Shown: positions 1 to 33,149 of the stretch, in pieces
Layout: every line of letters begins with the position of its first letter
Numbering within the stretch: the stretch's first letter is position 1
Virus record (IMG/VR): IMGVR_UViG_3300010430_006936
Coordinates: 1-33,149 of that record
Strand: one strand, 5' to 3'
Source of the DNA: a virus
Length of the DNA: 33,149 bases
The notes under the pieces: generated by a model
The model's database searches: none
What the model was told of the DNA's origin: nothing
The model's input: only the letters and a program-made list of their open reading frames with translations
Made by a program: the position numbers and the translations under genes

Positions 1-510
1 TTACAACCTGCCTTGGCTGGCGCGAACGTCAAGAGCTAGATTTTTAGATGGGTCGAAATCGCATTCATAGATGTAATTCCCCCATGCCCCAAATCCATTT
101 TGGAGCTTTATCTTGTCGCCTATGTAAGTGATATAACCTTTAGATTGATCTTTCCATTTGTAATGGCTAAATCGAGGGTCAAGCATTCCGTCAGTCCACT
201 CAAAAGTGTATTGCGACATTTTTTCAATAGGCTTTTGGCAGTAAGCACCAGCATTAATAATATTTTTCTCTCCCCAGCATTGGAGAGACTGCTTACACTC
301 AGCATCTGAAATTTGTGGTGTGGATGCTGTAGGCGATGAGTCATCACTACCGCTACACTGCACAAATATAAAAATCACAAAAAATATAAGTATGAAGCCT
401 TTAAGTGCATCACCGGCTTTTACGCCAGGGCTTTTAATACCACAGTGCGGGCATGTTTTTGCACTTGTTGAAACCTCTTTTTTGCACTCTTTGCACTTTG
501 TCATAGCCAT
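1..510 (-). CDS. Zinc-ribbon membrane protein, unknown function
   Basis: 169 aa. The N-terminus is a zinc ribbon (C6, C9, C20, C23), followed by one hydrophobic segment at about residues 35-51 and then a roughly 115-aa soluble domain with several more cysteines (C52 and later ones in the CWGE, AYCQ and YECD contexts). The protein is probably anchored in the inner membrane with the ribbon in the cytoplasm and the C-terminal part outside. AAGGAAG lies 9 bp before the ATG. It starts 17 bp after the CI stop on the same strand, so it is probably expressed from the prophage together with CI. That position, between repressor and integrase, is typical of lysogenic-conversion or superinfection-exclusion genes, but the function is not known. 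The stop codon is the first triplet of the window. Confidence 0.75.
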   Translation of the reverse strand: MAMTKCKECKKEVSTSAKTCPHCGIKSPGVKAGDALKGFILIFFVIFIFVQCSGSDDSSPTASTPQISDAECKQSLQCWGEKNIINAGAYCQKPIEKMSQYTFEWTDGMLDPRFSHYKWKDQSKGYITYIGDKIKLQNGFGAWGNYIYECDFDPSKNLALDVRASQGRL

Positions 511-527
511 TTCGTTCTACTTCCTTA

Positions 528-1475
528 TTAAACGCTTTGTAAGATTGATACCACTTTTCCGTGGATCTTGGTGGTGTCTGTGTTAAACGGGTATTTGTCT
601 TGACCGTCGATAAGGTAGACATTGCCATCGGGCAGCTGGCGCAGTTCGCCTATCTGATAACTGTCGTTGATGGCAAATAAGTACTTGCCTTTAGTGACTG
701 TTTTTATATCTGTATTAATAAAGTAAATCGATGACTCTGCTTTAACAACAAAGTCATTCTTGCTCAGTCCGCAGTCTTTTAAAAAGTCATTATTTACTCG
801 GTACTCGCCAACCTGTGTTTTATTGCCGTGATGAGCGATAGAAAATGTTTCAAGCCTATGTGTATCAGCCGTTGTGGAGGGCTTTTGCACATTAATAGTG
901 GTTGGTTCGACTAATTTATTAGGTTCACGACTTGGGTATTTATCCTTGCCAAAACACAAAAACAGCATTGGTATGCCGGTGGCTAAATGTACTCTAGCGA
1001 GCAATTCAAAAGGCGTTACGTTACGAGTTTGCCAAGTCGCCACAGAACCTTCAGAAACCGACGTTAGTTCTCTAAATTCAACTCTGCTGTTCAACCTAAA
1101 TAAAGTGATCAAACGGTCAATTATAATTCTGCCACCATCGTAGTTTGCTGGCTGAGAAATACTGAACTTGAAGCTTTTTAGGTTCTGGTTGATGGTGGCG
1201 TAATTTGGGATTTGATTTGGTGGAGAGCAAAATTTAAGTACATTTTGCTTTTCTTCATTCTTCCCAAAAAGTAAAAAATCTAAATCTACACCTGTTGCTA
1301 AATGTATACGAATCAATAACTCAAATGGAGTTGTGTTGCGGGTTTGCCAGGTGGCTATTGAACCAGTTGAAACGCCTATTAGAGACGACAATTCAACACG
1401 GTTTCTTAGGTTAAAGAGTCGCAGTAGCCTTTCGACGACAGTTTTACCCCCGTCACAGACCAACACAGTTTTCAT
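528..1475 (-). CDS. cI: CI repressor, 186-type, with two tandem DNA-binding domains
   Basis: 315 aa from the chosen start. Two copies of the CI N-terminal helix-turn-helix domain lie at about residues 8-72 and 113-177. Each runs from a DGG motif through a conserved ATWQTRN..TPFELL core to HLATG and an FGK end. Residues about 205-315 resemble the C-terminal oligomerisation domain of coliphage 186 CI (IYF, IGELRQLP and GKVV blocks). No LexA-type catalytic Ser/Lys pair is visible, so self-cleavage is unlikely. The frame is open to 1589, but I chose the ATG at 1475: GGAAGA lies 5 bp before it, homology starts there, and a 129-bp divergent control region remains upstream of cox. It should maintain lysogeny by repressing the rightward early promoter and perhaps its own. 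186 CI has only one such DNA-binding domain (192 aa). Confidence 0.85.
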   Translation of the reverse strand: MKTVLVCDGGKTVVERLLRLFNLRNRVELSSLIGVSTGSIATWQTRNTTPFELLIRIHLATGVDLDFLLFGKNEEKQNVLKFCSPPNQIPNYATINQNLKSFKFSISQPANYDGGRIIIDRLITLFRLNSRVEFRELTSVSEGSVATWQTRNVTPFELLARVHLATGIPMLFLCFGKDKYPSREPNKLVEPTTINVQKPSTTADTHRLETFSIAHHGNKTQVGEYRVNNDFLKDCGLSKNDFVVKAESSIYFINTDIKTVTKGKYLFAINDSYQIGELRQLPDGNVYLIDGQDKYPFNTDTTKIHGKVVSILQSV

Positions 1476-1493
1476 CAAATCTTCCGTTTTTTC

Positions 1494-1508
1494 GTCAATT
1501 GAATTGAC
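1494..1508. promoter_or_regulatory. Perfect 15-bp palindrome, candidate CI or Cox operator
   Basis: GTCAATTGAATTGAC is a perfect 7+1+7 palindrome lying 19 bp upstream of the chosen CI start. It overlaps a TTGACA (1504-1509) that could be the -35 of a rightward promoter, although no good -10 follows at 16-18 bp. Its position in the CI-cox divergent region is that expected of an operator. Assignment to CI or Cox is inference. Confidence 0.45.
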
Positions 1509-1551
1509 AAATCGATTCTTGTGATCAATCATTGCTTCACCAAAAGTTAAG

Positions 1552-1583
1552 TGCCCGTGAATCCGCCAAGATTCAACACGGGC
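1552..1583. promoter_or_regulatory. Imperfect inverted repeat in CI-cox control region
   Basis: GCCCGTG-AATC on the left faces GATT-CAACACGGGC on the right, giving a long interrupted dyad between cI and cox, just before the cox ribosome binding site. It is a candidate operator or RNA hairpin in the cox leader. It shares no obvious half-site with the palindrome at 1494-1508, so the two may bind different proteins (CI and Cox). Confidence 0.35.
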
Positions 1584-1604
1584 TAACAAAGGAAAGGTAT
1601 CATA

Positions 1605-1847
1605 ATGGTCAATATTACTCTACAGGTTGCAACGCCTTATCTCACCTATGCGGAATATGCCCGCTCATCAGGACTTCCATATAACACCGTTAAGAAGATG
1701 GTGTATGAAGGCCGCCTCCCTACTCGTCCTAAGAAAGACTCACGCGATAAGCCCCTTATCAATGTTCAAGCCTTAGTTATTGAAGCGGCTGAACTTGAAT
1801 TAGCAAGGCAGCAAGCCCTTATCGAAGATGCTAAACGCGAAAGTTAA
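1605..1847 (+). CDS. cox: Cox-type excisionase and transcriptional regulator
   Basis: 80 aa, with a winged-helix/MerR-like segment at about residues 12-50 (YAEYARSSGLPYNTVKKMVYEGRLPTRP split over two helices) matching P2/HP1 Cox. It is the first rightward early gene, divergent from cI, with AAAGGAAAGG before its ATG at 1605. In P2-like phages Cox directs integrase toward excision and represses the lysogenic promoter, and the same role is expected here. The 3' end runs into the frame of the next gene, so cox and the CII-like gene are probably co-transcribed. The family call rests on size, position and motif. Confidence 0.85.
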   Translation: MVNITLQVATPYLTYAEYARSSGLPYNTVKKMVYEGRLPTRPKKDSRDKPLINVQALVIEAAELELARQQALIEDAKRES

Positions 1848-1893
1848 TTGCTCATTTGATAAGTCTAGATTAGCAAAATGGAGTTTTGCATCT

Positions 1894-2436
1894 ATGTATA
1901 CGACAAGTTCTAGTACACAAACGAATGCAGATAGTTGTCATTTGAATGGGGCGTTTCGCCAATTTGCCGATGATGAGAATTTAAAAGTGGTTGCGGCGAA
2001 GGCTGATATCTCAAGCCCGCAGATGTTGCGCAACAAGTTGTGCTTAGACCAACCGCATAAATTATCGGTGTTTGAGTTAGTGGCTATCACTCGCGCCAGT
2101 GGCAACCGCAGCATTATCGATGGGGTGTTGTTGGACTTAGATTGTGCGGCCTCTGTTTCGTTAGCTGAATTTGGTTCAGCTGGTCAGCAAGAACTTACCG
2201 ACAGAGCGTTAGATATTACCGCCAATGCTGCTCAACTGGGTTCGTTGGCCTTAGATGTGAAAACAACCAACCGTGTTACAGAGCGCATGCGTCACGAAAC
2301 CGTTAAACGTGCCACGTATGTCATGGCTGAACTCGCCATTTTTGTGCATGACGTTGAGCAGAAGTTTCAAGCCATCCCCGTGCTCACTGTAGCCAGTGAT
2401 GCGTTGCAAGCCATGCCGATGCCAGGGCTGATGTAA
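1894..2436 (+). CDS. CII-family (CP76) phage regulatory protein
   Basis: 180 aa from the ATG at 1894. The frame opens at 1828 inside cox, but the part before 1894 looks unlike the family and the later start leaves 46 bp after cox. The protein has an N-terminal helix-turn-helix-like region (VVAAKADISSPQMLRNKL at about residues 32-49) followed by a helical domain, the architecture of the phage CII/CP76 family found just after cox in P2-like phages such as 186 and K139. It is expected to act on establishment of lysogeny or early transcription. The ribosome binding site (TGGAG, 10 bp away) is only fair, so the exact start is uncertain. Confidence 0.75.
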   Translation: MYTTSSSTQTNADSCHLNGAFRQFADDENLKVVAAKADISSPQMLRNKLCLDQPHKLSVFELVAITRASGNRSIIDGVLLDLDCAASVSLAEFGSAGQQELTDRALDITANAAQLGSLALDVKTTNRVTERMRHETVKRATYVMAELAIFVHDVEQKFQAIPVLTVASDALQAMPMPGLM

Positions 2437-2445
2437 GGAAAGAAT

Positions 2446-2709
2446 ATGAATATCTCATTTGCGTTATTGGCTCGATTCGAGTCTCCGACTGTTGAACTGA
2501 AAGTGATTTGTAATGAGTTCTTCGGCTTAACCCCAAAGACCGCCGAGCAAAAAGCTAAAGCCCAAGACTTACCCATTCCCACATTCAAGTTGCGAGATTC
2601 GGAGCGTTCGCCGTCACTGGTCAATATTGCCGACTTGGCAACCTATGTTGAACAGCGTTACCGGGAATCTAAATCTGAGTGGGATGTTATCCAGCAGGCT
2701 AAGCAGTAA
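2446..2709 (+). CDS. PrtN-family (pyocin activator-like) regulator
   Basis: 87 aa. It opens with MNISFALLARFES, a form typical of the PrtN family, followed by an ..ELKVICNEFFGLTP segment and a PIPTFKLRDS..SPLVNIADLA-like region, matching the small pyocin-activator PrtN fold. In Pseudomonas, PrtN activates pyocin genes; phage copies are usually found in the early operon, where their role is not well defined. It starts 9 bp after the CII-like gene with AAGGAAAG upstream. The likely role is DNA binding in early regulation. Confidence 0.7.
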   Translation: MNISFALLARFESPTVELKVICNEFFGLTPKTAEQKAKAQDLPIPTFKLRDSERSPSLVNIADLATYVEQRYRESKSEWDVIQQAKQ

Positions 2710-2790
2710 ACCAAGAGTTAAGCGGCATGAAGCACAACTAAAAGTGCAGGTGTCAGTTAAGTGCGTGAACTATTTTTAGGGATTCATATT

Positions 2791-3237
2791 ATGAAAGCTT
2801 TACAGCAACCAGCGCCAGAAAGTGCGCCAAGAATAGAGCCTGACTTAAAAACTGATAAGCCTGCAGCAAATGACACATCTTCCCCATCGGCTAAGCAGAG
2901 CATTGAAGCTGTGCGTTCTATGCTTGGGCGCAACAGAGCCGCAAGTATATACAGCAATCTTACAAAGCAAAAAAAAGCAATCATCTTATTTGGCGCCCGC
3001 CTTAAACCAAGCACTCACCTGCATACCCCTCTTGAAAAAATGACGTTTGATGAACAAGAGGCGATCCGTATGTCGATTTTAGCCATACGTGAGTTAGTAA
3101 AGGAATTGAGTTCAGTTGGACTTGGGCGGGAGCAATTCATTACCGCAAAAATTGAAACCCCAGCAGAAGATAGCACTTCTGATTTTGCCGGAGAGCTCGC
3201 AAGTAATCTGGCTGCAATGGCTCAAATCGAGCATTAA
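2791..3237 (+). CDS. Hypothetical early phage protein
   Basis: 148 aa from the ATG at 2791, where AGGGA precedes at 8 bp. The frame is open from 2761 but that segment lacks a ribosome binding site. Residues 1-45 are Pro/Ala/Ser rich and probably disordered. Residues about 46-120 are helical with a basic KQKKAIILFGARLKPS segment, and the C-terminus is acidic. I recognise no family. It occupies the place of gene B-like and other small early genes in the P2 group, between the regulators and replication protein A. Its leader (GGATTCATATTATGAAA) resembles that of the gene at 3317 (GGATTTATATTATGAAA). Confidence 0.6.
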   Translation: MKALQQPAPESAPRIEPDLKTDKPAANDTSSPSAKQSIEAVRSMLGRNRAASIYSNLTKQKKAIILFGARLKPSTHLHTPLEKMTFDEQEAIRMSILAIRELVKELSSVGLGREQFITAKIETPAEDSTSDFAGELASNLAAMAQIEH

Positions 3238-3244
3238 CAGGCAC

Positions 3245-3276
3245 AAAAAAGCCACTTCCGTTACAGCGGATGTGGC
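3245..3276 (-). terminator. Hairpin with U-run on the minus strand
   Basis: The arms 3251-3260 and 3267-3276 (GCCACTTCCG / CGGATGTGGC) pair over 10 bp with one mismatch and a 6-base loop. On the minus strand the hairpin is followed by six T, as for an intrinsic terminator. On the plus strand no T-run follows. It would block antisense transcription running toward cI, or may act as an mRNA hairpin between two early genes. Confidence 0.5.
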
Positions 3277-3316
3277 CCGTGTCGAATCAATCAATAGACC
3301 TTCAAGGATTTATATT

Positions 3317-3550
3317 ATGAAACCGACAAAGCAGAGTTTAACAACTGATGCAGCTATTCGCAATGAAGCGAACAGAGTGATCGCCGCTTTATACCATTCC
3401 AACTATCCAATCGAGCCCGAAATAGCCGAGTCGGTGATCGAGTCATTACAGACCGTTGCCGAAGCACTTGATCTTGAAGTTGCAAAAACCCTCCGCGTTC
3501 GATTGATTGCAATCCGCAATAACATTCACGTTAACCAAGTGGTGGCTTAG
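3317..3550 (+). CDS. Hypothetical early phage protein
   Basis: 77 aa from the ATG at 3317, which has AAGGA about 10 bp upstream. The frame extends further upstream, but that part lies in the preceding gene and hairpin. The protein is predicted to be mostly helical (ANRVIAALYHS, ESVIESLQTVAEAL and AKTLRVRLIAIRNN blocks), with no motif I can name. Its stop TAG directly abuts the ATG of the next gene, so the two are translationally linked. It is part of the early block of unknown genes upstream of the replication gene. Confidence 0.6.
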   Translation: MKPTKQSLTTDAAIRNEANRVIAALYHSNYPIEPEIAESVIESLQTVAEALDLEVAKTLRVRLIAIRNNIHVNQVVA

Positions 3551-3835
3551 ATGAGTAATGCAACCCAAGCAATTCAAACCTTTCCAAAGTTTGATTTGAG
3601 CAACCCTGCACATTTAGCCATGCGTAAGGTGATAACCGATCTTCACTGGAATCATGCGGACGCTTTGCAGCGTGGTGTGCTCATTACTGCGGTTCGCTAT
3701 CGCTGCATGGCACAGGGTCTACAAAAGGCTGCGCGGTGGGTTTTAAATGACAATGAGTTGGACTGGCTTTGCTTTGAACTGGTTTGCTCACTTGAAGCTA
3801 TGGAATATCTATATCAGATGAGGGCTGCAGCATGA
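3551..3835 (+). CDS. Hypothetical early phage protein
   Basis: 94 aa. It starts immediately after the stop of the previous gene, and its own stop overlaps the next start (ATGA at 3832). The content is helical with several Trp and Cys residues in the C-terminal half (RWVLNDNELDWLCFELVCSLEAMEYL). No recognised domain and no membrane segment. The tight coupling on both sides argues it is a real gene of the early operon. Confidence 0.6.
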   Translation: MSNATQAIQTFPKFDLSNPAHLAMRKVITDLHWNHADALQRGVLITAVRYRCMAQGLQKAARWVLNDNELDWLCFELVCSLEAMEYLYQMRAAA

Positions 3836-4029
3836 GTCATTTAACAGATTCTATCAATTCTCAAAACTTCAATATCCGCACTGCGTTTTTAAACATAACC
3901 CCACGAACACCTAAGAAGGTGACCGAGGAGGATAAACGCGCCGCCGCTTGTCGCCGTCGGATAGAAGATATTCAAACTGCCAGCAGTTTGGGAATTACAG
4001 TTGCAGAGCTGCGAGGTATGAAGGCATGA
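3832..4029 (+). CDS. Hypothetical early phage protein, basic
   Basis: 65 aa, with start and stop both in ATGA overlaps with its neighbours. The middle is strongly basic (KKVTEEDKRAAACRRRIEDI), followed by SSLGITVAELRGMKA, which resembles a helix-turn-helix half. It may bind nucleic acid, but the similarity is too short for a family call. Confidence 0.55.
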   Translation: MSHLTDSINSQNFNIRTAFLNITPRTPKKVTEEDKRAAACRRRIEDIQTASSLGITVAELRGMKA

Positions 4030-4289
4030 ACACAAGGGAAATTGCAGAGCACATGCTATCGACCAGTAACAAATACACTGCCGCCAGTTTAGCGGCAGAG
4101 CTTGAGATAACGGCTCGTCAAGCGTCTGGAAAACTTTTCAACATCAGAACCAGTAAGAAATACCAAACTGAGCAATCCAAATTGCCAAATAGAACTGTTC
4201 AGGTTACTGCCATCAATGGCAGAAAACTTACAGATTCAACTATGTGGAAGATGGTTTTTTTCAGAATGAATCACGGTGGTGTGCAATGA
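4026..4289 (+). CDS. Hypothetical protein with helix-turn-helix-like N-terminus
   Basis: 87 aa from the ATG at 4026 (ATGA overlap with the previous gene). Residues about 4-45 (REIAEHML..YTAASLAAELEITARQASGKLFNIRTS) look like a winged helix-turn-helix in which a short first helix precedes a recognition helix. The C-terminal half is basic and short. It ends with an ATGA overlap into the next gene at 4286. It may be a small DNA-binding protein of the early operon; the exact role is unknown. Confidence 0.55.
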   Translation: MNTREIAEHMLSTSNKYTAASLAAELEITARQASGKLFNIRTSKKYQTEQSKLPNRTVQVTAINGRKLTDSTMWKMVFFRMNHGGVQ

Positions 4290-4924
4290 GCAGCCAAGCA
4301 ATCGCTATCAAAGTTGAAACTAGTTCAGGTGAACGCTATTTCGTGCGTTTTGGTAAGGGTGGCCGTGTGCAAACCGCTTGGTCATTGGCTGGTGCTAAGT
4401 TGTTCTTGGCTTGCACTACAGACAACCTTGATTTAGTCGTCAGCAAATTAGAAGCCAAAAGCAAGACGTTCAGCTTAGTTAAAATTGGTGTGCAAGAAAC
4501 CAAAACTGAGGATGTGAGCCTTCTTAAAAATCTAATAACGAGCGAAATATCAGATTTTTACTCTGGGCTTGAATCACCAGGCGAGCCAGAGAGTGTTGTT
4601 GAGGCCTACTCAATTTTGATTGGTAGGGTAAGTGCTTGCTTTGAGTCTGAATCACTAATCGACAATGGCAATAAAGACCTTGTTTGGATGACACGTGAGG
4701 AATTTAAACACTATACAGCTATCAGCGAAATGAAGCCGGTTAACTTGGACTTTCTTCGTAAATATGCTTTGGCGCAGTTTCAGATATCCAAAGACTTATC
4801 AGTGAGTAGTTTTTGGAAAAACTGCAACCCAGAGAAAATTCCATTTTATCGAGAAGATGCTTTTGAGTGGGCTCAACTTGCCAGAGGTCTGGCTCGTGAA
4901 ATAAGAAAGCAGGGTGGTTTATGA
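4286..4924 (+). CDS. Hypothetical early phage protein
   Basis: 212 aa from the ATG at 4286, overlapping the previous stop. The N-terminus is a probable small beta-rich unit (IAIKVETSSGERYFVRFGKGGRVQTAWSLAGAKLF), which looks like a strand-rich fold with a basic loop. The rest is acidic and helical. No catalytic motif or membrane segment was found. It is coupled to the 84-aa gene downstream (ATGA at 4921) and lies two genes before replication protein A. Function unknown. Confidence 0.6.
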   Translation: MSSQAIAIKVETSSGERYFVRFGKGGRVQTAWSLAGAKLFLACTTDNLDLVVSKLEAKSKTFSLVKIGVQETKTEDVSLLKNLITSEISDFYSGLESPGEPESVVEAYSILIGRVSACFESESLIDNGNKDLVWMTREEFKHYTAISEMKPVNLDFLRKYALAQFQISKDLSVSSFWKNCNPEKIPFYREDAFEWAQLARGLAREIRKQGGL

Positions 4925-5175
4925 AGTCAGCCGCTTTTCATCATTTGCTCAATCATTATCGCAGCAATAAGCAGTCGCTTGTTGCTGAGATACAGATCCT
5001 CATCGATAACGATAACCTGATAGACAACCTCAATCTGGTGGCAATTGCCAAGTACTCCGGCGCGCTTGATTGTCTGTACTGGCAAGCCTTGGGCAATGAC
5101 CTCACGAACCTTGCTAAAGGGATCCGTCGAACTTTGGATAAAGCCAGAGTTCACCACGGATTTGAGGTGTTGTAA
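4921..5175 (+). CDS. Hypothetical small protein upstream of replication gene A
   Basis: 84 aa, all helical in appearance (HHLLNHYRSNKQSLV, NLVAIAKYSGALDCLYWQAL). The start overlaps the previous stop and the stop overlaps the replication gene start (TAATG at 5173-5177), so its translation is coupled to gene A on both sides. This would fit a replication accessory protein, but I recognise no family. Confidence 0.6.
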   Translation: MKSAAFHHLLNHYRSNKQSLVAEIQILIDNDNLIDNLNLVAIAKYSGALDCLYWQALGNDLTNLAKGIRRTLDKARVHHGFEVL

Positions 5176-7472
5176 TGTATTCTCCAACACTTTCCCCACA
5201 GTCCGAGGCTTTGCCCTCGGCTCTTTTTTCCGGATTAGTAACAACACCGCCCCATGGGCGCAAATGTGTGTTTACGCCCAACTATCAGCATATTGAAAAA
5301 GTTGAGTTGATAACGGTAGAGCAATATCAACAGCTCAATTTTCTGGATGGTTATAAAACTGCCGAAATGCCAAAGGGCAGCAATGCACGCCAGGCACTCA
5401 AAGAGGTTAATGCTTTACTCGATGAGGTCTCACCAAATAGCACGGTACTCGACAGTAACCGCAGTTTTGCCAATGCCCGCCTGAGTCATCTGCCTAACAA
5501 AATCCGCATTAAGATTGCCGATGAATATCAGCGCCGATTGACCAAAAAAGACGGATCGCCAAATGTTCGCAGCGCCAATATCTATCTCAGAAAAACCACC
5601 GACTTTATCAATAAGGTTTGGTTGAAATATCCTTTTCATGAAGTGGGTAGCTTCTTAAATTTCACCTCTAAACACATCAACGGTAATGGTGAAAATAAAG
5701 GAAAAAGGGCGACTTACTATGGTGGGTTCGACTTAATCAAGTATCGCAAGAGTAAGCGCCTCAAAGATGTTGCCAACCGTCTGGCCCTAATCGTTCTCGA
5801 TGAGGTGAAAGACGCAGCCAGCGCGAATCAAGGCGATATCGGATTTTTAAAAGCCTATGACGCTGCAGCTGCAGTGTGTGAGCAATGGCAGGTGCACCCG
5901 CCTTACTATAACGATGTAAAAAGGAATCAGATCATCGAGGCGGCAGAGTGCGCCATCTTGCGTATGACCAGTCCGAAGTGGTGGGCCAATAAATTAAGTA
6001 AATTGCGTGATCGATGCTGTGAGCACCTGAACATTGCTGCAGGGTTAGTGGGTGAAGACAGCCCCTATCTGAGCCGTGAGAGTTTCAGCGAATGGTGTGA
6101 ACAACAAAAGAGCGGTCGTGAGTGGTTAGAGAGCACCATGATTGAATCAGAAGCGGGGGTGATCCTGCCGCTTATCGATGCCGCCATGTCAGGTTGTGCC
6201 AACCCCTCAAACCGCCTTACTGAGCTTATTGTTAGAGCGCGCGGCTTAGAGGAGCTTGCCGAAGAGTGTGGCCAGATAGGGTATTTTGTCACCCTCACTG
6301 CGCCGAGTAAGTATCACTTCAACTCAGATAAATGGAACTGTGAAAGCCCCCGGTTTACTCAGTCTTATCTCTCAGGGCAGTGGCGAAAAATCCGCTCTGC
6401 CTTGTCATACCGCAAAATAAAAATACAAGGTTTACGAGTCAGTGAGCCCCACAAAGACGGCACGCCGCACTGGCACATGCTGATTTTTATCGATCCTGAA
6501 CACTCAGACGTACTGAAAGAGTTACTTAATAAATACGCCTTCGAGGTCGATGGTGACGAACCCGGAGCCAATGAGCGCCGCTTGATCATAGAGGATGCCG
6601 ATAAGCAAAAATCTGCCGTGGGTTACATGATTAAGTACCTGTCGAAAAACATCAAAGGCGAACACATGCAAGGTGAACTCGATTTAGAGTCGGGCTTATC
6701 GGCAGAAGATGGTGCCACAAATGCAGCTGCTTGGGCGAGTCGTCATGAGTTGCGCCAGTTTCAATTTTTTGGTTTGGCATCAGTGCAGGTATGGCGTGAA
6801 CTCAGAAGGCTGAAGGAGTGCCCGCAGCCTCCTGAAGTTGAGCCAGCCAGAGCGGCGGCAGACTGTTCAAACTGGAAAGCCTTTGAAGAGGCCTTGGCCG
6901 TTCATCCAATCAAACTCGAATATGAAGAGACCGAGTGCGGCAACGAGTTCGGAGAGATGACCAAACGTGTGCTTGGTCTGTGTGCCTTAGCCACTAAAGC
7001 CGATGGTGAAACCAGTGTCAGGTCGTTGATCACCCGTGGTGAGAAATGGACTCTCAGAACCATGAATGATGAGGAGAAGGTTAACTATAAAAAGCTTAAA
7101 GCCGATCGTGCTCTTATCTTTAGTGAAAACGCCACCATCGAGAAAAAAGAGGATAAGAAACCCATGCCCAAGTGGAAGCAGCCTAAGTCTTTTGATCTTG
7201 GCTCTGGCTTGAAGAGTCGCGGCAGCGGCGATACTTGGACTTGTGGGAATAAGTGTACAGATGCAGTTTTAGGGGGCGAAAAGGCCCAATTCTCTGAGGA
7301 GGTGTTGAGATATCTCGCCTCTCACGGTGTTGTTGATAAATATACGCTTGATCAGCTTGCCAGTGGTTTAAGGATCTTTACCGATGCCGGTCGAATTTGG
7401 TGGGTGAGTGATGGCCAGTTGCAGTTTGAGCGGTTGTTTGATCCTGAGGAGAGTGAATTTGATTACTTCTAA
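5175..7472 (+). CDS. A: Replication protein A, HUH endonuclease (P2 gpA family)
   Basis: 765 aa, close to P2 gpA (761 aa). It starts rolling-circle replication by nicking one strand at the origin and staying bound to the 5' end. The HUH metal site is HWH at residues 432-434 (GTPHWHMLIF). The two nicking tyrosines are Y484 and Y488 in VGYMIKYLSKNIKG, spaced by three residues as in gpA. A further conserved stretch is GYFVTLTAPSKYH at about residues 372-384. In P2 the origin lies inside gene A; I could not locate the nick site here. The start overlaps the upstream stop. The C-terminal 150 aa look variable. Confidence 0.93.
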   Translation: MYSPTLSPQSEALPSALFSGLVTTPPHGRKCVFTPNYQHIEKVELITVEQYQQLNFLDGYKTAEMPKGSNARQALKEVNALLDEVSPNSTVLDSNRSFANARLSHLPNKIRIKIADEYQRRLTKKDGSPNVRSANIYLRKTTDFINKVWLKYPFHEVGSFLNFTSKHINGNGENKGKRATYYGGFDLIKYRKSKRLKDVANRLALIVLDEVKDAASANQGDIGFLKAYDAAAAVCEQWQVHPPYYNDVKRNQIIEAAECAILRMTSPKWWANKLSKLRDRCCEHLNIAAGLVGEDSPYLSRESFSEWCEQQKSGREWLESTMIESEAGVILPLIDAAMSGCANPSNRLTELIVRARGLEELAEECGQIGYFVTLTAPSKYHFNSDKWNCESPRFTQSYLSGQWRKIRSALSYRKIKIQGLRVSEPHKDGTPHWHMLIFIDPEHSDVLKELLNKYAFEVDGDEPGANERRLIIEDADKQKSAVGYMIKYLSKNIKGEHMQGELDLESGLSAEDGATNAAAWASRHELRQFQFFGLASVQVWRELRRLKECPQPPEVEPARAAADCSNWKAFEEALAVHPIKLEYEETECGNEFGEMTKRVLGLCALATKADGETSVRSLITRGEKWTLRTMNDEEKVNYKKLKADRALIFSENATIEKKEDKKPMPKWKQPKSFDLGSGLKSRGSGDTWTCGNKCTDAVLGGEKAQFSEEVLRYLASHGVVDKYTLDQLASGLRIFTDAGRIWWVSDGQLQFERLFDPEESEFDYF

Positions 7473-7521
7473 TACACAGGTTTTAGCACAGGGCAATAAT
7501 TTAATGCATAAGGGGAGCGTG

Positions 7522-8994
7522 ATGTTTAGAGGTGATAATCAGTTTTCATTCAACTTAGATCAGCATGAGTTGGTCATTGATAGTTTTGCAGGTGGCGGCG
7601 GTGCTTCTACAGGTATTGAGCTGGCGATAGGTCGCCAGGTTGATGATGCAATTAATCATGATCCTGATGCCATTGCGATGCATAAAACCAACCATCCTCT
7701 GACAAATCATTATTGTGAATCTGTTTGGGACGTTAACCCGGTAGATGTGTGTAAAGGTCGGCCCGTTGGCCTTGCTTGGTTTAGTCCGGACTGTAAGCAC
7801 TTCTCAAAGGCTGCAGGGGGGAAACCTCTTGAAAAGAAAATCCGTGGTTTGGCATGGGTGGCTATGCGTTGGGCGGCTACCGTTCGCCCGCGTATTATCA
7901 TGCTCGAAAATGTTGAGGAGTTTGTCACCTGGGGCCCGCTTACTGATGGTAAACCCTGCCCGAAAAGAAAGGGGAAGACCTTCAATAGTTTTGTGCACCA
8001 GCTGCGCCAGCATGGCTATAAGGTGGAGTGGAAGCAGTTAATCGCCAGTGACCACGGATGCCCGACAATCAGAAAGCGATTTTTCTTGGTGGCTCGATGT
8101 GATGGCCAGCCAATTACATGGCCAGCGCCCACATATGGTGATCCTAAGAAGCAGCCGGTCAACGGCAAAATGCTTAAACCGTGGAAAACCGCCGCCGATA
8201 TCATCGATTGGTCTATTCCCTGTAAGTCGATATTTAATCGTAAAAGACCGCTCGCTGAAAAAACTATGCAACGTATTGCCAAAGGGATACAGAAGTTTGT
8301 TATCGATGCTAACGAGCCATTTATAGCGCCTTCTGATGCCAGAATTGTTCCTTTCATTACTGAGTTCGCTAACGCCAGCAGTCAACGCAATATGCCTGCT
8401 GATGAACCGTTGCGAACTATTTGCGCCCAGGTGAAAGGCGGGCACTTTGCTTTGGTCTCACCAATCATCTGTCGCCAATTTGGTAACAGTGTTGGGCATT
8501 CTATTGATGCGCCATTGGGAACCATCACAGCAGGTGGTGGCGGTAAGTCTCAATTAGTGACCAGCAGCATGGTAAAAATGCGTGGCACTAATATCGGTTT
8601 CCCTACTGATGAACCCGTTCATACCATCACAGCAGGTGGTAATCATATCGGTGAAGTGCGCGCGTTCCTGATGAAGTATTACGGCACCGGAATTGGCCAA
8701 GATATCAATCAGCCACTGCACACCATTCGCACCGGTGATTGTTTCGGTTTAGTCATGGTAAAAGGTGAGGCCTATCAAATCGTCGATATCGGCATGCGTA
8801 TGCTTGAGCCCCATGAACTGTTTGCCGCTCAGTCATTCCCGAGTGATTACATCATAGAGGTTGATCATACTGGCAAGAGGTATTCCAAAGCTAAGCAGGT
8901 GGCCAGGTGTGGTAACTCGGTACCACCTTTGCTAGCCAAGGCATTAGTAATGGGTAACTACTGTGAGCCTGTGCAAATCGAAGAGGTGGCGTAA
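7522..8994 (+). CDS. C5 cytosine DNA methyltransferase
   Basis: 490 aa from the ATG at 7522, chosen because AAGGGGAG lies 4-5 bp upstream; the frame is open earlier, inside gene A. Motifs: AdoMet loop FAGGGGAST at residues 22-30, catalytic Cys91 in a PDC form (SPDCKHFSKAAGG) instead of the usual PPC, ENV at 129-131, IRKRFFLVAR, and GNSVPP from residue 464. Residues about 294-410, in the target-recognition position, consist of four tandem units of about 34 aa. It methylates phage DNA, probably to escape host restriction. The PDC variant is common in phage enzymes of this type, so the protein is probably active. The sequence recognised cannot be told. Confidence 0.92.
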   Translation: MFRGDNQFSFNLDQHELVIDSFAGGGGASTGIELAIGRQVDDAINHDPDAIAMHKTNHPLTNHYCESVWDVNPVDVCKGRPVGLAWFSPDCKHFSKAAGGKPLEKKIRGLAWVAMRWAATVRPRIIMLENVEEFVTWGPLTDGKPCPKRKGKTFNSFVHQLRQHGYKVEWKQLIASDHGCPTIRKRFFLVARCDGQPITWPAPTYGDPKKQPVNGKMLKPWKTAADIIDWSIPCKSIFNRKRPLAEKTMQRIAKGIQKFVIDANEPFIAPSDARIVPFITEFANASSQRNMPADEPLRTICAQVKGGHFALVSPIICRQFGNSVGHSIDAPLGTITAGGGGKSQLVTSSMVKMRGTNIGFPTDEPVHTITAGGNHIGEVRAFLMKYYGTGIGQDINQPLHTIRTGDCFGLVMVKGEAYQIVDIGMRMLEPHELFAAQSFPSDYIIEVDHTGKRYSKAKQVARCGNSVPPLLAKALVMGNYCEPVQIEEVA

Positions 8995-9104
8995 TGAAGT
9001 TACATTCAACTATGTTACATGGGCTCGAGCATAGACACTTTTATCTAGTCTCGATGATAGTTGTTGCTGACTATGTCGGCCGCAATAGTTGGGGGTATCT
9101 ATGA
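8994..9104 (+). CDS. Small ORF coupled between the two methyltransferase genes
   Basis: 36 codons. The ATG overlaps the cytosine methyltransferase stop (TAATG) and has GAGGTGG 5 bp before it. The stop overlaps the adenine methyltransferase start (ATGA at 9101-9104). The product has a hydrophobic stretch (FYLVSMIVVADYVG) and several His residues, and may touch membranes. Either it is a genuine micro-protein or its translation only carries ribosomes from one methyltransferase gene to the next. I know of no homologue. Confidence 0.5.
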   Translation: MKLHSTMLHGLEHRHFYLVSMIVVADYVGRNSWGYL

Positions 9105-9793
9105 CAGATGCTGTAGAAAGCTATTTAGGTGCCAAAAATGGTTCTGGTGTCTATCAAACCATTATCAATTTAATTCCCCCGCATGAAACCTATATCGAGG
9201 CTTTTCTTGGTACGGGTGCAATCATGAGAAGGAAGGCACCAGCGTTAGAAAATATTGCGGTAGAAATCAACCAAAAGGTATTAGATAAGTTCGCTGCAGG
9301 ACAGTCAGAAATGTCTATAAGGTTCTATTGTTGTGATGCCTTAACTTTCTTACAAAGGTTCGCGCCAACAAAAAGAACTGTTATCTATTTAGACCCGCCT
9401 TACATGCCTGAAACCAGAACCAGTAATGCGAAGTATGAACACGAACTCACCGAGTCGGATCATGCCAGGTTACTGGAGGTGATAAAAAAACTATCGAGTA
9501 ACCCGAATGTGTTCATCATCCTTTCTGGTTATAGAAATGACCTATATCAAAATGAGTTGTCGAATTGGTGGTCACATGACTTTCAAGCCATGACACGCGG
9601 CGGTGTTAGAACTGAAACGGTTTGGTGCAACTTCGAGCCAGGTGAACAGCATTACCATACCTATGCAGGTAAAAACTTTACTGATCGCCAACGCATAAAG
9701 CGTAAAGCTGATAGGTGGGCAAAGAATTATCAAGCTATGCCAGCTCCAGAGCGGCAAGCTGTATTGGCTGCATTACTGGCTATAGACAATTAA
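9101..9793 (+). CDS. DNA adenine N6-methyltransferase (D12/Dam class)
   Basis: 230 aa from the ATG at 9101, preceded by GGGGGT. AdoMet-binding motif EAFLGTGA lies at residues 33-40 and catalytic DPPY at 98-101, in the order typical of D12-class enzymes. It methylates adenine in phage DNA; the target site is not visible. It forms an operon with the cytosine methyltransferase and the 36-codon ORF, and together they probably guard the phage genome from restriction. The C-terminus is basic (DRQRIKRKADRWAK). Phage Dam-like proteins of this size are common in the P2/K139 group. Confidence 0.9.
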   Translation: MTDAVESYLGAKNGSGVYQTIINLIPPHETYIEAFLGTGAIMRRKAPALENIAVEINQKVLDKFAAGQSEMSIRFYCCDALTFLQRFAPTKRTVIYLDPPYMPETRTSNAKYEHELTESDHARLLEVIKKLSSNPNVFIILSGYRNDLYQNELSNWWSHDFQAMTRGGVRTETVWCNFEPGEQHYHTYAGKNFTDRQRIKRKADRWAKNYQAMPAPERQAVLAALLAIDN

Positions 9794-9809
9794 ATCTATG
9801 GGGTACCAC

Positions 9810-10064
9810 ATGAAACCATTGCCCACCTTAGTTCAGGGCCACGAAACCACAGAGGGTGTTGCGGTGTTAATTAAATTAACCCGCATCACCAGTGAGGCCA
9901 AGATTAATGCGCTGCATGCGTATTTGGTCGATGGCCTACCGGCTAAACATGCCTATTGGCGTTATCAGGTTGCCCAGCAACATTTCAGCGATGCGTTAGC
10001 CAGGTTAAACCGTGCGGCGGATCTTGCGATGCAATATACCGACATTAAGAAGCAGCAAAATTAA
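9810..10064 (+). CDS. PapB/FaeA-like transcriptional regulator
   Basis: 84 aa from the ATG at 9810, with GGGGT 5 bp upstream; a first ATG at 9798 lacks a site. Residues about 26-68 (EAKINALHAYLVDGLPAKHAYWRYQV, then FSDALARLNRA) match the helix-turn-helix layout of PapB/FocB fimbrial regulators and of TrfB-like phage proteins. It follows the methyltransferases by 16 bp and is the last gene of the rightward early operon. It probably binds DNA; whether it controls phage or host genes is open. Confidence 0.65.
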   Translation: MKPLPTLVQGHETTEGVAVLIKLTRITSEAKINALHAYLVDGLPAKHAYWRYQVAQQHFSDALARLNRAADLAMQYTDIKKQQN

Positions 10065-10209
10065 CACTGGTTAAGTGGTGTTGAAAATCGCAGTTTTTTT
10101 AGTTTAAAACTCTTCAGAGTAACATTAATTTTGCCCTTTAAATGAATATGTAATTCGAAATGCATAAACAAATAGAGGGCTGAAAAGTCGCTATGATAAG
10201 GCTGACTTT

Positions 10210-10215
10210 TATAAT
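10210..10215 (+). promoter_or_regulatory. Candidate -10 element (TATAAT) before the 39-aa ORF
   Basis: A perfect TATAAT lies 17 bp before the ATG at 10232. No convincing -35 is seen 16-18 bp upstream. The surrounding 167 bp between the PapB-like gene and this ORF are AT-rich and hold a weak hairpin (10063-10084) and a seven-T run at about 10095-10101 that may end the early transcript. Confidence 0.35.
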
Positions 10216-10231
10216 GAAGAGGTAATAAAAA

Positions 10232-10351
10232 ATGGATCAATCACAAATTAATGCAATGATCTCGGCATGGGGAAATGCGTATGCAACTAGTCCGGTGGAA
10301 GACAGAGACTGGCTTGTGGCGATTCTTCTATTGGCATTTGATAACGGTTAA
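10232..10351 (+). CDS. Small ORF, 39 aa
   Basis: ATG at 10232 with AGAGGT 8 bp upstream and a TATAAT at 10210-10215. The product is acidic with a hydrophobic C-terminus (DWLVAILLLAFDNG). It ends one base before the stop of the convergent XRE gene. It may be a real micro-gene; no family recognised. It lies in the accessory patch between the early and late operons. Confidence 0.45.
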   Translation: MDQSQINAMISAWGNAYATSPVEDRDWLVAILLLAFDNG

Positions 10352-10352
10352 A

Positions 10353-10652
10353 TCACTCCGGCAGCAACTGGCAAATCGCTTTTAAGTGATCGCAAATCTG
10401 TTGTTTGTTCTCCTGACTCAATGATGACAGTGAATCCGCGCTGTCATCGCTTCGAATTAACTCAATGGCATCTATCTGCAAAACATCGGCTATGGCGAAC
10501 AGCAGGGAAAGCCTCATATCGAAGCCGTTCTCTATCTTGCCCAGTGTCTTATCACTAATTCCTACCTGTTCAGCTAACTGAACTTGAGTGATTTTCATCT
10601 TTTTTCTTTTTGCAACAATCCTTTGCCCAATTATATTCAGGCTAATGCTCAT
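10353..10652 (-). CDS. XRE-family helix-turn-helix regulator
   Basis: 99 aa. An HTH_3 domain covers residues about 6-65, with the HTH core ITQVQLAEQVGISDKTLGKIENG at 21-43 and a conserved DVLQIDAIEL end. The C-terminal 35 aa are polar and probably serve for dimerisation. It is divergent from the 71-aa ORF at 10794 across a 141-bp AT-rich gap containing dyads, the classic layout of an autoregulated accessory pair. It is also on the same strand as and downstream of ogr, so transcripts from the ogr promoter could run into it. No peptidase domain is present. It may be a second repressor, an antitoxin-like regulator or a moron regulator. Confidence 0.8.
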   Translation of the reverse strand: MSISLNIIGQRIVAKRKKMKITQVQLAEQVGISDKTLGKIENGFDMRLSLLFAIADVLQIDAIELIRSDDSADSLSSLSQENKQQICDHLKAICQLLPE

Positions 10653-10695
10653 AGGTCACAATTTTTTCTAATCTGAACTTTTCTTCTGTTTAGCT

Positions 10696-10706
10696 TAGTT
10701 AAACTA
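10696..10706. promoter_or_regulatory. Dyad in the XRE / 71-aa ORF intergenic region
   Basis: TAGTT-A-AACTA is an 11-bp inverted repeat, followed 7 bp on by the palindrome GAATATTC (about 10711-10718) and a TATATAAAT that could be a -10 for the rightward gene. These are the best candidate operators for the XRE protein. Assignment is inference from position. Confidence 0.35.
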
Positions 10707-10793
10707 GAACGAATATTCTTATATAAATATCTGTAAACCAGTATCATCGTTCGTAACAAATGGAAAGTCGTATGTTATTAAGAGGTTACGTTA

Positions 10794-11009
10794 ATGTGTA
10801 CACTGATAAAGCAAATGGATCTTGTATTAAAAGCGGTAGAAGACACGAGTACTACAGAAGATGATAAAGATATCGCCCTTTCATTGATGGCTGATATTGT
10901 CAGTTGGGGGTGTAGAAGCTGCTATAAAGACGAATGTATTAAAGTAGGGCTAGTTCCTGCTGAAGTTGTTTCATCTCTGCCGGGTTCATCGCTTTCGCAA
11001 GCTCAGTGA
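10794..11009 (+). CDS. Hypothetical 71-aa protein divergent from XRE regulator
   Basis: ATG at 10794 with AGAGGT 7 bp upstream. The protein is helical at the N-terminus (LIKQMDLVLKAVEDT, DIALSLMADIV) with a small Cys cluster (GCRSCYKDEC). I recognise no family. The last 71 bp overlap the 3' end of ogr on the other strand, so each message is partly antisense to the other. The good start site and the divergent XRE gene favour a real gene. Confidence 0.5.
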   Translation: MCTLIKQMDLVLKAVEDTSTTEDDKDIALSLMADIVSWGCRSCYKDECIKVGLVPAEVVSSLPGSSLSQAQ

Positions 11010-11190
11010 TAATAGTACTCGACGTTTTAGCACTTGGACTTAGAGTGTGACTAAAACTTAAATTGGCCACGAAGGTGTGGCCGCATTCAGGTTCGGTGCA
11101 TGAGCAATACAGATCTGCATGGGCAAGACTTAAGCGGTTGGTCTTACTGATAATCGCTTTTGAACCACACTCAGAGCAGAAAACTCGCAT
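10939..11190 (-). CDS. ogr: Ogr/Delta-type zinc-finger late gene activator
   Basis: 83 aa from the ATG at 11190; a GTG just before it is also in frame, and GGGAG sits 7 bp before the ATG. The zinc site is C5, C8, C31, C36, exactly the CX2CX22CX4C pattern of P2 Ogr and P4 Delta. These proteins activate late promoters by binding a dyad near -55 and contacting RNA polymerase alpha. Here ogr lies beside the portal gene and not next to the tail D gene as in P2. It has its own promoter with a LexA box between -35 and -10. Expected targets are the divergent terminase and scaffold promoters at about 14117-14323. Confidence 0.9.
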   Translation of the reverse strand: MRVFCSECGSKAIISKTNRLSLAHADLYCSCTEPECGHTFVANLSFSHTLSPSAKTSSTIITELAKAMNPAEMKQLQQELALL

Positions 11191-11241
11191 CACAATCTCC
11201 CAATTGTTTAAACTCTGTTTTAACTGTCGCTAGTGTACTCT

Positions 11242-11269
11242 AAGATACTGTTTTTATAAACAGTGTAAA
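11242..11269 (-). promoter_or_regulatory. ogr promoter
   Basis: On the minus strand TTTACA (11269-11264) and TATCTT (11247-11242) are 16 bp apart, placing the start of transcription about 45 bp before the ogr ATG. The -35 matches 5/6 and the -10 4/6 of the sigma70 consensus. The spacer is occupied by the LexA box listed separately. Confidence 0.6.
11246..11265. promoter_or_regulatory. LexA (SOS) box in the ogr promoter
   Basis: TACTGTTTTTATAAACAGTG contains a perfect CTGT-N8-ACAG core (11248-11263) with an AT-rich centre and the flanking A/T bases of the gammaproteobacterial LexA consensus. It lies exactly between the -35 and -10 of the ogr promoter, where bound LexA would block RNA polymerase. 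This predicts SOS-controlled expression of the late activator. Confidence 0.75.
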
Positions 11270-11290
11270 TTCTATGCCAAATAAAGAAAT

Positions 11291-11313
11291 CGCCACCTAT
11301 TCAGTGGCGTTTT
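11291..11313. terminator. Terminator hairpin after the portal gene
   Basis: CGCCAC (11291-11296) and GTGGCG (11304-11309) form a 6-bp stem with a 7-base loop, followed by TTTT on the plus strand. On the minus strand it lies just after the portal stop and is followed by ATTTCTTTATTT. It probably ends the terminase-portal transcript before ogr and may work in both directions. Confidence 0.6.
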
Positions 11314-11315
11314 GC

Positions 11316-12344
11316 TCAATATTCTAAATCAAATTCCAGTTTTAACCGCCCATCAATTTCAGGATCTCGCGCTATGGCATCGACCAGTCTATTGATCAGG
11401 GGTTTGGTCTCAGATTTAAAGTACATCTCGCCATATTTGAGGGGGTCGCCAAAGCCCGCCGCATTAGTGGGGATCATGCCGCCAAGACCTGCAGGGAAAC
11501 GATGGGCGTTAAATACATCTTGCGCCGCCACACCTTTAACATTGCCAAACTCGTCTTTGGACTCAAAGTTACCCACCGGGATGATCTGCAGCCCTTTCTC
11601 TTTACCACCGGGAATATTGACAAACAAACTCTTAAAGTTTCCCACACCCTTAGAGCCTTGAATTTTAGTCTTTATCTCCTCTTCGACCTTGGGGTCTAAG
11701 TTGGGGTCGGTGGCGTACATGATAAAACCCATGTGCGCCCCGTTTAAAAAGTATTTACGTCTAAACATCGTTGCGTCTTCGCCAAGCATGGCCGCTTGCA
11801 TGCCGCCGATATAGTCGACCAAGCCATAGATCTGCTGCACCGGATCATATTGCCGCACCCAGATAATATCCTGAGCTTTATAGCGCCTAAGCTGATCTTC
11901 ACGTTCTAGTACCACCGCACCACCATCGACCGCCACCCGGGTGCGATAACTTGGCAGCGGAAACAAGCGAACGGTGCGCCTAAGTCCATCACGAATTTTT
12001 AGCAGACCCACATCACCGAACATAATTTGATTAGTGAATGTTGCTTCTACTTGCTGCGCGGTCATGCAACCTGATACAAATCGGCTCGCAGCCATATTTA
12101 CTCGGCTACCCATAATGCCGCCATGTTGGGGGTTACGCCGTGGCAAGTTGGCCAATAGTTGTCTGTCGATTGGCGGTTCCCAATAGCCATCACTTTCATT
12201 GCAGTACAGCGAGTCATAATCGGTGAGCCACATGTTTGGCATCACCTCTTCGGGCATACTGAACACCACAGGGGAGTTGCTGGTCGGTTGCTCTGTTTCG
12301 CCTATGGTTTCGTCGTTAGCGGCAGTTAGCTTTGCATCGCCCAT
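11316..12344 (-). CDS. Q: Phage portal protein (P2 gpQ family)
   Basis: 342 aa, matching the length of P2 Q. The conserved region [22 protein letters not shown] at about residues 57-78, the [20 protein letters not shown] block, [35 protein letters not shown] and a C-terminal [16 protein letters not shown] are typical of the PBSX/P2 portal family. The portal forms the ring at one capsid vertex through which DNA is packaged and the tail attaches. It starts inside the 3' end of the terminase ATPase gene (19-bp overlap), as expected for the P-Q operon. Its transcript ends at the hairpin at 11291-11313. In P2, cos lies just past the 3' end of Q; no cos sequence could be recognised here. Confidence 0.92.
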
Positions 12345-14116
12345 GAAGATGTCCTTTTATGTAAATAGTTTAGGGGTTCATTGATAATGGCGTGGCTAAG
12401 TGCCCAAAAGCCGTCAGCATGGCCAACCTTGTCGGAGCGGTCAGCCTTAAATGTCATCATGTTGCCGCTGCCGCTCATACCGCGTTTAATCGCCATGAAT
12501 GCAGCGGGTAAATCTTTCATCTCTTGATCTAGTTGCAAGCGGTTGCCCTCCACTACATCAATCATTTTTAGTACCAGGCGATTTTTATTTTCATTACTGT
12601 AGTGAATCGCTACGGCCTCACGGGGGTGTAAGTCATGAATCGTGTCCCAAACACCTGCACCTATTCCCGTTGTGTCAACGCCCAAATAAGTGACGTTATA
12701 GCGAGCAAACGTCTTTTCAATCTCATTAACGTGATGCTGAAAGTTAAGGCCGCGCCAATAATGTCGCTCAAGGCATCTAAACTTCTCTTTTTCACCGATA
12801 GGTGGTGCAACTACCACTAAACAAGCATTGTCACGGGTTCGAGATGGATCATAGCCAAGCCAGACTTCACGATTCCCAAACGGCCTAGCATCAAGAGGGT
12901 TAAAGTCTTGCCACTTACTGGCATCAAACATCAACTTAGTTAGGGCGTTAAATTTAAAGACCGAGGCGGTATCATCGACGAATTCACACATATAGAGGTT
13001 GCTATAAACCTCCGGGCTATATTCCTCTTGCAGCTCTTTGGGGTCGATAAGGTGACAGCCCATCGCAACTGCAGTCTCAACATCTATGATGTAACGCCAC
13101 TGCTTATCTGCGCAGACACGCCCACCATCTTTCAATTCGTTATCAGATGGGAACTCAACAAACTGGCGGGAACTGTTATCCCCCTTCCACTGATCGCCAG
13201 TCCAGAAAGGATAAGCGGGGTGATTTTTGGCACTGGGTGTAGAAAAGTAAGTTTTGTTAAATCGGGTTTGTGTCGCACAAGCGGAAACTACGGCGCTGAC
13301 TTTGGTGAAGTCCCTGATCCAGAAGTATTCATCAATATAAACATTGCCTGAGCGGGACTGTGCAGAATTAGAGCTGGTTGCTAAAAAGTGCAGTTCGGCC
13401 CCATTGCTTAACACTATCGGGTTACCGGTTAACTCTAACTCAAAAAATTGGCGGGCAATTTTTACAATATATGAGCGGAAAACCTCAGCTTGAGCACGGG
13501 TGGCTGAAATGAAAATCTGATTTTCACCTGTCAGTACCGCGTCTTCGAATGCCTCGCCAGCACAGCCATAAGTAAAGCCGATTTGCCGCGATTTTAAAAC
13601 GTTGCGTGTTCGGGGGAGAGTTGGGTCGTTCTTAACCTCACGCATGAGTTTTTGATATTTGAATAAGCTATCAACCCATATGTCGAAGTCATCAGCTTCA
13701 AGGTGTGAAACATCATTCTTGCTTTTACCGCCTTTGCGTTTCCCTTTTGGCTGCGCTTTCTCGCTTGAGCCTTTACCTTTAACTGTGCTGTGTTGGCTAT
13801 CTTGTTCACCAGCTGCAGCTCGTTCGAGTGTTGCCCGCTGTTTCTTCAGCTTCACATGCTTTTCGATAAGCATATCCAGCTCTTTGATCTGGTTTGGTGT
13901 TTTGTCAGCAATGCCGGTTAACAGCACAACACGGCGAGCAATGGCCTCGTCGACTTCCTCTTCACGCAGCATATCGCGCCAACTGTTCTTGTCGGCCCAA
14001 TAGTAAATAATTCGGCTATTTGGAAAACCCAGTTCAAGGCGGATCTCTTCAGGCGTCCAGCGTCTTAAATAGAGCCGTTTTGCTGCTTCGCGTATTTCGG
14101 GAGAGTATTTAGCCAA
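12326..14116 (-). CDS. P: Terminase large subunit ATPase (P2 gpP family)
   Basis: 596 aa. An N-terminal helix-turn-helix lies at about residues 10-45 ([21 protein letters not shown]). A charged linker spans 100-140. The ATPase has a Walker A-like [10 protein letters not shown] at 175-184 and Walker B VYIDE ending at 263. C-terminal acidic residues of the RNase H-like domain are D423 (GYDPS), D481 (GVDTT) and D568 (GHADG). It pumps DNA into the prohead together with portal and the M subunit. It is the first gene of the leftward late operon, transcribed divergently from the scaffold gene. Similar in length to P2 P (590 aa). Confidence 0.93.
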
Positions 14117-14162
14117 GGGTTAATGATGCCCACACAATTGAAAACTGGCCCCAGTGTATTCA

Positions 14163-14168
14163 CTTATA
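14163..14168 (-). promoter_or_regulatory. Candidate -10 of the leftward late promoter
   Basis: TATAAG on the minus strand (14168-14163) matches the sigma70 -10 at 5/6. No -35 is seen, as expected for an activator-dependent promoter. The start would fall near 14156, about 40 bp before the terminase ATG at 14116. The dyad at 14199-14226 is centred about 56 bp upstream of that start. Confidence 0.45.
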
Positions 14169-14198
14169 AACTGACTATAACTGACTAATTTTCGGAAC

Positions 14199-14226
14199 AA
14201 TTCGGATTTAGGTCTCTATCCGAATT
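14199..14226. promoter_or_regulatory. Late-promoter dyad, candidate Ogr binding site
   Basis: AATTCGGAT and ATCCGAATT form a perfect 9-bp inverted repeat with a 10-base spacer; seen as TTCGGA half-sites the spacing is 12 bp. A third TTCGGA copy lies 10 bp further left (14191-14196), one helical turn away. P2 Ogr sites are TGT-N12-ACA dyads near -55, so the spacing and location fit while the half-site differs. It lies between the divergent terminase and scaffold genes. Confidence 0.5.
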
Positions 14227-14323
14227 AGCGAGAACTTTGCCCAGTGCTAAGCCTTATTCAACTGGCTATGCTGGCCGTCAAATAGATGAATTTTCAATAA
14301 CCACTAATGCAAAAGGCCATCAA

Positions 14324-15214
14324 ATGTCGCAACTAGCAACCGACTGGATCCGTATCGCCACCGAAGGACAGACATTTAGAAATGTGCCTATTGAGCGTCA
14401 GTGGTTGGTTGATATTGCTGAAACTTACAAAGTTGAAACGTATGGCGCACGTATCTGGCCTGATCATCGTCGTTGGTATGGTGCCTGGGGTGATGTATTA
14501 GAAGTTAAAACCGAAGAGCAAGACGGCAAACTGCGTCTGTTCGCCAAATTAAGGCCTAATGCCCAACTTATCAATGCCAACGAGCAAGACCAAAAAGTAT
14601 TTACCTCTATTGAAGTTGATCCCAATTTTGCCCAATCGGGTAAAGCCTACCTCACAGGTTTGGGCGTAACTGATGAACCAGCCAGTTTAGGTACCGACCG
14701 CCTTAAGTTCTCCACTAAAGAACGCTATGCAACGCATAAATATGGCGCGCCTGAACAGCTGGTTATCAGCTATCCCATTATCGAAAGTGAGGAGTCAGCA
14801 CTATTTAGTGCACTAGGTAAGTTTTTTAAAACATTCTCGCCGCAACAGGCACAAGAACTCACAGAGGAAGAACCAATGAACAAAGAACAGTTTAAGCAAC
14901 TAACAGACCAGCTTGATGGCCTTGGCAATAAGGTTACCGATCTCGAAGGAAAGGTTGAGGCATTTGGCAAAAAGCCTGAAGTGAAACCAGAAGTTAAACC
15001 AGAAGTTAAGCCTGAAGTGAAACCAGAAGTTAAGCCTGAAGTGAAACCAGAAGGCGTGACGGGCGAGCAGTTCTCAACGCTACTGGACAAAATATCAGGT
15101 CTTGCAGATAAGACCGACAAGCTAACGACTGACTTCGCCGCACTCAAGCAAGAAACACCTGGTCAAGAGCCAAAGCCGGAAGGTTTGGGCGAATCTGAAA
15201 GTTGCACGGTATAA
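14324..15214 (+). CDS. O: Capsid scaffold and prohead protease (P2 gpO family)
   Basis: 296 aa from the ATG at 14324, which has AAAGG upstream; the open frame begins at a TTG at 14237 without support. It guides capsid assembly and then cleaves itself and the capsid protein. Residues 1-130 align with the P2 O protease: His48 (WPDH) and Ser95 (VFTSIEV) match the His48 and Ser107 of P2. The P2 Asp19 position is occupied by Arg here (EGQTFRN), so a different acid must serve or the triad is reduced. Residues about 190-290 form the scaffold part, with six PEVK repeats in the middle. It is the first gene of the long rightward late operon. Confidence 0.9.
   Translation: MSQLATDWIRIATEGQTFRNVPIERQWLVDIAETYKVETYGARIWPDHRRWYGAWGDVLEVKTEEQDGKLRLFAKLRPNAQLINANEQDQKVFTSIEVDPNFAQSGKAYLTGLGVTDEPASLGTDRLKFSTKERYATHKYGAPEQLVISYPIIESEESALFSALGKFFKTFSPQQAQELTEEEPMNKEQFKQLTDQLDGLGNKVTDLEGKVEAFGKKPEVKPEVKPEVKPEVKPEVKPEVKPEGVTGEQFSTLLDKISGLADKTDKLTTDFAALKQETPGQEPKPEGLGESESCTV
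14975..15052 (+). repeat. Six 12-bp PEVK-coding tandem repeats in gene O
   Basis: Six consecutive 12-bp units encode Pro-Glu-Val-Lys, followed by a partial Pro-Glu. The units alternate in codon use (CCT/CCA, GTG/GTT, AAA/AAG), so they are not freshly slipped copies. They lie as a hinge between two parts of the scaffold domain. Confidence 0.9.
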
Positions 15215-15273
15215 GCGTCTATTTTCTGAATTGAACGGCCTGAACTGAACAATCATCACAGCGAGAGAGAACT

Positions 15274-16305
15274 ATGAATTTAACCCCAATAGCTAAGGCT
15301 CACGTAAAAGAGTACTGCGCTGATATTGCAAAAAACTATCAAGTTGACGATGTGCATCATCAGTTCAGCGTCACTGCGCCGATGGAAATCAAGCTACGCG
15401 CCGCCATGCTTGAAGCCGTCGACTTTCTAAAACTTATTACAACTATGCCAGTGGACCAGATCCAAGGCCAAGTGGTTAAAGTGGGTAGTACATTAATTGC
15501 TACCGGTCGTAAAGAAAACGGTCGCTTTGTCAGTGGTCAAGATGTTGATGGCAACACTTATCAACTGGTTGAAACGGATTCCTGTGCGGCGGTGACTTGG
15601 GCAACCTTGTCGGTATGGGCTAATGCAGGTAACGCGAAACAGTTTATGAAACTGATGAGCCAGAACGCCACTCTGCGTTTTGCCCTGGATAAACTACGTG
15701 TTGGTTTTAACGGTACATCAGTCGCCAAGACAACGGATCCTGCGGGTAACCCATTGGGTGAAGATGTTAACAAGGGCTGGCAACAGATAGTGAAAGAGAA
15801 AGCGCCGTTGCAGATCATCATTGATCCTATCTATTTTAATCCTGATGGTGATGTGAATGCCCTGAAAGATAATGAGTATAAGACCCTTGACGCTATCGTC
15901 ACTGAGCTTAAAAATACTCACATTCACCCGACCTTGCGCACCGACCCTCGTTTGGTTGTTTGTGTTGGTAGTGATTTAACCGCCGCCGCTCAAGCTAGAG
16001 CTGCGAACCAAGCCGATACACCATCTGAGCGTGTAGCCGTTCAGAAGATGGATAAAACCATCGGTGGGTTAAATGCTTACACCCCGCCATATTTCCCTGC
16101 TAAGCGCATTACTGTGTGTTTGCTTCCTCATCTGCACATCTACACCCAGAAGGGTACGAGTCATCGTAAGTCTGAAAACGTAGAAGACCGCAAGCAGCAT
16201 GAAGATAAATATCTGCGTTGGGAAGGTTATGGCGTTGAAGAGTTAGAGGGGTATGCCTCTGTCGATGAAAGCGCCATGAACATTGGCGCAGTGCCAGCGG
16301 CTTAA
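15274..16305 (+). CDS. N: Major capsid protein (P2 gpN family)
   Basis: 343 aa, with GAGAG before its ATG. P2-type capsid features include the N-terminal region LKLITTMPVDQIQGQVVKVG at about residues 50-69, the NLD-like DKLRVGFNGTSVAKTTD segment, the GWQQIVKEKAP block and the C-terminal RYLRWEGY-like KYLRWEGYGVEELEGYASVDE. It forms the HK97-fold shell of the head and is processed by the gene O protease. It follows O by 59 bp in the late operon. Length is close to that of P2 N (357 aa). Confidence 0.93.
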   Translation: MNLTPIAKAHVKEYCADIAKNYQVDDVHHQFSVTAPMEIKLRAAMLEAVDFLKLITTMPVDQIQGQVVKVGSTLIATGRKENGRFVSGQDVDGNTYQLVETDSCAAVTWATLSVWANAGNAKQFMKLMSQNATLRFALDKLRVGFNGTSVAKTTDPAGNPLGEDVNKGWQQIVKEKAPLQIIIDPIYFNPDGDVNALKDNEYKTLDAIVTELKNTHIHPTLRTDPRLVVCVGSDLTAAAQARAANQADTPSERVAVQKMDKTIGGLNAYTPPYFPAKRITVCLLPHLHIYTQKGTSHRKSENVEDRKQHEDKYLRWEGYGVEELEGYASVDESAMNIGAVPAA

Positions 16306-16372
16306 CCCGTAAGTATCAGGCACTCAGTGAGTGCCTGAACATCTAATCATTACAGATAAAAAAGGACTCGTT

Positions 16373-16975
16373 ATGGCTGGTGCAATTGCGAATTTTAAAA
16401 AGCGTCGTCAAGCGGTACAGGCGAAGTCGAACCAAGCAGGTGTTGAGCATGATGATACGCCAGCTCCTGTAAATGAAGCGTTAGCGCTACTTGCTTACCT
16501 ACTCGGTTGTGATGAGAGCCAAGCCATTGACAAGGCCCGTGAAGCTGTAAAAGAAAAAGCCCGTTTCATTGAGGTCAATATTGATCTTGCTGCTGGCGAA
16601 GACAAAACAGTTATCGCAGAAGTGACTACAGATGATGGTGGCAACATCACCGACATTAAAACCGAATTAGCTGACGGCGCAGACTCAGTAACCGATGCCG
16701 CTGATAGCGTTATCCAAGCCGCTGACTCTGTAAGTCAAGCCACAGCCAGTGTTGAAAGTGCCGCCAATGATGTGAGCGACTCAGCATCTGATATTAGCGA
16801 TGCAAGTCACGAAGTATCAAACAGCGCCGCCAGTATTGCCGATGCCACTGCCGATATTGCCGCCGCCGCTGATGAGATGAAAGAGGTGGTCAGTGAAGTA
16901 AAAAAATCACCGGCGGAGCCTTCATCCTCGCCATCAAAGAGCGAAACGAAGCCAGAAAAAAGCTCGAAAAAGTAA
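16373..16975 (+). CDS. Coiled-coil protein between capsid and terminase genes, probable frameshift donor
   Basis: 200 aa from the ATG at 16373 (AAAGGA 7 bp before; an upstream GTG at 16331 has no site). Residues 1-100 look like a small mixed domain. Residues 103-179 are eleven consecutive 7-residue units of the form A-x-x-V/I/M-x-x-A/S with no break, a very regular Ala/Val heptad coil with many Asp and Ser. The tail after residue 179 is a Ser/Pro/Lys-rich stretch. P2 has no gene here between N and M. Codons 177-178 are the AAA AAA of an A_AAA_AAA heptamer (16900-16906); a -1 shift there would join residues 1-178 to the terminase M frame. It may be a head accessory protein or the oligomerising arm of the terminase. 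I know no homologue. Confidence 0.75.
   Translation: MAGAIANFKKRRQAVQAKSNQAGVEHDDTPAPVNEALALLAYLLGCDESQAIDKAREAVKEKARFIEVNIDLAAGEDKTVIAEVTTDDGGNITDIKTELADGADSVTDAADSVIQAADSVSQATASVESAANDVSDSASDISDASHEVSNSAASIADATADIAAAADEMKEVVSEVKKSPAEPSSSPSKSETKPEKSSKK
16882..16932 (+). other. Predicted programmed -1 frameshift signal (coiled-coil gene to terminase M)
   Basis: Three dnaX-like parts are in order: an SD-like AGAGGTGG at 16882-16889, a 10-base gap, the heptamer A AAA AAA at 16900-16906 in the correct X_XXY_YYZ phase, then after 5 bases a small stem (GGCGG 912-916 with TCGCC 928-932, 11-base loop). A slip by -1 passes from the coiled-coil gene into the M frame. A missing A in the homopolymer run from sequencing error would look the same. 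Confidence 0.6.
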
Positions 16976-17652
16976 AGCAGTCCGGCTCTGCGTCCTATGC
17001 CCCAAGTTTGCATTTGCAACTGGCTGAACTCGATGAAGACCTAAAGCAGTTAAAAGCCTTTGTCAGACGTGAAGACAAGATAGCCCATAAACGTGATGTG
17101 TTGCTGCCAAAGTGGTTACCCATCGTTGATAAGTATTTGGCCGAGGTGGCCGCAAAGGAGATTGAACCCAGTGATCACCCTATTTTTGCTCGTTGCATTA
17201 TTTGGCTGTTCGATGTTTCTGACTATGGCCGAGCCCTTGAATTCGCCTTTAAGGCTATCGAACTGGGTCAACCTAAGCCTGAAGGTATTCGCCGCGAGTG
17301 GCCGAGTTTTATCTCAGATACGGTATTCGACTGGGCAGAGACTCAGGCGGAACTTGGCCACAGTGTTGAGCCTTACTTCACTCAAGTGTTTAACCAGGTT
17401 GCAAACCATTGGCGCTTGGCTGAGCCAATCACGGCAAAGTTTTATAAGTTCGCGGGTTTGGCGCTACTGCGTGCAACAAATGGCGACGTTAAGCCAACGC
17501 AGGTGGGTGACATCGATACGCTACAAAAAGCTGATGGCTTATTAGAGAAAGCCGCCAGCTTGCATAAAGGCGTAGGCGTTAAAACCGTCAGAAACAAGAT
17601 TGATATGAGAATACGTGCACTAGAAGCATACGGCTCGAAAAAGCCAGGTTAA
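16906..17652 (+). CDS. M: Terminase small subunit / endonuclease (P2 gpM family), no standard start
   Basis: 248 codons of open frame from 16906. Strong similarity to P2 M around KRDVLLPKWLPIVD (P2 KRELLPFWLPWV), then helical repeats to a GVKTVRNKIDMRIRALE end. In P2 M about 62 residues precede the KRELL motif; here 61 residues lie between 16906 and it, yet this stretch holds no ATG, GTG or TTG except a TTG at 17008, which has no ribosome binding site and would remove 34 conserved-looking residues. The frame is closed by a stop at 16894-16896. Synthesis is therefore best explained by a -1 shift from the preceding gene, giving a 426-aa fusion. It cuts cos and packages with P. Confidence 0.85.
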   Translation: MTGGAFILAIKERNEARKKLEKVKQSGSASYAPSLHLQLAELDEDLKQLKAFVRREDKIAHKRDVLLPKWLPIVDKYLAEVAAKEIEPSDHPIFARCIIWLFDVSDYGRALEFAFKAIELGQPKPEGIRREWPSFISDTVFDWAETQAELGHSVEPYFTQVFNQVANHWRLAEPITAKFYKFAGLALLRATNGDVKPTQVGDIDTLQKADGLLEKAASLHKGVGVKTVRNKIDMRIRALEAYGSKKPG

Positions 17653-17792
17653 TAGTGCAGGGAACGACTCCCAACCCCTCCAGTGCATTGGCTGAGTGTT
17701 TAACGGGCGACCGCTAAAAACCACTGTGACGCCAACTGCACTGAACCTAATTAGCGAAACAGCCCTGAGCGGCAGTTGATGAGAGTATGAGC

Positions 17793-18248
17793 ATGAGCGG
17801 ATTTGGGTTTAATGCAGGTGGACAGGCAAGCATTGATATCGACAAAGACAGTGGCTGGCCTGCGCTGTCGTCGGGTGAATTTCGCACCCATCGTCGTATC
17901 CCTGAAACCTTCGAAGAGCAAGCCCTTGCCGACTCACTCAATCGCAGTGTTGCCGAAGTTCAGCAGCAGTTAACCGAGTACATTGCAGCGACCGACAAGG
18001 ATGTCCCCTTCGCCCTAGGTATTGGTTTGATCCCCGACTTTACTGATGCACAGATAAGCATCTATCGCGGGGCTGTTTATGCCCGTAGCCATGCCGATCT
18101 GTTGGGCTATTTTTCTGCAGTCGACCAAAAAGAGTCCGGCAATAACAAGGCGCAAGACCCTGAGCAGCAAGACACAATTTTAGCCCAAAGTAGTCGCGGT
18201 ATTCGTTTATTACTCGGCCTTGACCGTGTTGGAGTACACAGTTTATGA
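17793..18248 (+). CDS. L: Head completion protein (P2 gpL family)
   Basis: 151 aa from the ATG at 17793, where GAGAG has proper spacing (an in-frame ATG at 17787 is too close to it). The content resembles P2 L: an N-terminal region ending in WPALSSGEFRTHRRIP, and the central ETFEEQALADSLNRSVAEV helix, with an RSHADLLGYF segment. It closes the head-tail junction after packaging. The stop overlaps the next start (ATGA at 18245). The 140 bp between M and L have no gene, promoter or terminator I can identify. Confidence 0.85.
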   Translation: MSGFGFNAGGQASIDIDKDSGWPALSSGEFRTHRRIPETFEEQALADSLNRSVAEVQQQLTEYIAATDKDVPFALGIGLIPDFTDAQISIYRGAVYARSHADLLGYFSAVDQKESGNNKAQDPEQQDTILAQSSRGIRLLLGLDRVGVHSL

Positions 18249-18730
18249 GCGAGCCTGAAAATAAGACCCAGTTGCAGATGTTGACCAAGTTTTTATTAAC
18301 TAGCTTATCGCCAGTGATCAAGGCCAATAATATCGATGCCTGGCAAGAGCGCGGCACCCTGATTTTATCCGGTGAAGACCGTGGCCAAGGTGGATACCAA
18401 ATCGCGAAGTGGAAGCACAACGCAGTGATCGTCATTGAAAAGTTTCCCCATCGTAAAGTCAATCCATACAGCCTGCTAGCCATGGTTGCGGCTTACCTTA
18501 TCGATAGTGGCTGGGACAGAGACAGATTTGATTTGAGCGACCCTGAATTAGATCTCGATGCGGTCAGTAAAGATGATGTGACCGTGATCATCGAACTGCC
18601 GCTGATTGACGATATCGAAATTATTGTCGATGAGAACGGGCCGGTGATCTTCGATGGCCAGCGTTACCGGGTAGATATGGTCCCCGTTGATTTTGCCGAA
18701 TCCGTAGAGCTTGAAAGTGAGCAGGCTTAA
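18245..18730 (+). CDS. R: Tail completion protein (P2 gpR family)
   Basis: 161 aa. The N-terminus KTQLQMLTKFLLTSLSP and the central block with VIVIEKFPHRKVNPYSLLAMVAAYLID match P2 R-type tail completion proteins, which finish the head-proximal end of the tail with S. The C-terminal half is an acidic beta-rich domain. Coupled by ATGA to gene L upstream, with the S-like gene 2 bp downstream. Confidence 0.85.
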   Translation: MSEPENKTQLQMLTKFLLTSLSPVIKANNIDAWQERGTLILSGEDRGQGGYQIAKWKHNAVIVIEKFPHRKVNPYSLLAMVAAYLIDSGWDRDRFDLSDPELDLDAVSKDDVTVIIELPLIDDIEIIVDENGPVIFDGQRYRVDMVPVDFAESVELESEQA

Positions 18731-18732
18731 CC

Positions 18733-19386
18733 ATGAGCTTAGTTATTACCCCAAATAAGCAACAGGCCTTAAGCCTTAAAAACCAATTATTACTGTTATC
18801 GCTGCCAGACAATAAACGTGTCCGAATCTTAAAAACGTTAGGGATTAATGAACGTAAATTGGCCAGAGAACGAATTAAAAAGCAGAAAGACGTAAACGGT
18901 AAATCGTTTGAACCGCGGAAAGGAAGTGGCAAGGATAAATTATTAAAGCGACTAGGGAAAACCCTTAAACCATTTGTTTTTAATAAGAACAGATTAGAAC
19001 TAAAACATGAGAATCCATCAGTAGGTAAGGTCGCCGCTTTTCACTCAGAAGGTGGCTCGTTCACCATGAACAAAGTCAAAGTAGATCGACGCTTTGGAAA
19101 GATTGATAAAAACAAACCATGCAGCAGAGGTCAGGCGAAAGCTTTATCGAGCAAAGGTTTCAAAGTTAGAAAAAACAAAGGTAAAAGTTTTCGTAGGGCA
19201 ACAGTAAAAGAACTTATGTCAACTCTAACAATGACTCAAGCGGGGGCCATATTGAAAAGGCTTCGTAATAGAGGGGACAAATCAAGTTGGAAAACAAAAG
19301 CACCACCTCGCCCATTCTTGGGTGATACCCCTGCCAATGTGCAGGCCGAATTAGTCAATATTTTAGAGCGAATGGGCTCACGTTAA
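18733..19386 (+). CDS. S: Phage virion morphogenesis / tail completion protein (P2 gpS-like)
   Basis: 217 aa, longer than P2 S (150 aa) and very basic, with many Lys runs (KKQKDVNGKSFEPRKG, VRKNKGKSFRR). The RERIKKQKDVNGKSFEPRKG segment near residues 47-66 and the C-terminal PPRPFLGDTP block are the virion-morphogenesis family hallmarks. It acts with R in tail completion. The DNA is more AT-rich than its neighbours, which suggests a different evolutionary source for this gene. Confidence 0.75.
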   Translation: MSLVITPNKQQALSLKNQLLLLSLPDNKRVRILKTLGINERKLARERIKKQKDVNGKSFEPRKGSGKDKLLKRLGKTLKPFVFNKNRLELKHENPSVGKVAAFHSEGGSFTMNKVKVDRRFGKIDKNKPCSRGQAKALSSKGFKVRKNKGKSFRRATVKELMSTLTMTQAGAILKRLRNRGDKSSWKTKAPPRPFLGDTPANVQAELVNILERMGSR

Positions 19387-19400
19387 AAAAGGATATCCCC

Positions 19401-20507
19401 ATGGCATTAGGTTCAGTCGGTGTAAATAATCAAAATTTAGGACAGGGCGACATTCAAGGCGTTGAGCGTCACTTCCTGTTTGTCGGTCGTGCGGGCAATG
19501 CAGAGGAGGAGAGCCAGCTTTATAGCGTTAACGCTCAAACAGATCTCGCCTCCATGTTTGCCGATAGCCCTTTACGTACTCAAGTGTTATCCGCACAGCA
19601 AAATGCGGGGCAAAACTGGACCGCCGCTGTTTATCCCCTGGCTGATGCTGAAACCATTAACACCGCCATCGACAACGCGAATGGGGTGCAAAGTTTTGAA
19701 TCTGTGGTGGTGTGTGATGTGCAAACCACAGCAGAAGCTATCAGTGGTATCCATGACAAATTGTTTAGCTTGCAAGCCAAACTTGGCCGTTTTGTATCAG
19801 CCATCGTGGCCTTAGCGGGTATCGATAAAGTCACTCAAACGTGGCCGCAGTATGAAGCCGCTATGGTTGCACTCATCGACACGTTAGCGAATCACTTAGT
19901 GGTGCCTGTGCCTCAGTTACACGGTAACAACGTGGGTGTGTTGGCGGGGCGTCTTTGCAATCGTGCGGTCAGCATTGCTGATTCACCCATGAGAGTGGCC
20001 ACAGGTTCAGTGATGGGCTTAGGTGTTAATCCAACTGACAAAGATGGGACCCCTCTCGAACTCTCAACCCTAAGCACCTTGGCCACTGCGCGCTTTAGTG
20101 TGCCTCAGTGGTATTCGGGTGTAGAGGGTATCTATTGGGGCGATGGTACAACGCTAGATGCCGTAGGCGGTGATTATCAAGTTATCGAAAATCTGCGAGT
20201 GGTGCATAAAGCGAGTCGTGAAGTACGCATTCTAGCCATTCGCCGTATTGCCAACCGTGCACTTAACTCTACGCCCAACAGTATCGAGTTAAACAAGGGT
20301 TACTTTATGAAGCCTCTGCGCATCATGAGTAAAAGCTACATCATTTTAGACCAAGTGTTCCCAGGTGATGTGATGGCCCCCGTTGATGGCGATATCACCA
20401 TTGAGTGGAAAACCAGAAAACAGGTGGTGATTTACATGGTGGTTCGTCCGTACAACAGCCCTAAAGCGATCACAGCCAACATCATGTTAGATCTCAGCAA
20501 CATCTAA
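19401..20507 (+). CDS. Tail sheath protein (DUF2586 family)
   Basis: 368 aa with AAAGGAT before the ATG. N-terminus MALGSVGVNNQNLGQGD and the HFLFVGRA region, then YYWG-like (VEGIYWGDG) and the C-terminal RRIANRALNSTPNSIELNKGYFMKPLR block identify the HP1/K139-type sheath. It polymerises around the tube and contracts on infection. Followed by the tube gene, as in all contractile tails. It replaces the FI gene of P2 with the HP1-type version. Confidence 0.88.
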   Translation: MALGSVGVNNQNLGQGDIQGVERHFLFVGRAGNAEEESQLYSVNAQTDLASMFADSPLRTQVLSAQQNAGQNWTAAVYPLADAETINTAIDNANGVQSFESVVVCDVQTTAEAISGIHDKLFSLQAKLGRFVSAIVALAGIDKVTQTWPQYEAAMVALIDTLANHLVVPVPQLHGNNVGVLAGRLCNRAVSIADSPMRVATGSVMGLGVNPTDKDGTPLELSTLSTLATARFSVPQWYSGVEGIYWGDGTTLDAVGGDYQVIENLRVVHKASREVRILAIRRIANRALNSTPNSIELNKGYFMKPLRIMSKSYIILDQVFPGDVMAPVDGDITIEWKTRKQVVIYMVVRPYNSPKAITANIMLDLSNI

Positions 20508-20549
20508 GCCTATTAACCCGATTAATAACCGAAGAGCAGAGGAAACACT

Positions 20550-20999
20550 ATGCGCTTATCCGGAATGAATTTTAACGTCAACTTTGGCGACATGAAGCTG
20601 AATGTTATCTCAGCCAGCTTGACCATTAGTGACAACAGTGCCGTATCGCAAACCAATGGGGTACCCGATGGTGCCGTCGATGGTGATGTGGCGGCCAGTG
20701 GTGACATTGTGGTTAATGCTGCAGGGTTCAAAATCATCAGCGAAGCCGCCAGACGTGCAGGCTCGTGGCGTGCACTGCCAAACTTCGACGCCCTATTTTA
20801 TGGCAAGACCTCACAAGATGAGATGAAAGTGGAGGCGTTCGGCTGTCGTTTGAAATTGAGCGACCTGCTCGATATCGACACAAAAGGCGGCAGTGGCTCT
20901 GAGTTCAAAATCGGTTATGACGTCACCGACCCCGACTTTGTTCATATTGACGGTGTGCCGTACCTGCGACCAGATGAAATTGAAAGCATCGTTCAGTAA
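20550..20999 (+). CDS. Tail tube protein (DUF2597 family)
   Basis: 149 aa with AGAGGAAA before the ATG. The MRLSGMNFNVNFGDMKLNVISASLTI start and the GSEFKIGYDVTDPDFVHIDGVPYLRPDE end are typical of the DUF2597 tube protein of HP1-like phages. It forms the inner tube inside the sheath. It sits directly after the sheath gene with 42 bp between them, where P2 has FII. Confidence 0.88.
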   Translation: MRLSGMNFNVNFGDMKLNVISASLTISDNSAVSQTNGVPDGAVDGDVAASGDIVVNAAGFKIISEAARRAGSWRALPNFDALFYGKTSQDEMKVEAFGCRLKLSDLLDIDTKGGSGSEFKIGYDVTDPDFVHIDGVPYLRPDEIESIVQ

Positions 21000-21022
21000 T
21001 AAATAGTCCAGTAGGTACCGAA

Positions 21023-21229
21023 ATGGATGATGTTGATTTATTAGTGAAGCAGGAGGAGCGGCGCGAGGCAAGGGCTAAAAAGAAACGCCTTAGCGCCAGC
21101 ATTAGGCCTAGCGCCAGCCACTGTATCGAATGTGATAAGCCGATACCCCAACTTCGTAGAGTCGCGGTGCCAGGTGTTGAATTGTGTATCGAGTGTCAGA
21201 CGCTTGCAGAAGAGGAAAAGAAGCGATGA
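21023..21229 (+). CDS. TraR/DksA-type zinc finger protein
   Basis: 68 aa. A basic coiled N-terminus (about residues 8-27) is followed by the zinc site C34, C37, C54, C57 in the TraR/DksA pattern. Such short phage proteins are common between tube and lysis genes in P2-like phages; the role is unclear, possibly binding RNA polymerase. The stop overlaps the next start (ATGA). Confidence 0.8.
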   Translation: MDDVDLLVKQEERREARAKKKRLSASIRPSASHCIECDKPIPQLRRVAVPGVELCIECQTLAEEEKKR

Positions 21230-21774
21230 AAAACACTAAGGTGAATTTTGGCTTTATTTCAGGTTTAGAAGGTGGGCCAACGCTAACCGGCTATGTGCCA
21301 GATCCCGAGAATTCAAAATCAGGTGTGACTATCGCGACCGGGTTTGATATTGGCCAGCGTTCAGTCGAAGACCTGCAAAAGCTGTTGCCGCAGTCATTGG
21401 TTAGCAAGCTTAGTCCCTACTGCCAGGTAACCAAACATTCAGCTAATGCAGCTTTGAATGAATGGCCGTTAACCATCACTGGTGACGAAGCCGATGTAAT
21501 TGACCTGTGCGTTAAAAGCCAGCTGCTTGAGCAACTGCAGCATAGATATAACCGTTCATCCGATGTGCCCTTTAATGAGCTGTCGGAACACGTGCAAACC
21601 GTGATTGCTTCGGTGGCGTTTCAGTATGGTAATTTAGCCAAGCGATGCCCGTCATTTTGGCAAACCGCCATCACGCAGGATTGGCAGGCAATGGATGCCG
21701 AGCTGTGTAACTTCGGTGACCGTTACCCGACACGCCGTAAGCGTGAAGCCGATTACTTAAAGCTGGGGAGTTAG
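21226..21774 (+). CDS. Endolysin, pesticin-type muramidase
   Basis: 182 aa from the ATG at 21226, which overlaps the DksA-like stop; the upstream extension is just a shadow of that gene. It cuts the glycan strands of peptidoglycan. Likely catalytic residues by comparison with pesticin are E15 (SGLEGG), T35 (VTIATG) and D41 (GFDIGQ), with T and D spaced as in pesticin and T4-type lysozymes. No signal peptide, so it relies on the holin downstream for release. This pesticin-type C-terminal fold is common among HP1/K139-like phages. Confidence 0.85.
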   Translation: MKNTKVNFGFISGLEGGPTLTGYVPDPENSKSGVTIATGFDIGQRSVEDLQKLLPQSLVSKLSPYCQVTKHSANAALNEWPLTITGDEADVIDLCVKSQLLEQLQHRYNRSSDVPFNELSEHVQTVIASVAFQYGNLAKRCPSFWQTAITQDWQAMDAELCNFGDRYPTRRKREADYLKLGS

Positions 21775-21776
21775 TT

Positions 21777-22166
21777 ATGGGCTGGTTTTCAACGATTTTG
21801 GGTACGAATCCTATCGAAGCGATAGGCAAGGCGGGTGACGCCCTGTTTACCTCTGACGAAGAGCGAAAGCAGCTCGATAATGACCTTGTAGAGATCCAGC
21901 AGAAACCTATGTTAATGCAGGCTCTGGCTAACACCATGGCCGCACAGCACAGGTCGGTTTTTGTAGCCGGGGCCCGTCCGTTTTTGATGTGGGTTTGTGG
22001 TTTGGGTTTTCTGTTTGCCTTCGTGATTAATCCTATATTGCAATGGCTGTGGCCTGATGTAGGTACGCCAGACTTACCACTCGACGCAATGATGGAGCTT
22101 ACCCTTGCCATGTTGGGGTTAGCCAGCTTACGTACTGTCGAAAAAATCAAAGGGGTAGCTAAATGA
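21777..22166 (+). CDS. Holin, three-helix membrane type
   Basis: 129 aa with GGGGAG upstream. An amphipathic N-terminal part is followed by the RPFLMWVCGLGFLFAFVINPILQWLW membrane segment (about residues 64-90) and a second hydrophobic helix AMMELTLAMLGLASL (102-116). This is the layout of the 3TM-type holin family (GTA-like). It opens the inner membrane to release the endolysin. Its stop overlaps the start of the next gene (ATGA). Confidence 0.8.
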   Translation: MGWFSTILGTNPIEAIGKAGDALFTSDEERKQLDNDLVEIQQKPMLMQALANTMAAQHRSVFVAGARPFLMWVCGLGFLFAFVINPILQWLWPDVGTPDLPLDAMMELTLAMLGLASLRTVEKIKGVAK

Positions 22167-22429
22167 ATCAAGTGGCAGATTGGGTGATGGTGGTGATTGC
22201 CTTTATGAGCTTAGTGCTGGGCGTGCTGGTACCACTATTTGTCAGTTTGTCTAATGCGCACAAAAGCACGGCCAAAGAGCTGAGCGACCATAAAACCCAT
22301 GTGGCAGAAAACTATGCCACCAAGGATGACGTAAAAGAGTTGGGCGATCGGATGGAACGCCAGATGAAAGACGGATTTAACAACCTCAAAGACTTACTAA
22401 CGACCAATAAAGATAAGGATGCAGCATGA
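22163..22429 (+). CDS. Small membrane protein of the lysis cassette
   Basis: 88 aa. An N-terminal hydrophobic helix (residues about 6-28, WVMVVIAFMSLVLGVLVPLFV) is followed by a coiled-coil region (KHVAENYATKDDVKELGDRMERQM type). This resembles XhlA-like or i-spanin-like proteins. It is coupled at both ends by ATGA overlaps, to the holin and to the tail chaperone. A lysis-control or spanin role is likely but unproven, and no matching outer spanin was seen. Confidence 0.65.
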   Translation: MNQVADWVMVVIAFMSLVLGVLVPLFVSLSNAHKSTAKELSDHKTHVAENYATKDDVKELGDRMERQMKDGFNNLKDLLTTNKDKDAA

Positions 22430-22692
22430 AAAAGACAGTGATTTTAACCATAGGCACCACAGAGTTTAAATTTGAACTCACCGTGAATGACCACTCTGAT
22501 TTTGTCGATAGCGTATCTCGCGGCGGCTCGATGTGCAGCGCCTCGCATAACTTTGTGATGCGCGCCATCGATAAGGAGCAGAAAGAGGAGTTTAAAAACT
22601 TACTCGCCGACTCACCAGGTGCAGAGGTTCAAATTGCGGGCACCTTGAAAGGTGAGTTCTCGCCGATTCTGGAAATTGCAGTAAAAAAATAA
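22426..22692 (+). CDS. Tail assembly chaperone, short form (Phage_TAC_10 family)
   Basis: 88 aa. KKTVILTIGTTEFKFELTVND, NFVMRAI and a GAEVQIAGTLKGEFSPILEIAVKK end match the Phage_TAC_10 family. The short form is made by normal termination at the TAA at 22690. The last two codons are AAA AAA in the A_AAA_AAA heptamer (22683-22689). It coats the tape measure during tail assembly, and lies just upstream of the tape-measure gene as usual. Confidence 0.88.
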   Translation: MKKTVILTIGTTEFKFELTVNDHSDFVDSVSRGGSMCSASHNFVMRAIDKEQKEEFKNLLADSPGAEVQIAGTLKGEFSPILEIAVKK

Positions 22693-22877
22693 ATGCGCTG
22701 GTTGAGTCAATTGAAAACAACCAGCTTGAGCAGATGCTGACCATTCGTCGGCATCAGTTACCGCACGAAGATGACAGTGAACAGTCGATAGCCCGTGCGG
22801 TTTGGCTGCATAAGAACCATTTAGAGAGCCTAGAGATAGTCACCGCCAATGGGGTGAACAAGGCATTCTCTGGTTAA
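22683..22877 (+). CDS. Tail chaperone extension reached by -1 frameshift
   Basis: After a -1 slip on A_AAA_AAA, the frame continues from 22689 with NNALVESIENNQLEQM and ends at TAA 22875-22877, adding 63 residues to the chaperone (total about 151). There is no start codon of its own in a good context and no other gene fits here, which is the pattern of gpG/GT and P2 E/E'. The extended form binds the tape measure. Confidence 0.8.
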   Translation, partial: KKINALVESIENNQLEQMLTIRRHQLPHEDDSEQSIARAVWLHKNHLESLEIVTANGVNKAFSG

Positions 22878-22927
22878 TAGTCAGGTTAGTTCAGTTAAGC
22901 CATAGTACAAGAGGAGAGTGATCACCA

Positions 22928-25072
22928 ATGAGCCTGCCGAAACCTTTGATGTTTACCGTTGGTTTGGTTGATCAGATCACTAAACCGATTGCCAAGATTA
23001 GTCAGCAATTTAACGGGCTGGCGTCTAACTACCAAGCTGGAACCATGCAGATGGCCACTGGCGCAGGTGGTATGGCTGCAGCAGGTATGGCACTGCAAAA
23101 CGCATTGATGCCCGCCATCGAGATGGACCGTGCATTAGGTGAGGTTAAATCGCTTGGCGTGCGTCAATCTGCCCTTAAGCAGTTAACGGATTCGTCTTAC
23201 GAATATGCGCTTAAGTACGGTAAATCGGCCACCGAGTTTGTGAAATCAAGTTATGACATTCAGTCGGCCATTGGCGGGTTAAGTGATAACGATTTATCAG
23301 CCTTTACTACCTCATCAAACGTACTTGCCGCCGCGACTAAAGCAGATGCGGGCACCATTACTGATTATATGGGCACCATGTATGGCACATTTAAAAACCA
23401 AGCTAATGCAATGGGAAAAGGGGAGTGGGTAAACCAGTTGACAGGTATGACAGCAACAGCTGTGGAGATGTTTAAAACTGACGGTAAGAAAATGGCTGAT
23501 GCATTTTCGGGCATGGAAGGAGCGTCTACAGAAGCTATTAGCAGTCAAATGGCAATCTTGGGGTCACTGCAATCAACTATGCAAGGCGGAAGTTCTGCAA
23601 CTGCATATAAAGCATTTTTAGGTGGTGCAGTAAAAGCTCAAGAAAGCTTAGGGATGTCATTTGTTGATAGTCAAGGCAAGTTGTTACCGACAATAGATAT
23701 TCTTGATAAATTAAAATCTAAATTTGGTGATTTCGAGAATGGGGCAGACAAGTTAAAAATAAAGCAGGCATTTGGCTCAGACCAAGCACTTGCTTTTGTT
23801 AACTTATTAATGAAAGACACCCAAGGCCTTAGAGACAGCATGGAAGACCTTGGCAAAGTCAAAGGTATGGGCAAGGCCGAAGAGATGGCCGCAGCCATGA
23901 CCGACCAGAGCGAACGCCTGTCACAATCTTGGTTTGTGATCCGCTCCGCCCTCGGCTCTGCCGTGTTACCGGCTTTCAATGAGTTTGTTGGCTGGATAGC
24001 CGATATGGGTAAAGATGTGCTCTGGTTTACTCAAACCTTCCCTAATTTAACCCGCATGTTGGGCTATGTCGCGATTGGTATTCTCGGCCTCGTCGCCGCA
24101 GGTGGTGCCTTTACCGTGATGATGGGCGTTGCCAAGATGGCGATGACGGCCTACGGAGTAGCGTCAATGGCGTGGGCAGGGATTAATGCCCTGTTAACAT
24201 CTGGCATGGCATCACTTAGAGCAATGATGCTAGCCGTAAATATTGCTATGTACGCCAACCCAATTGGTCTGATTGTTGCGGGTATAGTTTTAGCTATCGC
24301 TGCCGTGGGCGCACTGGTTTACTACTGGGACGACCTCAAGGCAACTATGTCTGAGTGGACTTGGCTGCAGCAGCTGCTTGGCTGGTTCGATACCGTTTGG
24401 ACCGATATTAAAAACGGCGCTATCGATGCCATTAATTGGATCATCGAAAAACTGAATATGCTGCCAGGTGTTGAGATTGATGTGATCCCCAACGTGGCAG
24501 GACTCGAACAACAACCCCAGCTGCCCGAATTTATTCAGAGCAACAACCAGCAAGCGGTGCCCACATGGATGCAGCAGACTGCCGCCAATGATGTGGCGAA
24601 CGCGGCTCCCATGAATGGCCCTTGGTTGAATGCGCCCGGTGTAACTAACCCGGTTGTGCAATCTGCAACTGATAACGTCACTCGCTTACCGGTTGAATAT
24701 CAGCAAAGCCAGCTATCGCCGATGGTGCCCGAGTCACTGATGCAAACTGTTGATCTGCAGCGTGGCCAGTTGCCCCCCGAGTCAACACCGCCAATGGTTC
24801 AAGCCGTAGATATGCAGCGCAATGCGCTGTCACCTTACCAGCCCGAACCACTAACTCAGCAACTCGATATTAAGCCGGTGGCCAATGAGACCATGGCCAG
24901 CGCCATTAAGCCGCGCATTAATCAGCAGGCGGCAATGAGCGCCAAGGCTAACAGAGTGGCCAGTCAATCAAACAGCAAGAGTCTTAGCTTTGGTGATGTG
25001 AATATTCATAATCCACCGAAGAATTTCAGCCTTGCAGAAATTGCCGAACAACAGGAGTTAATGACCGGATGA
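22928..25072 (+). CDS. T: Tail tape-measure protein
   Basis: 714 aa. It sets tail length and is injected with the DNA. The N-terminal region (VDQITKPIAKISQQFNGLAS) is followed by a TIGR01760-type core, with LKQLTDSSYEYALKYGKSATEFVKSSYDIQ and a SQMAILGSLQSTMQGGSSATAYKAFLGG block. Hydrophobic segments lie at about residues 375-400 and 445-465 (GLIVAGIVLAIAAVGALVYY). The C-terminal third is Gln/Pro-rich with repeated QxxDLQRGQLPPES-like units. The middle part (about 23340-23820) is AT-richer than the rest, as if patched from another phage. Coupled by ATGA to the next gene. Confidence 0.9.
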   Translation: MSLPKPLMFTVGLVDQITKPIAKISQQFNGLASNYQAGTMQMATGAGGMAAAGMALQNALMPAIEMDRALGEVKSLGVRQSALKQLTDSSYEYALKYGKSATEFVKSSYDIQSAIGGLSDNDLSAFTTSSNVLAAATKADAGTITDYMGTMYGTFKNQANAMGKGEWVNQLTGMTATAVEMFKTDGKKMADAFSGMEGASTEAISSQMAILGSLQSTMQGGSSATAYKAFLGGAVKAQESLGMSFVDSQGKLLPTIDILDKLKSKFGDFENGADKLKIKQAFGSDQALAFVNLLMKDTQGLRDSMEDLGKVKGMGKAEEMAAAMTDQSERLSQSWFVIRSALGSAVLPAFNEFVGWIADMGKDVLWFTQTFPNLTRMLGYVAIGILGLVAAGGAFTVMMGVAKMAMTAYGVASMAWAGINALLTSGMASLRAMMLAVNIAMYANPIGLIVAGIVLAIAAVGALVYYWDDLKATMSEWTWLQQLLGWFDTVWTDIKNGAIDAINWIIEKLNMLPGVEIDVIPNVAGLEQQPQLPEFIQSNNQQAVPTWMQQTAANDVANAAPMNGPWLNAPGVTNPVVQSATDNVTRLPVEYQQSQLSPMVPESLMQTVDLQRGQLPPESTPPMVQAVDMQRNALSPYQPEPLTQQLDIKPVANETMASAIKPRINQQAAMSAKANRVASQSNSKSLSFGDVNIHNPPKNFSLAEIAEQQELMTG

Positions 25073-25440
25073 CCACAGATACTAATTTGAGTAAGTATAG
25101 CGACCTGTTAATTGTCGACGGTGCACTGTCTCTCGATGTCGGGGCGCAGCCAAACCTGACCAATACGCGCGCAAGTATCGCCCAAGACCTGAAACACTTG
25201 CTGATGGAATCCGGCCTTGTGGCTAAGTTAGTTGCTCAGCGTAATGCGACCATGCGAAGTGATGTGTATACCGAGATAGAACTGCTAATAGAAACCGATA
25301 CTCGTTTAGTGCCAGGTTCAATTGAGTTGGATATTAGTACTCCAAAGCTAATCACGATCACCGCCACCACCTATGAATTTGGCCCGTTGGCTCTTGATGT
25401 AAAAACTGCAGAGGTAAGCTATGTCGCGCCCACAAGTTGA
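25069..25440 (+). CDS. Baseplate wedge-like protein (DUF2590 family, gpW position)
   Basis: 123 aa. SDLLIVDGALSLDVGAQP at the start and RASIAQDLKHLLMESGLVAKLVAQRN fit the DUF2590 proteins of HP1-like phages, which occupy the gp25/W place in the baseplate. The 3' end overlaps the J-like gene by 20 bp. It presumably starts sheath assembly. Confidence 0.8.
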   Translation: MTTDTNLSKYSDLLIVDGALSLDVGAQPNLTNTRASIAQDLKHLLMESGLVAKLVAQRNATMRSDVYTEIELLIETDTRLVPGSIELDISTPKLITITATTYEFGPLALDVKTAEVSYVAPTS

Positions 25441-26608
25441 TTTTGAAAAAGTATTAGAAGATGAAGGGGTACCGCTTACCGCAGCCGGGGTAACCGCCTT
25501 GCTCGAAGCCGATGTGGTAGCGGCCAACTCCATTATCAGTAATGACAGTGCTATGTCTCCGTTTTGGAAACTCTTCTCTGCCTGTGTGGTTACGCCAGTG
25601 TTATGGCTTATCAAGACGTTGCTGGCTAACCATGTGCTGCCCGCCATGTTTGCCGCCACGGCCACAGAATTTTATTTAGAGCTTAAGGCATGGGATGTTC
25701 ACCTGGAACGCAAATTAGCAGTCAAAACGCAGGGTAATATCACCTTCACCAAAACCGATATTAATGCCGATATTGTGGTGAAAGCGGGCACCATAGTGCA
25801 AACCGATAACACCTTGGGCGCTATCTATAAGCTGTTGGTGTTGGCCGATATTGTGATCCCTGCCGGTACCCAAAGCGCCGCTATTTTATGTGAGGCTGAC
25901 ACTGCAGGGGCTGGCCACAACATAGGGGGTGGCTATTACCATGTGTTGCCGCAAGCAATAGCGGGCATCGAGTCGGTGAGCAATGTCGGTGATTGGATAA
26001 CCCGCGCCGGAGCCAATAAAGAAATCGACGATGAGCTGGCGCTGCGTATACGTGATCAGTTCGGCAGTGTCGGCAACTATCATATCGATGCGGTATATCG
26101 CGCGGCTATCTCAAGCTTTGCGGGTATTCGCAGTGACTGGCTTTATTTCGAACACGAAGCACCACGGGGGCCAGGTACCGCAAATTGTCATGTGATGATG
26201 GATGTAGGCGAAACGCCGCAGGCCATGATTGACGACATAAATAATTACATCAGCACCCAGGGCAACCACGGCCATGGTGATGATCTTCGGGCTATGGCCA
26301 TTGCCGCCGCGCCAACGGATCTCTCCGTCGAATTTTGGCATGCCGCCAACTTGAGTGTCGATGAAGTAGCGACACTGCAGAGTGATATCGAGTCGCGCGT
26401 TCGCGCCGTATTTCGTGAATCTGATATGCATAGTCTGCTAACCCGGACTAAGCCACAGAGCGTGTTTGCCTTTTCAGTGCTGACTGGCGAGCTGCATAGA
26501 GAGTTGCCGAACCTTAAGAGTGTGCGCTGGGCTAATAATGATATTGTGAGCGGCCTCGAACTACCACGAATCAACAGCCTGACCATCACTAACCGCGGGG
26601 TGGCCTGA
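25421..26608 (+). CDS. J: Baseplate protein J-like
   Basis: 395 aa with GAGGT before the ATG at 25421. The central part VVKAGTIVQTDNTLGAIYKLL and the GAGHNIGGG and GVESVSNV-like blocks belong to the Baseplate_J family, followed by DDELALRIRDQFGSVGNYHIDAVYRAAI. It forms baseplate wedges with the W- and I-like proteins. The stop overlaps the start of the next gene (TGATG). Confidence 0.88.
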   Translation: MSRPQVDFEKVLEDEGVPLTAAGVTALLEADVVAANSIISNDSAMSPFWKLFSACVVTPVLWLIKTLLANHVLPAMFAATATEFYLELKAWDVHLERKLAVKTQGNITFTKTDINADIVVKAGTIVQTDNTLGAIYKLLVLADIVIPAGTQSAAILCEADTAGAGHNIGGGYYHVLPQAIAGIESVSNVGDWITRAGANKEIDDELALRIRDQFGSVGNYHIDAVYRAAISSFAGIRSDWLYFEHEAPRGPGTANCHVMMDVGETPQAMIDDINNYISTQGNHGHGDDLRAMAIAAAPTDLSVEFWHAANLSVDEVATLQSDIESRVRAVFRESDMHSLLTRTKPQSVFAFSVLTGELHRELPNLKSVRWANNDIVSGLELPRINSLTITNRGVA

Positions 26609-27180
26609 TGGCTGACAATAGTCCCAAACTGCCTAAGTTAACGCTGCCGTGGTGGATGGATGGCGAAACGCTGCCAGCTACACCAGAGCCACAAGAGCCC
26701 GCCATGCTGGGCAATGGCATGCAGTCATTCTGGCAACGTCTGCGCGGTTGGTTTATCTGGCCACTGGTGCAGCAAGACCCGCTTACCTGCTCACTGGATA
26801 TGCTTAATCTTAAGGCATGGGAACGCAGAATTACCCGTTTCAGGGATGAGCCATTGTGGCTGTATCGCAAGCGGGTGGCTTATGCCTTTATCAATGCCCA
26901 AGACGCAGGCAGCACGCAGGGCTTTATTAACATCATGAGTCGCCTCGGTGTGCCGGTACTGAGCATCGATGAGCGCCAGGTGGATAGAGATTGGGACATT
27001 ATCTCTATCGAACTCGATGATACTCAGGTCTCAAGCGCCGCATTGCTGGCCACCATCATTCAGGACTATGGCCGCACCTGCCGCCGCTATGAATATGTCT
27101 CAAACAAGGCAACATCGCTGCATCTGCCTGTGACCGAATGCAATAACGACTATCAAACATTAACAGCGAGGGCCAATTAA
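26608..27180 (+). CDS. I: Tail protein I-like baseplate component
   Basis: 190 aa. A Trp-rich N-terminus (LPWWMDGETL), the central RITRFRDEPLWLYRKRVAYAF segment and a two-layer C-terminal domain match the phage tail protein I group at this genomic place. It connects the wedge to the fibre. The start and stop both overlap neighbours by one or more bases, in order J, I, fibre as in P2. Confidence 0.8.
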   Translation: MADNSPKLPKLTLPWWMDGETLPATPEPQEPAMLGNGMQSFWQRLRGWFIWPLVQQDPLTCSLDMLNLKAWERRITRFRDEPLWLYRKRVAYAFINAQDAGSTQGFINIMSRLGVPVLSIDERQVDRDWDIISIELDDTQVSSAALLATIIQDYGRTCRRYEYVSNKATSLHLPVTECNNDYQTLTARAN

Positions 27181-28001
27181 TGGCACGACTAACCACCATA
27201 GGCCAAAGCCTGATCTCCGCCGCCGTGGGTAGCGGCCCGAAACTGGATATCACCAAGTTTGTGTTTGCAAACATTCCGGGGCTCGATCACACCGTCCCCG
27301 AACCTGCAGACGAGCCCATGCCGGCACCTGAAAATATAGTGTTTGAACGTGCGCCAACTAAGGCGGGGATCATCGATGAAAACCGTGTCACCTACAGTCA
27401 GATGATGCTCACCGATATCGGTGATTTTGAGTTTAACTGGATTGGCTTAGTGCAGGCTAACGATTTAGTGATGTTTGCCTATGTGCCACTCACGCAGAAA
27501 ATCAAAACCCTGCACCCCACCGTGGGCAATGTGCTTACCCGCAACATGGTGATCGAGCACCTGAGCGTTGCAAATGCTACCCCCGTGGTGGTATCGGCTG
27601 AAAGCTGGATGTATGACTTTGGCGGCGAAATGACGCTCATTAATGATCGCCTCGATGCTATTGATATCAAGGTTGCGGCTAACGAAGTACAGAGAGTTTA
27701 TAAAACTGCCGGTGCAACCACCTTAGTGAGAAAGTCGACTGAAACGGTATTTCATTGGGATTCGGTCAATGCGGGTAGCGTTGCCATCGATGCATCAACG
27801 TATCAGGTGGGCGACAAGATAGAAATAACCAATATCAAAGACGATGGTGGCACGCTCACAATTAGTAATCCAGACGGAAAGATTCATGTGCCAAATGGCG
27901 TAAGCGAAGCCAGCCACACATTAACGGGTCGCGGCACTGTGACCATATATAAATTAAGTGCTGATAATGATGATCTCACCATTACCAGTGTTCATAAGTA
28001 G
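27180..28001 (+). CDS. H: Tail fibre protein with tail-collar domain (gpH position)
   Basis: 273 aa, much shorter than P2 H (669 aa). Residues 1-150 are the phage tail-collar fibre domain (DUF3751-type: LTTIGQSLISAAVGSGPKLDITKFVFA, then ENRVTYSQMMLTDIGDFEFNWIGLV). After residue 165 comes a beta-rich trimer-like region. It links the baseplate to the receptor-binding tip, probably the product of the next gene. Confidence 0.85.
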   Translation: MARLTTIGQSLISAAVGSGPKLDITKFVFANIPGLDHTVPEPADEPMPAPENIVFERAPTKAGIIDENRVTYSQMMLTDIGDFEFNWIGLVQANDLVMFAYVPLTQKIKTLHPTVGNVLTRNMVIEHLSVANATPVVVSAESWMYDFGGEMTLINDRLDAIDIKVAANEVQRVYKTAGATTLVRKSTETVFHWDSVNAGSVAIDASTYQVGDKIEITNIKDDGGTLTISNPDGKIHVPNGVSEASHTLTGRGTVTIYKLSADNDDLTITSVHK

Positions 28002-28009
28002 GGGGCAGC

Positions 28010-28957
28010 ATGGAGTTAAATGAATTATTGAGCAGTGGTGGCGGTGAGTTGATTAAGCTACTAAGAGATCCGCTCGTTACAGGTGAGGATATCGAAAAGT
28101 ATGCATCAAGCGCAGCAGGTGCAGCTGAATGGGCACAGGTAAATGGACTACCTACTGATATTCTTGAAAATACCGTAGTCATGGACTTGATATTCAAGTC
28201 ACCATCAAGTGTGCTTGCAGTTTATGGTAATTACACTCTGATGGATGTTATTGGCGATGTGACATTTTGGCAGAAAATTGCAACGGATGCGTTGCTAATG
28301 GATGGACTTGTTCAGTCTAAATATGCAATGACCTACGTGGCTAAATCGTCTTTTGCTCTTGAGATACTTTCATCTGAACAGGTTGCTATGACGGCGATAG
28401 CCGCATCTCAAGCGGCAATGGATATCATCATTTCAACACAATCAGCCAAAGACCTCATCACATCTAAGCCTGTAGCAATAAATGCAATCATATCTGACGT
28501 AAGCATTGGCTTCCCTATGTTGCTTGCTGACCTTCCTTGGCTGACGCAGGTCGTGCTGCTGCCGGATGCTAGGGTTACTATGTTTGCAGATATGGCAAGA
28601 CGCACTGTTATCTTTGATGCTGGAAAAGCAGTGGCAGATATCTTTATGAGAGGGGATGCTGATGTGCTGGCATTTCTAGAGTCTATACAGACGACATATC
28701 AGCATGCTTGGTCGAGTGGTTCTTACGACCGAACTCTGAATAAAAAGTGCTTCTATCTAAAAACTCTTGTGTCCAATGGCAATTCTTCATCCCAAGCAGG
28801 GACAGGTATAGGAGACTACCGCACTGGCAACTTTCAGGTAAACGCTTCGGGGTATACCGACATAAAAGAGAGGGTTAACCCTTTATATCAAAGGCAGACG
28901 AGTAGTGAGGCAAGTTACCATCACATAACGTCGTATTACATACAAATGGAGGCTTAG
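28010..28957 (+). CDS. Tail fibre tip / receptor-binding protein with decapeptide repeats
   Basis: 315 aa with GGGGG before its ATG. The middle, about residues 103-165, has six 10-residue units with Ala at position 4 and hydrophobics at 5, 7 and 8 (such as EQVAMTAIAA, SQAAMDIIIS), flanked by helical segments. The C-terminus is Ser/Gly/Tyr-rich and may bind host receptors. The gene and the next one are more AT-rich than the rest of the late operon, which is usual for fibre genes exchanged between phages. No host-specific family recognised. Confidence 0.65.
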   Translation: MELNELLSSGGGELIKLLRDPLVTGEDIEKYASSAAGAAEWAQVNGLPTDILENTVVMDLIFKSPSSVLAVYGNYTLMDVIGDVTFWQKIATDALLMDGLVQSKYAMTYVAKSSFALEILSSEQVAMTAIAASQAAMDIIISTQSAKDLITSKPVAINAIISDVSIGFPMLLADLPWLTQVVLLPDARVTMFADMARRTVIFDAGKAVADIFMRGDADVLAFLESIQTTYQHAWSSGSYDRTLNKKCFYLKTLVSNGNSSSQAGTGIGDYRTGNFQVNASGYTDIKERVNPLYQRQTSSEASYHHITSYYIQMEA

Positions 28958-28958
28958 C

Positions 28959-29447
28959 ATGAAAATCGTTTTAGATGATACAAAGCGTATATTCCATTAC
29001 ACAAACGACCCGTTATTCAAAGAGCCACATATTGAAGTCGATAACGCTCCCATTGGAGATCTTACTGAGTACAAATTCATAGATGGTGTGTTTCATCACG
29101 AGCCAATTCTTGATGATGGTGTCACTGAAATTATAGTAAATTCAGTCACTGGCTCATTAATGCACTCTAGTGATTTTAGTAAAATAACCTGCAATGAGCT
29201 GAGCAATTTAACTGTAACAGGGACTGTAGCCGTTCCTGATAGAGCTTTCTCAATGCCGCTAAAGCGTGATGATGGGCGATTAATATTGTTTCCTGTGAAT
29301 GTTATCAATGGCGCATTTGAAGCTGTACTTAATTTCCCGACATCTGGCCAATATCGATATACAGATGAAGAAGCAAATATTGATTTACCTGCGGGAACAT
29401 TTAAGGTTGCTCCGATCAAAATTGATGTACTACGTAAGGTGCTTTAG
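28959..29447 (+). CDS. Probable fibre-associated protein or fibre chaperone
   Basis: 162 aa, with GGAGG in the end of the fibre gene 6 bp before the ATG. The sequence appears beta-rich (KIVLDDTKRIFHYTNDPLFKEPHIEVDNAP) and AT-rich like the preceding gene. The place after the fibre tip gene is where P2-type phages carry the fibre assembly gene G, but I see no clear match to that family. Function is inferred from position only. Confidence 0.6.
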   Translation: MKIVLDDTKRIFHYTNDPLFKEPHIEVDNAPIGDLTEYKFIDGVFHHEPILDDGVTEIIVNSVTGSLMHSSDFSKITCNELSNLTVTGTVAVPDRAFSMPLKRDDGRLILFPVNVINGAFEAVLNFPTSGQYRYTDEEANIDLPAGTFKVAPIKIDVLRKVL

Positions 29448-29458
29448 GAGTTAATGCC

Positions 29459-30010
29459 ATGAGCCAAATTGCGTTAGACGGTGAGCTAGTCAACTTAAAA
29501 AGCTGCAAGGTCGAATTGTCGATGCAACTTGCCGAGGTCGATATGTCAGGGCAAACCTCAAGCACGGCGAGCAGTGAACAAGGGGATAAAGCCAAAGAGC
29601 TTAAAGTCACCGGCTTAATCCCGTTTACGGATAAGGCGCAGCTGACCCGCTTGTTTGAACTGGCGATTGCCAAAGATGTAGCGGGTAATCGTTCGGTGAG
29701 GCGTATTGGCTCAGATTTAGCGCGCGCAGTTAAAATCAGACAAGTGAAGTTTTTTGGCCAAATTACAGCGCCAGAGCACCCCACACTTATGGCATGGAAT
29801 GTGAGTTTTCAACTACGAGAATATTTAAGCATTCCAGAGGTCGCCGAGCAGCGCCAACCACAAAATGACGTCACCACAGGACAAGGCTCCGAGCAAACTG
29901 CCAGCGTGATCCCCACGGCTGCAATCACCGAAGCACCGCCGAAAGTTGAAGTGTCATCGATGGAAAAGTTTTTAACAGGTGTCGACAACATCATAGGTGA
30001 TCCCGCATGA
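29459..30010 (+). CDS. Baseplate complex protein
   Basis: 183 aa with AGGAG upstream. It starts MSQIALDGELVNLKSCKVELSMQLAEVDMSGQTSSTA, a form found in small baseplate/tail proteins before the D-like hub gene in K139/HP1-type phages. A central beta-rich part precedes a Thr/Ala-rich linker and a C-terminal helix. The stop overlaps the next start (ATGA at 30007). Contact with the hub is likely. Confidence 0.65.
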   Translation: MSQIALDGELVNLKSCKVELSMQLAEVDMSGQTSSTASSEQGDKAKELKVTGLIPFTDKAQLTRLFELAIAKDVAGNRSVRRIGSDLARAVKIRQVKFFGQITAPEHPTLMAWNVSFQLREYLSIPEVAEQRQPQNDVTTGQGSEQTASVIPTAAITEAPPKVEVSSMEKFLTGVDNIIGDPA

Positions 30011-31416
30011 AACTGAGTAAACGCTTAACGGTCGGCACTGAGATGTTAGCGGTAACTGATCATCATTTAGTGCTTGAATTGTCATCGGCAGGTCGCGGCG
30101 TATTTGAGGTTGAAGGTGATGTATCGCGTGGTCAAATTGTTGCATTCGATATTGGTTACAACAATCAACTGAAACGCTATTTTAGTGGCTATATAACCAA
30201 GGTCACGCCTAGCAGTATGGGTATGAACCGTATTGTGGTGCGTGAGTTATCCAGCACATTAGCTGAGCATTGCCCGATAAATATTCGTCACGCAACATTT
30301 CGCCAGGTGATCACCCAGTTAGCCGAAGATACGGGCTTAAGCTTTGTGATCCCCGATAATGCTATTTACCTTGATATCAAAGTGCCGAACTTTACCAGCC
30401 AGGGCACCGGCTACCAGTTACTAGCCAGTTTGGGCGGTGTGTTTGGTATTGAAGATAGTATCTGGTACCAACAGCCTGATGGCCAAATCTTTGTTGGCAG
30501 TTATCAAGACAGCCGTTGGCCGTCAAAGCCATTAGACATTAATCAAAGGTTCAGCAAAAAACAGTTCGGTAACAGTTGGCAGCTGATGGCGATGCCAGCC
30601 ATGCGACCGGGTGCAATGGTGAATGGCCATCGCGTCAAGCAAGTAGAGCTTGAGGGTGACACCATGACATTAACCTGGACAGCGACCAAGGCCGACGAAC
30701 GCAGCGAAAAGCGCCGCATCACAAATATTTTTCCTGAATTGTCGGCTGATTATCATCTGCCTGTTTGGGGCAAAGTGGTTGCCCTGCCTGAATTACCAAC
30801 CGAAGACGGCAAGCGCGCCAGCGATCCATTTTATCCGCGCTATGCCGTGGATGTGCAGCTGCTCGATGAAGACGGTAACGAAACTGAAGCCCCCGCACTG
30901 GAAGCGGTACCATTACCACTGCCAGGTGCAGGCAATAAAGCGGGCAGACTAGAGCCGCCGGCTATCGGTTCAATTGTTGAAATTGGTTTCGCTTACGGCA
31001 GGCCAGATAAACCATTCATTCGCTGCGTGCTGCCATTTGGTTGGGATCTCCCCGCAATCAAAGAAGGCGAAACCCGCAACCAGGTACGTGAAGGCGTTTA
31101 TCAGTTATTCGATGATGAGGGCAATATCATCACCGAAACAGATAAAGATATTCGTACCACTGTTGGTCAGATGCACACGCTATTGGTTAAGCAGTCACAA
31201 GAAATTAAAGTGCTACAAGACCAGTTAACAGAGGTTGAGGGCAAGATGAGAATGGTGATCAACAAAGACCTGAGCATCAAGGCCAAGAACATCACCGAAG
31301 ATGCCGAAACTATAAAAATGAACGGCGGCACAGGTGTGGTCACTCGGCAATGTAGATGTGCCTACACTGGTTTACCTCACCCGGACGTATCATCAACAGT
31401 ATTCGCAGGTAAATAA
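30007..31416 (+). CDS. Baseplate hub-spike fusion (P2 gpD-like plus gpV-like)
   Basis: 469 aa. Residues 1 to about 240 look like the D/gp27 hub (VSRGQIVAFDIGYNNQLKRYFSGYITKV, FRQVITQLAEDTGLSFVIP, NGHRVKQVELEGDTMTL). Residues about 250-360 are an OB-fold spike domain (LPVWGKVVALPELP..DPFYPRYAVDVQLLDEDG, then GSIVEIGFAYGRPDKPFIRC). A helix at 390-420 precedes a beta-helix-like end and the Cys/His-containing tip GLPHPDVSSTVFAGK, which resembles PAAR-like tips. P2 keeps these functions in two genes, D and V. Confidence 0.8.
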   Translation: MKLSKRLTVGTEMLAVTDHHLVLELSSAGRGVFEVEGDVSRGQIVAFDIGYNNQLKRYFSGYITKVTPSSMGMNRIVVRELSSTLAEHCPINIRHATFRQVITQLAEDTGLSFVIPDNAIYLDIKVPNFTSQGTGYQLLASLGGVFGIEDSIWYQQPDGQIFVGSYQDSRWPSKPLDINQRFSKKQFGNSWQLMAMPAMRPGAMVNGHRVKQVELEGDTMTLTWTATKADERSEKRRITNIFPELSADYHLPVWGKVVALPELPTEDGKRASDPFYPRYAVDVQLLDEDGNETEAPALEAVPLPLPGAGNKAGRLEPPAIGSIVEIGFAYGRPDKPFIRCVLPFGWDLPAIKEGETRNQVREGVYQLFDDEGNIITETDKDIRTTVGQMHTLLVKQSQEIKVLQDQLTEVEGKMRMVINKDLSIKAKNITEDAETIKMNGGTGVVTRQCRCAYTGLPHPDVSSTVFAGK

Positions 31417-31417
31417 C

Positions 31418-31615
31418 ATGGCACTAAGCAAGAGCAGTTTGAAGGGTAGAGTTGAATCTGAGTTAGTCGCTGTAGGTTTTGATATAAGCAACGAGCACTG
31501 CGCATCATCTAAGATGGCTCAAGCCATAGCGAACGCCGTTATCGATGAGATAACCAGTAACGGCCAAGTCGTTGTAACTGGTGGCAGTTCATCAGGTACG
31601 TACAAAGTAAGTTAA
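31418..31615 (+). CDS. Small protein at the end of the tail operon
   Basis: 65 aa from the ATG at 31418, 1 bp after the spike gene stop; the frame is open further upstream but that is a shadow of the spike gene. AGGT lies 7-8 bp before the ATG. A helical N-terminal half (MALSKSSLKGRVESELVAVGF, MAQAIANAVIDEI) is followed by a Gly/Ser-rich tail. It is the last gene before the terminator at 31635. Perhaps a tail or tip component; no family known. Confidence 0.65.
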   Translation: MALSKSSLKGRVESELVAVGFDISNEHCASSKMAQAIANAVIDEITSNGQVVVTGGSSSGTYKVS

Positions 31616-31634
31616 AGCACACCTCGCCACATCC

Positions 31635-31659
31635 AAGCCCTGAACACTCAGGGCTTTTT
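31635..31659 (+). terminator. Intrinsic terminator of the late tail operon
   Basis: AAGCCCTGA (31635-31643) and TCAGGGCTT (31648-31656) form a perfect 9-bp stem with loop ACAC, ending in a TTTTT run (31655-31659). It lies 20 bp after the last tail gene. Confidence 0.85.
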
Positions 31660-31810
31660 AATGCCTGCAGTATAGTCGGCAACATCTATCATCGATAAAC
31701 CCCACAGAATTGAGCACAGGGCTTTCAGCCACGTAATTCAGAGTAAAGAACAAAGTTCTCACGGAATCCGCACTCTTCCTCCCCCTCCTGCGCGCTCTTT
31801 ATTGTCATTT

Positions 31811-31924
31811 TTTTTCAGTTTTTTATTACTACAGTTCATATCGCTAGCCAGCGCCACTGTAAGGGATTTGCAATGGATCGAAGATCTGAAAGGATCGAAG
31901 TTAATTTCAGTGTTTTTCAGTTTT
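31811..31924 (+). repeat. Two TTTTTCAGTTTT direct repeats, candidate integrase arm sites
   Basis: Copies at 31811-31822 and 31913-31924, start to start 102 bp. Between them are two GGATCGAAG copies (31875-31883 and 31892-31900, 17 bp apart). Repeats of this sort beside an integrase gene are typical of arm-type or Cox-binding sites in attP. The binding protein is not known from the sequence. Confidence 0.45.
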
Positions 31925-32014
31925 GTATGGCGGCTTTATGTGCCTATATTGAAGTGAAACCCGCATGTTTACTGGTTTTTTGCTCGATTACGTGGGGTTT
32001 TGTATGAAAAGGCG

Positions 32015-32045
32015 TTTTATTTGCTCCGAAGCGAAGCAAATAAAA
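32015..32045. repeat. Long inverted repeat near the integrase 3' end
   Basis: The 14-bp arms 32015-32028 and 32032-32045 (TTTTATTTGCTCCG / CGAAGCAAATAAAA) pair with one wobble or mismatch, with a 3-base loop. The T-run is on the wrong side for a classic terminator in either direction. It could act as an mRNA end-stabilising hairpin or be part of attP. Confidence 0.55.
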
Positions 32046-32078
32046 ACAAAGAGTTAGGTACAATTAAAACTGAAAGGA

Positions 32079-33149
32079 TTATTCGAACTTATCATGCAGC
32101 TTGTGGGGGAATAGTTGGGTGTAAACCTGCCAAAGAATGTTCAAATTACGGTGGCCTGTGACTTGAGCAACCTCTTCGATAGAGTAACCTTTTTCAAATA
32201 GTCGGCTTGCTCCCTCTCTGCGCAAATCATGATAACGCAGATCTTCAATGCCAAGTTCGTTACGAACGCGCTGAAATCCTGCCGTTACTGATCTCGGGTT
32301 GTAGGGGAATATCAAATCATCGTTTTGAGGTTGGCGCTTTACGATATCGAATGAACCAGCAAGCAAAGGCACTATCATATGGTTGCCTTCCTTTTTTCTT
32401 GGGTCTTTTCTATCACGCACTAAAACGGTTTTATGATCTTCGTTCAAATCTTCCCAGTGTAATTTGCACACCTCACCGATCCGCATGCAGGTCAAAATAC
32501 TAAAGTCTAAGATATCAAGAAAAGGTATCCGAGTTTTTCCATTGGGCCTATAGTCCATCCTTGTTTGAAGAGCATCTCTTAATTTGTCGAGTTCATTCTC
32601 TGTTGGGCGACGGGTTCGCTTCTGGCTTTTCCCTACTAAGTTCATTTCGATTAGAACGGGTACCGCATCTTCGAAAATTTGATAGTTGGCCGAAATGTCC
32701 CAAACGGGCAATGCCTTTTTCATCACACTGCGAAGATAGGCTATATCGTGATAAATAGTAGAAGGCCCGGCACCCGCCGCGCGCCTGATTTTACAATGTT
32801 CAATCAGATCACTGGTTTTTAGGGAGTCACTTTTAACCTTGCAGATATCACAGTCCATAAGCATTTTAATGACATAGCGTTTAGTTCTGCCTGTTTTTCC
32901 CCATAGGTCGTGATCTTCAAAATATAAATTTAGCAGGGCACCAAGGGGCACCACTTTGTGTGTGTTGAGTGCCCCATGATGTTCAATAGCATCGCATCGA
33001 GTTTTGCCCCAGGTACGAGCAACTTCTTTTTTACTGAATGTTTTCGACTCACGATGTATAATTTCGCCGGATTCTTTGACGCGCACAGTACATCGGTAAC
33101 TAAACTCGCCGCTTGCCTTTGCTCGTTTCTCTATTGTAAAAGATGCCAT
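32079..33149 (-). CDS. int: Tyrosine-type site-specific integrase
   Basis: 356 aa. The catalytic set is R223 (CMRIGE), H307 and R310 (YHDLRREG), H333 (TGHRN) and nucleophile Y343 (WQVYTQL), all present. The N-terminal part (residues 1-50) is a basic arm-type DNA-binding domain, followed by a core-binding SAM-like domain at about 65-165. It integrates and, with Cox, excises the prophage at attP. It reads toward the probable attP region, as in P2. The ATG is the last triplet of the window. If joined to base 1, the zinc-ribbon gene stop would directly precede it, with AGGT 5 bases before the ATG. Confidence 0.92.
   Translation of the reverse strand: MASFTIEKRAKASGEFSYRCTVRVKESGEIIHRESKTFSKKEVARTWGKTRCDAIEHHGALNTHKVVPLGALLNLYFEDHDLWGKTGRTKRYVIKMLMDCDICKVKSDSLKTSDLIEHCKIRRAAGAGPSTIYHDIAYLRSVMKKALPVWDISANYQIFEDAVPVLIEMNLVGKSQKRTRRPTENELDKLRDALQTRMDYRPNGKTRIPFLDILDFSILTCMRIGEVCKLHWEDLNEDHKTVLVRDRKDPRKKEGNHMIVPLLAGSFDIVKRQPQNDDLIFPYNPRSVTAGFQRVRNELGIEDLRYHDLRREGASRLFEKGYSIEEVAQVTGHRNLNILWQVYTQLFPHKLHDKFE

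Follow-up and report, generated by a model that had tools for sequence, protein, structure and literature searches.

In the window, the 33,149-nt stretch of viral DNA analyzed here, the + strand carries gene N, encoding a P2-type major capsid protein (15274–16305, from the ORF list), and after a short gap a gene for a 200-aa protein that runs from an ATG at 16373 to a TAA stop codon at 16973–16975. M, the terminase small subunit gene, lies at 16906–17652 in the -1 frame relative to this gene, whose frame we call the zero frame. Gene L, encoding a head completion protein, lies downstream at 17787–18248 (ORF list, and synteny with phage C5a). The order O-N-(new gene)-M-L is also that annotated in C5a and PY3, two isolate phages in which the new gene is listed as hypothetical. 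M and L are separated by 134 bases (17653–17786); gaps of ~100–170 bases occur at this point in other P2-like phages too.

The M frame matched PF05944 (E = 1e-29, 103.6 bits against a curated cut-off of 29.4) and PHROG 74, terminase small subunit (E = 2.7e-57). Its AF2 model (pLDDT 92) showed a confident fold of TPR-like helices, with a helix starting at residue 2 of the frame. A fold search with this model returned nothing from the PDB at E 0.001, and its single match in BFVD was a phage terminase endonuclease subunit.

To place this arrangement among other phages, we searched for relatives in viral contigs, isolate phages and bacterial genomes. All relatives at or above about 55% identity had the arrangement found in the window, which we refer to as the frameshift type, whereas those at or below about 50% that were read had an ATG-started M behind N and no arm gene (K139, phiO18P, HP1, ESSI-2, SMHB1, SW3, Yersinia 324 and others). 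In a tree of M, built without one divergent locus (L136), a branch with support 100/100 separated the 40 frameshift-type rows from the rest, making the frameshift type a single, fully supported clade. Its hosts are Shewanellaceae, Rheinheimera and Pseudoalteromonas, that is, Shewanella and related marine bacteria, and the virus of the window is nearest to Shewanella prophages. The upstream gene was followed by the heptamer described below and by M in 57 of 59 contigs; the other two are pieces that end there, so that among the 59 the upstream gene was not found without M except where the contig ends.

A base-by-base check agreed with the initial annotation that the M frame is open from 16897, after a TGA, and that its earliest ATG, GTG or TTG is the TTG at 17008–17010. 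This TTG is an unlikely start and is missing from many relatives; about ten loci have no ATG, GTG or TTG within the first 70 M codons, and no usable start was found in the clade. An ATG start for M, named beforehand as evidence against a frameshift, was looked for and was present in none of this clade, and the usual start directly behind gene N was likewise not found for M. In C5a and PY3, M is annotated from an inner start some 65 codons into the conserved frame. Database entries of this kind would thus lack about 65 N-terminal residues, the N-terminal helices included, together with the whole arm. Judging from the sequence, M seems to have no start codon of its own, and the only visible route to its synthesis would be a -1 frameshift from the preceding coiled-coil gene.

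The 200-aa product of that preceding gene, whose translation was aligned with 25 homologues, consists of a basic N-terminal motif, a small LLAxLLGCD region, an acidic heptad-repeat coiled coil and a basic tail. Homologues begin with MSAIANFKKRR, usually have LLAxLLGCD, and carry the acidic heptad repeat into an ELKK at the slip site; the median net charge is +4 for the N-terminus, -22 for the arm and +4 for the tail of the unshifted product. The initial annotation had proposed a coiled-coil arm before M, and heptad periodicity in the segment entering the slip site (16670–16906) bears this out: hydrophobic autocorrelation peaked at 7 (0.49) and 14 (0.54), 266 of 301 pairwise gaps, which are not independent of one another, were multiples of 7, and the arm is common across the clade. 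Translation likewise agreed with the proposed Ser/Pro/Lys tail of the zero-frame product, which is basic. We rejected membership in a known family, as nothing exceeded a curated Pfam or NCBIfam cut-off and PHROG matches were weak; PDB matches of the arm-gene profile were mostly designed coiled-coil or helical proteins. The AF2 model of the upstream protein was of low confidence (pLDDT 56). The helix at residue 2 in the model of M suggests that the coiled coil may continue into M without a break. Arm length up to the slip ranges from 97 to 227 residues across relatives. The divergent locus L136 has the same heptamer, but its arm gene is just 75 aa long and lacks LLAxLLGCD, which would reduce the minimal conserved unit to the slip site preceded by the N-terminal motif and a short helix.

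At 16900–16906 the + strand contains seven A residues, read in the zero frame as GTA AAA AAA and therefore forming A_AAA_AAA in the -1 phase, as a base-by-base check verified. An in-phase A_AAA_AA[A/G] inside the overlap of the two frames was present in all 73 distinct relatives (38 non-redundant), nearly always as A_AAA_AAG, and in 19 of 19 full-length matches from bacterial genomes, which partly coincide with prophages already counted in the 73 loci. The homologue search thus found the out-of-frame A run and the paired ORFs retained throughout, and no relative with eight A residues at the site, an outcome named beforehand as refuting. In the 73 loci the first lysine codon was always AAA and the second was AAG in 71 and AAA in 2. 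The codon 5′ of the two lysines was CTA in 39, TTA in 25, ATA in 4 and GTA in 5, and it was GCA at L136; the residue therefore varies while the third base is always A, in the 73 loci as in the genome loci. By comparison, leucine, isoleucine and valine codons elsewhere in these genes ended in A in 62 of 222 cases. Zero-frame third-position entropy was 1.48 bits 5′ of the heptamer and ~0 inside it. As judged from these counts, conservation of the heptamer at the codon level exceeds what the amino acid sequence would require. Its retention in 73 of 73 relatives rules out chance and sequencing error as the source of the heptamer.

Across the whole window, the likely genes (8455 codons) contain the same motif in phase only three times, and two of these occurrences were at the end of a frame overlapping a -1 frame, at M and at the tail chaperone. 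The tail-chaperone-like gene (22426–22692) ends in GTA_AAA_AAA_TAA, with its heptamer at 22683–22689, and continues in the -1 frame (KKINALVESIENNQLEQ...), which is the expected frameshift of the P2 E/E′ type. Phage C5a has the same A_AAA_AAA there and K139 has A_AAA_AAC near the equivalent place. We counted the use of A_AAA_AAA at this frame change of the same phage in favor of a frameshift at M.

In E. coli, re-pairing of tRNA-Lys (UUU) on AAG makes such a motif slippery, and A_AAA_AAG is among the best heptamers, these giving ~0.3% shift without a stimulator and up to 3.7% with a good 3′ context (PMC4066793). With the search pattern used, tRNA-Lys was found only with anticodon UUU in the six host genomes.

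The initial annotation had likened the surroundings of the heptamer to the layout of dnaX; the heptamer and the spacing of the Shine-Dalgarno (SD)-like element stood, while the stem did not. The SD-like element AGAGGTGG (16882–16889, + strand) ends 10 bases 5′ of the heptamer, the dnaX distance, and in the relatives pairing with the 16S tail is strongest between 18 and 10 bases 5′ of the heptamer (mean -3.4 kcal/mol, compared with a background of -0.6). A strong element was present in only about 14 of 38 relatives, however, and as a universal stimulator it is only partly supported. It overlaps conserved Lys-Glu codons, and the pairing peak may partly be a by-product of these. The small stem noted 5 bases 3′ of the heptamer did not hold up: it consists of 3 bp (GGC/GCC), has a z of +0.46 against shuffles and is not conserved. 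A conserved downstream stem-loop was also rejected, with RNAalifold values near zero and a mean z of about -0.4, as elsewhere in the genes, and together with the low rate of unstimulated shifting in E. coli this counts against a frameshift; not every bacterial frameshift case has a downstream stimulatory structure (PMC4066793). Just 3′ of the heptamer, a GGNGG (16912–16916 in the window) is invariant and SD-like in 37 of 38 relatives. As the next codon is also conserved in the M frame, GGNGG probably represents Gly-Gly of M; an effect on ribosomes is possible.

To locate where M-frame translation begins, we compared nonsynonymous and synonymous changes (N/S) in the two frames, using simple pairwise counts rather than tree-based estimates. 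In the M frame N/S fell from 1.37 before the heptamer to 0.59 over the following 18 bases and 0.23 beyond the overlap; in the zero frame it was 0.55 before the heptamer, then 1.6 and then 1.1. By these counts purifying selection changes frame exactly at the heptamer, which puts the beginning of M-frame translation there. This is far 5′ of 17008 and speaks against a start of M at that TTG, as well as at an ATC at 16924. The zero-frame stop codon begins 58–73 bases after the slip in all relatives, and at exactly 67 bases in 31 of 35. It is created by a valine codon of M, V23, which is GTA in 31 of 35 relatives compared to 93 of 437 other valine codons, and the keeping of the stop through this biased codon suggests that the unshifted form matters. 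The tail itself (16907–16975, bounded by the stop position in relatives) overlaps M and is not clearly constrained as a protein, its N/S being above 1; the argument for a function of the unshifted form therefore comes mainly from the kept stop codon.

Taken together, the best explanation, and one we hold to be very probable, is that M has no start and is made by frameshifting at the heptamer as a fusion to the arm, beside the 200-aa form. The frameshift step itself is strongly supported by the comparison of heptamer and selection, through which the main claim of the initial annotation, that M is made as an arm fusion by a -1 shift, holds across the clade. M would have lost its own start and be translated solely as the C-terminal part of the fusion. 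Ribosomes would initiate at ATG 16373 and read the coiled-coil gene, and at GTA_AAA_AAA (usually CTA or TTA_AAA_AAG) some would slip, both lysine tRNAs re-pairing one base back, and go on in the M frame to give an arm-terminase fusion, whose predicted length of 426 aa (178 + 248) matches that given initially. Unshifted ribosomes would stop at 16975, and their 200-aa product would share the arm but end in a basic tail. By our estimate, the share of ribosomes that shift would most likely lie between a few percent and tens of percent. As the two products would share the coiled coil, they may form mixed oligomers, as do DnaX tau and gamma, and the shift rate would then set the ratio of terminase-bearing to bare arms.

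One alternative is that the shift merely gives M an oligomerization arm and that the unshifted 200-aa product has no function of its own, being a by-product. The N/S above 1 in the zero-frame tail after the slip, the wide variation in arm length and the 75-aa gene of L136 are consistent with this. A plain in-frame fusion of arm and M would then be expected in some of the 73 loci, however, and none was seen, while the zero-frame stop has been kept through the biased V23 codon; we consider a functionless by-product doubtful.

Another possibility is that M starts by itself at the non-standard ATC at 16924, which lies 7 bases after GGCGG/GGAGG as a ribosome site. The spacing from GGNGG to ATC is good, and the GGNGG itself does not vary; in 37 of 38 relatives it pairs with the 16S tail. 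Such a start is nevertheless very improbable, as selection in the M frame already acts 5′ of the ATC, where codon 5 is GCN in 35 of 35 relatives with its third base free while the zero-frame residue changes, and as some relatives have CTC at that position. An ATC start would also leave the fixed heptamer and the xTA codon before it unexplained. A third possibility is transcriptional slippage, with RNA polymerase slipping on the A residues and ribosomes translating the altered mRNA in the ordinary way. It would give the same protein, and the window does have seven A residues, but 71 of 73 relatives have only A6 and then G, and a run of six A is usually too short for polymerase slippage; since the phase-specific X_XXY_YYZ pattern with its fixed G fits ribosomal slippage, we regard a polymerase-based shift as very improbable. 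Finally, a sequencing error or pseudogene, although the site is a homopolymer run, can be dismissed, given the identical arrangement in 73 distinct loci, including the isolate phages C5a and PY3.

Under the ribosomal frameshift, it could tentatively be proposed, with somewhat less than even confidence, that the arm serves to attach terminase either to the procapsid or to its large subunit and that the unshifted protein is the more abundant assembly partner; docking of this kind is a guess from the position of the gene and its basic N-terminal motif. It could be speculated further, though we think it rather unlikely, that the pair is a counterpart of Gag-Pol, in which an abundant assembly protein and a low-rate terminase fusion would give, through mixed coiled coils, a fixed number of terminases per procapsid.

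Frameshift-made proteins of tailed phages are known mainly as tail chaperones and capsid extensions. In the open-access papers searched, we found no account of a terminase small subunit made by frameshifting. The only related mention in a large review of recoding is of a possible bypass in the terminase gene of a Streptomyces phage (PMC5009743), and the main text of systematic surveys does not name a terminase small-subunit frameshift (PMC3711429, PMC4066793, PMC10885494). The mechanism is of a known kind; what is new, as far as we can tell, is the gene concerned, the architecture and the lack of any other start. If correct, the arrangement would be a testable way for a phage to fix the amount of its packaging enzyme, and it adds a conserved recoding site in isolate phages.

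The gpM proteins of the P2-like phages P2, K139, phiO18P, HP1 and ESSI-2 are homologous PF05944 proteins in the order O-N-M-L, but in these phages M follows N directly, starts at its own ATG and has no arm gene before it. Like the tail-chaperone frameshifts (lambda G/GT and P2 E/E′), the M site would express a pair of morphogenesis genes in short and -1-extended forms. It differs in gene and location, affecting the small terminase subunit downstream of the major capsid gene, and its extension is an entire conserved protein. In the capsid-protein extensions of T3/T7 gene 10 and Lactobacillus phage A2, and in retroviral Gag-Pol, a minority of the copies of a structural protein likewise gain a further domain at a set ratio; at M that domain would be a packaging subunit, and the protein before it is a coiled coil whose location is unproven. 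E. coli dnaX (tau/gamma) has an A_AAA_AAG heptamer in the same phase, an SD-like element about 10 bases upstream, and two products with a common N-terminal oligomerizing part, as we propose for the products here. On the other hand, the M site has no conserved downstream stem, and while the shift in dnaX yields the shorter product, that at M would yield the longer one, with the domain of an enzyme subunit.
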